In this document: piece after piece, positions 1 through 64,000 of the stretch | Numbering within the stretch: position 1 is the stretch's first letter | Layout of the letters: every line of letters begins with the position of its first letter | Source: Bythopirellula goksoeyrii | GTDB lineage: Bacteria; Planctomycetota; Planctomycetia; Pirellulales; Lacipirellulaceae | Assembly: GCF_008065115.1 (NCBI RefSeq) | Contig: NZ_CP042913.1 | Location: 1,028,338-1,092,337, forward strand | Direction of reading: 5' to 3' | DNA: 64,000 bases | Position numbers and translations under genes: made by a program | The notes under the pieces: generated by a model | What the model was told of the DNA's origin: nothing | Databases searched by the model: none | Seen by the model: only the letters and a program-made list of their open reading frames with translations

Positions 1-569
1 TGACCTGTTAACTCGGCCTGTTCAGGCTCCGTGTCATCAAAGAAGCATTCATGGATCAAGAGATCGACTCCACGAATTCGCTCGATGTAATCAACGTCCG
101 GGGCGGCAACCGTATCGGTCACGTAGGCCATGGAGCGGTCAGGCCAATCGATACGGTACCCCACCGAGCCTCCTGGGTGCCGCAGCGGAAAATGTGTGAG
201 CACTCCGCCGTCGGCCAAGGTGATTCGTGGTTCGAGTGGGCACATCTTAAGTGGCGGATCGACGGGAAACAATAATTCTGAAAATAGATGCGACCGCAGT
301 GCCTCAAGTTTCTCGGGTTCACCGTGCACGGTGACAGTCTCAAGAGAGGTTCCTGCTAAGATACCGAAAATGAACGTGAGTCCCATCACATGGTCCAAAT
401 GAGCATGCGAAAGATACACATCAAGCGTGTCGGTACATAAGTAATCATTGACCCTGTACATCGCCGATCCGGCATCAAAGACGACTCCCAATTCCGGCAA
501 CATCAAACAGGCCGTATGCCTGCGATCGTTGGGGTGGTAGCCGCTTGTTCCCAGTAAAACTAATTTCAT
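1..569 (-). CDS. MBL-fold metallohydrolase (RNase Z-like), 3' end missing
   Basis: This reverse-strand reading frame starts with ATG at 569 and runs open off the left edge for about 189 codons. The protein begins MKLVLLGTSGYHPNDRRHTA and carries the metal-binding motif HAHLDHVMG near residue 55, the HxHxDH signature of the metallo-beta-lactamase fold. A later stretch, YVTDT and then LLIHECFFDD, matches the downstream metal ligands of RNase Z/phosphodiesterase-like members. It is expected to be a cytoplasmic zinc-dependent phosphodiesterase or similar hydrolase; the substrate cannot be told. It is divergent from the solute-binding protein gene to its right. The family call is secure, the function is not. 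Confidence 0.85.
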   Translation of the reverse strand, partial: MKLVLLGTSGYHPNDRRHTACLMLPELGVVFDAGSAMYRVNDYLCTDTLDVYLSHAHLDHVMGLTFIFGILAGTSLETVTVHGEPEKLEALRSHLFSELLFPVDPPLKMCPLEPRITLADGGVLTHFPLRHPGGSVGYRIDWPDRSMAYVTDTVAAPDVDYIERIRGVDLLIHECFFDDTEPEQAELTG

Positions 570-736
570 AGGGGTCCCGGATGAGTCCTTGATCTGTTGC
601 GTACCTAATTCCACGCAATAGTGCAAAGCTAGGGCGGTCTGCTATTGTACAGGGAGTGGGGCAGCCAATCTATTGCAACCTACTGCAAAGGGCGTGCCCT
701 ACACATCTCAATCCTAGCATTTTTCTCGGAGCGAAT

Positions 737-1792
737 ATGCAGAGCGGAAGCATTCTCAATCGACTACCGGTGATTATTATCGCTCTTTTGGCAGTCTCAG
801 CGGCGGTGGGGCTGACGATCGCGTTGCAAAATTCCCCCAAGGGACCCGTGGTGGTGATTTATACTGCCCTGGATGAGCAATTCTCACGCCCGATACTCGA
901 TAAATTCACTGAGCAAACGGGAATTCGTGTGCTCGCCAAGTACGACACCGAGTCTACCAAGAGCGTCGGGCTTACCCAGGCTCTGTTTGCCGAACGTTCG
1001 AGGCCTCGTTGCGATGTGTTCTGGAACAACGAGATGGTCAATACCCTGCGTCTGGCGCGAGACGGTCTGTTGCAGGATCGCGACAGTTCCCTCTACGCGG
1101 AATTTCCAACCGAATACCGCTCAAAGGAGAATCTTTGGTGTGGATTCGCCGCCCGCGCGCGCGTTCTGCTGGTGAATACAGACCTCGTTTCCGATCAGGA
1201 TTTCCCTTCAGGTATTGAAGACCTCTGCGATCCCATGTGGAAAGATCGTGTAGGAATCGCCAAGCCACTCGCCGGCACCACGGCCAGCCACGCAGCTTGC
1301 CTCTTCGCGGTTTGGGGCGAAGAACGAACCAAAGATTTCTTTCGACGCTTGAAGGCGAACGCCCAAGTTCTCGGTGGCAACAAACAGGTCGCCCGCGCCG
1401 TGGCGACCGGTTCTCTGGCCTTCGGCATCACCGATACCGACGACGCACTCATTGAACTCGAAGCGGGATTCCCTGTCGCGATCATCTATCCCGATCAGGA
1501 GGAAGATCAGCTGGGCACTCTTTTCATTCCCAATACAGTTGCGATGGTCAAGGGTGCCCCGCACGAAAAGTCTGCACAGAAGTTGATCGAATTTCTGCTC
1601 TCTCCTGAAGTTGAAGAAATACTGGCTGCCGGACCTAGCGCACAAATCCCACTCAGGCCAGGAGTGCCAAAAAGCGATCGTGTGGAGTCGCCCGCCACGG
1701 TCAAGGCGATGCAAGTTGATTTCCAAAAAGCCGCGGCCACGTGGAATGCTGCGGCGCAGTTTTTACGCAGCGAATTCGCAACGGCCGAGTGA
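737..1792 (+). CDS. Extracellular solute-binding protein, iron(III)-type ABC transporter
   Basis: The 351-residue product starts at MQSGSILNRLPV; an in-frame ATG at 656 exists but its extra N-terminus is not signal-like. Residues about 9-30 form one hydrophobic segment, a signal peptide or membrane anchor. The mature part begins VVVIYTALDEQFSRPIL and continues with FTEQTGIRVLAKYDTES, typical of the periplasmic ferric-iron/2-aminoethylphosphonate binding protein family that delivers a ligand to an inner-membrane ABC permease. The length fits the family. No permease or ATPase gene lies next to it, so it is an orphan or works with a transporter encoded elsewhere. The ligand is inferred only from family resemblance. 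Confidence 0.8.
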   Translation: MQSGSILNRLPVIIIALLAVSAAVGLTIALQNSPKGPVVVIYTALDEQFSRPILDKFTEQTGIRVLAKYDTESTKSVGLTQALFAERSRPRCDVFWNNEMVNTLRLARDGLLQDRDSSLYAEFPTEYRSKENLWCGFAARARVLLVNTDLVSDQDFPSGIEDLCDPMWKDRVGIAKPLAGTTASHAACLFAVWGEERTKDFFRRLKANAQVLGGNKQVARAVATGSLAFGITDTDDALIELEAGFPVAIIYPDQEEDQLGTLFIPNTVAMVKGAPHEKSAQKLIEFLLSPEVEEILAAGPSAQIPLRPGVPKSDRVESPATVKAMQVDFQKAAATWNAAAQFLRSEFATAE

Positions 1793-1906
1793 TTTGTTAG
1801 CCGCGACGCGCCGCGAAGTCCTGCTTCGCAAAGTGGAGCGCGCCCAGCGCGGCAACGTAGCAAGGTCGTCAGCAAGTGTCTCTTCGCAATCTCTAGCACG
1901 TGCCAT
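1763..1906 (-). pseudogene. Remnant of HigA-like antitoxin
   Basis: A 47-codon frame begins MARARDCEETLADDL, which resembles the start of the small antitoxins that accompany Gp49/HigB-type toxins, and is preceded by a good GGAGG ribosome-binding site. After about 15 residues the likeness is lost and the frame becomes arginine-rich; a neighbouring frame reads RAPLCEAGLRG, a plausible continuation after a frameshift. The 3' part overlaps GC-rich inverted sequence of the intergenic-repeat kind and the end of the convergent solute-binding protein gene. I read it as a decayed antitoxin, paired with the toxin remnant just upstream. Confidence 0.45.
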
Positions 1907-2135
1907 AATTATCCTCCGACCCTCGGGCTTTATGGTCAGCCCAATACGCTTTTGCTGTTTCGATATCGCGATCACAGTAGACTCGATAACCAGGCCCGTA
2001 ATCGATACGCAACTCACACACACCATCTCCAACCGTTTTGTGGCGAATTCCGCAGTGATAAGGAACACCATTCAAGTTGAGACCGTCCCGAGGCACCAGA
2101 TCCCCTACTGCGAACGTTGCCATAGCAAGCATCAT
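1893..2135 (-). pseudogene. Remnant of RelE/HigB-type toxin with internal deletion
   Basis: The frame contains VGDGVCELRIDYGPGYRVYC followed directly by DRDIETAKAYWADHKARG. In intact addiction-module killer proteins of this family these two blocks are separated by a beta-strand block ending in a GGDK-like motif, so about 18-20 residues appear to be missing, in frame. The N-terminal 40 residues also do not look like the normal helical start. The last codons overlap the start of the antitoxin remnant by 14 bases, the normal toxin-then-antitoxin order. Probably inactive. Confidence 0.55.
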
Positions 2136-2316
2136 TATGGCTTACGTCGAGAATTAACCACCCAAGACAGAGTTTCGCTCGATGAGTTGTGTATGTGGAC
2201 AATAACCTGCGCCGGCGTTTCACACTTGGGCAGGTACACGCCTTGTATGAGCCTAAGATGGCTTTAGATCTGTGTAGGCATTACTTGCTACCGAGGCGAT
2301 CGGTGGGCTTTCTTGT

Positions 2317-2829
2317 TCACGTGGGGAGTTGTGAATTGGATACTCTGAGAATTTGTATTGAACTGAAAATGTTCTCGTCATCCTTAGTTTCAGTCCCGAG
2401 GTCGACTCGGATACGATGGGCTCCTGCCCATGGAGCAATGTCGAATGAATCGAGCACGCGGACAACTCGATCACGAAAGGGACCGACCAAGACATGCACC
2501 ATTTCACCCTGTTGAAATGGTTCGCCATTCTTCAGGCTGCGAGAGTAATAAAATGGTCCTAAGATAGGCCAACCAATTAGGATACCGACAAAGTACCCCA
2601 ACAGTGCGGCCAGTAAACAGCAGCCTATGAATAGGAGAGGGTCAGGCCATCCGGAGGGGCGGAGTAGCAGCGGCCAGCAACTTCTTACAACCCACAAAAC
2701 GAAACCAAGTGGGATCACCATGAGCCAGAGCTTGCTTGGCCACTCGTTCGCTACGAAGTAGTGAATTGGACTTGGTTTCTTCATCCTTCGAGTCCAGAAC
2801 AAAAATAGCATCGTTTCTGTTTCATTCAA
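2317..2829 (-). CDS. Membrane protein of unknown function
   Basis: I do not recognise this 170-residue protein. It has two hydrophobic segments at about residues 33-52 (LWLMVIPLGFVLWVVRSCW) and 64-90 (PLLFIGCCLLAALLGYFVGI), followed by a soluble C-terminal part from about residue 105 rich in beta-strand pattern (GEMVHVLVGPFRDRVVRVLD), somewhat like a KOW/SH3-type barrel. The start is uncertain: ATG at 2829 has no clear ribosome-binding site, and an alternative ATG at 2784 gives MKKPSPIHYFV. It stands alone between the toxin-antitoxin remnant and the helicase gene. Confidence 0.6.
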   Translation of the reverse strand: MNETETMLFLFWTRRMKKPSPIHYFVANEWPSKLWLMVIPLGFVLWVVRSCWPLLLRPSGWPDPLLFIGCCLLAALLGYFVGILIGWPILGPFYYSRSLKNGEPFQQGEMVHVLVGPFRDRVVRVLDSFDIAPWAGAHRIRVDLGTETKDDENIFSSIQILRVSNSQLPT

Positions 2830-3005
2830 TAAGATGCCAGCTCTTCAGATAGTTGCAAGGCGTAAATCAATCACGACCAAGGCAAAAGTCCAGCCTTGCA
2901 CTTGCAGCTACCAGAAACTGCCTCGCCTTCATCGACCGAAGCACTTTCGGTTCAGCCAGAGGCAGGAACCGCCCGGGCGAATATGCTCGTCTTGCCTTGG
3001 AGACC

Positions 3006-4349
3006 TCAGAGCCCCCGACGGTGACGGCGCCTTGGGCGTTGGCCAGGAGGGGCCGGTTTCTTCTCAGCTGGTTCCGCGTCGGCGCGTGCTTCTTGCGGTG
3101 GAGCAGCAGTAGCGACCGTTTGGAATCCTTCGATTTCGTCACGCTTCAACAGAGTGTTGATGAGCATTTCGATCCGTGTGAGTTCGATTCCCTGTTCGGG
3201 GGTAACAAAAGAATAAGCGACTCCCTCACGTCCCATGCGGCCTGTGCGTCCCACCCGATGGACATAATCGTCGGAGGATTGGGGCAGATCATAGTTGACA
3301 ATGTGCGAAATATTGGAAACATCGATGCCGCGACCGACGACATCTGTGGCGATCAAGATCTTCACGTCTCCGGCACGAAATTTACGCATGACTCGATCCC
3401 GGGCTGACTGCTGCATGTCACCATGGATGAGGTCCACCGAGGGTGTTTTCTTCGAAAGTTTGTTGTGCAATCGATCCGTGCCACGCTTGGTGCGACAAAA
3501 GACAATCGCCTGCTCGGGATCTTCTCGCTGAATCAGTCGGACCAAAAGTTCGTACTTGCGCTCCTCATCGACCGAAAAATAATGCTGCTCGATCGTGTCG
3601 ACCGTCTTGTTCTTCGGCGAAAAGTCCATGATCTCCGGGTCGACCATGTAGCGTTTGGCAAGTCGCTCGATTCCCGGGGCCACGGTCGCACTTAAGAGCA
3701 GTGTCTGCCGTTTCTGGGGACAACGGCGAAGTATTTTCTCAATATCGGGACGAAAACCGATATCGAGCATCCGATCGGCCTCATCCAGAACAACGAATTC
3801 CAGTTTCTCCAGCTTTAAAGCACTGCGAGACAAGAGATCAATCACGCGACCCGGCGTGCCGACGACAATGTCCGCTCCACGGCCCAATCGATCGATTTGC
3901 TGCCGAATGGGCTTACCACCATAGACTGCCTGGCAACGCGTCTTGCGGCCGTGGGCCAACTTGCTGATTTCGTCCCGTACCTGGACGGCCAATTCGCGCG
4001 TGGGAACCAGCACGAGCGCTTGAGGCAACGGCCCGCATGACTCTGTGCCAAGTCGCTCCAAGATGGGAATCGCAAAAGCTGCTGTCTTCCCGGTACCAGT
4101 GCGCGCCTGACCCAGCACATCGACACCCGCGATTGCCCTAGGAATGATTCCCGCTTGAACAGGTGAAGGCTCATGATATGAGGCAGCAACCAGCGAAGCC
4201 AACATCACATCCGAGAGGCCAAGTTGGGCAAATGTAGGAGCAGGTCCAGAGTCAGGCGTCTCTTCGCTCGAAGCAGGATTAGTAACCAAAATGAGTCGGA
4301 TTTCGTTCTGAGGAATTCGGCACGAGTGGTATAACCACAAGTCTGGCAT
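3006..4349 (-). CDS. DEAD-box ATP-dependent RNA helicase (RhlE/DeaD group)
   Basis: The 447-residue protein has all helicase core motifs in order: Q motif PSPVQAGIIP, motif I ARTGTGKT, Ia PTRELAVQ, Ib TPGRVIDL, II VLDEADRMLD, III SAT, V TDVVGRGIDV and VI HRVGRTGRMGREG. It ends in an Ala/Pro stretch and a basic tail (RPRRRHRRGL) likely to add nonspecific RNA binding. Such enzymes unwind short RNA duplexes in ribosome assembly or RNA decay in the cytoplasm. The first 25 or so residues (MPDLWLYHSC...) look unlike the family; a start at the TTG just before VTNPASSEE is possible. It is transcribed alone. Confidence 0.92.
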   Translation of the reverse strand: MPDLWLYHSCRIPQNEIRLILVTNPASSEETPDSGPAPTFAQLGLSDVMLASLVAASYHEPSPVQAGIIPRAIAGVDVLGQARTGTGKTAAFAIPILERLGTESCGPLPQALVLVPTRELAVQVRDEISKLAHGRKTRCQAVYGGKPIRQQIDRLGRGADIVVGTPGRVIDLLSRSALKLEKLEFVVLDEADRMLDIGFRPDIEKILRRCPQKRQTLLLSATVAPGIERLAKRYMVDPEIMDFSPKNKTVDTIEQHYFSVDEERKYELLVRLIQREDPEQAIVFCRTKRGTDRLHNKLSKKTPSVDLIHGDMQQSARDRVMRKFRAGDVKILIATDVVGRGIDVSNISHIVNYDLPQSSDDYVHRVGRTGRMGREGVAYSFVTPEQGIELTRIEMLINTLLKRDEIEGFQTVATAAPPQEARADAEPAEKKPAPPGQRPRRRHRRGL

Positions 4350-4438
4350 GGCCTACTGGGACATTCCGTGTAGTCCAAACCATGAAAAGAGGCTAACACT
4401 TCTGGCTTAAGGGGTCAATTGACCGCCCAGAAGCATAG

Positions 4439-4470
4439 AAAAACCGATTGCGCCCCATGGACGCAATCGG
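4439..4470 (-). terminator. Intrinsic terminator of the H1-like gene
   Basis: Read on the minus strand, CCGATTGCG, a 9-base loop and CGCAATCGG form a perfect 9-bp stem followed by five T residues. It lies about 57 bases beyond the stop codon of the H1-like gene, in the right orientation to end its transcript, and upstream of the helicase gene. Confidence 0.8.
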
Positions 4471-4526
4471 CTCGTAAGATTTGTGGCCTTCGAATCGCAC
4501 TAGAAAGTAGATTCGCCAAGGGCTCA

Positions 4527-4787
4527 CTATTTCTTGGCAGTCTTCTTCTTGGCGACGCGCTTCTTGGTGCTTCGCTTAGCGGGAGCAGCCTTTGCGGCGG
4601 TCTTCTTCTTGGCTGCCTTCTTCTTTGGCGACTTCTTGGCTGCCTTCTTCTTCGTGGACTTCTTGGCAGCTTTCTTCTTGGTCGACTTCTTGGCCGCAGC
4701 CTTTTTCTTAGTCGATTTCTTAGCGGCCTTCTTGGGAGCTGCCTTAGCAGCCTTCTTCTTCGTGGACTTTCTTGCTGTTGTAGCCAT
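4527..4787 (-). CDS. Histone H1-like Lys/Ala-rich DNA-binding protein
   Basis: The 86-residue product consists almost entirely of Lys, Ala, Thr, Ser and Pro arranged as repeats of the type KKAAKKSTKK, beginning MATTARKSTKKKAAK. This matches the H1 C-terminal-like nucleoid proteins of planctomycetes, chlamydiae (Hc1/Hc2) and others, which bind DNA through charge and help compact it. A GGAG ribosome-binding site precedes the ATG. The gene has its own intrinsic terminator and is monocistronic. The antisense frames over it look hydrophobic only because they are the complement of AAG/GCC codons. The number of repeats probably varies between strains. Confidence 0.85.
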   Translation of the reverse strand: MATTARKSTKKKAAKAAPKKAAKKSTKKKAAAKKSTKKKAAKKSTKKKAAKKSPKKKAAKKKTAAKAAPAKRSTKKRVAKKKTAKK

Positions 4788-5321
4788 AGCCTTTTGGGCT
4801 CCTTCCGTGATTGCGCCCGGTATTGATATGGTTCTCCCTCTGGGCGCTCAGAAAGAAAGGGAGGAACCCACTTAGAATTGAATAGAACTGCTTTCTCAAG
4901 ACAATTTCTCTAGGCTGCAGTTCTAATGACTCCTCATAAAGTTGCTGGGGGGACGACTTATCGCGTAGGCGGATAACAGGGCCTGGAGATAGTGAGTTGG
5001 ATATGCCGTCAGTTTATGAATTAGATAAAATGAAAATCAGGATCTAGGTTTGAATGACAATACGTGGATCGTAGGAAGCTGTGATCAGTATAAAGTTGGT
5101 TTGATTAATCGTCAAAACTTTGGTGTATGAATTACTCGAATCGGTCACAAATCCACAATCGATTCCAACAACTTCCTTCGACTGCGCGCAATTGAACCAA
5201 TTACTTATTGATCTCGTCAATACGAATTTGCAAAATATTTGGAAATCCGTAAGCCTGGCGAGCACTTTTGGGACTCGCGGATAGAATTGACCAAGGGGTG
5301 AATTCGGTTCACTGGGTGGCT
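4788..5321. other. Intergenic stretch without recognisable gene
   Basis: No convincing coding sequence is seen between the H1-like gene and the end of the inositol-phosphate synthase gene. An 8-bp inverted repeat TAGAACTG/CAGTTCTA (4883-4890 and 4918-4925) lies about 100 bases upstream of the H1-like start and could be a regulatory site or part of its leader; this is unproven. The sequence from 4930 to 5320 is AT-richer than its neighbours. Confidence 0.5.
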
Positions 5322-6518
5322 TCAAGACGATCGGCGAGCCCAGGCAATCAAGTCTTCCGTCTGCTCGGCAAACCCATGGCGATCGGTGCCAAGTGGGCTC
5401 TTGAAGAAGCTGCCGAGTACCCCCAATGCACCGGTCTCTCCCCGCTCTTGAGCAACCAAAACAAAGCGCACCAGATCGAGCACCAGAGGGGCCGCCAGGA
5501 GCGAATCGCAGCCCTGCCAAGTGAGCTGCAAAGTCATCGGAGTCTGCAAAAAACCGCGGAAATGTACGTGATCCCACGCGGTTTTCCAATCGCCCAGACT
5601 GGCGATATGCTCGATCGACACAAGGCTCTGGGGGGCGTATCCGAGGATTCGTTCTAGGAGTTGATCCTTGCTTTTCACCTTCGAAGCTTTGTTGTCTGGA
5701 TCACTCAAAACCTTGCCGTCGAGATTGCCAAAAATATTGTGTCCGACCCAACTCATGACCTCCAAATTCCTGGAAGCGAACATGGGAGCTAGCACGCTCT
5801 TCAGGAGGGTCTCACCCGTCTTGGCGTCCCGACCGGCGTGGCAAATATTTTTTTTTCGAGCAAGCTCATCGATACCCTTCGGGGTAGCTCCTAAAGAGGG
5901 GGTGAAATTGATATAGGGCATACCCAACTCCAAGGCTCCGATGGCGTAGAGGCTGCTGGCCGGCAAGGGACAATCAGGTTGCCCGAGTTGCTCCTCGGCT
6001 GCCTCCCAGGTCTCAGGCCACAAGGAAGAATCCACCAGGGCCTCGGTAGATGCCAGATTCACAACCACCACGTTGTCGAGTCGCTCACGCTGCTGAAAAT
6101 CCCTCAAGTCGGCCTGCACCCGGTCCACAGCATCGCGGGCACTTTTTTCAACCGCGACATCTGGGGAGGCCAAATCACGAATGGTGGGCCCCACATTCCA
6201 CAGGACACCCGGACGGATATTGGCTTCGGCCGAAGCAAGGAAATCTTGACTCTTTTCCAAGGCAACGGCTTCAATGACTCGGCTGTCGTGATGCAGCCGT
6301 TGTGCCTCGTCTTGTAAGGTAGAAGAGCGAATTTCGTGACCTCCCACGACAAATTGGTCCCAATTCGTCAAAGGCAGGTGGGCGAATTCGGCAAGACAGC
6401 TCACCAGGCCAGTCTCTGGCGTTAACCCGTTGCGGAGAGCCGAGAGTCCTACAAGTGTTGTGACGGAAACCCCTCCACGGGCTCCGATGATCCAGATTCC
6501 GATTCGTGGGGTGCTCAT
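5322..6518 (-). CDS. ino1: Myo-inositol-1-phosphate synthase
   Basis: The 398-residue protein begins with an NAD-binding Rossmann segment (RIGIWIIGARGGVSVTTLVG) and has the family blocks YINFTPSLGATPKG, GRDAKTGETLLKS and SWVGHNIFGNLDG. The last corresponds to the NHLGNNDG block of eukaryotic enzymes, and the GRDAKTG block holds the catalytic lysine region. The enzyme converts glucose-6-phosphate to 1L-myo-inositol-1-phosphate using bound NAD, in the cytoplasm, for inositol lipids or osmolytes. The length fits bacterial and archaeal members. It is divergent from the aminotransferase gene, with about 190 bases between the starts. No inositol phosphatase gene is next to it. Confidence 0.88.
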   Translation of the reverse strand: MSTPRIGIWIIGARGGVSVTTLVGLSALRNGLTPETGLVSCLAEFAHLPLTNWDQFVVGGHEIRSSTLQDEAQRLHHDSRVIEAVALEKSQDFLASAEANIRPGVLWNVGPTIRDLASPDVAVEKSARDAVDRVQADLRDFQQRERLDNVVVVNLASTEALVDSSLWPETWEAAEEQLGQPDCPLPASSLYAIGALELGMPYINFTPSLGATPKGIDELARKKNICHAGRDAKTGETLLKSVLAPMFASRNLEVMSWVGHNIFGNLDGKVLSDPDNKASKVKSKDQLLERILGYAPQSLVSIEHIASLGDWKTAWDHVHFRGFLQTPMTLQLTWQGCDSLLAAPLVLDLVRFVLVAQERGETGALGVLGSFFKSPLGTDRHGFAEQTEDLIAWARRSS

Positions 6519-6712
6519 AAGTTGAATGGCAAGTAAGTCAGAGAGTAACGGGGGAGGATATTGGCCGAGGGGGTGCAGCTTCTCAACGCAACTACACTAG
6601 GAACCGGCTCCGGCAAGGTTTATGATTGTCGCATTACCCGGCGAAGAGCGTCAACAGGCGAGGTCGGGACGAACTGACACCCCTTTCTCGCTCAGAATGG
6701 CGACCTACCTCC

Positions 6713-7909
6713 ATGTTAGAAACTGTTGATTTAGCCCCTCGGGACGCAATCCTGGGACTCACCGTGGCATTCAATGAGGATCCACGATCCGAAAAAGTGA
6801 ATCTGAGTGTCGGAGTCTATCAAGATGAACACGGCAAGACTCCAACTCTTGGGAGTGTTGTCGAGGCCGAAAACATCCTGGCGGCAGGGCCCTCCAACAA
6901 GGCCTATCTGCCTATTTCAGGATCACCTGGATACTCGGAGGTTGTTCAGGAGTTGGTGTTTGGCCCTGAGTACCAGACGGCCGGGCACTTAGCCGGAGCA
7001 CACACCCCCGGAGGTACAGGAGGTCTGCGGGTAGCTGCCGATTTCCTCCATGCGAATTTCCCTCAAGCGACCGTGTGGCTCAGCGAGCCCACGTGGCCCA
7101 ATCATCCCAGCGTTTTTGCCGCAGCAGAAGTTCCAACCAAGACTTACCCTTACTTCGACCAACAGACCAATAGTCTTGCCTTCGAGCAAATGCTCGCTGC
7201 CATCGAAAAAATGCCTGCTGGCGACGTGATCCTTCTACATGGCTGCTGCCACAATCCGACGGGGATAGATCCCACGGCTAAAGAGTGGCAGCAAATCGTC
7301 CAAGCGGTTGCCAAGCGTGGATTGTTGCCCTTTCTCGACTTTGCCTATCAGGGTTTCGGGGACGGGCTTGATGAAGATGCGGCTGGAGTGCGCGAGTTTC
7401 GCAATGCGGGAGGCGATCTGATCGTTTGCAGTTCCTTCTCTAAGAATTTCGGCCTCTATCGAGAGCGAGTCGGAGCCCTGTCCATCGCTTGCGCCACGAA
7501 CGACGCCGCCACAGCCGTGCAGAGCCAGATCAATCGTGCAATTCGGGCGAATTACTCGAATCCACCAGCCCACGGGGCAGCCATCGTTGAAACAATTCTT
7601 CGCGATCAAAATCTTCGAGAAACCTGGGAAAAAGAACTTTCTGCCATGCGGGACCGTATAAACGGGATGCGCCAGCAATTGGTCGATTCACTAGAGGCGA
7701 AGGGGGTGCCGGGAGACTACTCTTTTATCACGCGACAGCGAGGCATGTTCTCCTTTTCCGGACTAACGAAGGACCAGGTCGAACAACTTCGCGAGCAATA
7801 TGCTATCTATATAGTAGGTTCTGGACGTATCAATGTTGCCGGTTTGACCCCCGCCAACATCGACCGAGTAACCGAGGCAATCGGCGCCGTGGTCAGCAAG
7901 AGTGCTTGA
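6713..7909 (+). CDS. Aspartate/aromatic aminotransferase (class I, PLP)
   Basis: The product from ATG 6713 has 398 residues and starts MLETVDLAPRDAILGLTVAF, the usual beginning of the AspC/TyrB group, so the ATG at 6626 is not used. Family motifs include VNLSVGVYQDEHGKTP, HGCCHNPTGIDP and SSFSKNFGLYRERVGAL with the pyridoxal-phosphate lysine in SFSKN. The Arg in RINVAG near the C-terminus binds the substrate carboxylate. It transfers amino groups between aspartate or aromatic amino acids and 2-oxoglutarate in the cytoplasm. The gene is 53 bases upstream of glgA on the same strand, but a functional link is not obvious. Confidence 0.9.
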   Translation: MLETVDLAPRDAILGLTVAFNEDPRSEKVNLSVGVYQDEHGKTPTLGSVVEAENILAAGPSNKAYLPISGSPGYSEVVQELVFGPEYQTAGHLAGAHTPGGTGGLRVAADFLHANFPQATVWLSEPTWPNHPSVFAAAEVPTKTYPYFDQQTNSLAFEQMLAAIEKMPAGDVILLHGCCHNPTGIDPTAKEWQQIVQAVAKRGLLPFLDFAYQGFGDGLDEDAAGVREFRNAGGDLIVCSSFSKNFGLYRERVGALSIACATNDAATAVQSQINRAIRANYSNPPAHGAAIVETILRDQNLRETWEKELSAMRDRINGMRQQLVDSLEAKGVPGDYSFITRQRGMFSFSGLTKDQVEQLREQYAIYIVGSGRINVAGLTPANIDRVTEAIGAVVSKSA

Positions 7910-7962
7910 CTCGCAAAGTTTCGCCGCAGTGTTCCTAAAATAGCTCCAAAGGTGGTAGCAAC

Positions 7963-9453
7963 GTGAACATCCTGTTCGCCACATCCGAAGCAGCCCCATT
8001 TTCCAAAACGGGAGGCCTGGGCGACGTCTGTGGAAGTCTCCCACGCGAGCTTTACACGCTGGGTCATCGCCCTGCTGTGATCTTGCCCGCTTTTCGCCAG
8101 GTCTATCAGGCAGGGCTCCCTATCGAATCGACTGGCATCAGCTTTGAGATCCCCATCGGTCAAAAGCGCGTGGGTTGCCAGATTCTTGAGAGCCACTTGC
8201 CCGATTCGGCAGTCCCTGTGTACTTCATAGAGAACCACGACTACTACGATCGCCCTCAATTTTATGGAGAGAATGGGGAAGAGTATCGTGACAACTGCGA
8301 ACGATTCGTGTTCTATAGTCGAGCCGTGCTGGAAGCGATCCGCCAACTCGAACTAGGGACCGAACTCATTCATTGCAATGATTGGTGCGCGGGCCTAATC
8401 CCTGCCTACCTGAAAACGCTCTATGCCGAAGAAGCCCCCTTCGACCAGATCGCATCACTCTACACGATTCACAATCTGGCCTACCAAGGCAGTTTCTGGC
8501 ACTGGGACATGGCGCTGACTGGTATCGATTGGAAATATTTTAACTGGCGATACATGGAATTCTTCGGCAACTTGAATTTCATGAAGTCGGCAATCGTCTT
8601 CGCCGACACGATCAACACGGTGAGCCCTACTTATGCCCAAGAGATCCTCCACCCGCCATTAAGTTGCGGTTTGGAAGGGGCACTTGAACATCGGCGCAAT
8701 GATCTGTTTGGCATCATCAATGGAGTTGACTACGCAGAGTGGAACCCAGCGATCGATCCCTATCTGGCACCCAACAATTACGATGCAGAACGACTATCTA
8801 TCGGCAAGACTGCCTGCAAAGAGGCACTGCAGCGTGAAATGAACCTACCGGTGAATTCTGGAATTCCGCTGGTGGCTGCCGTTGGCAGGCTGGCCGATCA
8901 GAAAGGATTCGACCTGATTTCGAGGGTCATGGAGCAGTGGGCCACTGAAAAAGAGGTTCAATGGGTCATCCTCGGAACTGGCGATCCAAAGTACCACCAA
9001 GTATTAGGAAAACTTGCCGCGGAACATCCCGACAAAATTGCCGTGAGGCTGGAATTTTCCAATGAGTTGGCCCATCGTATCGAAGCCGGTGCCGACATGT
9101 TCCTCATGCCCAGCCAGTATGAACCGTGCGGACTCAATCAACTCTACAGTCTTAAGTACGGTACCGTTCCCATCGTCCGCGCGACAGGGGGATTGGCGGA
9201 TACCGTCGTTGATGTGAATGCCGAGTCCTTGGCAGAGGGGACCGCAACAGGTTTTAGCTTCAACGAGTACACAACACTCGCACTTTCTGAGGCGTTAAAT
9301 CGGGCGTGTTCGATGTTTGCCGACAAGCCTTCATGGCACAAGCTGATTCAGACGGGCATGCGACAAGATTGGTCCTGGAGTAACAGTGCCCGCGAGTACA
9401 GCAATCTCTATAAACGCACCCTCGCCCAGGCACGGCAGGGTGTGTTGAGTTGA
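7963..9453 (+). CDS. glgA: Glycogen synthase (GT5, ADP-glucose type)
   Basis: The 496-residue enzyme begins at a GTG codon, giving MNILFATSEAAPFSKTGGLG, where KTGGLGD is the ADP-glucose binding motif of bacterial and plant starch/glycogen synthases. The C-terminal GT-B half has MPSQYEPCGLNQLYSLKYG, with the catalytic glutamate region, and VRATGGLADTV. It elongates alpha-1,4-glucan chains from ADP-glucose in the cytoplasm. Length is normal. The GalT-type gene follows after 60 bases and a GH57 glucanotransferase after that, so this is probably a small alpha-glucan operon; glgB, glgC and glgP are not in the window. Confidence 0.95.
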   Translation: MNILFATSEAAPFSKTGGLGDVCGSLPRELYTLGHRPAVILPAFRQVYQAGLPIESTGISFEIPIGQKRVGCQILESHLPDSAVPVYFIENHDYYDRPQFYGENGEEYRDNCERFVFYSRAVLEAIRQLELGTELIHCNDWCAGLIPAYLKTLYAEEAPFDQIASLYTIHNLAYQGSFWHWDMALTGIDWKYFNWRYMEFFGNLNFMKSAIVFADTINTVSPTYAQEILHPPLSCGLEGALEHRRNDLFGIINGVDYAEWNPAIDPYLAPNNYDAERLSIGKTACKEALQREMNLPVNSGIPLVAAVGRLADQKGFDLISRVMEQWATEKEVQWVILGTGDPKYHQVLGKLAAEHPDKIAVRLEFSNELAHRIEAGADMFLMPSQYEPCGLNQLYSLKYGTVPIVRATGGLADTVVDVNAESLAEGTATGFSFNEYTTLALSEALNRACSMFADKPSWHKLIQTGMRQDWSWSNSAREYSNLYKRTLAQARQGVLS

Positions 9454-9513
9454 AGTTGTCTGATTGCATGCAATGAAGAACTCAGCGCCAAATACTTTCT
9501 AGGGAGCAAAAAC

Positions 9514-10524
9514 CTGAATAGTCAGCCGGTTTTCGAGTTACGCATCGACCCCGTCACCGGCCGGCGGGTCTTGATTGCTGAAGGCCGCGCAGCTCGGCCC
9601 AACGATTTCACTACTGCCCCCGTCGAGCAGCCAAAGTCCCACGGGCCTCTGGCAAATTGTCCTTTCTGTCGCGGCAACGAACACCAAACCCCCCGCGAGT
9701 TGGCTCAGCGCACCGATGACCAGGACAACTGGCAGGTCCGGGTGGTGCCGAATAAGTATCCCGCCGTCTCGTTGGAACCGCCGGTCTGTGAGAGTGAATC
9801 AAGCGAGCTCCATCGCGGGGAGGTGGCCGCGGGGACTCACGAAGTCATCATCGATTCGCCGCGGCACCTCCGCGACTGGACAGAGCTACCTGTCGACTCC
9901 ATTTCGGAGGTTTTGAGAGTGTATGCGGACAGACTGCGGCATGCCTACGAACATCTGAATCTGCCAGCGGCCCTGATCTTCAAGAATGTCGGCGTGCAGG
10001 GGGGTGCTTCGCTGGAACATGTGCATACCCAAATGATGGCGTTCCCCTTCGTGCCAGAAACACTAGATCAGGAGCTTCAGGCTGCTGTCGACTACAAATC
10101 TCGAAATATGAAGTGTCTCTATTGCGAGATTATCGCTGATGAACTCACTCATCGCCGGCGACTCGTACATGAAAACGACCACTATTTGGCTTTCTGTGCG
10201 TACGCAGGTCGCCAGCCCTATGAGAGTTGGATTCTTCCTAAGAAGCATGCTGGCAGTTTTACCGACTTTGCTGAACCGGCAGCTCTAGCAGAAACATTGC
10301 GAGCGGTGATTGTGCGCATCTCTGGAATTCTTCCCGCCCCGGCGTACAATCTCATTCTGCACACCGCTCCAATGGGTGACCCCCGCTCCGACACTTTCCA
10401 CTGGCACTGGGAGTTGATCCCACGAAGCACTTCGCTAGCAGGACTCGAATGGGGAGGTGGCGTATTCATTAATTCCATATCACCGGAACGAGCGGCACGT
10501 ACCCTGCTTGAGATAAACATCTGA
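9514..10524 (+). CDS. galT: Galactose-1-phosphate uridylyltransferase family protein
   Basis: Conserved blocks are FELRIDPVTGRRVLIAEGRA at the N-terminus, the zinc site CPFCRGNE, NVGVQGGASLEHVHTQ with the HxHxQ nucleotidyl-transfer motif, and FHWHWELIPR. The family start (DPVTGR) lies upstream of the first usual start codon, a TTG at 9571. No ATG, GTG or TTG occurs in frame between the glgA stop and 9571, but a CTG at 9514 sits 7 bases after AGGGAG, so I place the start there, giving about 336 residues. The enzyme moves UMP or a nucleotide between hexose-1-phosphates; the glgA neighbour makes a role in glucose-1-phosphate/ADP-glucose exchange possible. Confidence 0.8.
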   Translation: MNSQPVFELRIDPVTGRRVLIAEGRAARPNDFTTAPVEQPKSHGPLANCPFCRGNEHQTPRELAQRTDDQDNWQVRVVPNKYPAVSLEPPVCESESSELHRGEVAAGTHEVIIDSPRHLRDWTELPVDSISEVLRVYADRLRHAYEHLNLPAALIFKNVGVQGGASLEHVHTQMMAFPFVPETLDQELQAAVDYKSRNMKCLYCEIIADELTHRRRLVHENDHYLAFCAYAGRQPYESWILPKKHAGSFTDFAEPAALAETLRAVIVRISGILPAPAYNLILHTAPMGDPRSDTFHWHWELIPRSTSLAGLEWGGGVFINSISPERAARTLLEINI

Positions 10525-10730
10525 GAAAATCCTGCCGATTCAGTAAACTGGGCTAACTTCGTTGGCTCTTTGCCTTGTACTGTTTATGCCGTGATTTGGC
10601 TCGTTAAAGCCCGATCATTCCCAATAGTTCAATGGGTTATGGCTAGCATTACATTCAAAGACCGGCAATCCTAGAATAGAACGAACAACCGTTAGCCAAG
10701 TTCACCTCGAACCCGCACATAGAATTCATC

Positions 10731-12914
10731 ATGAACCAGCCCCTGCGACTTGTCCTGGTCCTCCACAATCACCAGCCCATCGGCAATTTCGATGGTGTGT
10801 TTGAGCAGGCCTATCAGGACAGCTATCTGCCGTTCTTGAATGTCTTCGAGCGTTACGAAAAGTTGCGCATAGCCTTGCACACGAGCGGTTCGCTCATGGA
10901 ATGGCTCGATGCCAACCATCCTGAGTACGTCGACCGCTTGGCAAATTTGGTCAGCAAAGGGCGGATCGAAATTGTCGGAGGTGCTTATTTTGAGCCCATC
11001 CTGACGATGATTCCCTCGCGTGACCGTCGGGGACAGATCACTACTTATACCGAGTGGCTCCAACAGCGGCTTGGCGCCTCAGTGCGAGGCATGTGGGTCC
11101 CTGAACGAGTGTGGGAGCAGTCGCTTACTAGCGATCTAGCTCACTCGAATATCAATTACACAGTACTCGACGACTTCCATTTCAAGAATGCGGGGCTGAC
11201 CACCGAGCAGCTTCACGGCTACTACGTCACCGAAGACGATGGCAATCTGCTCAATGTGTTCCCCGGTAGCGAGCAGTTGCGCTATCTGATCCCTTTTCAG
11301 CATGCAGACGAATCGATCAACTATCTTCGCTCTGTGGCCGAGCAACATCCGGGTGCGGTCGTCGTATTTGGCGACGACGGTGAGAAGTTTGGCACTTGGC
11401 CTGGCACGAAGGAGCACGTGTACGATCGAGGTTGGCTCGCCCAGTTCTTCGATGCCCTGAGTGCAAATAGCGACTGGCTCCAAGTGACAACTCCCGGCGA
11501 AGTGGTCCAGAATGTTCCACCGCTTGGCAAGCTCTACATTCCTGAGGGGAGCTATCGTGAGATGACCGAGTGGGCACTCCCGGCAGCGAAAATCAATGAG
11601 TATGAAGACTTGCATCACGATTTTGAGGAACAAGGTATCTGGCACCGCGTTGCACCCTTCGTGAAGGGTGGCTACTGGCGGAACTTTAAAGTGAAATACC
11701 CCGAAACCAATGTGATGTACTCTCGGATGCAGTTGGTAAGTCGGCGACTTGAACAACTCCTCAAGGAAGGTGCCCGCGGGGAACTGATCGATCAGGCGCG
11801 CTTGGAACTCTATCGAGGACAGTGCAATTGTAGCTATTGGCATGGGGCGTTTGGTGGCGTTTACCTGCCCCATTTGCGCAACGGAGTGTACCAGCACTTG
11901 ATCGCAGCCGAGAATCTACTCAACCAGTACGAAAATCGTGGTTGGCAGCTCGATCAGCAATCGTGGGTCGAGATCGACGCAGCCGACTTCAACTTAGATG
12001 GCCGGCCAGAAAGCCGATTGGCGAACAATCGGTTGCTGCTCTTGGTCTCACCTGTCGAGGGGGGGCAAATTTACGAATTTGATGTGAAAACCATTTGCCA
12101 CAACTTGCAGGCGACCCTCACACGGCGTCCCGAGGCCTACCATCGCAAAGTACTTAATGGCCCCAGTAATAGCCGCGACGACGTTGCCAGCATCCACGAT
12201 CAGGTCGTCTTCAAGCAAGAAGGGCTCAACGAGCGATTGGGTTACGATACCTGGTCTCGGAATTCGCTCGTGGACCATTTCTACTCGGTACATGTCCCCC
12301 GCGAAGCGGTCGTAGCCGGCAATGCTGAGGAAATCGGCGATTTCGTCCATGGCCCCTACGAAGCCAAGCTCCGCCGCGCTGCGGGTCGGGTTCAGTTGCA
12401 ATTGGCCCGCGAAGGGAATGTCGGAGGGAAGCGAATTCAGATCACCAAGGGGATTACACTCACCGATGAAGACTCTACGATTGAGATCGCCTACTTCGTA
12501 GAAAACCTACCAGATCAACACGAATTCCTCTTCGCCCCAGAGCTGAATTTCGCAGGCCTTCCCTCCGGAGCCGACGACCGCTATTTCTACAACGCGGAGA
12601 AACAGTCTCTCGGGCAGCTAGGAGGTCATCTCGATCTCACCGAAATCACTGATCTCGGCATGGTAGACGAGTGGCTAGGAATCGACGTCGGCTTAGCCTT
12701 TGATCGGCCCACGGCAATTTGGACCTACCCCGTCGAGACGGTCAGCCAGAGTGAAGGCGGATTTGAACTCGTGCATCAATCGGTCGCCGTCGTCCCCCAC
12801 TGGCACCTAGTGCCCGACGCCAACGGTTGCTGGAGCGTGACGATGCGTCTCTCGGTCGATACGAGTGTTGCCGAAGGACGGATGATGGAAGCCGTGGTGG
12901 CGGCGACGGTGTAG
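10731..12914 (+). CDS. GH57 alpha-glucanotransferase/amylase
   Basis: The 727-residue protein opens with VLVLHNHQPIGNF, the hallmark of glycoside hydrolase family 57. The catalytic nucleophile is likely E88 in GGAYFEPILTMIP and the acid/base is in FGDDGEKFGTWP (D215/D216). The C-terminal half, from about residue 380, matches the beta-sandwich (DUF1925/DUF1926) domains found in 4-alpha-glucanotransferases such as that of Thermococcus. There is no signal peptide, so it acts in the cytoplasm on alpha-glucans, fitting glgA upstream. The last 95 coding bases are duplicated about 5.2 kb downstream. Confidence 0.9.
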   Translation: MNQPLRLVLVLHNHQPIGNFDGVFEQAYQDSYLPFLNVFERYEKLRIALHTSGSLMEWLDANHPEYVDRLANLVSKGRIEIVGGAYFEPILTMIPSRDRRGQITTYTEWLQQRLGASVRGMWVPERVWEQSLTSDLAHSNINYTVLDDFHFKNAGLTTEQLHGYYVTEDDGNLLNVFPGSEQLRYLIPFQHADESINYLRSVAEQHPGAVVVFGDDGEKFGTWPGTKEHVYDRGWLAQFFDALSANSDWLQVTTPGEVVQNVPPLGKLYIPEGSYREMTEWALPAAKINEYEDLHHDFEEQGIWHRVAPFVKGGYWRNFKVKYPETNVMYSRMQLVSRRLEQLLKEGARGELIDQARLELYRGQCNCSYWHGAFGGVYLPHLRNGVYQHLIAAENLLNQYENRGWQLDQQSWVEIDAADFNLDGRPESRLANNRLLLLVSPVEGGQIYEFDVKTICHNLQATLTRRPEAYHRKVLNGPSNSRDDVASIHDQVVFKQEGLNERLGYDTWSRNSLVDHFYSVHVPREAVVAGNAEEIGDFVHGPYEAKLRRAAGRVQLQLAREGNVGGKRIQITKGITLTDEDSTIEIAYFVENLPDQHEFLFAPELNFAGLPSGADDRYFYNAEKQSLGQLGGHLDLTEITDLGMVDEWLGIDVGLAFDRPTAIWTYPVETVSQSEGGFELVHQSVAVVPHWHLVPDANGCWSVTMRLSVDTSVAEGRMMEAVVAATV

Positions 12915-12918
12915 AGCA
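12820..12918 (+). repeat. 99-bp direct repeat, copy A (inside the GH57 3' end)
   Basis: This segment covers the last 32 codons of the GH57 gene and four bases after its stop. It recurs at 17986-18084 with a single mismatch (T versus A at the eighth base). Since copy A is the functional gene end, it is the original; copy B is non-coding. Confidence 0.95.
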
Positions 12919-13022
12919 GGGTGAAATTGCCTCTGCGCAACGCCCATTCCAACATTTAAGTTAGGGCAAATCCCCAGTAGTTGCCGCCCAGGATTATTCT
13001 TTGCAGAGAAATCTGCAGGTTA

Positions 13023-13057
13023 TTGACACGCCCTCCTAAGTGCAGTAAACTCTGCAC
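13023..13057 (+). promoter_or_regulatory. Promoter with palindromic operator for the BlaI operon
   Basis: TTGACA at 13023-13028 is followed after 17 bases by TAAACT at 13046-13051, a good -35/-10 pair. The -10 box lies exactly between the arms of the inverted repeat GTGCAG (13040-13045) and CTGCAC (13052-13057). BlaI/MecI-type repressors bind such dyads over their own promoters, so this is the likely auto-regulatory operator. The AAAGGAG ribosome-binding site and ATG follow at 13062 and 13075. Confidence 0.75.
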
Positions 13058-13074
13058 ATTGAAAGGAGTGGCGT

Positions 13075-13452
13075 ATGCCAAGTTTTACTCCGGGCGAGCT
13101 GGCCGTCATGCGCATCTTGTGGGAACAAGGTGAGCTCAAGCCAAGCGAAGTACAGCAGCGGTTCCCCGAACCAATCAAGAACCCCGCGCTTCGCTCTTAT
13201 CTCAAAATCTTGCTTGAGAAGGGTCACGTGACCCGCCGCAAGGTCGGGAAAGCCTATCTCTATAAGGCAGTTACCCCTCGTCAAAAGGCCTTTCGTTCGA
13301 CGCTCAGCGAACTAATCGAGACCTACTGCGAAGGCTCGGCAAAAAGCCTCGTAATGAATCTTATTCGGAATGAGAATCTCAGCGAGAAGGAACTCTTGGA
13401 ACTGAAACAGTTGGCCGATCGTGGACCACCTAAAAAAGGCAAACGAAAATGA
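13075..13452 (+). CDS. BlaI/MecI/CopY-family transcriptional repressor
   Basis: The 125-residue protein has the winged-helix fold of the BlaI family: FTPGELAVMRILWEQGELKP at the start, LRSYLKILLEKGHVTRRKVGKAYLY for the recognition helix and wing, and a C-terminal dimerisation helix region (CEGSAKSLVMNLIRNENLSE). In known systems the dimer blocks its own operon until cleaved after activation of a BlaR1/MecR1 protease. A BlaR1-like gene follows with a 4-base overlap (ATGA), and a palindrome sits over the promoter. The expected signal here is not necessarily a beta-lactam because the sensor domain of the partner is different. Confidence 0.92.
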   Translation: MPSFTPGELAVMRILWEQGELKPSEVQQRFPEPIKNPALRSYLKILLEKGHVTRRKVGKAYLYKAVTPRQKAFRSTLSELIETYCEGSAKSLVMNLIRNENLSEKELLELKQLADRGPPKKGKRK

Positions 13453-16400
13453 ACGTTTTTATCCTCTCTTCTGTCGCCTCATCTCTCTTGATGCATTCGC
13501 TACTGCGAATCACCCTGGTCCTTACTTGTGCGTGGATCGCCCATCGATTGCTCTCGGATCATAATCCAAGCTGGCGAATACTCGTCTGGCGCGTCGCTTC
13601 GGTTGGGATCCTCTGTTTGGTCGTTTTCAGCGTGCAGAAACCTCTTTTCACATTGTCACTGCTTCCTCGAATCCAAACTGATTCGATGACGTTGATTGCA
13701 CGAACAAATGACTATGCTCCCGTAGAACCTATGGCTTCGCAACTTAAAACCGATGAAACTCGCTCTGACCATGCCCGTCGTGTTCCGTCTGATGAGCCAG
13801 ATGCTCGAGTTCCCATGGTTGAATCTTCAAACATGGCATCAGAAGTGCAGTCAGCGAAACAAGATGCTCAACCCTCTCAGCAGCAAACCAAGAATGTCAA
13901 GCAAAAGGCACGCATTTGGGTTTCTCAATTCTCATGGTTACTCATCGTTTGGGTGCTGGGAATTGCCTGGGGAGTTGCTCGCCTGCTCGTTGGGATAGCC
14001 CACGTCAAACAGATTAGTCGCACCTCTACAGATACCCCAGCATGGGTGAAGAACAGCCTCCAATCGTTAATGAATGGCGAGTTAAATGCGTCCTCGTTTC
14101 AGTTGCGGTGTACTCGAGCATTTACCTCGCCATGCACCGTGGGATTCTTCCAGCCAACCATATTGCTGCCTGAAGATCTATGCAATCACTCTTGCCGAGA
14201 AGAACTGTTGTCGGCCCTGGCCCACGAACTGGAGCACATCCGTGGCAATGATCTTCGCTGGAACTTTGCGATTCACGGAATGTCCATCGTGTTGTGGTTC
14301 CATCCGCTTGTCTGGCGCATCCGACTCGCCCATGCTGATGCTTGTGACGAGCGTTGTGATTCCTATGCCGCGCGGTCACTACCCGATCCCTGCCAGTATG
14401 GGCCAACCCTGGCTCGGATGGCTCTGAGAGCTGCCGAACCAACAGCGCCTTTGGTACTGACCATGGCCCGCCAATCTTCGATCAGTCGCCGCATTGCCGC
14501 ACTCGAAAAAGGGATCGGGAGACTTCCAGTCCCCCGTTGGCAGACATCGCTAGTCTTCTCGACCGCATTCTTTTTCGTGCTATGCCTCGCCCAGGTGGGG
14601 ATCAATCGATCGCAAGCAGTCGCCACACAAGCTGCCACTGAGGAAGCACCCGAAAAGAATGAACTCGCCAAGATTCCCAAAGCGGGATTTGACATTTATG
14701 GCGATCCCTTGCCGCAGGGCGCCATCGCTCGATTAGGGACGCTTCGCTACCGTCATCCTGGCTGGTATAAACACTGCGCCTTCCTACCTGATAATGAAAC
14801 CTTTGTGGTGGGTACAGACGACAATACAGTTCGGTTCTGGGATGCCCGCTCAGGAAAGATGGTGGATGAATTGGACTTCGGTGAAGATCGATTCGTTACC
14901 TTCTGTTTGTCCCACGATGGAAATCGACTTGCCACTTTGTCTCGTTCCCATCGCCCTAATCCACTAAATCGCAAAGATAAAGAGAATCTGATTATCTGGG
15001 ATAGCCATTCGAGACAATCGATAAAGCGGATTTCATGGACCGAAGAGGGACGCGGTATTTCAACCCTAGCCTTCTCACCTAGTGGAGAGTCTATTGCAGC
15101 AGCAGCCAGAGATGGCACGGTAAGTCTATGGGAGATTGAATCTGGCATTGAGGAGATAAAGCAAGAGACAATCAAGGGTGGTGAAATCGAATCGATGGTA
15201 TTTTCCCCGAGTGGAGAAGTTATCGCCGTCGCCAGTCAATTCGGTGTAAAGCTCTTTAACCTTTGGACTAAGGAGAATGGTCGCCCTTTGCCGGGATTGC
15301 CTCATGGGGGCCAAGTAGTAGAGTTTTCCCCCGATGGAGCTATGCTTGCCGTGGGAAGTGACTACAACTTTGCCGCCAGTCTCTACGACGTGCAATCTGG
15401 TGAACTCCTCCGCCAACTGCATGGCAAACGTAAGGATTATTATCGAGAGCAATTGTGCTTTTCGTCGGATGGAAGCACCCTCATTGTGCCGGCCCGAGAG
15501 GCCCACGCGGTTGAGTTTTTCGACGTCGAATCCGGGGAATTGCAGAACTCCTTGGATGCGGGAATCATTCAGCCGCGCGCAGTGACAATATCGCCCGATG
15601 GCAAGCTGCTAGCGTGCGTCGGCTCGGAAGATGCCATCGTCGTCTGGGACTTTGAAACAGGTGAAACACTCAGTGACAGTTTCATTGGACATGAAGAAGA
15701 TCCCCACGAGTTATTGTTTAATCGCGATGGACAAGAATTAATTACGGGGAGCGTGGATGGCTCGATTCGCATCTGGGATGCTGCCACGGGGCGACAAATT
15801 CGCAGACTTAGTCATGAACACTGGGTAGCCGGGCTGGCACTTTCACCAGACGACAAATGGATCCTTTCTTGTAGTTTGGATGAGACCGTTCGCTTGTGGG
15901 ACTTCGCTACGGGCAAGGAGCGCTATCGCCTTCCGGGACATGGCCGCGTTGGCGGCAATAGCACCACGGCAGTCGCATTCTCCGCTGATGGCAAAAAATT
16001 CTATTCATTCGGTATCGATCTGTTTTTGCGCGCTTACAGCACAAAGACCGGGCGCATCTTGGAAGAGTTTGCTATTCGGCCCAGTGGCATGAAGATCGCA
16101 GAGAATGAGGCTGGAACTGTCAAGGAGCGCATTGGAGATCCATTTAGCGAAGAACAGATAGACCAAGCTATTCTGTCTTCAGGTACATCGCTCTTGGCTG
16201 TGAGTGGACGACGAAAGAGCATCATCTATTTCTTCGATACGAAAACTGGGCAAGAAGTGAATACGTTCCATGCTCAAGACAGGCTCATGAGATACGTTGT
16301 CTCGCCAGCGCACAATCTGCTGGTGACGATTGAGCAGAGTACCAAGGTCGGTGCCCAGCCAAACGCACGTCCCCTGCGAACCTATTTCTTGCGTAAGGTG

Positions 16401-16784
16401 AATCTCGATACCAAACAAGTCGTTCAAGAGATCGAATTGGCCGAGTCCTTCGCCAGTGCATTGACGTTGTCTGAAGACGGCAAGCTATTGGCCTTATGCC
16501 AATCGGATCCAAACTGGTCGCCCATCTCAAAGCAATGGATCGATGTCTACAGCGTCGACGACTTGAAACCACAGGCGCGAGTACCTGGGTTTAAGAATCA
16601 AGTCGTCCGCATAGAGTTCTCCCCAGATAACTCTCAACTCGCGACAAGCCAACGTGATTCCACGGTTCTGATCTGGAATCTGAAAGAATTTGAATTCAAT
16701 ACGGGAATAACGCGGATAAATCAAAGCCGTCCACAGCTCTCGATGGCAGGCTTGAACTCAAACCACTCTGGGAGTCACCCATGA
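13449..16784 (+). CDS. BlaR1-like M56 membrane metalloprotease fused to WD40 repeats
   Basis: The 1111-residue protein has three N-terminal membrane segments (about residues 8-35, 42-64 and 160-186), the zinc motif HELEH at 259-263 followed by ADACDERCDSYA, and a fourth membrane segment around 364-384, the layout of BlaR1/MecR1. The penicillin-binding sensor expected after it is absent. Instead residues about 410-1110 form a long array of WD40 repeats (for example AFSPSGESIAAAARDGTVSLW, TISPDGKLLACVGSEDAIVVW without breaks). By topology this propeller region would lie outside the cytoplasmic membrane. It probably senses an envelope signal and cleaves the BlaI partner. It overlaps the genes before and after it by 4 bases each. 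Confidence 0.88.
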   Translation: MNVFILSSVASSLLMHSLLRITLVLTCAWIAHRLLSDHNPSWRILVWRVASVGILCLVVFSVQKPLFTLSLLPRIQTDSMTLIARTNDYAPVEPMASQLKTDETRSDHARRVPSDEPDARVPMVESSNMASEVQSAKQDAQPSQQQTKNVKQKARIWVSQFSWLLIVWVLGIAWGVARLLVGIAHVKQISRTSTDTPAWVKNSLQSLMNGELNASSFQLRCTRAFTSPCTVGFFQPTILLPEDLCNHSCREELLSALAHELEHIRGNDLRWNFAIHGMSIVLWFHPLVWRIRLAHADACDERCDSYAARSLPDPCQYGPTLARMALRAAEPTAPLVLTMARQSSISRRIAALEKGIGRLPVPRWQTSLVFSTAFFFVLCLAQVGINRSQAVATQAATEEAPEKNELAKIPKAGFDIYGDPLPQGAIARLGTLRYRHPGWYKHCAFLPDNETFVVGTDDNTVRFWDARSGKMVDELDFGEDRFVTFCLSHDGNRLATLSRSHRPNPLNRKDKENLIIWDSHSRQSIKRISWTEEGRGISTLAFSPSGESIAAAARDGTVSLWEIESGIEEIKQETIKGGEIESMVFSPSGEVIAVASQFGVKLFNLWTKENGRPLPGLPHGGQVVEFSPDGAMLAVGSDYNFAASLYDVQSGELLRQLHGKRKDYYREQLCFSSDGSTLIVPAREAHAVEFFDVESGELQNSLDAGIIQPRAVTISPDGKLLACVGSEDAIVVWDFETGETLSDSFIGHEEDPHELLFNRDGQELITGSVDGSIRIWDAATGRQIRRLSHEHWVAGLALSPDDKWILSCSLDETVRLWDFATGKERYRLPGHGRVGGNSTTAVAFSADGKKFYSFGIDLFLRAYSTKTGRILEEFAIRPSGMKIAENEAGTVKERIGDPFSEEQIDQAILSSGTSLLAVSGRRKSIIYFFDTKTGQEVNTFHAQDRLMRYVVSPAHNLLVTIEQSTKVGAQPNARPLRTYFLRKVNLDTKQVVQEIELAESFASALTLSEDGKLLALCQSDPNWSPISKQWIDVYSVDDLKPQARVPGFKNQVVRIEFSPDNSQLATSQRDSTVLIWNLKEFEFNTGITRINQSRPQLSMAGLNSNHSGSHP

Positions 16785-17962
16785 ACGCAGTTCGACTCAC
16801 GTGCCTTTACCTCTTGATTGCAGTTGGCATCCCCGCCACGGCCCTCGCAGAAGATGTTCCCCCCGTCTATGGAATGCAATTCTCGCCCGATGGCAAACTC
16901 CTGGCGGCGATCACCAGTTCCTCCAGCCCACCCGGGCCGCTCGTGTTGTGGAATGTCGATGATTGGAGCATCGCCAAGACGGTGGTCTTGCGGAGGGGCG
17001 GGCTGGACCTCGATTTCTCTCCCAATGGTGACAACATCGCCTATTGTACGAAAAAAGGTGTTGTTGGAATCCTGGACGTGGCCACGGGAGAAATGATCCG
17101 CGAGTTCGGGGCGAACGATGAGAGGTTGAACTGCGTCGCATTCACGCCGGATGGAAAAACTCTGGTCACAGCGGGTGAGGACACCAGTATCTACCTGTGG
17201 AACGCGAAGACGGGAGAGCAGGTCGGCAAGTTTGCGGGACAATCCGGGAAGATTCACAGCTTATCCGTCTCTCCCGACGGTCGTAGCCTGCTTTCGGTCG
17301 ACGAAGACAGGAGGGTCATTCTGTGGGACCTTTCCACACAAAAAACCAGACAGACATTCGAGCCCAGCGAACTTCATGTACGTGGAGGCTTATTCTCGAG
17401 CGATGGCGAGTTCATTCTGACTTCGCAGAATGACGGGACTACGCGTATTCGCAAACCCAGCACGGGGGAGTTGCGCGCGCGACTCCGACCAGGGAGCTAT
17501 TCGGCAAACATTACAAGTGACAATCATCTTGTTGCGACGTCCAGTTATGGAAATGAAGTCCACATTTTTGCCGTCGATCTGGAAGATCCCTCTCCTGAAG
17601 TGCGCGAGACTTTGGACGACTTGCTCTCGAGATTCCTGGATGAGAATTACGAGGTTCGCCAGCATGCCGCCCAGGAGATTGTTGCCATGGGCATGATCGC
17701 CGTCCCACTGTTGCGCGAAGCAATGCACTCTGAAGACGCGGAGATTCGGGTTCGTGCGCGTAGCCTCAGAGAGCAATTGCTCTCCCCAGAGCCAATTGCA
17801 GAACTCACCGGCCACAAAAAGACGGTGCAAGTCGTCGATTTCTCTCCCGACGGCAAACTACTCGCCACGGGCGATTGGGAAGGAAAAATCAAAGTGTGGG
17901 ACACGACGACTTTCCAAGAAGTCGTGAACCTCGAATTGCCTTTCCCGAAAGGTGAACGATAG
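16781..17962 (+). CDS. Secreted WD40 repeat protein with HEAT-like insert
   Basis: The 393-residue product has a signal peptide (TCLYLLIAVGIPATALAEDV) and WD40 blades from about residue 28 to 265 (MQFSPDGKLLAAITSS, AFTPDGKTLVTAGEDTSIYLW and others). Residues about 270-330 form an alpha-helical, HEAT-like segment (DENYEVRQHAAQEIVAMGM), then a last WD40 blade follows (VVDFSPDGKLLATGDWEGK). The start overlaps the stop of the BlaR1-WD40 gene by 4 bases, so the two are co-translated. The shared WD40 content suggests that this exported protein partners with or duplicates the sensor domain of BlaR1-WD40; that is inference. Confidence 0.82.
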   Translation: MNAVRLTCLYLLIAVGIPATALAEDVPPVYGMQFSPDGKLLAAITSSSSPPGPLVLWNVDDWSIAKTVVLRRGGLDLDFSPNGDNIAYCTKKGVVGILDVATGEMIREFGANDERLNCVAFTPDGKTLVTAGEDTSIYLWNAKTGEQVGKFAGQSGKIHSLSVSPDGRSLLSVDEDRRVILWDLSTQKTRQTFEPSELHVRGGLFSSDGEFILTSQNDGTTRIRKPSTGELRARLRPGSYSANITSDNHLVATSSYGNEVHIFAVDLEDPSPEVRETLDDLLSRFLDENYEVRQHAAQEIVAMGMIAVPLLREAMHSEDAEIRVRARSLREQLLSPEPIAELTGHKKTVQVVDFSPDGKLLATGDWEGKIKVWDTTTFQEVVNLELPFPKGER

Positions 17963-17985
17963 GAACAATCATTCTGGCTTGACTA

Positions 17986-18084
17986 CCAACGGATGCTGGA
18001 GCGTGACGATGCGTCTCTCGGTCGATACGAGTGTTGCCGAAGGACGGATGATGGAAGCCGTGGTGGCGGCGACGGTGTAGAGCA
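17986..18084 (+). repeat. 99-bp direct repeat, copy B (non-coding copy of GH57 tail)
   Basis: This stretch equals 12820-12918 at 98 of 99 positions, including the GH57 stop codon, but has no GH57 gene before it. It starts 24 bases after the stop of the WD40 gene. Together the copies bracket the BlaI/BlaR1/WD40 operon. Confidence 0.95.
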
Positions 18085-18207
18085 CTAATTGAAACAACTG
18101 CACCGCTTATGCAGGGCCAATGACTTTTCCATAGTGGGTGTGATGCGTAGTATTGCTGGAGTTTAACGGAGTTTTTCTTTTCCTGCTGCTATCACGGAGG
18201 TTTTGCT

Positions 18208-18645
18208 TTGAAACCCGCACCCGCGGGGAACTTGCTGACGTTTTTGTCACAGGTTCCCGATCCTCGCGGGCGCCAGGGACGTCGCCATCCTTTAGAGGCC
18301 ATGCTGGCCTCGGTCGTTTGCGCCATGCTGCAAGGCGCTCGGGACTATGCTGCTATTGCCGAGTGGATCCACTATCAAGAGGTGGAGCTTAATCACACCT
18401 CAGGCTTCACGCGAACGCCGCCCAAAGAAGGAGCCTTTCGCAAACTGCTGATGGTCCTTTCGCCCACGCATTTCGCGCGTGTGCTAGCGGATTGGGCCAA
18501 GTATTGTCTCGGAGTGTACACCGAAGAGTCGCTCGAAGCGGTGGCAATGGACGGAAAAACTTTGTGCGGCACACTCCAACGGCTCCGTGCCCACACCTGG
18601 AAAACTCAAAAATTATTCGCAAAACTGGGCATTGTGAAAAAGTGA
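18208..18645 (+). pseudogene. 5' fragment of an ISAs1-family transposase
   Basis: The 145-residue frame starts MKPAPAGNLLTFLSQVPDPR and contains HPLEAMLASVVCAMLQGARD and AIAEWIHYQ, the N-terminal helper domain of ISAs1-type DDE transposases, then AMDGKTLCG, which corresponds to the first catalytic aspartate block (IDGKTLRG in intact members). After about residue 130 the likeness stops and the frame ends, whereas full transposases have about 370 residues. It lies about 120 bases beyond repeat copy B, and no terminal inverted repeats were found. It is a dead insertion-sequence remnant. Confidence 0.75.
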
Positions 18646-18810
18646 GCGGCCCTGCCCCTGCAAACAGGAGAACTGCAAAGTCCGTTTACTTGCCGTTTGG
18701 CAGTCACCGCTGCCTCAAAAGTCTAGGCAACCCGCGTAGCGCATCCTGGGGGGTATCATGTTACAATTAGTGCAACTGCGGAACCAATTGTCCGCTGTCT
18801 CCGCCACCTC

Positions 18811-19917
18811 TTGATTCAAAAGTACACTCTCTTGCGTAAAACTTGGATTCTCATCATTGCATTGGTTGCCGGTCAAATCACGAGCAGCCAAGTGCTCGCA
18901 CAGCTCCCAGTGGCTACTGGGCGGCAATTCAATCTGAGTAATGCGGCGTGGAAAATTTTTATACCCAGCAGCTATCAGCATCGCCCCGGTGACGTAGCAG
19001 ACTTATTGGTTCACTTTCACGGTGACCCGCAGACGGTTTGGAATAATGCCCTCTATGCCAAACTGAATTCAATCGTGCTGACGGTGAACTACAGTGGGTT
19101 GTCGAGCGCATATTCAGGGCCGTTTGCCAACAGCAATCTTTTCGGGTCAATTGTCAACGAAGCACTTTCTGTAGTACGATCGCAACAAGATTTCTCCAAC
19201 ACCCTTGCGTGGGATGAGTTGGGGGTCTCGTCTTTCAGCGCCGGCTACGGAGCAGTCCGTGAGATTCTCAAAAGCGCGAACTATCGCAATAGTATCGACG
19301 CCTTGCTGGCAGCTGACTCACTTTATGCCACGACCGCGGGCGACGGCACTCCGCTAGATTCTCAGATGGTCGACTATAAGACATTCGCCAGTCTCGCGCA
19401 GGCTGGCAGCAAGACCTTTCTCTTCAGCCATTCGCAGGTGTTGACCTACACGTATGAGAACACCATGGAAACCGGCAATGAACTGTTGCAGCATTTGGGC
19501 GCGACAGCAACAGCGGTGAACGAAAGTGGTCTAGGCACTCTTGATTTTTATCGCACTGCAGAAAGTGGCAATTTTCGACTGTGGGGTGCCTTGGGCGCAG
19601 ATGCGGATTCACACCTTGAACATCTGCGCTACATTGGCGAATTCTTTAAAGAACTACCGCTGGCCAAGCTGGCAGCCCCAGGCGATTTCGATCACGACGG
19701 TGACTTCGATGGTCACGACTTAATTGCTTGGCAACGCAACCCAGGCATTGGGAATCTGGTCGATTGGCAAACAAATTACGGTACAGTGGTACCTTTCACA
19801 GCAATTTCGGCTCCGGTGCCGGAACCCAATTCTTTGATTATAATTCTGGCAACGTCTATGCTTTTGAAGACGCGATTCGCTCTGCCGAGCAGTACTCGAC
19901 GGACGCGGCGCGGCTAA
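18811..19917 (+). CDS. Secreted alpha/beta-hydrolase-like protein with dockerin-like and PEP-CTERM ends
   Basis: The frame begins with TTG (MIQKYTLLRKTWILIIALVA) and has a signal peptide cleaved near VLAQ; no ATG is available near it. The body (WKIFIPSSYQHRPGDVADLL, LVHFHGDPQTVW) resembles an esterase/peptidase-type alpha/beta hydrolase, with SSFSAGYGA in the position of the nucleophile elbow. Residues about 290-330 are a single dockerin-like calcium loop (GDFDHDGDFDGHDLIAWQRN) and a WQTNYG block, followed by the sorting signal PVPEPNSLIIILATS and basic residues. It is exported and probably processed by an exosortase encoded elsewhere. The enzyme activity is uncertain. Confidence 0.75.
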   Translation: MIQKYTLLRKTWILIIALVAGQITSSQVLAQLPVATGRQFNLSNAAWKIFIPSSYQHRPGDVADLLVHFHGDPQTVWNNALYAKLNSIVLTVNYSGLSSAYSGPFANSNLFGSIVNEALSVVRSQQDFSNTLAWDELGVSSFSAGYGAVREILKSANYRNSIDALLAADSLYATTAGDGTPLDSQMVDYKTFASLAQAGSKTFLFSHSQVLTYTYENTMETGNELLQHLGATATAVNESGLGTLDFYRTAESGNFRLWGALGADADSHLEHLRYIGEFFKELPLAKLAAPGDFDHDGDFDGHDLIAWQRNPGIGNLVDWQTNYGTVVPFTAISAPVPEPNSLIIILATSMLLKTRFALPSSTRRTRRG

Positions 19918-20190
19918 CCAAGCGGGCGCGTCGCGGGAATTGAGAATTATACTCCTGGGAAACCGCTGGTCGACGTTTTTCGCAGAATTTGATAATATAT
20001 CCTGCACCAAGACAGCCCGCGCCAGCGGGTACCTGCCCCATATAGCTGTATGATTGCAGCAATTCGCACGATCTCCGGTTCCGTTGCTTAGGTAAGCAAT
20101 CGAACTCCCTCTGTGATCGATCGCGGCGACGTCGCTTGCAACCAATACGAACACAAATTCTTACAAGCCAATTATTCAAGGAGTGAAGAA

Positions 20191-21687
20191 ATGTCTTCCC
20201 TGCGATCGATCCTCATGGCACTGTGGATACTCTCGTTTCCTGCGTACGCGGCGGCACAAGATTCCGCGAAGGAAAAGGAAGAGGCAACCCCAGATTACAC
20301 CGCGGTCACAACTATCGATCCCGAGATTCCTCTCGACCAGCTCGAAATCCTGGTAAAGCCGCTGACCAAGGGGGAGCTCGTAGTCGAGTCCGATGCATGG
20401 TTCGATCTCTTGCGGAACAAGGCTCGTCACATTGCTGCGGTTCGTTTGGGAGTGAAGAAGACTAACGAAGCGCTAGACACCAACGATGCTCAAGCCGCAA
20501 AGACGTCGGTGGAAGTTGCCAAAGAGATTACCGATACTGTTGAAACTGAGGCAATAGAGTCGGAGCAGAAAATCACGGATGCGGCCCAGGAAAGCTTAGG
20601 GCTCGATGTCAAAACGTCTGAGGGATCGGTAGACGAAGGGCAAGATACAGAAGCGGGAAATGGCGATTCAGCTACTGATGTCAAAGAGGAATTGCTGGAA
20701 GACATTACCGTTCTGCAAAGTGAGAGGACGGCGCTTAGCGATCGTTTGGAAGTGGTCCTGAATTCACTCGCAGCCAAAGGGGGGGATGTGGATGAATATC
20801 GCACCTACGCCACGTCGGTGTCTGGAATCGATCTGGACACCTCCGACGCCTGGTCCGCCTGGCATGGAATTACCGGTTGGTTGGCATCCAAAGAGGGGGG
20901 GCAACGACATGCTTGGAATATTGCCAAATTCCTGCTGATCCTGCTTATCACCTATTTGGTCGCAAAATTTGTCGCGGCGATCGTTTACTGGTTGTTGGAA
21001 CGCAAGGTTAGTTTAAGCCAGCTTGCCGAGCAGTTGATTGCCAGTTCCATCAAAAACTTGATCATGCTGGTGGGTTTTGCCATCGCTCTGACGGCCCTGG
21101 AAGTTGATATCACACCGATTTTGGCAGCGATCGGAGCAATGGGTTTGGTTGTTGGCCTGGCACTGCAAGGTACGTTGAGCAACTTCGCGAGTGGCCTGAT
21201 GATCTTGATCAATCGCCCCTTCGATATTGGCAACGTTGTCACAGCCGGAGGGGTGACTGGAACGGTAGATCAGATGAACTTGGTTTCGACCAAGTTTCGC
21301 ACATTCGACAATCAAACGATCTATGTGCCCAACAATGAGATTTGGAACAACGTTATCACCAACATCACTGCCAACGACACACGGCGCGTCGATTTGGAGT
21401 TTGGTATTGGCTATGACGATGATTTCGAAGAAGCGGAGAAAATCATCCGAGAGGTGGTAGATAACCATGAGTTAGTGCTAGACGATCCCGAACCGGTCGT
21501 CGTCACCCATGCCCTAGCAGATTCGTCGGTCAACATTGTGTGCCGTCCTTGGGCGAATACCAGCGACTACTGGCAAGTGAAGACAGACGTGACGCGTGAG
21601 GTGAAGCGGCGATTCGATCAAGCGGGGATTTCGATACCCTATCCACAACAGGACGTGCATATGTATACGGTTGGTGCGGGGGTTTAG
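20191..21687 (+). CDS. MscS-family mechanosensitive channel with long N-terminal domain
   Basis: Starting at ATG 20191, behind AAGGAG, the protein has 498 residues, a signal peptide ending AYAAAQ, and an acidic, alanine-rich helical region up to about residue 225 that is probably periplasmic coiled coil. Three membrane segments follow (FLLILLITYLVAKFVAAIVY, LIMLVGFAIALTALEV and the pore helix AAIGAMGLVVGLALQGTLSN). The MscS beta domain is clear (NRPFDIGNVVTAGGVTGTVD, TIYVPNNEIWNNVITN). It forms a heptameric valve that opens under membrane tension to release solutes. Its neighbours show no functional link. Confidence 0.9.
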   Translation: MSSLRSILMALWILSFPAYAAAQDSAKEKEEATPDYTAVTTIDPEIPLDQLEILVKPLTKGELVVESDAWFDLLRNKARHIAAVRLGVKKTNEALDTNDAQAAKTSVEVAKEITDTVETEAIESEQKITDAAQESLGLDVKTSEGSVDEGQDTEAGNGDSATDVKEELLEDITVLQSERTALSDRLEVVLNSLAAKGGDVDEYRTYATSVSGIDLDTSDAWSAWHGITGWLASKEGGQRHAWNIAKFLLILLITYLVAKFVAAIVYWLLERKVSLSQLAEQLIASSIKNLIMLVGFAIALTALEVDITPILAAIGAMGLVVGLALQGTLSNFASGLMILINRPFDIGNVVTAGGVTGTVDQMNLVSTKFRTFDNQTIYVPNNEIWNNVITNITANDTRRVDLEFGIGYDDDFEEAEKIIREVVDNHELVLDDPEPVVVTHALADSSVNIVCRPWANTSDYWQVKTDVTREVKRRFDQAGISIPYPQQDVHMYTVGAGV

Positions 21688-21696
21688 CAGGGGGAC

Positions 21697-21716
21697 CGCT
21701 AAGCCGCAAGGGGCTA
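21697..21716. repeat. Short interspersed element, CGCTAAGCC type
   Basis: CGCTAAGCC, GCAAG and GGGCTA follow each other here and a close relative occurs at 35917-35936 (CGCTAAGCC, ACAAG, CGCTAA). Both sit at the 3' end of a minus-strand gene. They look like members of one small extragenic repeat family. Confidence 0.5.
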
Positions 21717-23288
21717 TTCGAGGACCTGCTTGTCTTCTAGGAGTCGCGCACGGAGTTTTGCATAGTCGATTTCCTGCACGGGTGCGCTTTCGTCGATAGC
21801 ATGCGCTGCGGCCGTGGCAGCACTTTGGCCTAGAACCATGAAGACTGGCTCCATTCGGATCGAACCATAGGCGATATGACTTGCAGAAAGGCAGACAGGC
21901 ACTAGCAGGTTCGTACACTCAGGTTTCTTAGGCACGATGGAACCATAGTCAACCGGATACGGCTCAAACCCGTGGACCTGGACGTCCCCTTCATTGCGAA
22001 CGTTGCCCTCATCAGTGACATAACGCTGGACATGGTGCGAATCCATTCCATAGGCTCCCATCCCGACCGATTTATCGGTGACTGTTTTACCTTGGCAGTT
22101 AGCTTGGGTCATCACATAGGGGCCGATCATTCGGCGGGCTTCACGAACATAGAGCTGATGGGGCCAATTGCTGCTATCCACAAACTCGTCCTTGGCCAAA
22201 CCCCACTTCGAGGTCGAATGACGTAATTCTTCCGGAACCCGAGGATCATTGGCCAGGAACCACATTAATCCTTGCTGATAAGTCTTGTGGTCGTCGAAGA
22301 TCCGCTGACGAGTAGCATAGTCTCCCTCGGGATAGTCATAGTTCATCCCTATGTTGTCTGTGGAAAACGGACCACAGTTGTTCGAGTCGGTTTTTCCATT
22401 GGGCATACGCGTCGTGGTAAAGTAGCCTTGAGGATGCTTATTTGCTCCAGCCTGGATCGTGCGGAGCAGTAATTCGTACCGCATGGGGTCGTAGCCAGCG
22501 GGCTTAGGAAAGGGAACACGATTTGCTTCGACATCGGTCAGACACATGCGGAAGCAATAGGCTTGAATGCGATCGTCGCCAGATCCCTGTTCACCCGGAC
22601 TTCCGGGATGAACTCCTGGCAACAGTCCGCTTGTGGGGTCGGCCGGTTCAAGATACGGATCGACAGGTCCATCGAATTGGTGAAACTTATCCTGTGCGAT
22701 CTGTACTCCATTGAGTGTTTCGTTGTATTTACTATTCGGCTCGCGTCCTGTCGTATACGTAACATTGGCGGCTGCGAGGAGGTCTCCCTCGTAGGTCGCA
22801 TCGATGAACATCTTCGCGCGATAGGAGTTGCCAGAAAGCATCTTGATCGAAGTAATACGACCCTCTTCCCTCGTCACCCCTTGGCCAGGTGTGCGATCGA
22901 GCCACTCGTCGCGATGCACTTCGAAAGGGTTGTCGGCTATGAAATCTTCGAATGTTTGCTCGGCAACATGAGGTTCGAAGGTCCATGATTCGTCCTGACC
23001 ATAGTGCTTGCCAACGCGCTGGTAGAACTCTCGAGCCAAGCCGCCAATTGCCATCTTGTTGCCGATGTCTGTCGCACCCAGGCCACCACTGGAGAGACCG
23101 CCAAGATGTTTGTCGGGTCCTACCAGGATCACCGACTTGCCCATGCGCTTGGCTTGGACAGCGGCCATGACTCCAGCGCTGGTGGGGCCATAGACAACGA
23201 TGTCATACTCTGTAGCGGGTTCTGTTGCCTTGGTTGTAAGGAAACAATGTGAAAAAGTGAAAATGAAACTCAAGAGAAATAAACGCAT
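21714..23288 (-). CDS. Secreted FAD-dependent oxidoreductase
   Basis: From ATG 23288, preceded by GAGGAAAG, the product has 524 residues. A signal peptide (LFLLSFIFTFSHCFLTTKAT) is followed by the FAD-binding Rossmann motif YDIVVYGPTSAGVMAAVQAK and GGLSSGGLGATD, the pattern of the FAD-dependent oxidoreductase family PF12831, which is very common in planctomycetes. Further blocks are ARMFIDATYEGDLLAAANV in slightly changed form and GMDSHHVQRYV. These exported enzymes are thought to oxidise sugars or other small molecules; the substrate is unknown. The ATG at 23420 would bury the signal peptide and is rejected. It is a single gene. Confidence 0.85.
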   Translation of the reverse strand: MRLFLLSFIFTFSHCFLTTKATEPATEYDIVVYGPTSAGVMAAVQAKRMGKSVILVGPDKHLGGLSSGGLGATDIGNKMAIGGLAREFYQRVGKHYGQDESWTFEPHVAEQTFEDFIADNPFEVHRDEWLDRTPGQGVTREEGRITSIKMLSGNSYRAKMFIDATYEGDLLAAANVTYTTGREPNSKYNETLNGVQIAQDKFHQFDGPVDPYLEPADPTSGLLPGVHPGSPGEQGSGDDRIQAYCFRMCLTDVEANRVPFPKPAGYDPMRYELLLRTIQAGANKHPQGYFTTTRMPNGKTDSNNCGPFSTDNIGMNYDYPEGDYATRQRIFDDHKTYQQGLMWFLANDPRVPEELRHSTSKWGLAKDEFVDSSNWPHQLYVREARRMIGPYVMTQANCQGKTVTDKSVGMGAYGMDSHHVQRYVTDEGNVRNEGDVQVHGFEPYPVDYGSIVPKKPECTNLLVPVCLSASHIAYGSIRMEPVFMVLGQSAATAAAHAIDESAPVQEIDYAKLRARLLEDKQVLE

Positions 23289-23600
23289 CGAATTCTTTCC
23301 TCGCTTAGCGGAGTGGAAATCACTGTCGGACAGGATAATATCGCTTATGAACAATGCCTTCAAGAACTCGAGCAATAGGTGTTGCAATTGCAGTAGCCAT
23401 GGTGGTCTCAGTGGGAACACTCACAATTAAACATTGCCCCAAAAAATCGCAATAATCCCGAACTCTGGTCACTTGAGACTCTAAGTATTCTTCATGCTCT
23501 AACCATTTGCGAAACAACGATTTCAGCTTAACAATGCCCCTTGTACACGACCTTGCTTCCGGACGTTGTCTAATTGCTCGTGGGCTGCGATACTCTAAGT
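23289..23600. other. Divergent intergenic region, no clear gene
   Basis: This gap separates the divergent oxidoreductase and ECF sigma genes and should hold both promoters, although no confident -35/-10 pair was picked out. A 65-codon minus-strand frame (23320-23517, starting MFRKWLEHEEYLES) has an ordinary composition but no recognisable family or ribosome-binding site, and I do not call it. Confidence 0.4.
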
Positions 23601-24227
23601 ATGTGGCCAGATCGCGAGGATACCGAACTACTAATTTCCGCTGCCCGAGAGGGGGATGACGGGGCGATCAACCAATTGTTGGATCGGCATCGTACCTCGG
23701 TGAGGCGGATGATTGATCTGCGCATGGACCAGATGATCAAGCGGCGGGTCGATGCGAGCGATATCGTACAGGAGGTGATGATCGAGGCCAATCGACGCTT
23801 AAGCGATTATCTGGCAAACCCAGTCATGCCGTTTCATTTATGGCTGCGGCAAATGGCTAAAGATCGGTTGATTGATGCCCACCGTCGCCATCGGGGAGCT
23901 GCCCGGCGCAGCCTTGACCGTGAGCAGCCGCTAGCCTCCGCTGCGAGCAACGAATCTTCGTTCGATTTGCTCACCCAGCTTAGCGATCAAGAACTCACCC
24001 CTGCAGCAGCCGCGACTTGGCAAGAGTTGCAATTGCGATTTCAGCAGGCGTGCGGGCAACTTGAGGAACTCGATCAAGAAATCGTCTACTTGCGGCATTT
24101 CGAACATCTCTCTAATAGCGAGTCTGCTCAGGCACTTGACCTCTCACCCCAAGCTGCAAGCATGCGCTACCTGCGTGCGATGCGTCGACTGAGGGAACTG
24201 ATGGATGGCTCGGACAAATCGCCATGA
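23601..24227 (+). CDS. ECF-type RNA polymerase sigma factor (planctomycete group)
   Basis: The 208-residue protein starts MWPDREDTELLISAAREGDD and has region 2 (VDASDIVQEVMIEANRRLSD, with LRQMAKDRLIDAHRRHRGAA) and region 4 (LDQEIVYLRHFEHLSNSESA). This is the extracytoplasmic-function sigma layout seen in many planctomycete copies that are paired with protein kinases. Its stop overlaps the start of the kinase gene by 4 bases, so kinase and sigma factor are made together and phosphorylation may control the sigma factor. A start at TTG 23574 is possible, because ATG 23601 lacks a clear ribosome-binding site. Confidence 0.88.
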   Translation: MWPDREDTELLISAAREGDDGAINQLLDRHRTSVRRMIDLRMDQMIKRRVDASDIVQEVMIEANRRLSDYLANPVMPFHLWLRQMAKDRLIDAHRRHRGAARRSLDREQPLASAASNESSFDLLTQLSDQELTPAAAATWQELQLRFQQACGQLEELDQEIVYLRHFEHLSNSESAQALDLSPQAASMRYLRAMRRLRELMDGSDKSP

Positions 24228-25897
24228 CCCTCTCTGCCGCCGAACAGCATGACATCAAGCTTGCGGAGATTCTAACTGAGCTTGCCGACCACGGTCCCGC
24301 CGAGCGTCCAACCCTAGCGGAGTTGACGGCGACTCATCCGGAATTTGCCAATGATCTTCGCCAGTTGTGGGGAACTGCCATGCTGGTGGATGCGGTCGCG
24401 CACCTTTCACAGTCGGACATTACTCCGCTGATGACTCCTCAGATGATCCTGGAAATGCAGCCTCCAAATGAGTTGGGTGACTTTGAGCTGCTCGAAGAAA
24501 TTGGTCGTGGCGGAATGGGAATCGTATACCGTGCGTTGCAAAAAACCTTGCGACGCGAAGTAGCGTTGAAGCTGATTCTGCAGGGTGCCCAGGCGTCACC
24601 CATGGAAAAGGCTCGATTCCAAGCAGAGGTGGCCGCCGCGGCCCGTTTGGAGCACCCGAATATTGTCCCCATCTACGAAGTCGGAGAGAGTGATGGTTGG
24701 CAGTATTTTGCTATGCAACTAATTGAAGGCCAGACACTGTCCAACCGGATCACATTGGGACCAGTGCCCGAAGACGAAGCCGTTCGCCTGATGTTGACAA
24801 TTGCCAGAGCAATTGCCTATGCCCACAGTCGGGGTGTGATTCATCGTGACCTCAAACCGGCCAATATCTTGCTCGACGAAGTAGGTATGCCGCATGTAAC
24901 CGACTTTGGATTGGCAAAGCATGTCGCATCCAGCTCATCGTTGACGCAATCGGGAACGATTCTTGGCACACCTTCCTTCATGGCGCCCGAACAAGCCGAC
25001 GGTGGGAGAGGTCAGGTTGGGCCGCTCAGCGACGTCTATAGCATGGGTGCAATTCTCTATTCACTGCTCACAGGTCGGGCACCATTTCAAGGAACTTCTC
25101 CTGTCGACACCATGCTGATGGTACTGGAGCAGGACCCCTTGCCGCCGCGGTTGTTGAACCGGCGGGTCAATCGCGATCTCGAAATGATCACACTCAAATG
25201 CCTTCAGAAGCCGTCCGATCTGCGTTATCCATCTGCTGAGGCACTGGCTGACGATTTTGAAGCATTTCTTGAGGGGGATTCGATTGCCGCCCGGAGTGGG
25301 CGGCTCACGGACATTGTAGCCCGCGTGTTTCGCGAGACCCACCATGCAACAGTGCTAGAGAATTGGGGTGTGTTGTGGATGTGGCACGCACTGGTTCTGC
25401 TGGTGATGTGCCTCGTGACCAATTGGTTTTACTTGGAGCGAACCAACTGGCCAGTGATGGCGGGTCCTTGGCCCTATTTGGCTTTGTGGGGTGGAGGCAT
25501 CGCGGTGTGGGCGCCAATTTTTTGGGCCTTGCGACATCGAGCTGGCCCTGTGACAGCGGTCGAACGGCAGATTGCTCATGCCTGGGGCGGAAGTATCGTA
25601 GCGGTTGTCTTGTTGTTCTGGGTCGAAGCCTTACTGAAACTGCCGATACTGACTTTGTCACCCGTGTTAGGGTTGATCAGCGGAATGGTATTCGTGGTGA
25701 AGGGCGGGATTCTCGCGGGGAGTTTCTATTTCCACGCGGCGGCCCTCTTTGCCATGTCGATAGTGATGGCCATCATGCAGCGACTCCATTTCGAGTACGG
25801 CATATCGGTTTATGGACTGGTGTCCGCAGCGACATTTTTCATCCCCGGTTGGAAGTACTACCGCCAGAGCCGCCGAAATATGGCGGTGCCAAAGTGA
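24224..25897 (+). CDS. Ser/Thr protein kinase with C-terminal membrane domain
   Basis: The kinase domain spans about residues 85-345: glycine loop IGRGGMGIVYRALQK, VALKLI lysine, catalytic loop HRDLKPANILL, DFGLAK and GTPSFMAPEQADG. Before it is an 80-residue segment with an anti-sigma-like short helical region (LTELADHGPAERPTLAELTA). After it come about five hydrophobic segments from residue 385 to the end (HALVLLVMCLVTNWFYL, and others) and no periplasmic sensor. It probably phosphorylates cytoplasmic partners, first of all the ECF sigma factor encoded immediately upstream with a 4-base overlap. Confidence 0.9.
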   Translation: MTLSAAEQHDIKLAEILTELADHGPAERPTLAELTATHPEFANDLRQLWGTAMLVDAVAHLSQSDITPLMTPQMILEMQPPNELGDFELLEEIGRGGMGIVYRALQKTLRREVALKLILQGAQASPMEKARFQAEVAAAARLEHPNIVPIYEVGESDGWQYFAMQLIEGQTLSNRITLGPVPEDEAVRLMLTIARAIAYAHSRGVIHRDLKPANILLDEVGMPHVTDFGLAKHVASSSSLTQSGTILGTPSFMAPEQADGGRGQVGPLSDVYSMGAILYSLLTGRAPFQGTSPVDTMLMVLEQDPLPPRLLNRRVNRDLEMITLKCLQKPSDLRYPSAEALADDFEAFLEGDSIAARSGRLTDIVARVFRETHHATVLENWGVLWMWHALVLLVMCLVTNWFYLERTNWPVMAGPWPYLALWGGGIAVWAPIFWALRHRAGPVTAVERQIAHAWGGSIVAVVLLFWVEALLKLPILTLSPVLGLISGMVFVVKGGILAGSFYFHAAALFAMSIVMAIMQRLHFEYGISVYGLVSAATFFIPGWKYYRQSRRNMAVPK

Positions 25898-25945
25898 GCC
25901 CCTAAGTTCACGGGACGAAAAAGAATCGGGCGCGCGCTCGAATGG

Positions 25946-26530
25946 CTATCGATTTTGCTTGGGCTGAGTCGGAGGAGCAAAATAGTTGCCGGTGTTCATA
26001 TAGGCGCCAAACTGCATGAATCCTGAACCGTGCCCAGTTGGGGCCAGCTCATCATCGCCCGTGATCGAGTAGGGTCCCTGTGCAGCAACCTGATTGAGTT
26101 TCTTCTGCTGAATGTACTGCTGTTGAGCAACCCGCTGATTGATACGCTCCTGCTGTTGCTGGGGCCTCACGATATTGTAGTAGTCGGTAGACGTCGTGGA
26201 AAATGGATTATTCAAAGCATTGGTCAACGTCAAGTAAGGGCTGACCGCTGGCCCACGGTCAACGCCGGCAAATGGCTTGCGTTTCTGGGACATATCGTTG
26301 AGATAGCTTGGAGCATACGTCTGCCTATTGACTCCTTGTACGCCTGTTGGCCTAATGGCACGACTAATAGCACGTTGTTGAACTCGTTCTACTGTGTAAT
26401 TCTCCATACTGTTTCGATTGTATAATGAATTCAACCTAGCATTTGCATATTGGGCATGGAGAGCCTGAGTACTAAACACCATAAGTGACAAAGAAAAAAG
26501 AACCGCGATTGAAATCTGCTGCTTGGACAT
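25946..26530 (-). CDS. Secreted Gln/Asn-rich protein of unknown function
   Basis: I do not recognise this 194-residue protein. It has a clear signal peptide (ISIAVLFSLSLMVFSTQALHAQ) and a mature part rich in Gln, Asn and Tyr, with a Q-rich segment (RPQQQQERINQRVAQQQYIQ). No membrane segment or catalytic motif is seen. It stands alone, convergent with the kinase gene. Such small exported proteins are frequent in planctomycetes. Confidence 0.65.
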   Translation of the reverse strand: MSKQQISIAVLFSLSLMVFSTQALHAQYANARLNSLYNRNSMENYTVERVQQRAISRAIRPTGVQGVNRQTYAPSYLNDMSQKRKPFAGVDRGPAVSPYLTLTNALNNPFSTTSTDYYNIVRPQQQQERINQRVAQQQYIQQKKLNQVAAQGPYSITGDDELAPTGHGSGFMQFGAYMNTGNYFAPPTQPKQNR

Positions 26531-26776
26531 GACTCATTTCCTGGATAACAAATTGAATACTTTGCTTCTCACTACTCTCAATGGTAGGTAATAAAGGCAA
26601 ACGAGACAACTAAATCACTTCTCCGATGCCACAGAACTGCTCAAGTTTAGCTTATGGTGAGCCTCCATTGGAAAGCAACTTTTCCCGGAAATAGTGGGAT
26701 AAATCCGCATAATCGGTACGGCTATCCCAAAAAGCGGAAAGCACTGTTCATCAAGTGAAACCGCGAGACGATTCGC

Positions 26777-27820
26777 CTATCGCGAGATTTCCTTGCTCAA
26801 GACTGCCGACACCCAATCGGAGTGATTCAGATACCAGCCGACCGTTTCTCGCAGTCCCAAATCAAATTTGATTTGGGGCTGCCAAGACGTCTTAGAACGT
26901 AACACACTTGCATCGACGGCATACCGTCGGTCGTGTCCGGGGCGATCGATGACGTGGGCAATCAACTCCCTGCGAGACGATCTATCGTCTAAGAATTCGT
27001 CGACCAAATCGCAAATCGTGGCCACAACTTCTAGATTCTGCAGGCACTGGTTTGCACCCACAAGATAACGCTCCTCAGGCTGAGCCTGATCGAGAATCGC
27101 CAGCAGTGCTCGACAGCAATCTTCGACATGCAGCCAATCTCGCTCGTAAAGCCCGTCGCCGAAAACGGGTAAAGGCTCCCCGCGCGCTGCCGCGAGAATC
27201 ATACGGGGAATAAGTTTCTCAGGGTGTTGTCGAGGGCCATAGTTATTGCTGGGATTTGCGGTTACGACTGGTAATCCGTATGTCTTGCCAAAGGAGCGTG
27301 CCAGTAATTCCCCGGCGGCTTTCGAAGCAGCATAAGGAGAATTGGGAGCGAGCAGGCTCATTTCTGTGAACTGCTCTCCCGGCTGAGCGGTGCCAAAGAC
27401 TTCATCGGTCGAGACGTTGAGAAAACGAAAAGCCGCGCGGTCATCAGTGGGAAGTTTTTGCCAATAATCGGTCACTGCTTCCAATAGCACACAAGTTCCG
27501 AGAACGTTGGTCGTAGCGAAACTCGGAGGGTCTGCAATCGATCGATCAACATGCGATTCTGCAGCAAGATGGATAATCGCTTGGGGGCGATGATCTCTTA
27601 AAGTTTGCGCCACTAATTCCCGGTCAGAGATGTCCCCCACAATGAGCGTATGGCGAGGATCTTCCAGGACTTCGGAGAGCGATTCACGATGACCCGCATA
27701 GGTGAGTTTATCAAGATTGATGACAGTAAGAGTGGTATCACGAAGGCAAGAGCGTACCAGGGAACTGCCGATGAAGCCGGCACCTCCGGTTATCAAAATA
27801 GTATGATCTGAGCGAGACAT
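26777..27820 (-). CDS. rfbB: dTDP-glucose 4,6-dehydratase
   Basis: The 347-residue enzyme is an extended short-chain dehydrogenase: NAD motif ILITGGAGFIGSSLVR, NLDKLTYAGH typical of RfbB, HLAAESHVDRSI, catalytic STDEVFG and YAASKAAGE (YxxxK), and NNYGPRQHPEKLIPRMI. It turns dTDP-glucose into dTDP-4-keto-6-deoxyglucose, the branch point to rhamnose and other deoxysugars for surface polysaccharides. Length is normal. tadA lies 37 bases upstream on the same strand. The other rhamnose genes (rfbA, rfbC, rfbD) are not in the window. Confidence 0.93.
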   Translation of the reverse strand: MSRSDHTILITGGAGFIGSSLVRSCLRDTTLTVINLDKLTYAGHRESLSEVLEDPRHTLIVGDISDRELVAQTLRDHRPQAIIHLAAESHVDRSIADPPSFATTNVLGTCVLLEAVTDYWQKLPTDDRAAFRFLNVSTDEVFGTAQPGEQFTEMSLLAPNSPYAASKAAGELLARSFGKTYGLPVVTANPSNNYGPRQHPEKLIPRMILAAARGEPLPVFGDGLYERDWLHVEDCCRALLAILDQAQPEERYLVGANQCLQNLEVVATICDLVDEFLDDRSSRRELIAHVIDRPGHDRRYAVDASVLRSKTSWQPQIKFDLGLRETVGWYLNHSDWVSAVLSKEISR

Positions 27821-27857
27821 GAGTTTAAGAGTATAAGGATTTTCCTCAAGAAGCGAG

Positions 27858-28367
27858 CTACTCCATTATCCCTCGTTTCTTGGCGGAGAGGCGCTTCTGC
27901 TGAAAAAACTTGGTTAGCAATCGACCGCAATCTTCAGACAGGACCCCTGCAACCACTTCGACACGGTGATTTAGTCTCGCATCCTCCAAGAGTTGATACA
28001 GACTGCGAACTGCACCAGCCTTAGGGTCGGGAGCACCGTAGACGACTCGCGGGATACGGGATTGTAGAATAGCACCTGCACACATAGGGCACGGCTCCAA
28101 AGTGACGACCAGAGTGCAGGCTTCTAATCGCCAAGCCTCAACGGCCGATGCTGCTTGTGTGATAGCAATCATCTCGGCGTGGGCGGTCGGATCGCGGAGT
28201 TGCTCACGCTGATTGTGAGCGGCGGCGATTACTTGCCCGTTGTGTACGATCACTGCTCCGACAGGGACCTCATCGGCTGAGGCCGCTACGGAAGCCTCTG
28301 CTAGTGCTAGCCTCATTAATCGCTCGTCTTCGGCTCGCTGAATCTCTTGAAGTTCTTGTGCTGTCAT
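27858..28367 (-). CDS. tadA: tRNA(adenine-34) deaminase
   Basis: The 169-residue protein has the zinc-dependent deaminase motifs [11 protein letters not shown] (HAE with catalytic glutamate) and [11 protein letters not shown] (PCxxC), and the TadA block [20 protein letters not shown]. It changes adenosine 34 to inosine in tRNA-Arg(ACG), which is essential for decoding CGC and CGA codons. Length is usual for bacterial TadA. The gene is followed by rfbB on the same strand; the link is probably only transcriptional. Confidence 0.93.
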
Positions 28368-28591
28368 GCGATTGCTATTGATCTAGTCGACGGCGGATGG
28401 AGAGGGGTGCAATGAGTTTAACCATCGGCTTCTGTCGACGGCGAGGAGGAAGGGCGAACTCGTCTGGTCCAATATACGTAGGAAAGTCCTCACAACCATT
28501 CTTTGGAAACCCTTTTCATTGCCCGGAAAATCGAGCGAGTTTTTCCCACCGGCGGCAACCGTCTGCTACAATACCTTGTTGGAAACCTCTC

Positions 28592-29023
28592 ATGCAACAA
28601 CAGACTACCACCATGCAGCGAATTCAATGGGCGGCATCTCTGGCCCGCCGAGCTACCTTTTTGTGCCTTGTTGTCATGTTCATTGGCACTCATCTTCCCG
28701 GAAATGCTGCTCCTAGTGTTCAATATCACGACAAGCTGATTCACTTCTTAGCATATACAACGCTGACTTTTGGTATCTTGGCAAGTTGGGAATTGAGCAC
28801 TGGACCGTTACTGCCGATTCATTATTTCGTCGTCTGGCTCGCAGCGACACTCTACGCGGCGATAGATGAAATCACACAAATACCCGTGGGACGCACTTGC
28901 GATGGTCTGGACTGGCTGTGCGACGTACTTGGAATCGTTGTTGGGCTAACCTTGTTTCGCTGTCTACGTCCGCTCATCTACCGATTCTTGCTGCGCGGTG
29001 ATGCCTCTACACCAACTCTCTAG
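28592..29023 (+). CDS. VanZ-like membrane protein
   Basis: From ATG 28592 the product has 143 residues with about four hydrophobic segments (RATFLCLVVMFIGTHLPGNA, LIHFLAYTTLTFGILASWEL, FVVWLAATLYAAIDEITQI and WLCDVLGIVVGLTLF). The conserved blocks HDKLIHFLAY and DEITQIPVGRTCDGLDWLCD match the VanZ-like family. The role of this family is poorly known; VanZ itself lowers teicoplanin sensitivity. The upstream in-frame extension to 28397 is basic and not membrane-like, so it was not used. Confidence 0.82.
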   Translation: MQQQTTTMQRIQWAASLARRATFLCLVVMFIGTHLPGNAAPSVQYHDKLIHFLAYTTLTFGILASWELSTGPLLPIHYFVVWLAATLYAAIDEITQIPVGRTCDGLDWLCDVLGIVVGLTLFRCLRPLIYRFLLRGDASTPTL

Positions 29024-29033
29024 TGAACGACTT

Positions 29034-30008
<975 letters not shown>

Positions 30009-30192
30009 GCTGGCTCGATTTTCACTAAATCAGATAATTGTTGTGGGTGGAAACTAGATAGCGTTAGAGTGACTATTCTAAATGACGAATTACGAATGAC
30101 CAAGGTGGGTCGAGGCTAGAGGTTGGAGGTTAGAGGGTAGGAAACTAGAATGTTCCTCTACCCAACCACTAAACACCAGCTGCCGACCCCCT

Positions 30193-30942
30193 ATGCCACT
30201 TGCTGATCAATGGACCACTATCGACGTTGCTGGGCATCCGTGCCATGTTTTCAAGCCTAGCAAGGTTTCTCCCCATGGGTACACGATCCTGTACCTGCAT
30301 GGAAGTAGTGTCGAGAACCTGGCAGATCATCCACGGGTTACCCGGCAGCTGGAACAGCATGGCCTGCGGGCCATTGCTCCGGTGACAGGGGAGACCTGGT
30401 GGTCGGATCGGATTGCTGAAGCGTTTGATACTGAGATCAGCGTAGAGAAGTATCTGCTCGGCAAGGTATTGCCCTTTGCTGCGGAGAGTTGGGACTGTCG
30501 ACCGCCACAGATTGCGCTCTTAGGGGTCAGCATGGGAGGGCAGGGCGCGCTTCGACTCGCATACAAATATCCCAACTTATTTCCCACCGTGGCGGCTTTT
30601 TTTCCGGCGATCGATTTTCAGAAGAAAATCGACGAGGGAGACCCGACGCTATCACGCATGTATCGCGACGCCGAGGATGCCCGGCAAGACACGGCAACAC
30701 TGCATATCCATCCCCTGAACTGGCCCCGTCATCAGTGGTTTTGCTGTGACCCCGACGACGTGCGATGGTGGGATTCAGCAGACCGGCTGCGGATGAAACT
30801 TTATTCTCTGGGTGTGCCACACGAATGTGATCTGGAAACCCAAGCTGGCGGCCACACTTGGAAGTATGTAGCACGCATGGTGGAGCCAGCGTTTGAATTC
30901 CTAATGCGGAGTTTGGAGCAAGAGCGTTTGCGGGTCGTGTAG
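30193..30942 (+). CDS. Alpha/beta hydrolase, esterase type
   Basis: The 249-residue protein has the nucleophile elbow LLGVSMGGQGALRLAYKYP (GxSxGG), a strand with the oxyanion region ILYLHGSSVENL, and late Asp and His candidates in CDLETQAGGHTWKYV (GGHTW). This layout resembles the esterase D/S-formylglutathione hydrolase and feruloyl-esterase groups. No signal peptide is seen, so it is cytoplasmic. The substrate is unknown. It is isolated; the following 70 bases hold an inverted pair of repeat elements. Confidence 0.8.
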   Translation: MPLADQWTTIDVAGHPCHVFKPSKVSPHGYTILYLHGSSVENLADHPRVTRQLEQHGLRAIAPVTGETWWSDRIAEAFDTEISVEKYLLGKVLPFAAESWDCRPPQIALLGVSMGGQGALRLAYKYPNLFPTVAAFFPAIDFQKKIDEGDPTLSRMYRDAEDARQDTATLHIHPLNWPRHQWFCCDPDDVRWWDSADRLRMKLYSLGVPHECDLETQAGGHTWKYVARMVEPAFEFLMRSLEQERLRVV

Positions 30943-30950
30943 TCTCTTTG

Positions 30951-31014
30951 TAGCCCTCGCCGGAAGGCGGGGGTGTTCGACGCTTCTTGGACCATGGCCT
31001 TCCGGCCAAGGCTA
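30951..31014. repeat. Inverted pair of REP-like hairpin elements
   Basis: Copy one (30951-30974) reads TAGCCCTCGCC, then GGAA and GGCGGGGGT: an 8-bp stem with a GGAA (GNRA) loop. Copy two (30994-31014) is on the other strand, reading TAGCCTTGGCCGGAAGGCC. The two lie tail to tail in the convergent gap between two genes, as REP/BIME elements do. A third copy is at 34059-34082. Confidence 0.7.
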
Positions 31015-31033
31015 GCAAGGAAGTGAATCGCTG

Positions 31034-34003
31034 CTACTTACTTGGGAAGCCGCTGAATTGGCCGCGACCTACGCCGGTGGCTTTCCACTCGTCGGTGGTC
31101 TGATTGTATTCGAGGCTTTTGAACGATTGCTCATCGTAGGGAGCGCCAATGAATTTTTGGCGTATGAGCATCGCCGGCCGTACTCCGTTGCCTTCCAAGA
31201 AAAACTTCGTCTTCTGCTGGTCATACTTGGCTCTGTGAGCGCGGGCAGTGAATGTGCCTTGGCCACCGGCCAAACCTTCGATGATGACATCTCCCTCGGC
31301 CATCAGCTCCACTGAACCGACACGCGGATCGCGTTGTAATCGGGCTGCGGGGCTCTGGGCGACTTGCAAACGTTGGCATTCGATGTAGACCGTGTCGGGT
31401 GCGGGGGAGCCCTGAAGCTGCGTCGGCAAGGTTTGCTCCCAAGAATCAACGGGGCCATACACCGTTCTTACATCTCCGACTACGGACACAATCCGTTTGT
31501 TGAGATTTCCTTCGACGCCACGAAGAAATTCGACTCGTAGATAGCGAAGTCGTTGTGGTGTGCTGCCTGTCGCCACGGCTGCAAAGTTTGCCGAGGGAGT
31601 CACATCGGCAAAAGGGGTCGCGGGAGCACCGGGCATTTGACCCGTCGTAAGATGCACCGATTCGATCAACCCGGGCCCGATTCCAGCTATTTCCCCTGTG
31701 ACTTGATTCGCACGAATTGATTCGAGCTTCATCTTGTGAATCGATGTGATTCCCGCTGCATCTCGCTGAACAAACTGGGCCGAGACCCCTTCCCAGCACT
31801 CTAGTTGAGTGAGTTGCGTTTGACTGGCTTGCGAGGTGCCGTCGAACTGAATAGGAGACGATAACACGACCACCAGTCGCTCCGTATTGAGCTGGCCTGT
31901 GGAAGTGCGTGCGATCACGTTGCCATGGAAAGTGACGCGGTCATTTTCGAGATTCATGCCGCCGCGCCAGGTAACCTGCAGCGATTCTGGCTGGGCGAGC
32001 AGCTGACCTTGCAGATCGCGCTGGATGGGGATCTGCAGTTGGCCTGGCGCATCGATGTTGGCAGCACTCGTGCCACGATTCACTTGAAGCTCAACGGCTT
32101 CGATTGACATCCCCGCAGCGTTGATGGTCGCAGGTTCCCCGCGTAAGGAAATCTTCGCTTCAGGGGTCTCAGCGTTCCTGATCTGTAGTTCTTTGCCGCG
32201 TACAACCATGGGCTGCGCAGCAGTACTATGGTTTGATTCTTCCCGAAATTCCAAATCGCCTCGCACGTCGAGTGAACTGATCTGTGGTTGGGCATCGCGG
32301 ACGATCACTCCTACGTCGAGGGTATCGCCATCGATTCGATAGGCTCTCTCAGATCCGTTAGCACCGCCGACAAGCAGTGGATTGCTTGTACCGCCCTCGG
32401 AAGCACTCCCCAGCTTGAGATCAATGGGCAGGTACTGCACGTCAATTTTCATCTTATTGATCTTGCCACTCAGTTGAGAGGAATCGATGTCCACATGGCC
32501 ACTGGCAGTCATTCTTTCGGGTGCGATATCTGCGGGAAGCAAATCATCCTCTGTGCCATCGGCGACCCGTTCGCGCAGGACCATCTCCAGTTCATCGGCC
32601 CATAATCGCCCACCTACTGCTGACAACCTTGGTCGGCCACGAACAGTCAGTACTGGCTTGCCCTGGATGTGTCGCAGATTGATGCCATCGGTCCAGCGGA
32701 GTTCGACGCGATGTGGAGAACTTGGGGCTGTCTTGAACCACCCATTGCCCGCCGCAAGCAAGGTGCCGATGCGATGGCCTGAGTCTTTTGGAGGCATTTG
32801 GTATTGAACGAGCGGAGCATGGATTTCGCTACCTTCGTACTTGAGTTCGATCTCGTCCTGGCTACTAAATGTGACGCGCTGCGGACCTAACTCAAGCCGT
32901 AGCAAGCCGCAGCGGGCTGAGGCTGAATGTGTCTCTGCAGTAAGCTCCACGGGCTTCAAGTCGGTTCCGTGGGCTTCGACGGTACCGGGAAGTAGTTTTG
33001 TAAGGGTACGAGCGCGGCCAGCCAAAGTCGTTGACGAATAATTGGCCACCCCTAGAGCTACCGTCTCATCTTGGGTCGCCATGTAGAGATTCAACTCTTC
33101 ACAGTTCAAGCGATTGCGCGCTCCATTGGAATATTTTTGTTCAAGTCTTACCTGGTCGACAAACGAGGCTACATTCGTCGAAAAATCGAATTTGAAGCGC
33201 CCATTGCTGCTCACCTGCACAGGAGGAGCTTCTTGCGTCTTGTCGCGCAGAAGTGCGGTTTCGCCGATCGCCAATTCGGCGGAAACATCATGCACGATCT
33301 CTAGCGTATCGATTCCTCCGATGGCCGGCCCTGCGGCCGATGAGAACCCTCGCTCGATAGCCACGAGCCGGATCTCCAACACTCTGCCTCGTCCCCAATG
33401 TGGGCCGAGTCGCATCTCGACTTCGGCGTCGGTGTGAATCAAGTCTTGGTTCATTTTGAGGTCGCGGGTCTTGAGGATCAGGTCGTCTTGCGAACCGGGC
33501 TCCTGCATATCGCTGCGGACGACAATATCACCCTCCAACCGGGCCCACTGCATCCGGCCGACGCCTTTGAAACCTGCGTGAAACCCCTCATCAAGTTGGA
33601 GCACTGCACCATGCGGAGCCTCTAAGATGACGGCATCGCGAGGGGGATCTTCTCCCAGTACGCGTTCGTGGGGGAAAAACAACAAGACACACTTTTGTAC
33701 ACGGACCTGACCATCCTCGCTGGGGTGGTAGTCGTCGACGAGAATCATTGCCTGGCCATTATCGAAACTCTTCGGGGGTTCTTGGAGTGTCCAGTGGTCC
33801 GGCGGAAAATAGGTTGCGAGCATTTCACGGTGCTTGTGAAAGGGAACTCGCGGCTTGCCGCCGGTGGGATCGATCTCCGATAACTCCGTGGCATTCGCTG
33901 GTCGATTCGGCTCCAAGAGAGGGACCGCCAAGAGCACGTAGATTTGGTAGATCACCACCGTGGTGGCGAAGGCAACTCCAGCGTGTGTTAGACGGGTGAG
34001 CAT
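31034..34003 (-). CDS. Large LptC/LptA (OstA)-like lipopolysaccharide export protein
   Basis: The 989-residue protein begins with one membrane segment (HAGVAFATTVVIYQIYVLLA), as in bitopic LptC. The rest is beta-rich, with no enzyme motif, and has recurring OstA-like phrases such as MTASGHVDIDSSQL, DRVTFHGNVIARTSTGQLNT and LMAEGDVIIEGLAGGQG, the pattern of stacked beta-jellyroll strands in LptA/LptC. It follows kdsD and kdsC on the same strand, the order found in enterobacteria (kdsD-kdsC-lptC-lptA-lptB). I infer that it bridges the periplasm for lipopolysaccharide transport. LptC and LptA of proteobacteria are only about 190 residues each, so this is far larger. No lptB is in the window. Confidence 0.65.
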   Translation of the reverse strand: MLTRLTHAGVAFATTVVIYQIYVLLAVPLLEPNRPANATELSEIDPTGGKPRVPFHKHREMLATYFPPDHWTLQEPPKSFDNGQAMILVDDYHPSEDGQVRVQKCVLLFFPHERVLGEDPPRDAVILEAPHGAVLQLDEGFHAGFKGVGRMQWARLEGDIVVRSDMQEPGSQDDLILKTRDLKMNQDLIHTDAEVEMRLGPHWGRGRVLEIRLVAIERGFSSAAGPAIGGIDTLEIVHDVSAELAIGETALLRDKTQEAPPVQVSSNGRFKFDFSTNVASFVDQVRLEQKYSNGARNRLNCEELNLYMATQDETVALGVANYSSTTLAGRARTLTKLLPGTVEAHGTDLKPVELTAETHSASARCGLLRLELGPQRVTFSSQDEIELKYEGSEIHAPLVQYQMPPKDSGHRIGTLLAAGNGWFKTAPSSPHRVELRWTDGINLRHIQGKPVLTVRGRPRLSAVGGRLWADELEMVLRERVADGTEDDLLPADIAPERMTASGHVDIDSSQLSGKINKMKIDVQYLPIDLKLGSASEGGTSNPLLVGGANGSERAYRIDGDTLDVGVIVRDAQPQISSLDVRGDLEFREESNHSTAAQPMVVRGKELQIRNAETPEAKISLRGEPATINAAGMSIEAVELQVNRGTSAANIDAPGQLQIPIQRDLQGQLLAQPESLQVTWRGGMNLENDRVTFHGNVIARTSTGQLNTERLVVVLSSPIQFDGTSQASQTQLTQLECWEGVSAQFVQRDAAGITSIHKMKLESIRANQVTGEIAGIGPGLIESVHLTTGQMPGAPATPFADVTPSANFAAVATGSTPQRLRYLRVEFLRGVEGNLNKRIVSVVGDVRTVYGPVDSWEQTLPTQLQGSPAPDTVYIECQRLQVAQSPAARLQRDPRVGSVELMAEGDVIIEGLAGGQGTFTARAHRAKYDQQKTKFFLEGNGVRPAMLIRQKFIGAPYDEQSFKSLEYNQTTDEWKATGVGRGQFSGFPSK

Positions 34004-34058
34004 GTAGTGGAATGCGGAAGTCTGATTGCGGAATGGGGAGTGATATGACTGTCGCTAA

Positions 34059-34082
34059 TAGCCCTCGGCGGAAGCCGGGGGT
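34059..34082 (+). repeat. REP-like hairpin element, third copy
   Basis: TAGCCCTCGGC, GGAA and GCCGGGGGT form the same hairpin as 30951-30974. The two copies differ at two positions that pair with each other (C-G replaced by G-C), so the stem is kept. Confidence 0.7.
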
Positions 34083-34087
34083 CATGA

Positions 34088-34609
34088 TCACGCTTGATAC
34101 TTGTGAATGGTCGATTCCCAGCGGTTCGTGTTTTTCAAAAGAAGTTCGATAAGTTCGCGGATGGCGCCGTGGCCGCCCGGTTGACTTGTTACGTACTTGG
34201 CTGACTGGCGTACTTCTTCGACCGCGTCGGCGACGGCCACTCCCAGGCCCACCGATTGAATGGTGGCCCAATCGAGCACATCGTCTCCCACGTAGCAGAT
34301 TTCTTTGAGATCACAACCAAACTCGATAGCAATTTCTTGCACTTCGGCGAGTTTGTTCTTTACCCCTTGCTTCACAAGAGTAATATCGAGCTCCTCCGCG
34401 CGACGAGTGACCATCGCAGAACTGCGAGCCGTGACAATTCCAAAAGTCCCTCCACTCTGTTGCCAGAGACGAATCCCCTGCCCATCGCGAATGTGGAACT
34501 GCTTCGCTTCGCCACCTTGGTTGTCGTAAATCAAGCGCCCATCGGTCAGCACCCCGTCAACATCGGAGAGCACCAAGCGTATTGCGGCACATCGATCAGA
34601 AAGTTTCAT
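34088..34609 (-). CDS. kdsC: 3-deoxy-D-manno-octulosonate 8-phosphate phosphatase
   Basis: From ATG 34609 the product has 173 residues, the family length. The HAD nucleophile motif is RLVLSDVDGVLTDGRL; further blocks are FHIRDGQGIRLWQQSG, GIVTARSS and ICYVGDDVLDWATIQSVG. It removes the phosphate from Kdo-8-phosphate in the cytoplasm. An upstream ATG at 34687 adds residues resembling intergenic repeat sequence (also seen near 34010) and was rejected. The gene lies between kdsD and the LptC/LptA-like gene on one strand, giving a lipopolysaccharide operon. Confidence 0.9.
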   Translation of the reverse strand: MKLSDRCAAIRLVLSDVDGVLTDGRLIYDNQGGEAKQFHIRDGQGIRLWQQSGGTFGIVTARSSAMVTRRAEELDITLVKQGVKNKLAEVQEIAIEFGCDLKEICYVGDDVLDWATIQSVGLGVAVADAVEEVRQSAKYVTSQPGGHGAIRELIELLLKNTNRWESTIHKYQA

Positions 34610-34695
34610 CAATTGGCAAGCCGGATGCGTAAGCTTCGTTATGGTTGGTTGTTGGTGGTAATCCGCATTCTGCAATCCGAATTCCACATTTCTTC

Positions 34696-35811
34696 TTAGT
34701 CAGCGTATTCGTCAACAGAGTAAATTCGCACGGTCGGTCGACCTGGTTTGCGAGTTTTCGCAGGTGTCGTTTCGGGTAAGAGACTCATCACATCAGTAAT
34801 ATCGATGAGTCCCTGTGGGCATCCTTCGGTGTCGACTACAGGTAGCTCGCTGATCTTGCGGTCGGCAAGTAATTCAATGGCCGTGTTCATTTTCGCTCCG
34901 ATGGTTACTGTGGTGGGATATTTGATCATTACTTGACTCACTGGAGCGTCGAGTGCGTGGTCTTGGCGGTTCTCAATTAAACGGGCCAGATCACTGTCGG
35001 TGAACAGCCCTGTGAGGCAACCTCGCTGGTCGACCAACATGATGGCGCCACTGCGACGTCCCGGTTTGGTGCACGTAACCAGTACCTCTCGGATAGTGGC
35101 ACGCTCAGAAGCGAGGCGACAGTCCTTCAGGGGTCGCATATGGCTTTCGATGTTGCTGAGTTTGAGGCCGAGTGATCCGCCGGGATGGAAGCGAGCAAAA
35201 TCTTCCGCTTCAAAACCTCGCAAGCGACTTACGACCAAAGCAATTGCATCTCCCAGGGCCAGCATTGCAGTGGTACTTGTGCTGGGTGCCAGACCGAGGG
35301 CACACGCCTCATCGAGAGAGCCGAGTTCGATAGTGATGTCGGCGTTGCAGCCCAAAGTGCTTTCCTGGCTTGCCGTAATCGCAACGATTCTCACGTCGAA
35401 GTCTGCGAAACTGGGGAGAAGACTAAGTATCTCGGCTGTTTCACCACTTTGTGACAATACGAGCACGAGGTCACCTGATTGAACCCGTCCTAGATCACCG
35501 TGAATTGCTTCAGCAGGGTGTAAGAAGTGAGCCCGTGTGCCAGTCGAGGCAAACGTGGCCGCGAGCTTTTGAGCAATGTGACCCGCCTTGCCCATGCCAG
35601 TGATAATGAGATCACCCGGCAAGTTATAGATCCACTCTACGGCGGCAATAAAATTGTCGTCGAGGTTCTTGGCAAGGCCCGTGAGAGCTCGCGATTCGGC
35701 TTGCACCACCTGCCGACCAAGCCTCAGGACTTCGTCATGGGAAATGGATTCGGGAGGGAAAGGTACTTCAGGTTCGATCGCTCGCTTGCGGAGCGCAGCA
35801 TCCGTGCTCAT
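34696..35811 (-). CDS. kdsD: D-arabinose 5-phosphate isomerase
   Basis: The 371-residue protein has an N-terminal SIS domain (LIITGMGKAGHIAQKLAATF, HPAEAIHGDLGRV, VLSQSGETAEI, ARFHPGGSLG) followed by two CBS domains (about residues 230-345; MRPLKDCRLAS and VSQVMIKYPTTVT). This is the KdsD/KpsF layout. It converts ribulose 5-phosphate to arabinose 5-phosphate, the first step to Kdo. There is a roughly 40-residue extension at each end; the C-terminal tail (RKPGRPTVRIYSVDEYAD) is unusual. It heads the kdsD-kdsC-export gene cluster. Confidence 0.92.
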   Translation of the reverse strand: MSTDAALRKRAIEPEVPFPPESISHDEVLRLGRQVVQAESRALTGLAKNLDDNFIAAVEWIYNLPGDLIITGMGKAGHIAQKLAATFASTGTRAHFLHPAEAIHGDLGRVQSGDLVLVLSQSGETAEILSLLPSFADFDVRIVAITASQESTLGCNADITIELGSLDEACALGLAPSTSTTAMLALGDAIALVVSRLRGFEAEDFARFHPGGSLGLKLSNIESHMRPLKDCRLASERATIREVLVTCTKPGRRSGAIMLVDQRGCLTGLFTDSDLARLIENRQDHALDAPVSQVMIKYPTTVTIGAKMNTAIELLADRKISELPVVDTEGCPQGLIDITDVMSLLPETTPAKTRKPGRPTVRIYSVDEYAD

Positions 35812-35899
35812 CGGTGGGTCTTCCTTGACACAGCGTGGAGGTGGAAATAACTGGGCCGAATCGTAACCAATCTTGCTAGGAGTGGCAACGCGAACGGAG

Positions 35900-35936
35900 G
35901 GCGTGCTAGCACGCCACGCTAAGCCACAAGCGCTAA
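35900..35936. repeat. Palindrome plus CGCTAAGCC element
   Basis: GGCGTGCTAGCACGCC (35900-35915) is a perfect 16-base palindrome, followed by CGCTAAGCCACAAGCGCTAA (35917-35936), related to the element at 21697. It lies directly beyond the stop codon of the YXWGXW gene and may also work as its transcript end, although no T-run follows. Confidence 0.55.
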
Positions 35937-35937
35937 A

Positions 35938-37998
35938 TTATCGACCCTTCTTTCCACCACTGCTTTTGCCGCCTCCGCCACCTCCGCGATTTCCTCCGCT
36001 AGCTCGCTGGCCACCTCCGCCACCGCGACTGCCACTATAAGTTCCGCTGCCGCCACCTCTCGAACTACCACCACTACTGCGGTAGGAACTGCGGTTCTGG
36101 GGCGAAGAACTTCTAGGCTGCTGGATTGCTCTTTGCGAACTTTGGCCGCCACTCTTAACCTGTCCGCTACCTTGATAGCTTCGGCTATTGGAGCGGATGT
36201 TCTGAGAATTCGATGAATCACTTCTGCGGTAGTTCCCTTGCGGTGTGATCTTTTGCTGGGTCGAACCCTGGAAGGAACGAGTGTTCGGGACTTGTTGCTG
36301 ACTACGTTGCTGTAGTTGTTGGAGCTGATTCGTACCCTCTTGCGTTCCTCCTCGGTAGTACAATTTCTGTCGATCAGATTGGGCGGACCCAGTGCCTTGG
36401 CCACTTCCTTGATATCGCTGGTTCACACTGCCGCGATACTTACTGGAGTTTCCAATATCTAACTGACTACCATCACTCTGCACACGAGCACGGTTCTCCA
36501 CTTGTCCCTTGGAGCGAATATCCGAATTTCGGTCGCCACGTTTGTATTCAGATTTCTCGCTTCCGCCAATTCGGGCATCAAGTTCTGCCCGGCTGCGGTT
36601 GCGCGATTCAAAAATCTCTTTGCTGCGATTACGCACATCGACATTTTCCTGAGAGCGAATTTTTCCTTGAGAGGAACCCCCATCACCTTGGCGAAGAATT
36701 CGACCTTCAGCGTTAGCGTTTCCTTCAAGCTTCGCACGGTTGCCATCCCGGTTCACATAGCTTTTCGCATCCTTTTTGGAATCCAAGCCGATGCGCGAGC
36801 GGTCGAAATTGGCATACTTTTTCGCCTGACTACGTGCCTTGGAGACTTCATTCTCGCTAAGTTGACGGATCTTGCGATCCTTGCCATCAAAGTTTTTATA
36901 ATCTTTCTTGAATTCGTCTACGGAGGTAACAAGCTTCATATTTGCGCGATCTCGCCCCTGGGCAAGATCATTATCGCGGCGATCGCCCCGATTGAAATCT
37001 CGGCCATCTCGGTCACCACCTCGATAATTACCATCGCGCCCCTTGAAATTATGATGGGCCCACAGGGGATCGTATCCACCGCGATATCCCTTGCCGTGAC
37101 CTCGGTGACCGTACTTACTATAGTTTGCTCCCCATGGCTGCACCCAACCTGGATGACGACCACGATTGTAGCCATAGTAATAGTGACCATGGTTGCGATC
37201 AACGAACAGATTTGCCAGCAGCAGACCTGTGTTGATCACACTAAGGGGGCGATAGTAATAGTTTCTTCCGTAACCAGCGTAGCCACCCCCCCAGTAAACC
37301 GGAGCGTACAACCAGCCACGCGATTGCGGAGGATAGTCCCAATAGCCGTTCACAAAAACGCAACCTCGCGGAGTGTAGCTGTAGTGATTGGGAACCCACA
37401 CCCAGTTAGGTTGAGCCTCATACCAAAAACCCGCTTGCCAGGCATAGCCGGTGTTCTGCCACTGCCAGCAGCCAGGTGCCCAGAGGTAGCTATCGTCGGG
37501 CGCAGGACTCGAAGGACCTGCTTCTAAAGAATCAGGAGGCACGGGTAGCAAACGTAGTTCTTGCTCGGCATCGGACCAGAAACCTGGCACCCATTGCCAA
37601 CCTCCCTCGACTTCCTGCCACTCGCCCGGAATCCAAGTCCGGCCAGGAGGCACATCGCGCCACAATCCACTAACCCAAATGAAATCCTCACGATCCTGGT
37701 CAAACTTAAAGTAGCCGGGAATCCACTCGACATTCTGTCCCTCAGGCCGCTCATCAGGAGGAAGCTCCTGAACTGGAGCTGGGGGTTGTTTGGTCACCAC
37801 CTCGGCTTCTCCTTGCCCTAACGCAAGTGGTTCGGCAAAGGCTTCGTGGATGGGGCCTTGATCGAGTACCTCAGGCTCCGGCAACATGTTCTGAGGGGCA
37901 GGAGCAGGGGGCGCCTGTGCCGATGCCGTGTTTTGATCACAGAAAGCGATCAGACTGGTCAAATATAGACCACCTACAATTACAGATATTCTGGACAT
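35938..37998 (-). CDS. Secreted YXWGXW-type protein with Arg/Gly/Ser-rich tail
   Basis: From ATG 37998, behind GGAGAAA, the product has 686 residues with a signal peptide (VIVGGLYLTSLIAFCDQNTA). Residues about 85-260 repeat a W-x-P-G-x-W pattern (WIPGYFKF, WVSGLWRD, WIPGEWQEV, WVPGFWSD, WAPGCWQW, WVPNHYSY), the YXWGXW family. A Tyr/Gly-rich part follows, then from about residue 400 a charged Arg/Asp/Ser/Gln region and a final Gly/Arg/Ser-rich tail (GGGGGQRASGGNRGGGGGGK). The function of the family is unknown. The tail is strongly cationic and could bind polyanions outside the cell. It stands alone. Confidence 0.82.
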   Translation of the reverse strand: MSRISVIVGGLYLTSLIAFCDQNTASAQAPPAPAPQNMLPEPEVLDQGPIHEAFAEPLALGQGEAEVVTKQPPAPVQELPPDERPEGQNVEWIPGYFKFDQDREDFIWVSGLWRDVPPGRTWIPGEWQEVEGGWQWVPGFWSDAEQELRLLPVPPDSLEAGPSSPAPDDSYLWAPGCWQWQNTGYAWQAGFWYEAQPNWVWVPNHYSYTPRGCVFVNGYWDYPPQSRGWLYAPVYWGGGYAGYGRNYYYRPLSVINTGLLLANLFVDRNHGHYYYGYNRGRHPGWVQPWGANYSKYGHRGHGKGYRGGYDPLWAHHNFKGRDGNYRGGDRDGRDFNRGDRRDNDLAQGRDRANMKLVTSVDEFKKDYKNFDGKDRKIRQLSENEVSKARSQAKKYANFDRSRIGLDSKKDAKSYVNRDGNRAKLEGNANAEGRILRQGDGGSSQGKIRSQENVDVRNRSKEIFESRNRSRAELDARIGGSEKSEYKRGDRNSDIRSKGQVENRARVQSDGSQLDIGNSSKYRGSVNQRYQGSGQGTGSAQSDRQKLYYRGGTQEGTNQLQQLQQRSQQQVPNTRSFQGSTQQKITPQGNYRRSDSSNSQNIRSNSRSYQGSGQVKSGGQSSQRAIQQPRSSSPQNRSSYRSSGGSSRGGGSGTYSGSRGGGGGQRASGGNRGGGGGGKSSGGKKGR

Positions 37999-38208
37999 GC
38001 TATTTCTCCTTTTTGGAGTAGTTGGCTTATTGCAGCGAATGGGCAGCTTAATTGTGCGCATACGATCTACCAGCTAGCAATGATGCATAGCGCGTGCCAA
38101 AGCTGCCAGAACGAGAAAATCGGCCGAAATAGACTGCTTTTTGCAAGCCTGCGAGAAGAGAGTGTCCCAAACTCGCGGCGCCTCGTTGTCATATTTACGA
38201 GGGGAGAG

Positions 38209-38323
38209 TGAGTAGGTGAGTAGGTGAGTAGGTTGGTAGGTTGGTAGGTTGGTAGGTTGGTAGGTATGGCGGACGGCGAAGGGAAGGTAGCTGTCTCTCT
38301 ACCTACCTACTCACTTACTCACC
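38209..38323. repeat. Octamer tandem repeat with inverted partner
   Basis: TGAGTAGG occurs three times (38209-38232) and then TTGGTAGG four times (38233-38264), without interruption. A degenerate reverse complement follows at 38300-38323 (read on the minus strand AGGTGAGTAAGTGAGTAGG), so the whole can fold into a long hairpin. It is a simple-sequence locus likely to vary in copy number. Confidence 0.9.
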
Positions 38324-38346
38324 TTTCACTCCCCCCCAAAAAAAAT

Positions 38347-38404
38347 GCTCCCAGAAAAGCACACGTCCCAGGGGGGCAAAGGACGTAGTTACTTTTCCGG
38401 GAGC
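38347..38404. other. Two-level inverted repeat, possible structured RNA or terminator
   Basis: GCTCCCAGAAAAG (38347-38359) pairs with CTTTTCCGGGAGC (38392-38404) over 13 positions with one mismatch, and inside it ACGTCC (38363-38368) pairs with GGACGT (38381-38386). An A-run precedes it on the plus strand, which would be a T-run after the hairpin on the minus strand, so it may end a minus-strand transcript. Confidence 0.55.
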
Positions 38405-38910
38405 GATTGGACGCAATGACGCATGCGTGAGGGCGGACGTAGCCGAGTCATCCGTGACATGCACTACGACGGGGGGAGAACGTTTCGAGGCGGTGGGAGG
38501 CATCCATGCCTTCGCCAGCCGCTTCGGGATCGACGATGACTTGCGTCGCGTCGATCCAATCACGTGAGTCCCTGTTAGTTTGTTCCTCGCATTGAAAATT
38601 TACTGTTGCGATTGCTTGCAAGGATCAGGAAGAAAAGCTCTGAAGAAAAACTGTCGAGCGATTTTGGGCTTCCTTGCCTCGGGTCATCTGCAGCAGTTAG
38701 TTGGTTGTTGTGCGGCGGAGAATACGCCAGCCTCTGAAAGCGGTCAAGGTCGGTTTTGATGAGTTCGAAAAAAGTTTCTCTATGCAATCAAAGTGTTTGA
38801 AGGTGCCATTGAAATCTTGTTCTTTCGTGCGAGAAAAATGCGGTTTCATTTGTGCTCAACTTTTAAGTTCGCACCGAATATCTTGTGACAGCACACACCA
38901 CTTGCTAGCA
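38405..38910. other. Intergenic stretch with further dyads, no convincing gene
   Basis: A perfect 9-bp dyad, GGATCGACG and CGTCGATCC, lies near 38527-38560, and a palindrome ACGCATGCGT near 38419-38428. Two short minus-strand frames (38315-38563 and 38575-38787) have no recognisable family or ribosome-binding site; the first runs straight through the inverted repeats. I do not call them genes. Confidence 0.45.
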
Positions 38911-39507
38911 TCATGCAGCGCGCGAGCTACTTGCTTGTTGTGCAATACCTATCCAAGCGCACACTGCTCGCACGGTAGGTTTTTCTAAAACTTTTTTCCA
39001 AGTATGTGCGTTTTCAGATCGCCATAGACTTTCGATCTCTGCAATCAGCTGTGTAGGTGTTGAATGAAGCAATTGCTCGGCACTGCCTACACCAATTGCT
39101 GCCAGAACTCGCGCGGCATCGCTGGGAAGCTGCGGCAAGGCAACTAATAATTTCGCTTCACGCTGCCAGGCAGTGACCGTTTCCGCAGAAAACTGCCCAT
39201 CCGCCGCCGCTTGTGGTTTAGTGGCCAGCAATTCCGCAACAGTACGCACCCCCACTGTAGCCAATCGCCCCGCCGCCCGCGGTCCGAGCGACAGCACATC
39301 ACACGCATTGCTTTGTAGAGTCCACTGCACCATGCGCGAGATGATAGGGGGACTTTCCTTGCAAGAAAAGTCCGATTGAAGGAGCGTGAATAGCCGCCAA
39401 GCAACGCTCGGCAGGTTTTTATGGCCGTGAGAACGCCGCTTCCACTGGAAGCGATAGTGAAGCCCCCCCCCTGCGATGCGGTTGCATCGCGGCTGATTGC
39501 GCGTCAC
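38911..39507 (-). CDS. DUF4332-like helix-hairpin-helix protein, possibly N-truncated
   Basis: Residues about 70-175 (LGPRAAGRLATVGVRTVAEL and LAAIGVGSAEQLLHSTPTQL) are two helix-hairpin-helix-like units as in DUF4332 proteins, which are thought to contact DNA or mediate assembly. A GTG start at 39507 overlaps the stop of the Uma2 gene by 4 bases. But the first 55 residues are basic, unlike the family, and are encoded across a hairpin repeat (39473-39490), so the real start may be near ATG 39333 (MVQWTLQSNACD), or the gene may be a C-terminal remnant of a longer one. Confidence 0.6.
   Translation of the reverse strand: MTRNQPRCNRIAGGGLHYRFQWKRRSHGHKNLPSVAWRLFTLLQSDFSCKESPPIISRMVQWTLQSNACDVLSLGPRAAGRLATVGVRTVAELLATKPQAAADGQFSAETVTAWQREAKLLVALPQLPSDAARVLAAIGVGSAEQLLHSTPTQLIAEIESLWRSENAHTWKKVLEKPTVRAVCAWIGIAQQASSSRAA
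39473..39490. repeat. Short hairpin element, GCGATGC type
   Basis: GCGATGC, a GGTT loop and GCATCGC form a 7-bp stem, followed by GGCT. A sister copy is at 41682-41698 (GTGATGC, ATT, GCATCAC, also followed by GGCT). The change C to T on one arm is matched by G to A on the other. Confidence 0.6.
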
Positions 39508-40109
39508 TCGCTATCGCTCGTCATGCGCTCGACTTCGGCCCAGAAGGCGACCAGATGAATCGAGAGTTCCGCCAGACGGGGCGATTGATAGCGATTGTCA
39601 TGTTGCGGCTGGACTTCGAACCGTCCGTCGCGATTGATGAGAAAGTCGAAAAGTCGCTGCTTGGGGTCCACAATCCAATATTCCGCGACTCCGAACTCAG
39701 CGTAGATATTCATCTTGTCCACACGATCACGGCGCGGATTGTCGGAGAGAATCTCAATGACTAAATCCGGGGGGCCTATGACATGACGTTTGACGATGTG
39801 ACGCCGTTCTTTCGCAATGTAAAGTAAATCGGGTTGCGGAATGGAATGATCTGAGAGCTCGACGTCCATGTGAGCGGCACAACCTTTACCTCCACCCTTT
39901 CTGGCAGCTCCTAGAATGAATTCAGTGAGTAGCGCAGAAATAGCTTGGTGAACAAAATTCGGCGACGGAGACACGACAAGATGTCCCTGGATGAGTTCGA
40001 CGGGTTCCCCTTCCGGTAGTTTCCAGTAGTCGGCCGCGCGGTAGGGACCCAGAGTCGAAGGCGGGGAAAAGCCGGACAGCGTCTCGTATTGAGGAGTGGC
40101 GGTGCTCAT
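39504..40109 (-). CDS. Uma2-family (DUF820) restriction-endonuclease-fold protein
   Basis: The 201-residue protein has the PD-(D/E)xK fold signature of the Uma2 family: YWKLPEGEPVELIQGHLVVS with the first glutamate, IPQPDLLYIAKE with the aspartate, and PPDLVIEILSDNPRRDRVDK with the ExL motif and lysine, then FGVAEYWIVDPKQR. These are putative nucleases, abundant in cyanobacteria and planctomycetes, whose role is unknown. The ATG overlaps the stop of the upstream membrane-protein gene by 4 bases and its stop overlaps the GTG of the DUF4332-like gene, so the three are probably translated together. Confidence 0.85.
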   Translation of the reverse strand: MSTATPQYETLSGFSPPSTLGPYRAADYWKLPEGEPVELIQGHLVVSPSPNFVHQAISALLTEFILGAARKGGGKGCAAHMDVELSDHSIPQPDLLYIAKERRHIVKRHVIGPPDLVIEILSDNPRRDRVDKMNIYAEFGVAEYWIVDPKQRLFDFLINRDGRFEVQPQHDNRYQSPRLAELSIHLVAFWAEVERMTSDSE

Positions 40110-41584
40110 AATTCAATTCTACCATTATTCAGGCGGTTTTCTCCAGTCTTCTCCGTTTTTTCGGCTAGCTGCTTGATATGCCTTAGCACGCGTCCGTGAA
40201 TACGATGCACTAGCCAATCGGTCCAAAGTGTCCAATAGGCATGGGGGTAAATATCAAGTTTGTACCAGGTACGTCCTTCCAGCCGCGTGCCACCATCAGC
40301 TAGTGGAATTAGAAGAAGCTCACCATGGGTGCTACGAAACGAACCATCCAAATGAGGCGGATGGATATGGCGATAGGGGCTGAGTTCGGTCATCGGCTCC
40401 GGCTGCATAGTGACATCGAAAGCCAGCAAAAGCGGTTCTTGCCAAGTAGTGATCGGCTCGACAAAAGAACCGGTAGTAAAATCGCAATGACGAACAGCAC
40501 CGACACCTGTGCCATCGATGCGCGCTCCTTGAGGACAAGAGATCCCCCAGCGGAAATACCATTGGGGAGGTTCGGTGATCTCGGGGAACGAAATGACACA
40601 TTGCCAAACGCGCTCAGGCGAAGCCTGAATCTCGACCGACGTCGATACTTCGAACTCTACATTGGGCGCTACATAGGGTTCAACACTTGAAAACAGCGGA
40701 ACCATCAGTAGGCATCCGACCAAGCCCGTGTCTTTCTTCTTTGTCGTCGTTCGACACTGCACCGCGATGGCTCGACCCGTCAACGCCCCCAACGCTCCCA
40801 AAGGCACCATGAGAGGAGCCGACATGGCAATACAAATCAAGCCTTCCACTCCAAAGAGCAACAAAGCTCCTGCAAAACATATCGCAGTTAACAATGAAAC
40901 TCCTATCGTCGAGCTTCGAGAACGTGAAGAACTTCGATTGTAGACATATCCAGTCGCAGCCCCTGCCACGATTGGAGTCCCAAAAAACAACCCCGCACCG
41001 TAGCTCTCCATAACTGTAGTGAAGAACAACGCCAGACCAAACGTATAGACGAACCCGATACCTAATCCCGTCAGAATTGCAGGCAGCACCTCGGCACTGT
41101 CAAGCGTTTGCTTGGTACCAAAATCCTTTTGCCGCTCAGGGGCATCATCTTGACCTGGTCTGCGATTTGAGTATCCATGTGGTACCCATGCCAAGTACAG
41201 CATGGCTGCAATATTCAATACAGGAAATAGAACCAATAATCCTGTCCATCCGGTAAATCCAGCATCAATTGATCGGCGCACGCTCATCGTCACGGCGATC
41301 CATACAAACGGGATGGTACATAACACCCATGCCAATCCCAACCAGTCGGGAGCTCCAATCGTGAACTGACTCCGAGCGGAGAGCAATGGATTGAGAAAAT
41401 CCGAGAGCGAGTAGAATTTGCCTGTGGTGTAGCCAATCGTTCCGGCTTCGACGCCGTACTTGAGCAATGTCAAGCAAGCGCCAGTGAGCAGGTATTCTTG
41501 TCGCGAAACGGTGCCCTGCAGACTGAACCAATGGCCAATGCGTTGCAATGAAGTCATAGGGGGCGAGCCAAGTTTCGGTGCCAT
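40106..41584 (-). CDS. Membrane protein with DUF805-like and SRPBCC domains
   Basis: The 492-residue protein has several membrane segments in residues about 30-320. Its first part (GHWFSLQGTVSRQEYLLTGA, VRRSIDAGFTGWTGLLVLFP) is like DUF805. From about residue 330 the C-terminal part (FEVSTSVEIQASPERVWQCV, then LLIPLADGGTRLEGRTWYKL) is an SRPBCC (START-like) lipid- or ligand-binding domain. A GAAGGA lies immediately before ATG 41584; an alternative ATG is at 41557. Its function is unknown; the domain pairing suggests sensing or handling of a hydrophobic molecule at the membrane. It heads the three-gene chain with Uma2. Confidence 0.72.
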   Translation of the reverse strand: MAPKLGSPPMTSLQRIGHWFSLQGTVSRQEYLLTGACLTLLKYGVEAGTIGYTTGKFYSLSDFLNPLLSARSQFTIGAPDWLGLAWVLCTIPFVWIAVTMSVRRSIDAGFTGWTGLLVLFPVLNIAAMLYLAWVPHGYSNRRPGQDDAPERQKDFGTKQTLDSAEVLPAILTGLGIGFVYTFGLALFFTTVMESYGAGLFFGTPIVAGAATGYVYNRSSSRSRSSTIGVSLLTAICFAGALLLFGVEGLICIAMSAPLMVPLGALGALTGRAIAVQCRTTTKKKDTGLVGCLLMVPLFSSVEPYVAPNVEFEVSTSVEIQASPERVWQCVISFPEITEPPQWYFRWGISCPQGARIDGTGVGAVRHCDFTTGSFVEPITTWQEPLLLAFDVTMQPEPMTELSPYRHIHPPHLDGSFRSTHGELLLIPLADGGTRLEGRTWYKLDIYPHAYWTLWTDWLVHRIHGRVLRHIKQLAEKTEKTGENRLNNGRIEL

Positions 41585-41681
41585 TCCTTCGGAAAATACA
41601 TTTACCTACTGGGAACCGTGTGAAAGTCGGAGGCTTAACTGCAGGATGAGAAAATGCAAGAAGTCTACTGCCGTTCGCCAT

Positions 41682-41698
41682 GTGATGCATTGCATCAC
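41682..41698. repeat. Short hairpin element, GTGATGC type
   Basis: GTGATGC, ATT and GCATCAC form a 7-bp stem and GGCT follows. It is the sister of 39473-39490, and lies between the PIN-domain gene and the DUF805-like gene. Confidence 0.6.
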
Positions 41699-41726
41699 GG
41701 CTACATATTGACACTACATCGCGGCT

Positions 41727-42140
41727 CTATCTTTCAATCAACACCTGAAAACCTTCTTGCGCGAAGTGAGAGTCGTTGGTGAGTACTTTCTGAATCCCTA
41801 GTTCATTCATCGTGTTCATTGAAATACAATCTACGAGACTATAGCCCTTGTCGGGACGATTTTCGAAGAGGACCAAACCAGCTAAAAAACCTTCATGGGA
41901 TTGAGGAATCACGCGGATTTGCGGATCGGCAAGAATTGCACGTACCATGGCGACCCCGGCAAGACGGACTGCAGGAGTTCCCTTGGCTAGCGATGACAAG
42001 AATTCAACAAGTACCCCTTCCGTGGTAACTAACTGCACTTCGCCCAATTTGCTGCGGGCTAGCCTTGCTGACTCTCCCCAGGAATCGTTGGGACGAGCAA
42101 TCGCGACCCAGTAGAGCGTATCCGCAAAGACAGTTTTCAT
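41727..42140 (-). CDS. PIN-domain ribonuclease toxin
   Basis: The 137-residue protein has the PIN nuclease acidic residues: MKTVFADTLYWVAI with the first aspartate, TTEGVLVEFLSSLA with the glutamate, YSLVDCISMN with the aspartate, and VLTNDSHFAQEGF with the last acidic residue. It is expected to cut RNA when free of its antitoxin. The start overlaps the stop of the DUF104-type gene by 4 bases, the normal antitoxin-then-toxin order. The module looks intact. Confidence 0.85.
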   Translation of the reverse strand: MKTVFADTLYWVAIARPNDSWGESARLARSKLGEVQLVTTEGVLVEFLSSLAKGTPAVRLAGVAMVRAILADPQIRVIPQSHEGFLAGLVLFENRPDKGYSLVDCISMNTMNELGIQKVLTNDSHFAQEGFQVLIER

Positions 42141-42409
42141 TCTCGGTTGGTTCCATAGAGATGGAGATCGAGATCATCAGTGAGATCGGCCGGCAACGCG
42201 TCCCATTCTTCCTGGGGTACTTGGGCGGAAATCTGGGCTATACGTTGTTCAACGGGGATGGCCGCGTTCTGTGGAACCTGTTCTTTATCCTGAGAAGTTG
42301 CTGCTGCTGGAGAGATTTCGATATGCAATTCCACCTCGCTCCCTTCAGGTAGCGCTACTGGGCTAAGCGGTAGAAATACACCTTGTTGGTAGGTGGCATG
42401 AATTGATTG
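42137..42409 (-). CDS. DUF104/AF2212-type antitoxin
   Basis: The product from ATG 42409 has 90 residues and begins MQSIHATYQQGVFLPLSPVA, with LPEGSEVELHIE, the small beta-barrel DUF104 antitoxin pattern (a y-e-n-G-v-l-k-P-l type start). This start is preferred over ATG 42427 because GAGGA lies at the right distance before it. The rest is a Gln/Glu/Asp-rich helical region (VEQRIAQISAQVPQEEWDAL) likely to wrap the toxin. It is co-translated with the PIN toxin. Confidence 0.78.
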   Translation of the reverse strand, partial: QSIHATYQQGVFLPLSPVALPEGSEVELHIEISPAAATSQDKEQVPQNAAIPVEQRIAQISAQVPQEEWDALPADLTDDLDLHLYGTNRE

Positions 42410-42540
42410 CATTTGAAAAGTCCTCATGGCAGATCGAATGGTTTGACACTATTATACGCTAAAGAGGGGGACTCTTGCCAGCGACTAAGAAAGCACCGGG
42501 TGATACGATGCAACACGGCCGGACTCTGTGTTAACAATCC

Positions 42541-45939
<3,399 letters not shown>

Positions 45940-46195
45940 AGTACTTGTAGATTCGTTTTCCGTGGCGAGCCGGATGCGTCAGCTTCCGGCATCGGTGAGC
46001 GGGGTCGTCTTGATTTGGGTCAAGCACAGCGATCAATAAAAACACGTGTAAAATCGCTCTATCGTAGCCCGAAGCGGGGGGGAGGTTCAAGTGCCGGATG
46101 AATATCGCCAATCAGAGGAGGGAACGCCAACAGGTACGCTTATTAAATGCACCTATGCTAGAATACAGCTATTGCCGAAGAATCATTATTTGCTC

Positions 46196-47542
46196 TTACT
46201 TTCCTCGTCGGCGAATCCATCTCAGGCTTGCTTCCCAAAAGGTCGGCGTATGCGCTGCGACAGGTTCGTCGGCTAGCCAACGTTGGATGTCTTCGGCGAG
46301 TGAAGCGGCGGAAGGGTAGCGGTCTTCGCGATTGGGAGCGATGGCCTTGAGGCAGATTGATTCCAAAGGCGGGGGGAGCCAAGGTGAGTGTTCGCGAGGT
46401 GTGACACACGCCTGCTGCTTGATCTTCTGGATCACGCCGCTCAGGGAGTTCTCCTCATGAGGCAATCTGTTTGTGAGCACATGGTAGAGTGTTACTCCCA
46501 GGCTGTAGATATCGGCTTGGGGACTGAGATCACCCGTCTTGCCAGCAGCCTGTTCGGGGCTCATGTAGGCTGGGGTGCCGATTGTGGAACCCTTGACGGT
46601 GGGAGCAAGGCCTTCGTTTGTTGAGGCAATTTCCTGGTAAACGATTTGGTGCTGATCGGTACCACTGAGCACCTTGGCCAGCCCCCAATCAACCACAAGA
46701 GTCTCGCCATATTTGCCAAGCATGATATTGGCCGGCTTGAGATCTCGATGCAGAATTCCTCGGCTGTGGGCGTAGTCAATGGTGTGGCAAACGTCGACAA
46801 TGCGGCCTACGAGCTTCCGGAGTTCCAATATCCGATCCCCGCGGTCTGCATTCTGAACAGAAAACTTGTCATGGAAACGCCGAACCACTTCTTGCAGACT
46901 TTCTCCCTCGATGAATCGCATCGCATAGTAGGGTCTACCTGAGGCGTCAAATCCCAATGCGTAGACAGGTACGACACCTGGATGCTCCAGCCGTCCCGTG
47001 ACCTGGGCCTCCAAAAGAAATCTCGCACGGGCAGCGACGTCATCTGCAACGTGGGTCTTGATCTGCTTCAAGGCGACCATGCGGCCAAGCTGTTGATCTT
47101 GGGCGATGGAGACTTCGCCCAGACCCCCTTCGGCATACTTGCTGACAATACTAAACCGTTCGTCGTTCTTGCCGCCTACGATTGGAGCGGGGAGTGCGGA
47201 AGTACGGTCAAGTGTGCTATCGCTGTCGGAGGGTTCCGTGCTGTCTGCTTCTAAATCCTCCAGGGGATTGAGCAAAGAGCCACTAAGTGGTGCTGGGAGC
47301 GTTTTCCACATTGAGGCAGTCTCCAGCCCACTGGCGGCAAGCCGCTCGGCGACCTTTTCAGACAACTCATCTAGCTGGGCTTCCGCAAGCACGCCTCGCT
47401 CACGCAGAAGTGGAACGAGTGAAGTCGTCGGCGTGTCAAGCCACTCCTCGAGTACAGCTAGGAGTGATTCGACACCGACCACTTTGTTCTCCAATGCCGT
47501 CAGGCAAACAACCAGATCTTGTTCTCGGTCGGATTTGGCCAT
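46196..47542 (-). CDS. Ser/Thr protein kinase without sensor domain
   Basis: The 448-residue protein has a 120-residue N-terminal helical region, then a kinase domain from about residue 130: glycine loop YAEGGLGEVSIAQD, VALKQI lysine, catalytic loop HRDLKPANIMLG, and VVDWGLAK, where DWG replaces the usual DFG. The activation part has STIGTPAYMSPEQAAG. It ends (LRWIRRRGK) where related planctomycete kinases continue into a membrane segment and a WD40, TPR or sulfatase-modifying-like domain, so it is either a short soluble form or cut off. It is monocistronic, 257 bases from carB. Confidence 0.88.
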   Translation of the reverse strand: MAKSDREQDLVVCLTALENKVVGVESLLAVLEEWLDTPTTSLVPLLRERGVLAEAQLDELSEKVAERLAASGLETASMWKTLPAPLSGSLLNPLEDLEADSTEPSDSDSTLDRTSALPAPIVGGKNDERFSIVSKYAEGGLGEVSIAQDQQLGRMVALKQIKTHVADDVAARARFLLEAQVTGRLEHPGVVPVYALGFDASGRPYYAMRFIEGESLQEVVRRFHDKFSVQNADRGDRILELRKLVGRIVDVCHTIDYAHSRGILHRDLKPANIMLGKYGETLVVDWGLAKVLSGTDQHQIVYQEIASTNEGLAPTVKGSTIGTPAYMSPEQAAGKTGDLSPQADIYSLGVTLYHVLTNRLPHEENSLSGVIQKIKQQACVTPREHSPWLPPPLESICLKAIAPNREDRYPSAASLAEDIQRWLADEPVAAHTPTFWEASLRWIRRRGK

Positions 47543-48267
47543 GGCAAAAAAGACTGGATTCTATTGATAACGTAAGTCACGCTCATTGCGTTATTCAAGA
47601 TAGCCTTTTTCCTCATGTAATGGCAGACGTCTAGGTGACAAGTCAAATTTCTTTTTCTATGTAACATCTCTTGGGGATCTCAACTTAGACCGTTAGTAAG
47701 ATCGTTTCTGGATCACATAACAAACATCACAGTTAACCGCCAATTTTCCCCTAATGTCGCAGCCACACCTCCCCTGGAGTTGCGGCTGCGAAGAAAGCAA
47801 GCGGTGATGTCTACCGTTTTGTTGCCGATCTGTATTACGCCACTGCGAGACTTCGATCTGGTTTTCGCGTCCGATGTGATCATCTGTAAAGTCGTCCTCG
47901 ATGAGTAACTAGGTCGCAAAAATGTTCAAGTCACCGCATGCAGTCGGCGAGATGCCGAGAGGCATGCTGAGAGATTAATTATGCAGTTGGCAATTCGACG
48001 CGCCGCAACCATCGATGCGTCTATTGCAACAAACGTGGCAAGCAGTTTAGTTTGAAGCTCGTGCCCAAAGAGTAGACATTTGACACCAATCTGCAAAGTC
48101 AGGACGATATTTCGTCATTTTGTTGCCCCCGGGATCAATTCGGATTAGACTGACGAGAGATCGGGGATGGGATCACACTCCACTTTTCTCGTGCTTCGCT
48201 CGTCGTGACGCAAGATTCCATGGTCCTCCTTCGTTCCAATCGAAGTTATTGTGGGGAGACGAGTATC
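47543..48267. other. Long intergenic region, no gene seen
   Basis: About 725 bases separate the divergent kinase and beta-helix protein genes. A hairpin, TCGCAGCC and GGCTGCGA (47757-47764 and 47784-47791), is the only clear structure. A 68-codon minus-strand frame over it (47713-47919) shows no family and no ribosome-binding site. The AT-rich part from 47560 to 47740 may hold promoters. Confidence 0.5.
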
Positions 48268-51200
48268 ATGTCACTTTCTTTCCGAACAAGTATAGTTGCA
48301 GCGGTCTTGGTAAATTTTTGCTTTGCGACGGCGACTTGGGGGCGTAGTTGGCAGGACAACGGCGATCATATCAACTGGGGTAGTGCGCTCAATTGGTCGC
48401 CGATCAACATTCCGCAAGCAGGCGACGATATATTTATTGGCGACCTAGCAGCGGCGGTAGGCGATTCGACGGTAATCGATCAGAACTTCTCGATAGGTAG
48501 CCTCGCGCTCACAAGTGGTGCCGATGCTGATACCGCGGGCAACGTACTTGATGTCGATGGAAACATTACCATCAGCGGTGCGGGCACCACATTCATAGCC
48601 ACTCAGCATGCGGGCGGACCCGCCTTTACGACCGTCATGGCCGAGGACGTCACCATCAGCGCTAGTGGAGCCTTTAGTTTACAAGGTGGACGCGTGGTGT
48701 TGGGCGATTTGCTCGGTGCTCCGGCGAACGTTGCCAAGTTGACAATCAATGCCAACAGTTTTCTCTCTGGCTACGGCGTGCTCCGATTTGACGAAAACCT
48801 CGGCGGTGTCCCCACCGTCACCCTATTTAACGACGGCGTACTGCAATCACGCCGGCCGGTTGGAGCCAACAATACTGATCGATTTACGCTCACAATCGAA
48901 GCCAGCGACACCAACGCGCGACACGACATTGACGGCATCTTCGACATCGGCGTAGTAAGCATCGACGAACAAACGACGCTCGACCTGCAAGTCGAAACGA
49001 ATATGTTTCATGGCACGATGAACTTCGAGGCGGGATCCATACTCGAATTGAGCGACCCGCTTCTGACCGACGGCGCGACGTTTAACATCGACGCGGGGTT
49101 CGGCGCCGCGGGCGTACCGCGTACGGCCATCGTGCGAGGCAATCGAATTAGCTTCGACCCCTTAAATGGTGGAGACAGTGGCTCGCAATTTAACGTAAAC
49201 TCGGGCACCATCATTCTCGAGGAAAAATTCGACATTCACCCCAACTCGGAGGTTAACTTGGCCGCCAACACCTCGCTGGTGTTCCAGAGAATCCAGCCGT
49301 TTACCACAGCCTCGAATATCGACGGCCAACTAAATTTTAACGGCACAGGAACCGAGCTCGTCGTCGATAAAAACCATGTGCTGAATATCGAGTTACCCAG
49401 CTTTGATTGGGACGGCCCTGAAGACTCAACCACCACGATCAATTCGTCGACGTTGAGAATCAACAGCAACGACATCGAAACGGGCCCCGGAAACTCGTTC
49501 GATGGCACAATCAACTTCAATGCTGGATCTTTTGAGCCAAACATAACGGGAGGTTGGTCATTCAGCGGCGTCCTCAATACCGACTCGACTGCGGGAACGT
49601 CGTCAATTAGTTCGACTGAATTAATGACGATCGACGGCGGCTCAATCAATGTCGATGGTGGCCTGACAGTTTTGGCCCTGCCGACAAACTTCACTGCCAG
49701 CGCTGCTTCGAGTACCGCCATATCATCCGGATCTACTTTGCGATTCGAAGGGAACGCTATTTTACAAGGCGGCAGCACACACACGGGGGCCGGCACTTTG
49801 CAACTAAGCAAAGCTACGCTGTTTGTTAACGGCAATCAGATAATCAATATGCCGAGTGGAACCGTCAATTTAGACGAGTTCGTGAGCGGAGCGGAGTCCA
49901 TCCAACTCACCGGCGACCTGACAATCAACGCCAACTCGCTAGGCCCGAATAATGCCTTCGGCGACAATCTTAATGCGTCAATCGATGCCATCAGCATCAA
50001 CAATTCGACGAGTACGCTCGCGGTCAACCTCACCAATCCTGCTCACGAGTGGACGCTTGCACCGAATGGACGGATTGTGATTACTGGCGGTGCGACACCG
50101 ACCGTCTCGCTCGCCGGCTCCGACCTGAATATCCAGGGCGAGATTACTGTGACCGATAGCACACTGTTTACGGCCCGCGTCGATTTGGAAGCCGGCGGGC
50201 TGATACGCGTCAATACCGTCGGCAAAGAACTTCGCTTCTCCGGCGGCAACGCGGCCACACCCAACACCATTGCCGGCGGCACGATTCAAGGGTCCGGAGA
50301 GATCACCGCTAACGGCGCCGCGGTATTAGTGGGCCACGGCACGATCGACACCAACGTGCGGTTCCTCGCCGGGTCCGATCTGCTGGCTGACAACGGCACG
50401 CTGATCGTCAACGGCACCCTCCTCGACGCCGACATCCTTGGGACTGCCGACCTCGATGGCACGCTGCAACTCGGCATGACGCTCAATACCGCGAATGTCA
50501 GCGCGCTGCAACTAAACGGCGGTTTCGTCACAGGTCAGTCGATCACCAACAACGGAGTGACCGAGGGCTTCGGCGCGATCTCAACGGTTGGATTCACCAA
50601 CAATGGAACGCTCCGGGCGACCGGCGACACGGCAGGCGGCCTCACCATCGACACCACGGGCGCTCCCGATCTGGATGGCACGGGGATAACCGGCGTACTG
50701 GAAGCGGTGAACGGCAACATGCGGATTGTCAAAAGCCCCACCGACGCCTTCGGTGGCGACGCCACGGTTGGTGTTTTTCGATTCCTCTTCTTCGACAACG
50801 ACTGGACTCTAGGGACCAATGGCACGCTGAACCTAAACGGCGGTTTGTCGAACCTCGTGCCTGCCAGACTGTCTGTCGGCGGAGTCTCGAATCTCAATGG
50901 CACCATTAACGTGAGCAACTTCGGCCGCATCTCTGGCGACGCCAACCTCGGCAGCACCTTAACCGTAGTCCTCCCGACCGGCAATGACGTGTTGGTGATG
51001 GACGAGGGCGCCTCCACGATCGCAACGGGCACCACCTTCACCGGCTTCGGCAGCGTGGTCAACTCTACCACCGGCGACATGACCCTCGCCGACGGGTTCG
51101 ACTCCGCCGCGCTCATCTTGCAGAACGACGGCGACTTGCATCTGGGCTCATCGCTGGGGCAGATTGAGCTCGCCCAATTTGAGCAGACTGCCACCGGCAC

Positions 51201-51693
51201 ACTGTTCGTCGAACTGGCCAACACCGGCACACAAAACTTTGATTCGCTCTCCGCTGATTTCAACGCCACGCTCGCAGGCACGCTCGACGTGACGCTCACC
51301 GGCGGCTTCATGCCCAACCTCGGCGAAAAGTTCACGATTGTCACCGGCGACACCGCCCGCTTCGGCACGTTCAACACCGAGAATCTGCCCACGCTTGGCG
51401 GCGGCAACATGTTCGCAGTCAACTACAAGGCCAACTCGGTGGAGCTGGAGGTAATCGCATCCTCACTCACCGCCGACTTCGATAATGACGGTGACGTCGA
51501 CGGCCGCGATTTCCTGGTCTGGCAACGAGGCGGCACTGCTCCCCCGCTTGACCCTGCAGCTTTGGCTCTATGGCAAGCAAGCTACGGCACACCTTTGATG
51601 GCTTTGAGCGCCAACGTCCCCGAGCCGTCTACATCGGTCATGTTGCTGATGGAAATCGCTACAATGCTCTTGCGCCACAAACAGTATGCGTAA
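48268..51693 (+). CDS. Giant beta-helix-type surface protein with dockerin-like and PEP-CTERM ends
   Basis: From ATG 48268 the product has 1141 residues. A signal peptide (SIVAAVLVNFCFATATWG) is followed by WQDNGDHINWGSALNWSPI, a start common to autotransporter-like PEP-CTERM proteins, and then about 1000 residues of Gly/Asn/Thr-rich short strands (for example NGTLRATGDTAGGLTIDTTG) typical of a right-handed beta-helix. Near the end come SADFNATLAGTLDVTLTGGF, the dockerin-like loop DFDNDGDVDGRDFLVWQRGG with LALWQASYG, and the sorting signal NVPEPSTSVMLLMEIATMLL plus RHK. It is expected on the cell surface or in the matrix. The design equals that of the protein at 58622. Confidence 0.82.
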   Translation: MSLSFRTSIVAAVLVNFCFATATWGRSWQDNGDHINWGSALNWSPINIPQAGDDIFIGDLAAAVGDSTVIDQNFSIGSLALTSGADADTAGNVLDVDGNITISGAGTTFIATQHAGGPAFTTVMAEDVTISASGAFSLQGGRVVLGDLLGAPANVAKLTINANSFLSGYGVLRFDENLGGVPTVTLFNDGVLQSRRPVGANNTDRFTLTIEASDTNARHDIDGIFDIGVVSIDEQTTLDLQVETNMFHGTMNFEAGSILELSDPLLTDGATFNIDAGFGAAGVPRTAIVRGNRISFDPLNGGDSGSQFNVNSGTIILEEKFDIHPNSEVNLAANTSLVFQRIQPFTTASNIDGQLNFNGTGTELVVDKNHVLNIELPSFDWDGPEDSTTTINSSTLRINSNDIETGPGNSFDGTINFNAGSFEPNITGGWSFSGVLNTDSTAGTSSISSTELMTIDGGSINVDGGLTVLALPTNFTASAASSTAISSGSTLRFEGNAILQGGSTHTGAGTLQLSKATLFVNGNQIINMPSGTVNLDEFVSGAESIQLTGDLTINANSLGPNNAFGDNLNASIDAISINNSTSTLAVNLTNPAHEWTLAPNGRIVITGGATPTVSLAGSDLNIQGEITVTDSTLFTARVDLEAGGLIRVNTVGKELRFSGGNAATPNTIAGGTIQGSGEITANGAAVLVGHGTIDTNVRFLAGSDLLADNGTLIVNGTLLDADILGTADLDGTLQLGMTLNTANVSALQLNGGFVTGQSITNNGVTEGFGAISTVGFTNNGTLRATGDTAGGLTIDTTGAPDLDGTGITGVLEAVNGNMRIVKSPTDAFGGDATVGVFRFLFFDNDWTLGTNGTLNLNGGLSNLVPARLSVGGVSNLNGTINVSNFGRISGDANLGSTLTVVLPTGNDVLVMDEGASTIATGTTFTGFGSVVNSTTGDMTLADGFDSAALILQNDGDLHLGSSLGQIELAQFEQTATGTLFVELANTGTQNFDSLSADFNATLAGTLDVTLTGGFMPNLGEKFTIVTGDTARFGTFNTENLPTLGGGNMFAVNYKANSVELEVIASSLTADFDNDGDVDGRDFLVWQRGGTAPPLDPAALALWQASYGTPLMALSANVPEPSTSVMLLMEIATMLLRHKQYA

Positions 51694-51858
51694 GTTGGCG
51701 AGCCGGGAAAGTCAGTAACCGATGTCTGGTAAGGGGCAGAGCGTATTCGCGCCGCATTGCGGCTAACAAGAGACGACGCGGCCTGGGTTGCGGGGGTGAG
51801 AGCCGTAATCTAAGATTCAGACTTGTACCACCGCCACATCTTCTGGAGCCTATGTAAG

Positions 51859-52143
51859 ATGATCACTGTTGGGATGAACTATCACGTTATCGAGGGGAAG
51901 CAGGCGGACTTCGAGGAGAAATTTGCAGGGGTCCTCGAAGCCTTGAATGCGGCTGAAGGACATACGAATTCCACATTGTGGAAAGATGTCAGCGACCAGG
52001 CGTCCTACTTGATCACCAGCGAGTGGTCCGATGAACAAGCGTTCCAAACGTTTATTCAGAGCCCGGAATTTCGGGCCGTTACTAATTGGGGGAAAGAGCA
52101 AATCCTCTCGGGGCGACCGCAGCATAAGATCTATAAGAGCTGA
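51859..52143 (+). CDS. Antibiotic biosynthesis monooxygenase-type (ABM) small protein
   Basis: The 94-residue protein from ATG 51859 (MITVGMNYHVIEGKQADFEE) has the dimeric alpha/beta barrel pattern of the ABM family: a first strand, a helix (FAGVLEALNAAEGHTN), then STLWKDVSDQASYLITSEWS and a second helix ending FQTFIQSPEFRAVTNW. Members are small monooxygenases or stress-related haem/quinol proteins; the substrate cannot be told. GGAG lies 11 bases before the start. It sits between the beta-helix gene and the CsrA-receiver gene, apparently unrelated. Confidence 0.8.
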   Translation: MITVGMNYHVIEGKQADFEEKFAGVLEALNAAEGHTNSTLWKDVSDQASYLITSEWSDEQAFQTFIQSPEFRAVTNWGKEQILSGRPQHKIYKS

Positions 52144-52307
52144 GGGTCACGTTCCGCACTGAGTTCCCCAATCTCGTCTGTCACTAGTGCTAGCACCAAC
52201 TTCGCCGTCAACGACGTGACCAATCTTATCCCAAGATAAATTCTGAGCTATTCCAGCTTCAACAATCTCGGTAAAATTGCACTTCTCACTGCCGGGCATC
52301 TAGGAAC

Positions 52308-52479
52308 GGATCTCCTTTACTGCAGTTCAAGACGAACCGCTGCCGGGCATAGTGAGTGGGAGAGTCGCCGGGAGCAGGGTGCCACCGACGACGCTCGTAC
52401 CGCATTGAGAACGAAAGTGGGCGCATGCCATCGAGTTCCTTGAGAACCGTGCTTGCTGCGCACAAGATAAGGAGATCCG
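52308..52479 (+). promoter_or_regulatory. Leader with element complementary to the ribosome-binding site
   Basis: CGGATCTCCTT at 52308-52318 is the exact reverse complement of AAGGAGATCCG at 52469-52479, which contains the ribosome-binding site of the CsrA-receiver gene (ATG 52484). If both are on the transcript, pairing would hide the site. Several GGA trinucleotides, the core of CsrA sites, lie in the leader, one in each arm. An 11-base direct repeat, CTGCCGGGCAT, occurs at 52290 and 52340. Confidence 0.6.
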
Positions 52480-52483
52480 CACT

Positions 52484-53260
52484 ATGCTTGTTTTGTCTCG
52501 AGGACCCCAAGATAAAATTGTTTTCCCCAACCTCGGCATTACGGTCGAGATCCTGCGTGTTGACGGCCATCGAGTGCGCGTGGGGGTGGATGCCCCCAAA
52601 GACATTCGTATCCTACGACATGAGTTGACCGAAACACTCAACGGCGAGTTGCAGAGTGAAGCCGAACGAGAGGCTGAATCGAAACGGACCCACGATCTTC
52701 GCAATCGACTCAACGGCGCCCAGCTTTCCCTGAGCTTGATGGAAAAGCAACTCGATCGAGGAATGCATGATGAGGCTTTGGCCTCACTACATTCGGCGAT
52801 TCACGAGATTGACCAGCTAGATGGCAGTGCGAAAACAGAAGTTTCCGATGATTCTGTTGGAGAACCGGCGAACCCTATTCCTCGTGCCCTGCTAGTGGAA
52901 GACGATTCCAATGAATGTGAGTTGCTGGCCGGCTATCTGCGAATGAGCGGCTATGAAGTCGAGACTGCTCAAGACGGCTTGCAAGCAATGGTGCAACTAG
53001 CGCGCCGGGATCGTCCCGACGTAGTGCTACTCGACATGCACATGCCGCGCATGGACGGACCGAAGACGGTCAAATCGATTCGCTTGAATCCGGACTATAG
53101 CGGTGTGAAGGTGTTCGCCGTGACAGGCTCGCAGCCCGAAGAAATGAATGTGGAAATCGGACCGCGTGGTGTAGATCGCTGGTTCCAAAAGCCCATTCGC
53201 CCTCAAGAGTTGGTCGATTCCTTAAATGATGAGCTTCTTGGTGCGGCGAAGGTCCATTGA
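52484..53260 (+). CDS. CsrA domain fused to helical HDLRN segment and receiver domain
   Basis: The 258-residue protein starts MLVLSRGPQDKIVF and residues 1-55 form a CsrA domain (VEILRVDGHRVRVGVDAPKD, ILRHEL); L4, R6 and R45 (R44 of E. coli CsrA) are kept, so RNA binding is plausible. Residues about 56-115 are helical with THDLRNRLNGAQLSL, H70 being placed as in histidine phosphotransfer/dimerisation helices. Residues 131-250 are a complete receiver domain: D140/D141, phosphoacceptor D184 (VVLLDMHMPRMDG), T214 and K236. It lies 99 bases upstream of a hybrid kinase gene on the same strand. I infer an RNA-binding response regulator controlled by that kinase. CsrA is normally a stand-alone protein of about 60 residues. 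Confidence 0.9.
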   Translation: MLVLSRGPQDKIVFPNLGITVEILRVDGHRVRVGVDAPKDIRILRHELTETLNGELQSEAEREAESKRTHDLRNRLNGAQLSLSLMEKQLDRGMHDEALASLHSAIHEIDQLDGSAKTEVSDDSVGEPANPIPRALLVEDDSNECELLAGYLRMSGYEVETAQDGLQAMVQLARRDRPDVVLLDMHMPRMDGPKTVKSIRLNPDYSGVKVFAVTGSQPEEMNVEIGPRGVDRWFQKPIRPQELVDSLNDELLGAAKVH

Positions 53261-53359
53261 CCTCGCTTCGCTAAGAACTTCGAATCGTTTAAGGTTGGTC
53301 GGTGTGCCTCGGCCAATCTTCGTTTGAATCGTGCATTGCAACGTCTGGGGGGCAGAATT

Positions 53360-54952
53360 ATGGAAAATCAGTGTCGTGCGTGTCTGACAAGATACGGCTT
53401 TGCCGTACTAGCGACCGTGGTGGCAACTTGGGCGCGCATGTCGATGCATGGCTGGCTGGATGATCATATGCCTTTTGGCATCTATTTTCTTTCGGCAATG
53501 TTGACAGTCTGGGTAGCTGGAGTTGGTCCAGCAATACTATCTCTATTCTCCGGCATCGCGGCGGGGGTGTATTGGGTCATTGAACCTCGCTATAGCTGGA
53601 CGGTCACCGAACCCGCAGACCAATTTTCACTGGCAATTTATGCAGTCGTTGGAACAGCGGCAATCGCAATTTACTGGCGCGCGGACTCCAGGCAGGTCGC
53701 AGTCAATCTTCAATCGGCAGCCAATGCGGAACTTACCGAACAACTCCGAGCAGCAGACCGCAAGAAAGATAACTGGCTGGCACTGCTTGCTCACGAGCTG
53801 CGAAATCCGTTGGCTCCGATTCGCTCGGGTATCGACCTGCTCGATCGAGAAACGTTGAAGTCCGAACAAGTCCGCGAAATTCGCAAGACGATGCGCCGGC
53901 AAACCGAACAGCTTTTGCGTATTGTGGAAGATTTGCTCGATGTCTCTCGCTACACCCGAGGGCAACTGCGACTGGAATGCGAGACAGTCGATCTTCGCGA
54001 GATCGTCAAGGAAGCGATAGAAATGGTCGCACCTATGATTGCAGAAAACAATCATGACTTGAAAGAAGTGAAATACTGCCAACCCTTGGTCGTCAATGGC
54101 GATCCAACAAGACTGATTCAAGTCGTTTCGAACTTGCTATGCAACGCGGCAAAATATACACCCCGCGGTGGGCGGATCCAAGTCTTGCTGGATGGTGACT
54201 CTGATTCGGCGCGAGTTTGTGTCATCGACAACGGGATCGGGATCACCAAAGAATTGCAAAGTAGTGTGTTTGATCTCTTTGCTCAAGCGGACTCACCTCG
54301 CAATCGTGATCGGCAAGGACTGGGTATAGGCTTGGCATTAGTGAAATCACTCATGGATATGCATAGTGGCCAGGTTGCCTTGCACAGCGACGGGCCCGGG
54401 AAGGGGAGTCACTTTACCATCACGCTGCCGAGACAGGATTCGGCGATGCTGGTAAAAGTCGAACCTCCCGAGTCAACTCCAGAAGTAGCAGATTCGGCAT
54501 CTATCGAAGGTGCAACGGTGTTGCTCATCGACGACAATCAAGAGGCAGTACATACCCTCGAAGCTCTGCTCTCGCTAGATGGTTGCCGGACTTACGCCGC
54601 GTTCGATGGGCCGTCAGGACTTGAGGCGATGACGGTCGTGCAACCTGATTTTGTTTTGCTTGACATTGGCATGCCGGGAATGGATGGATATGAAGTTGTC
54701 CGCAGGATCCGCAAGGAAGCCGCGTTGCCGAGGCCCATCGTAATTGCCATCTCGGGTTGGGGTAGTGAAGAAGATCGTCAACGAGCTTTGAGGGCGGGAT
54801 TTGATGACCATCTTGCCAAACCAGTCGACTATGGCGAACTCGTCGACTTGCTTCTTGCGAAGGCAAGTAAATGTGATGCGATGGAAAGCATCGCCGAAGG
54901 CCGCAAACCTCAAGATTTGCTCCGTGACAAAGGCTTCCAGCCTGTGAAATGA
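53360..54952 (+). CDS. Membrane hybrid histidine kinase with C-terminal receiver
   Basis: From ATG 53360 the protein has 530 residues. An N-terminal DUF4118-like (KdpD-type) membrane part has about three or four segments in residues 10-112 (FGIYFLSAMLTVWVAGVGPA). A short coiled coil leads to HisKA with H145 in LLAHELRNPLAPI, then HATPase (VSNLLCNAAKYTPRGG, VIDNGIGI, GLGIGLALVKSLMDMHSGQV) and a receiver domain with D435 in VLLDIGMPGMDGYEVV. No periplasmic sensor is present, so sensing is by the membrane part or by a partner. The adjacent CsrA-receiver protein is the natural target. A hairpin near 53300-53330 (TTGGTCGG and CGGCCAA) separates the two genes. Confidence 0.92.
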   Translation: MENQCRACLTRYGFAVLATVVATWARMSMHGWLDDHMPFGIYFLSAMLTVWVAGVGPAILSLFSGIAAGVYWVIEPRYSWTVTEPADQFSLAIYAVVGTAAIAIYWRADSRQVAVNLQSAANAELTEQLRAADRKKDNWLALLAHELRNPLAPIRSGIDLLDRETLKSEQVREIRKTMRRQTEQLLRIVEDLLDVSRYTRGQLRLECETVDLREIVKEAIEMVAPMIAENNHDLKEVKYCQPLVVNGDPTRLIQVVSNLLCNAAKYTPRGGRIQVLLDGDSDSARVCVIDNGIGITKELQSSVFDLFAQADSPRNRDRQGLGIGLALVKSLMDMHSGQVALHSDGPGKGSHFTITLPRQDSAMLVKVEPPESTPEVADSASIEGATVLLIDDNQEAVHTLEALLSLDGCRTYAAFDGPSGLEAMTVVQPDFVLLDIGMPGMDGYEVVRRIRKEAALPRPIVIAISGWGSEEDRQRALRAGFDDHLAKPVDYGELVDLLLAKASKCDAMESIAEGRKPQDLLRDKGFQPVK

Positions 54953-55072
54953 GTGGCAGAGGCAATCAGTCGAGTGATTTGGCAGACTCCAAGTTGCCCC
55001 ACGGCAACTCATTCGGGAAATGATGGCTGCCCCACGAAAACTTCTATGTCATGGTAAGGATGTGGTCTCCAG

Positions 55073-55945
55073 ATGAGAAACGGTTCTTCGTATTGCGCCC
55101 TGTTTTTAGTAACGCTTCTGGTTCTCTGCACAGGGAAACTGAGTTCAATCTGCTGTGCCGATTCTATAGTTCTTGAGTCGGCAGAAATGGGAAGTGCTGG
55201 CCAAGTGGGTGGTACGGCGATCCAAGCTAGTGAGTATGTCGGCTGGCGGTTGACGACGAGTGCTCCCTTGACTGTTGAGCAAGTGGGGGGACATATGTAT
55301 GCGATCCCCGATCAGACTGGAGAAGTGTTTGCCGCGCTGGTAAGGTTGGCATCGCTCAGTTCCATGCCTGAAGGTTCACCTTTCACGGAATCGGAACTCA
55401 TAGCCAAAGCTACATTCCGTCCAAACTTTCCTAGCGACGATTTTCTTACACCATTGTCTGCAACTCTCATTCCTGGAAGCTATGCGTTGGTCTTCGGGAC
55501 AGGTTTGTTTGATGCCACGGGGGGAGCGGGATTGATCAACGGAGTTGACCAAGCTTACATTCCGCCGACGAGCAAATCATCTTATATCTCTTGGAGAGTT
55601 CCTTCCTCGGGCTCTTCTGCGGACTGGCATCCAATTCAAGCTGAGAACATGCGATTCGTGATCGTGGGACAAGAGGCAAGTTTCACTGCTGATTTCGAAA
55701 ACGACGGCGACGTGGACAGTAATGATCTCACGATCTGGCAGGGTGCCTATGGGACAAATTCTTCTGGTGATGCCAATGGGGATGGGGACAGCGATGGCCG
55801 TGATTTTCTTGCCTGGCAACGGCAGTTCACGGGCAGTGGAGGAACCGCATTCTCGCAGACCACGATTGTGCCGGAGCCCGGGTCCTTCGTACTGTTGCTT
55901 GGACTCGCAATGGCAATCGCCGTAAGATGTTGCAACAATTGGTAG
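55073..55945 (+). CDS. Secreted protein with two-repeat dockerin and PEP-CTERM signal
   Basis: The 290-residue protein has a signal peptide (YCALFLVTLLVLCTGKLSSI). The body of about 170 residues (SEYVGWRLTTSAPLTVEQVG) looks like a beta-sandwich choice-of-anchor-type domain without catalytic motifs. Unlike the other PEP-CTERM proteins here, it has two calcium-loop repeats (DFENDGDVDSNDLTIWQGAY and DANGDGDSDGRDFLAWQRQF), a full dockerin arrangement. The end is VPEPGSFVLLLGLAMAIAV with a short basic tail. It is likely exported and anchored; the partner cohesin is unknown. Confidence 0.78.
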   Translation: MRNGSSYCALFLVTLLVLCTGKLSSICCADSIVLESAEMGSAGQVGGTAIQASEYVGWRLTTSAPLTVEQVGGHMYAIPDQTGEVFAALVRLASLSSMPEGSPFTESELIAKATFRPNFPSDDFLTPLSATLIPGSYALVFGTGLFDATGGAGLINGVDQAYIPPTSKSSYISWRVPSSGSSADWHPIQAENMRFVIVGQEASFTADFENDGDVDSNDLTIWQGAYGTNSSGDANGDGDSDGRDFLAWQRQFTGSGGTAFSQTTIVPEPGSFVLLLGLAMAIAVRCCNNW

Positions 55946-56067
55946 CTTTCCAGCTTGGGATGAGCTATAATTCACGTTTGCTGCGCGGCCAATGCCCCTC
56001 GAAGCCCGCGATTTTTTGGCGGGCGAGAAGCTAATCACTCGGGCGCAACTTGGAACAGGGATTTAAG

Positions 56068-57096
56068 ATGAGATACGCTTGTCGGGGAATTGACAGACTC
56101 ACATTGGTGTGCTTCACCATCCTGGCTGCTTTCTGCTCTGCACTCCACGCAGAAGAGCCGAACGACATTTTTGAGGACGCCACCATCCTCTCGCCGGGTG
56201 TGCTTTCGGTATCGGATGATTTATTCCCATCACTGTACCCGGATACGATCCTCGGCGCTCGCGATATGTTCGGTGGCATCTCCGAGTACAACGACGACTT
56301 CGAGCCTGACTGTGAAGCTCCGGGCAATGGACAATCGTCGGCTCTGTGCGGAATTTCCACCAACAGCGGCGAGATCAGTTTTGCGGTGACCGGCTATCCC
56401 GACGAGAGTTTTGTCGGTGGCCATGGCGAGTTTGGTGAGTATGAGGTGTTCGTTGACGCATACGACTTTTTTGGCGACCTCGTGGATTCGTTCAGTGAAA
56501 TTCGCACCTTGCAGCCTGGGCAGGTAGATTTCTTCTCTTTCGATAATTTCGAGTGGATTGGTGGCACCTACGACGCCTATATCGACAACTCCCTGGGAGG
56601 AGATCCCGGCGACGTCGACTTTTTCACGTTCACAGGCCTTTCACCAGGGGCCACATTCACTGCAGAAACGGTCGATCCCAATGTCATTGAAATTGATACC
56701 TATCTCGGTTGGTTCGACTCCGCGGGGGTTCTCATCGCAAGTGACGACGACGGTGCTGGAGGAGTTTTGTCGTTGATTCAGGGCGTTGTACCAAGCGATG
56801 GGAAGCTTACTTTTGCCGTTACGGGGTATAACGATAACGACTTTGTCGGGGGCCATTCGGAAGATGCTCAATACGAACTTATCCTGACCTTGGGCGCAGC
56901 CGGAGACTTCGATGGCGATGGCGATGTCGATGGGAACGATTTTCTCGTTTGGCAACGCAATCCCAGCATGGGCAATCTGGCTGATTGGCAAACCAATTAT
57001 GGCATAGGGGCACAAGTTGCGGCGATCTCCGTGCCCGAGCCGCAGGGGTTCCTGCCGTTACTTCTTGGCTGTTTCTTGATTTTCTGGTGGCGGTAA
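56068..57096 (+). CDS. Secreted protein with PPC-like domain, dockerin-like loop and PEP-CTERM signal
   Basis: From ATG 56068 the product has 342 residues. A signal peptide (LVCFTILAAFCSALHAEEP) leads into NDIFEDATILSPGVLSVSDD, and the middle (GDVDFFTFTGLSPGATFTAE, SDDDGAGGVL) matches bacterial pre-peptidase C-terminal beta-sandwich domains. One phrase is repeated: FAVTGYPDESFVGGHGEFGE near residue 105 and FAVTGYNDNDFVGGHSEDAQ near 260, an internal duplication. DFDGDGDVDGNDFLVWQRNP and VPEPQGFLPLLLGCFLIFWW follow. No catalytic domain is seen, so a binding or structural role is likely. A hairpin with 6-bp GC stem lies at 56004-56024 before the gene. Confidence 0.78.
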   Translation: MRYACRGIDRLTLVCFTILAAFCSALHAEEPNDIFEDATILSPGVLSVSDDLFPSLYPDTILGARDMFGGISEYNDDFEPDCEAPGNGQSSALCGISTNSGEISFAVTGYPDESFVGGHGEFGEYEVFVDAYDFFGDLVDSFSEIRTLQPGQVDFFSFDNFEWIGGTYDAYIDNSLGGDPGDVDFFTFTGLSPGATFTAETVDPNVIEIDTYLGWFDSAGVLIASDDDGAGGVLSLIQGVVPSDGKLTFAVTGYNDNDFVGGHSEDAQYELILTLGAAGDFDGDGDVDGNDFLVWQRNPSMGNLADWQTNYGIGAQVAAISVPEPQGFLPLLLGCFLIFWWR

Positions 57097-57342
57097 CGGG
57101 TGGTATTTCAGAGTCTGAGAGCCACTCGTCGCAATACTATCGGAATTGAGCCATGTTGCCTCAGTGCTGCAAAGCTGAGATAATGGAATCTGTTTCGTGA
57201 TCGGCGAGTGGCCTTTCACACACTCCTCCTTCTGATGTTTCTTCCGCTGCACATTAGTCGATTCAGTTACGTAAGTTGGTGAAACCCGGATGTGGGCTGG
57301 TGTTGAATTCTCACCAGCCTCATGTCGCACAAGGAGTTTTCG

Positions 57343-58320
57343 ATGAAGCATCCAGAACTCGCTCATGACATCATGGTGAGCCGGCTAATAACGCTGCGTC
57401 CCGAGATGCATGTATTCAAAGGGGTAGCACACTTACTGAAAAATAATATCACCGGCGCACCGGTCGTTGCACCTCAAGGGAATTATCTCGGGGTGTTTTC
57501 TGAGAAGTGCTGTATGAGTGTGCTGACACTCACAGCTCAACTGGCGTGTGAAGATGAGAAGAATCTAGCCCACAGACTGCATGCCAAAGATGTTATGGTG
57601 AGTCGATTGCTGACTCTGTCTCCAGAGATGGATGTCTTCGATGCGATTGGATTGTTATTGAAAAACCACATCTCCGGGGCACCGGTCGTGGATCGCGATC
57701 AAAATTTTCTCGGCGTCTTCTCGGAAAAAACGAGTATGCGGGTACTGATATCATCAGCTTATGACCAGTTGCCAACGACTCGCGTAGAGGCATTTATGAA
57801 CGAGGAATCTCAACGAGTGATCGATGAGGATTTGGATTTGATTTCCATCGCACAGATTTTTCTAGACACGCCCTATCGTCGCCTAGAAGTCCTGCGGGAT
57901 GGTCGCCTGCTCGGACAGATTAGTCGGCGAGATGTCTTAAAAGCCCAACATCATTTGTCTAAGTTTGTCAGCAACCCGGACGATAATCTCACAAACAACA
58001 ATTGGATGATTCATAGAAGTGATGGGGATTCGGAGGCCAGCGACGAAGAGGTACCGACCCCCGAAGTCGGTTCTTTTATGGACCAAAAGGCGCGCACCAT
58101 CGACGAAGAGACGGATTTCCTAGAGATCGCGAGAATCTTTCTAGATACTCCTTATCGACGACTACCCGTCTTACGAGATCAGGAGTTAGTTGGTCAGATA
58201 AGTCGGCGTGATGTACTCAATGCAGCCCACGACCTGATGGCTGTACCACCGCCGAAACAGGAGACAACGCTGCTTTACTTGAGTTCGATTGTTGAACGAA
58301 ACGATGCTCCGATTGATTGA
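57343..58320 (+). CDS. Four-CBS-domain protein
   Basis: From ATG 57343, behind AAGGAG, the 325-residue protein consists of four CBS units in two related pairs: DIMVSRLITLRPEMHVF and DVMVSRLLTLSPEMDVF (about residues 10-135), then SQRVIDEDLDLISIAQIF and ARTIDEETDFLEIARIF (about 155-315). The second pair shares FLDTPYRRL and GQISRRDVL nearly word for word, so it arose by internal duplication, as did the first. CBS pairs (Bateman modules) bind AMP, ATP or similar ligands and usually control an attached enzyme or channel; none is attached here, so it may act on a partner protein. Confidence 0.85.
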   Translation: MKHPELAHDIMVSRLITLRPEMHVFKGVAHLLKNNITGAPVVAPQGNYLGVFSEKCCMSVLTLTAQLACEDEKNLAHRLHAKDVMVSRLLTLSPEMDVFDAIGLLLKNHISGAPVVDRDQNFLGVFSEKTSMRVLISSAYDQLPTTRVEAFMNEESQRVIDEDLDLISIAQIFLDTPYRRLEVLRDGRLLGQISRRDVLKAQHHLSKFVSNPDDNLTNNNWMIHRSDGDSEASDEEVPTPEVGSFMDQKARTIDEETDFLEIARIFLDTPYRRLPVLRDQELVGQISRRDVLNAAHDLMAVPPPKQETTLLYLSSIVERNDAPID

Positions 58321-58621
58321 GCTACTTTTGAAGAAATATCTCTGAGTTCATCGCTAGCCTCTTCGCGAGTTGTACCAAAGCATTGCACAAAAGCATTACT
58401 CGTTTGTGGGACAGTGTTTATGTCGAAACATCAGGTTGGTTAGAGTAATACTACCAATCCCCTTCTCCACCCAGAATAAGGGTTGTCCGAGCCACGATCC
58501 ATGATAGGCTTTACGGCGCCTGCTCTGCGATTTTCGCTCGATGCAATCTGAATTGCTAGAGTTGGATCGCCAATTCGAATTGCTTGCAAGTTTTCTTGGG
58601 CAACCGTCAAAGGGGGAACTG

Positions 58622-61600
58622 ATGATTCTGCAACGAGCTTTTTGTACCTTTTTACTTTGCTTCGGTTGGCTGACACTAAACACTGTCCATGCTGTGGATC
58701 GCGAATGGAATCAGGTCACAGGTACGACCGGCTATATCTCTGCGACGAACTGGACGCCCAATGGCACCCCCAGCGGGGCAGATAACGTCTCGTTTGGACC
58801 CAATTTGGTCGGGCTCGATGTCGACGTGGTTCTGGCCGCCGCGGGACTCGCACTGGCCAACGACATGACGTTTACCGATGGCCATGTTGAATTCGTCGGA
58901 TTCGGTGGTGTTCAACTTGACAACAACGGAATAGTGACGATAGACGACGTATTTGCCGACATGTTGTCCAACGGCGCGATGGTTACTCTGAACGGTAGTG
59001 GCGGAGTGGTTTGGGATAGCGTCGGCGATGCGATCGTCGGCGATTCCGGTTTCGGCACGTTTACCCTCAACAGCGGCGGCAACTTTCGTGCGCTGAATGT
59101 CATCATCGGCGACGATCTTGGCTCCGTGGGAGAAGTCAACGTCGACGGCAGTACCATGACCACCGACGGTCTGAACTCCGGCAATGGCTACGTTATCGGC
59201 AATAGCGGCACTGGCACGCTCAACGTTATCGGAGGAGGGTTGGCCCGAATTGCCAACGACACAAGTGGCGGCATCGCCGACTTCCAGCTCGGCCTCACCG
59301 CCGACGGCGAAGGGACACTCAATATCAATGGCGCTGGCTCGAGCGTCATTGCAGAAGATTTATTCGTTGGGAGCAATGGCACAGGAAATCTTAATATCAC
59401 CGCCGGTGGCGTGCTCAACCAAAACATCCATACAAGTCCCGATGCCTTTGTCGCGGCTAATGTTGGCTCAAGCGGCGACATCATGGTCAACGGAGATGGT
59501 TCTCAATGGTTGATGGCGAGGCTGGAGATTGGCAACCTGGGCGACGCGACCCTCTCAGTCGAAGATGGCGGCTTGGTCCGCAGTAACAGCAACGACATGG
59601 TGCTCGCTGTCGCGGGGGGCTCAGGCAATGTCGCCGTGTTCGGCACTCCTGATACGGGCTCGGGGGCCAACATCTCGACACTCGACGCCACCAACAATCT
59701 GTTTGTCGGAAGCGAGGGGCTGGGTGAACTTCGTGTCGGGGTAGATCTTGGCGCGGATCTCAATAGCGATCCCGTTGGTGCTGGTCACGCACTCTTAGAG
59801 GTTGGGACCAATCTGCGCATCGGCGCAAACGCCACCAACCAGCTTGAGAATATCGCTTACATCAGCGGCCCGAACACCACCGTCACCGTGGGGAACATTC
59901 TTTACGCAGGTGAGAATGGCAAAGGTACGCTCGAACTCCGCGACGGGGCCACCCTCACGGCCGCGTTTCCTCGCATTGGCTCGGGGACAATGTCCAATGG
60001 AACGCTCCTGGTGACCGGCACGGACACTATGTTCACTGCAACCAATGATTCTGTGATCGGCACCAACGGCACGGGTAACGCCACCGTCAGCGACGGGGCT
60101 GTTCTTAACAACGCCGGAGACTTCTGGGTCGGCTACCAGAGCAATGCCTCCGGTATACTTACCATCGACAACGCTATTGTCAACGCGACCACCAGCAACA
60201 GCGGCGATGTGCAGATCGGCGGTCGTACTGACGGCAGCGGCGGCACTGGCATTGTCACCATCCAAAACGGCGGCACACTCAACGTCAGCGACGAAGCATA
60301 CATCGGTGGCAACGCAACCTCCTCGGGCACACTTATCGTCACTGGTCAAGACTCGCTTTACTTCCACAAGGATGGCAGTGTGAATGACATTCTTCGCATT
60401 GGTTATGGTGGCGAAGGCCATGCCGAGGTTCGCGATGGTGGACGCATCGATGCCGAGGGGATCGTCATTGGTAGTCTCGCAGGCAGCGCCGAAGCCGACC
60501 TGCTCGTCACCGGCTCTAACAATGGAACCCCTTCTACGGTCGATATCGACGGCTACCTCTACGTCGGCGATGCTCGCAAAGGGACAATGACTGTCGAACA
60601 GGGTGCTCAGGCGCGGGTCGCCACCAGTGACCCCACGCATCGCATCTTCATCGGTGACAATGGTGCCGCCGATGGCTCGAAGCTCACCATTGACGGGGTG
60701 GGATCTCGATTGGACTACCACGGTACAGGCGACGTCAGCGTCGGCAACGCCGGTGGCAGCACCAGCAGCCGAGCGACACTCGAAGTCACCGACGGCGGTG
60801 TTTTCTCCGCCGTCCAGCGTGATCCAAACGACAACAACATCATCCTCTCCGAAGCACGCATCATCGTCGGCGACATTACTGGTGGCAATGGACAGGTGAT
60901 CGTTCAAGACCCCGGATCGCGAGTCGAAGCAGAGGCCATGTACGTTGGTGATGGCGACAGCAGCTCTTCGGGCATTCTCGACATCTCCAATGGCGGGGTC
61001 GTTGAACTGACCGATGAGTTTCAGGCGGCCTCTTTTGGAAGTGGGGTTGGTACCGTCAATGTGGATGGCCCGAATTCGCTGCTGGAGGTCGGCACCAGCT
61101 TCTCCCTGGGTGACGACACGCTAGGTGGTGCCACCAACGGCGCTAACGGCATGATGCACGTTACCGAAGGTGGAACCGTCACCAATGGCGGGCAAGCGTA
61201 CATCGGTCATTTCACTAGCAGCTTCGGCACAGCCACGCTCGGCAGTACGACAGCCAATACCTCCTCCTGGGACATCGGCGGCGAACTCACGATCGCGGGA
61301 ACCGAAACATCTTCACAGCAAAGCGGCTTTGGCATTTTAAACGTGAACGAGGGTGGCCTTGTCTCTATCGCCAGCAATTTGCGCATCCGCAACCTGGGCG
61401 ACGTCAACCTTGATGGTGGTGAGGTCGTCGTCGGCGAGAACATTCTATTCACAGACGCAGGCTCCACTTTTAATTTCAACACGGGCACGCTGCGGTTTAG
61501 CAACTCTACGGGAGCTACTCTCAACTCGAACTTGCTTGGGCGTATATTCAATGGCGGTCCTCAAACGCTATCCGCTGATATGCACCTGGCGGTCGACGGA

Positions 61601-62545
61601 CTTGCGGCGCTCGGCGGACCCTTGCGCGTCAATGGCGGTACGCTCAGCGTGGGAGCAATTTCGAAGGCGAATTTCGCCAACGTCGACTTCGATGCAGGGA
61701 CGCTGAACTTCACTGACACAGGTTTGGTGGTTACCGATGCGGGACTGTTCGGCAGCACGCTTGTTGTCGATGAAGATGAAACCGTCAATGTAGCGACGTC
61801 GCTGTTCGTCCAAGCCGATGGGCTGCTCAATGTGGCACGTGGGTCGATCTCCGCTTTCGGCGGTGTCAACTCGGGCACGACGGTTCTCACCGAAGGAACC
61901 GCGTCGTTTGGGTCGAGTCTGACAAACAACAACACCTTGGTGCTAATTGATTCAACAATCAATGGCGATGTCGTCAACAACGGCACGCTCGAACTTGTCG
62001 GCAACAATACCTTTACTGGCAACGTGACGCTTTCGTCCCTCGGTTCGCTGGGGCTCGATCTGGGTGGCACGCTTCCCGGAGAATTTGATGTACTGCACAC
62101 GAACGAGTTTCTCTCGCTCGATGGTACTCTAAAGGTGTCGCTTGACAGCGGGTTCCAGCCGCAATTGGGTGATTCGTTCGGAATCTTGCGCGGCGACACG
62201 GGCTTTGCGGGCACCTTCGACACGCTCAATCTGCCTGCTCTCAGTCCTGGGCTCGCGTGGCAGTTGAACCCCGGCGCAATCACGGTGTTCCTGAATGTAG
62301 TATCAAGCACCGCCACCGGCGATTTCGACAACGACGGCGACATCGACGGTCGGGATTTTCTCGTCTGGCAACGGGGTGGTTCTCCCAACGGGATAAACAG
62401 TGGCGACTTGGCGTTGTGGCAATCGCAGTATGGAGCAACACCGCTGGCCCCTTTGGCAACGGCCGTTCCTGAACCTCCCGCTGTCGCCTTGGCCTGTTGT
62501 CTTGCGCTCATGGTATTGACTTACCGCTGCCATGGGATTGATTGA
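58622..62545 (+). CDS. Giant T5SS/PEP-CTERM-repeat surface protein
   Basis: From ATG 58622 the product has 1307 residues. The signal peptide (CTFLLCFGWLTLNTVHAVD) is followed by WNQVTGTTGYISATNWTPNG and many copies of a strand repeat of the type VIGNSGTGTLNVIGGGLARI, LFVGSNGTGNLNITAGGVLN and YVGDARKGTMTVEQGAQARV, the T5SS/PEP-CTERM-associated repeat that builds a right-handed beta-helix. The end has GDFDNDGDIDGRDFLVWQRG, LALWQSQYG and AVPEPPAVALACCLALMVLT. No autotransporter barrel is present, so secretion must rely on another route with exosortase sorting. It is the longest coding region of the window. Confidence 0.85.
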   Translation: MILQRAFCTFLLCFGWLTLNTVHAVDREWNQVTGTTGYISATNWTPNGTPSGADNVSFGPNLVGLDVDVVLAAAGLALANDMTFTDGHVEFVGFGGVQLDNNGIVTIDDVFADMLSNGAMVTLNGSGGVVWDSVGDAIVGDSGFGTFTLNSGGNFRALNVIIGDDLGSVGEVNVDGSTMTTDGLNSGNGYVIGNSGTGTLNVIGGGLARIANDTSGGIADFQLGLTADGEGTLNINGAGSSVIAEDLFVGSNGTGNLNITAGGVLNQNIHTSPDAFVAANVGSSGDIMVNGDGSQWLMARLEIGNLGDATLSVEDGGLVRSNSNDMVLAVAGGSGNVAVFGTPDTGSGANISTLDATNNLFVGSEGLGELRVGVDLGADLNSDPVGAGHALLEVGTNLRIGANATNQLENIAYISGPNTTVTVGNILYAGENGKGTLELRDGATLTAAFPRIGSGTMSNGTLLVTGTDTMFTATNDSVIGTNGTGNATVSDGAVLNNAGDFWVGYQSNASGILTIDNAIVNATTSNSGDVQIGGRTDGSGGTGIVTIQNGGTLNVSDEAYIGGNATSSGTLIVTGQDSLYFHKDGSVNDILRIGYGGEGHAEVRDGGRIDAEGIVIGSLAGSAEADLLVTGSNNGTPSTVDIDGYLYVGDARKGTMTVEQGAQARVATSDPTHRIFIGDNGAADGSKLTIDGVGSRLDYHGTGDVSVGNAGGSTSSRATLEVTDGGVFSAVQRDPNDNNIILSEARIIVGDITGGNGQVIVQDPGSRVEAEAMYVGDGDSSSSGILDISNGGVVELTDEFQAASFGSGVGTVNVDGPNSLLEVGTSFSLGDDTLGGATNGANGMMHVTEGGTVTNGGQAYIGHFTSSFGTATLGSTTANTSSWDIGGELTIAGTETSSQQSGFGILNVNEGGLVSIASNLRIRNLGDVNLDGGEVVVGENILFTDAGSTFNFNTGTLRFSNSTGATLNSNLLGRIFNGGPQTLSADMHLAVDGLAALGGPLRVNGGTLSVGAISKANFANVDFDAGTLNFTDTGLVVTDAGLFGSTLVVDEDETVNVATSLFVQADGLLNVARGSISAFGGVNSGTTVLTEGTASFGSSLTNNNTLVLIDSTINGDVVNNGTLELVGNNTFTGNVTLSSLGSLGLDLGGTLPGEFDVLHTNEFLSLDGTLKVSLDSGFQPQLGDSFGILRGDTGFAGTFDTLNLPALSPGLAWQLNPGAITVFLNVVSSTATGDFDNDGDIDGRDFLVWQRGGSPNGINSGDLALWQSQYGATPLAPLATAVPEPPAVALACCLALMVLTYRCHGID

Positions 62546-63522
62546 CTCCACTTTCTCCCCGGCGGATCGTCACAGGCACACTCTCGGCAAGCCAATTTCC
62601 ATCCCGACCGATACCACTCTTATTGGCCCAATAAAATTGGTGAAACTTTCTTGACAAAAATAAACCCCCTTCCTTTCAGTGGGCTTGGTTTTCTCCAACT
62701 CGTTGTTCTGTAGGAGTTTACGTCGTCGCCGGGGTCGGCAAGTTTGGCGGGTTTTTAAAACAAAACTCCGCAAAAAATGGCCATCGTGCGATGGTGCAAA
62801 GGGACTAAAGAGGGGGCTGGGGACTGGGCGAAATGGGTCGCACCGCTACTTGTCCGCCTAACGCGCAGAGTAGCGGTGCTGCGTTGCCGGACAGGTAGTG
62901 GTGACTGTCGCGGCGGACGCATTTTCGGCAGAAATCAGATTATCAAGGAACGCAGCTATTGGTTGCCGAGGTGTATTATCTGAAAGCGGGTGGCCAATTG
63001 CTACCATTATTTTTGGCCAGGGTGGAAATAATTACTCGCAAAGCCGCAGAGTGCGCGGAGGAAGAAGAGACAAAGCCAATTTGTAGGCCGGAACAAGCCG
63101 TGCGCAGTTCCGGCAAAAACCTCACCACTTACCACCAACGACTCCCACTCAGACGTTACATTCCAGTGATCTGGTGATCGGGAGTTTTTGCTTAATTTAC
63201 TTCCCTTTTCAGGAATTGAGCCTTAGCGTGGGTAGCAGACTTTAGGGCAGGGTAAGTCAGGGGTGTTAACCAATTAATGCTACCAGCCCGGACTATCAAC
63301 TAATGGCTAATAGCCAACTTGTTTCAATTTCTGAATGACGACACACATGGGTGTCGCAAGAAAATAGCTACGTAACTGGCTGGCAGTTCCACCTTTGGAG
63401 TGTAGGATGCAAGTGCATGATTCACAGGTGAAACTAACAAGCCATGAAGAGCTGGCTATTGTGGGCTTTATCTAGGGTAAAGTTGGGTCTCTGCTAACAG
63501 TAACCATACCGAGGAATACCAG
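62546..63522. other. Long intergenic region with nested inverted repeats
   Basis: Nearly 1 kb holds no convincing gene. CACCGCTACT (62841-62850) and AGTAGCGGTG (62869-62878) form a perfect 10-bp dyad; CACCGCTACTTGTCCG (62841-62856) can alternatively pair with CGGACAGGTAGTGGTG (62888-62903) with two mismatches, so two exclusive folds exist. The part around 63030-63070 (CTCGCAAAGCCGCAGAG) is in the style of common planctomycete extragenic repeats. GAGGAA at 63511 is the ribosome-binding site of the next gene. Confidence 0.5.
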
Positions 63523-64000
63523 ATGCGGAGGTTAGTCACATCAAAGCGACTGCAGCGGTGGGCTGAAGAGGATCGGGACGCACGTGCTTTGCTCCCTGGT
63601 CTGGTGAGGCGTCTCGCGCACGCGACGCTCGACAGCATCCAAAGGATTGACTTTCCTGCGTATGAGTCGGTGCAGCGTCCGGATTTCGACGGCGAGATCG
63701 AATGCAGAGTTGGCAATGCCTGGATTCCCAGCGGCTACTCCGTCTGGGAACTCACTGTAGAGAAGAGATCGGCTACCAAAGCCATGGCGGACTTCGTGAA
63801 ACGGACAAATGAGATCCCGCCCGAGATTCGTGAGAATGCAACCTACATAGCGCTGACGGCCAGGCATTGGCGCGAGAAGAAAAAATGGAAAACCCAGGTA
63901 AATTCCAACGGCAATTGGAAATCCGTTCGAGCTTACGATTGTGACGACATTGAGCAATGGTTGGAGAATGCATTTGCTGTGGCCCTTGGGCTAGCAGGTA
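63523..64000 (+). CDS. 5' part of a protein with a nuclease-like N-terminal domain
   Basis: This frame is open to the right edge, giving 159 residues. It starts MRRLVTSKRLQRWAEEDRDA and has PDFDGEIECRVGNAWIPSGY, SVWELTVEKRSATKAMADFV and the later TYIALTARHWREKKKW and VRAYDCDDIEQWLENA. This succession (D-G-E, then WE and a lysine, then a TxRxW strand and a YDxDDxxxWL end) resembles the N-terminal domain of large bacterial NTPase-linked proteins that look like a PD-(D/E)xK nuclease; several such proteins belong to phage-defence loci. The rest of the gene is needed to decide. The long non-coding stretch before it suggests the start of an accessory region. Confidence 0.65.
   Translation, partial: MRRLVTSKRLQRWAEEDRDARALLPGLVRRLAHATLDSIQRIDFPAYESVQRPDFDGEIECRVGNAWIPSGYSVWELTVEKRSATKAMADFVKRTNEIPPEIRENATYIALTARHWREKKKWKTQVNSNGNWKSVRAYDCDDIEQWLENAFAVALGLAG

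Follow-up and report, generated by a model that had tools for sequence, protein, structure and literature searches.

CsrA, RsmA and RsmE are free proteins of about 60 residues under sRNA or FliW control, and two-component signals usually reach CsrA through the transcription of sponge sRNAs. The BarA/GacS-UvrY/GacA-CsrB/RsmY-CsrA cascade is a hybrid-kinase phosphorelay of this type, ending in CsrA control by way of the transcription of sequestering sRNAs. Receivers are coupled to an RNA-binding output in the ANTAR regulators (AmiR, NasR/NasT, EutV), where the antitermination domain lies C-terminal to the receiver, and the His-Asp-His-Asp logic of the Spo0F-Spo0B-Spo0A and hybrid kinase-HPt/ChpT relays employs a helical-hairpin histidine module that has no kinase domain of its own. 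The planctomycete protein described here shares with CsrA/RsmA/RsmE the Pfam CsrA domain, the conserved RNA contacts, and an A(N)GGA at the ribosome-binding site of its own mRNA, but its CsrA forms the N-terminal portion of a response regulator of 258 residues, placing CsrA inside the regulator itself, in contrast to the sRNA-linked BarA/GacS cascade. Unlike in the ANTAR regulators, the RNA-binding output is N-terminal and a hairpin separates it from the receiver, and unlike in the Spo0 and HPt/ChpT relays, a single chain joins this hairpin to the final receiver and the RNA-binding output.

The pairing of a receiver with CsrA is not in itself new. Both CsrA and ANTAR had been given as RNA-binding response-regulator outputs by 2007 (PMC2222644, after Galperin 2006), so the bare fusion is already catalogued, although the original prediction knew of no described system of this make-up. 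What PMC2222644 gives for the CsrA-output regulators in its listing is the domain type only, and its text there is without the hairpin, H-box, kinase partner, distribution, or leader site that are features of the present family. A search confined to the open-access literature found no functional study of CsrA-receiver proteins, and the relay hairpin, distribution, kinase linkage, and leader site appear to be undescribed in that literature. A further source, PMC12471899, tabulates the CsrA of Escherichia coli among orphan response regulators and provides no evidence for a CsrA-receiver family.

The window (the whole 64,000-nucleotide stretch of Bythopirellula goksoeyrii DNA that was analyzed) contains the following features of this system.

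52466..52477, + strand: leader GAU[AAGGAG]AUC, with an A(N)GGA that overlaps the Shine-Dalgarno and is proposed as a CsrA site for autoregulation (from leader comparison)
52484..53260, + strand: CsrA-helical hairpin-receiver protein, 258 aa (ORF with ATG start; Pfam CsrA and Response_reg above cut-off; family n = 212)
52484..52636, + strand: CsrA RNA-binding domain, residues 1-51 (Pfam PF02599, 52.8 bits, cut-off 27)
52667..52846, + strand: DHp-like helical hairpin, residues 62-121 (two helices in the AlphaFold2 model)
52691..52711, + strand: H-box-like motif H70-D-L-R-N74-R-L76 with the candidate phosphotransfer histidine (from conservation in the family)
52883..53233, + strand: receiver domain, residues 134-250 (Pfam PF00072, 76.5 bits, cut-off 30.2)
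53033-53035, + strand: phosphoacceptor D184 of the CsrA-protein receiver (from conservation in the family)
53324..54952, + strand: partner hybrid histidine kinase, 542 aa from a TTG, with an in-frame ATG at 53360 (Pfam DUF4118, HisKA, HATPase_c, and Response_reg, all above cut-off)
54518..54850, + strand: kinase receiver with the proposed intermediate phospho-Asp D447 (Pfam PF00072, 85.7 bits)

Pfam supports the original prediction that a CsrA domain and a receiver occupy one 258-residue ORF, with the Response_reg match itself spanning residues 136-247, and residues L4, R6, R45, H70, D140, D141, D184, T214, and K236 all lie at the positions claimed for them. Unlike a free single-domain CsrA, the protein has extra domains, and it falls below the NCBIfam equivalog cut-offs of csrA and PRK01712 (46.3 bits against 73, and 43.7 against 70.1). 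The receiver carries the hallmarks of response regulators, namely, the acidic pocket, phosphoacceptor aspartate, Thr/Ser, and lysine, with D140, D184, S/T214, and K236 conserved; the catalytic set claimed for it is complete in the window protein, but D141 is often Asn in relatives. An AlphaFold2 model of the full protein (mean pLDDT 87) contains helices at residues 46-91 and 95-121 in addition to the receiver, and a Foldseek search with this full-length model listed receivers only among its matches. Pfam listed no match to an ANTAR output domain in the window protein or in the relatives examined.

We gathered 212 family members with flanking DNA, all of them from the class Planctomycetia, where 102 of 398 sampled genomes have a match (in a few cases a partial one), as do 97 of 340 genomes of good quality and 64 of 186 genera. 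An order-level sample gave matches in 49 of 297 whole genomes and a single family in 100 of 241, and when genomes were sampled across the phylum, full-length matches were confined to this class, with more distant genomes matching mainly in the receiver. Full-length relatives found by genome scan include proteins of Bythopirellula polymerisocia (88% identity), strain K23_9, and strain CA13. The PF02599 match is present in all 50 members examined, and L2, R6, G34, A37, P38, R45, D140, D184, K236, and P237 are invariant among the first 50, of which 41 keep H70; over all 212, the conserved residues are R6 (210), R45 (209), D184 (200), K236 (188), H70 (165), and N74 (159). The CsrA-receiver fusion is a real and widespread family, and the search for proteins with CsrA followed by a receiver thus disposes of the concern that the fusion might be absent from any relative. 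We note that the 6.5-Mb genome of B. goksoeyrii contains 13 CsrA-domain matches above the Pfam cut-off, one of which has an internal TAG; this is an unusually large CsrA complement.

The hairpin between the two domains contains a single strongly conserved motif, H-x-x-x-N-x-L, within a linker that is variable across the family alignment. The H-box of kinases reads HELRNPL, and the resemblance of the conserved motif to it makes an extra relay site at H70, as originally suggested, plausible. Modeled as an isolated fragment, the hairpin reaches an AlphaFold2 pLDDT of 91. Its Pfam HisKA match in the window protein (residues 69-112) is weak and below threshold, at 14.6 bits against a cut-off of 26.9; the domain is matched in 24 of 61 relatives, with a best E value of 4.5e-6, and three members have a weak match to the Spo0B-type SPOB_a. 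Comparison of the hairpin with the HisKA of partner kinases in hhalign gave a probability of 97%, with H70 aligned on the phospho-histidine, against less than 1% for 15 column-permuted controls and 1 reversed control. This signal was gone once the H-box was masked, so it represents an H-box match on a predicted hairpin and is no independent proof of hairpin-wide homology. Foldseek with the hairpin alone found no significant fold match, and a PDB sequence search with the hairpin profile returned helical-repeat, designed, and unrelated helical proteins without a useful match. A changed hairpin (for example, AVRRRLD) is seen in L297, L300, L305, L319, L324, L334, and L276-L278, where H70 is mostly lost and the adjoining kinase is usually absent.

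The original prediction placed the partner kinase gene 99 bases downstream, a distance that holds when the ATG at 53360 is taken as the start codon of the kinase. Such an adjoining kinase is the usual linkage but not an invariable one: 125 of 212 members have a kinase gene no more than 1 kb away, and none was found that close in the other 87, some of which are near contig ends. Among the first 129 members, 88 have a histidine kinase gene within 1 kb, in all four relative orientations, and a kinase occurs in 39% of flanks at 0-1 kb but in 1-5% for each further kilobase out to 6 kb. In the window kinase, a DUF4118 sensor is joined to a core related to that of the kinases of L086 and L105, two larger hybrid partners that by Pfam have a CheB-CheR-PAS-HisKA-HATPase_c-receiver architecture. 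The latter two (L086:7157-11191 and L105:5356-9348) tie methylesterase/methyltransferase modules to a CsrA regulator.

All four sites of a His-Asp-His-Asp relay exist in the window pair, with H157 and D447 as the candidate sites of the kinase and H70 and D184 in the CsrA protein. We hypothesize that the adjoining hybrid kinase autophosphorylates, at H157 in the window, and that the phosphate would move to D447 in the kinase's own receiver and then cross to the CsrA protein, first to H70 on its DHp-like hairpin and last to D184 in its receiver. Phosphorylation of this receiver would then tune RNA binding, as first proposed, by altering the dimer in a way that raises or lowers the affinity of its paired CsrA domains for A(N)GGA, and where A(N)GGA sites overlap ribosome-binding sites, that of its own mRNA included, the outcome would be a direct translation switch. 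The domain anatomy, the conservation, the kinase linkage, and the excess of A(N)GGA in leaders are observations, whereas the order of the relay, the involvement of H70, the direction in which phosphorylation acts, and the choice of target mRNAs are inferred. The reading we favor, at somewhat better than even confidence, is a response regulator that binds RNA and has a phosphotransfer module of its own, reached by a hybrid-kinase relay through H70 to D184 and switching translation directly.

The distribution of H70 relative to receivers in the partner kinases is consistent with this reading. Pairs scored by the H70 alignment column and by kinase domain calls comprise 103 H-positive/hybrid, 14 H-negative/non-hybrid, 7 H-positive/non-hybrid, and 1 H-negative/hybrid, the last of which (L208) looks decayed. 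The 7 H-positive/non-hybrid pairs include L293, which is cut off where its stretch of sequence ends; L178 (2137-6378), where the kinase receiver follows the ATPase domain directly in a different frame, through assembly error or frameshift; and L198, L222, and L330, where a separate receiver gene overlaps the kinase gene. With L178 and these three added to the 103 found by domain call, 107 of 109 H70-positive members beside an assessable kinase have a receiver in the kinase or in an overlapping gene, the true exceptions being L274 and L285, which keep H70 beside kinases without a receiver. H70-negative members near a kinase stand beside non-hybrid kinases in 14 of 15 cases, and in two of these, L102 and L314, the kinase is followed by a separate receiver gene; Pfam confirmed the lack of a receiver in the 9 non-hybrid kinases rechecked, and of 30 background kinases from these loci, 16 are hybrid. 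The pairing of H70-positive members with hybrid kinases fits transfer from kinase His to kinase Asp to H70 to D184 with an RNA-binding output, and the family is probably fed by a phosphorelay through H70.

Most H-negative members near a kinase form one clade, so that independent co-losses are few and a tree-aware test of H70/receiver co-loss was not significant after correction for ancestry; on the tree, loss of the histidine together with the receiver has about 1 supported independent pair, with 0 against and 2 without a kinase difference. L207, in which H70 is changed to Gln, and its look-alike L274, in which it is kept, both stand beside a kinase without a receiver, a single case, consistent with H70 being less constrained once the receiver is lost.

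Two other arrangements were observed in these loci. On one strand, L198:5611-9518 and L222:276-3690 encode, in this order, a kinase, an overlapping receiver gene, and a CsrA-H70-receiver gene, with a Spo0F-like intermediate as its own gene. L100, L102, L103, L105, L108, L112, L176, and L180 have two CsrA-receiver paralogs several kilobases apart, the copy with H70 beside a hybrid kinase of ∼1,340 aa and the copy without H70 beside a non-hybrid kinase; in L176 and L180 the hairpin is deleted in the paralog without H70.

The same data can be read as a plain two-component pair, in which the kinase would phosphorylate D184 directly, the hairpin would be a dimerization stalk, and H70/N74 would form a built-in phosphatase site. 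The Asn or Thr four residues after the histidine of HisKA kinases has a phosphatase role, and this position is Asn in 159 of 212 members; a dimer stalk would be useful because CsrA is itself dimeric, and both D184 and the kinase linkage are retained in H-negative members. Direct phosphorylation leaves the split between H-positive members with hybrid kinases or receiver genes and H-negative members with non-hybrid kinases unexplained, though shared ancestry could account for it, and we regard it as possible but doubtful.

The output side of the relay model draws on the leader of the CsrA-receiver gene. Of 124 members, 89% have an A(N)GGA over the ribosome-binding site, against 31% of 177 control ORFs. 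At stem positions 2 and 3, the sequences on either side of the hexamer pair with frequencies of 0.84 and 0.77 in members versus 0.40 and 0.38 in motif-bearing control ORFs. Among 67 dereplicated leaders, GG/CC pairing of the flanks exceeded the re-paired null, with 0.0003 and 0.001 of permutations reaching the observed value. RNA folding of the window leader by itself gave no thermodynamically stable hairpin, so the case for the leader is a comparative one, and it suggests that the A(N)GGA over the gene's own ribosome-binding site is an autoregulatory CsrA site. The leaders of partner kinases have no excess of A(N)GGA (30% of 82), and control of the kinase gene through this motif is therefore unsupported.

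These leaders also bear on whether the CsrA domain might act between proteins, titrating other CsrA proteins as mixed dimers without binding mRNA of its own, with phosphorylation shifting the mixing. Hetero-dimers are possible given the 13 CsrA-domain matches in the genome, but conservation of the RNA contacts R6 and R45 and of the G34/A37/P38 core, together with a CsrA-type site in the gene's own leader, makes titration of this kind improbable. That the fusion is accidental and has no signaling role, as the decayed look of a few members such as L208 might hint, is hardly credible in view of 212 relatives, the spread over Planctomycetia genomes and genera given above, and the retention of D140, D184, K236, R6, and R45 in 50 of the first 50 members.

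We are evenly divided on the broader proposition that the relay model describes a widespread planctomycete class in which H70, a terminal receiver, and a CsrA output share one chain, a hybrid (often CheB-CheR-PAS) kinase would feed it, and translation, that of its own mRNA included, would be switched. About a quarter of sampled Planctomycetia genomes have the family, which is apparently unstudied, and it offers a compact system for asking whether CsrA can be a phospho-regulated output, with natural variants that have or lack H70 making the relay step testable. The joining of CsrA, a hairpin with a candidate histidine, and a receiver, usually beside a sensor kinase, suggests that in these cells a signal may act directly on the translation of mRNA; a receiver and CsrA on one chain, fed by the adjoining hybrid kinase, would provide a direct route from signal to translation.
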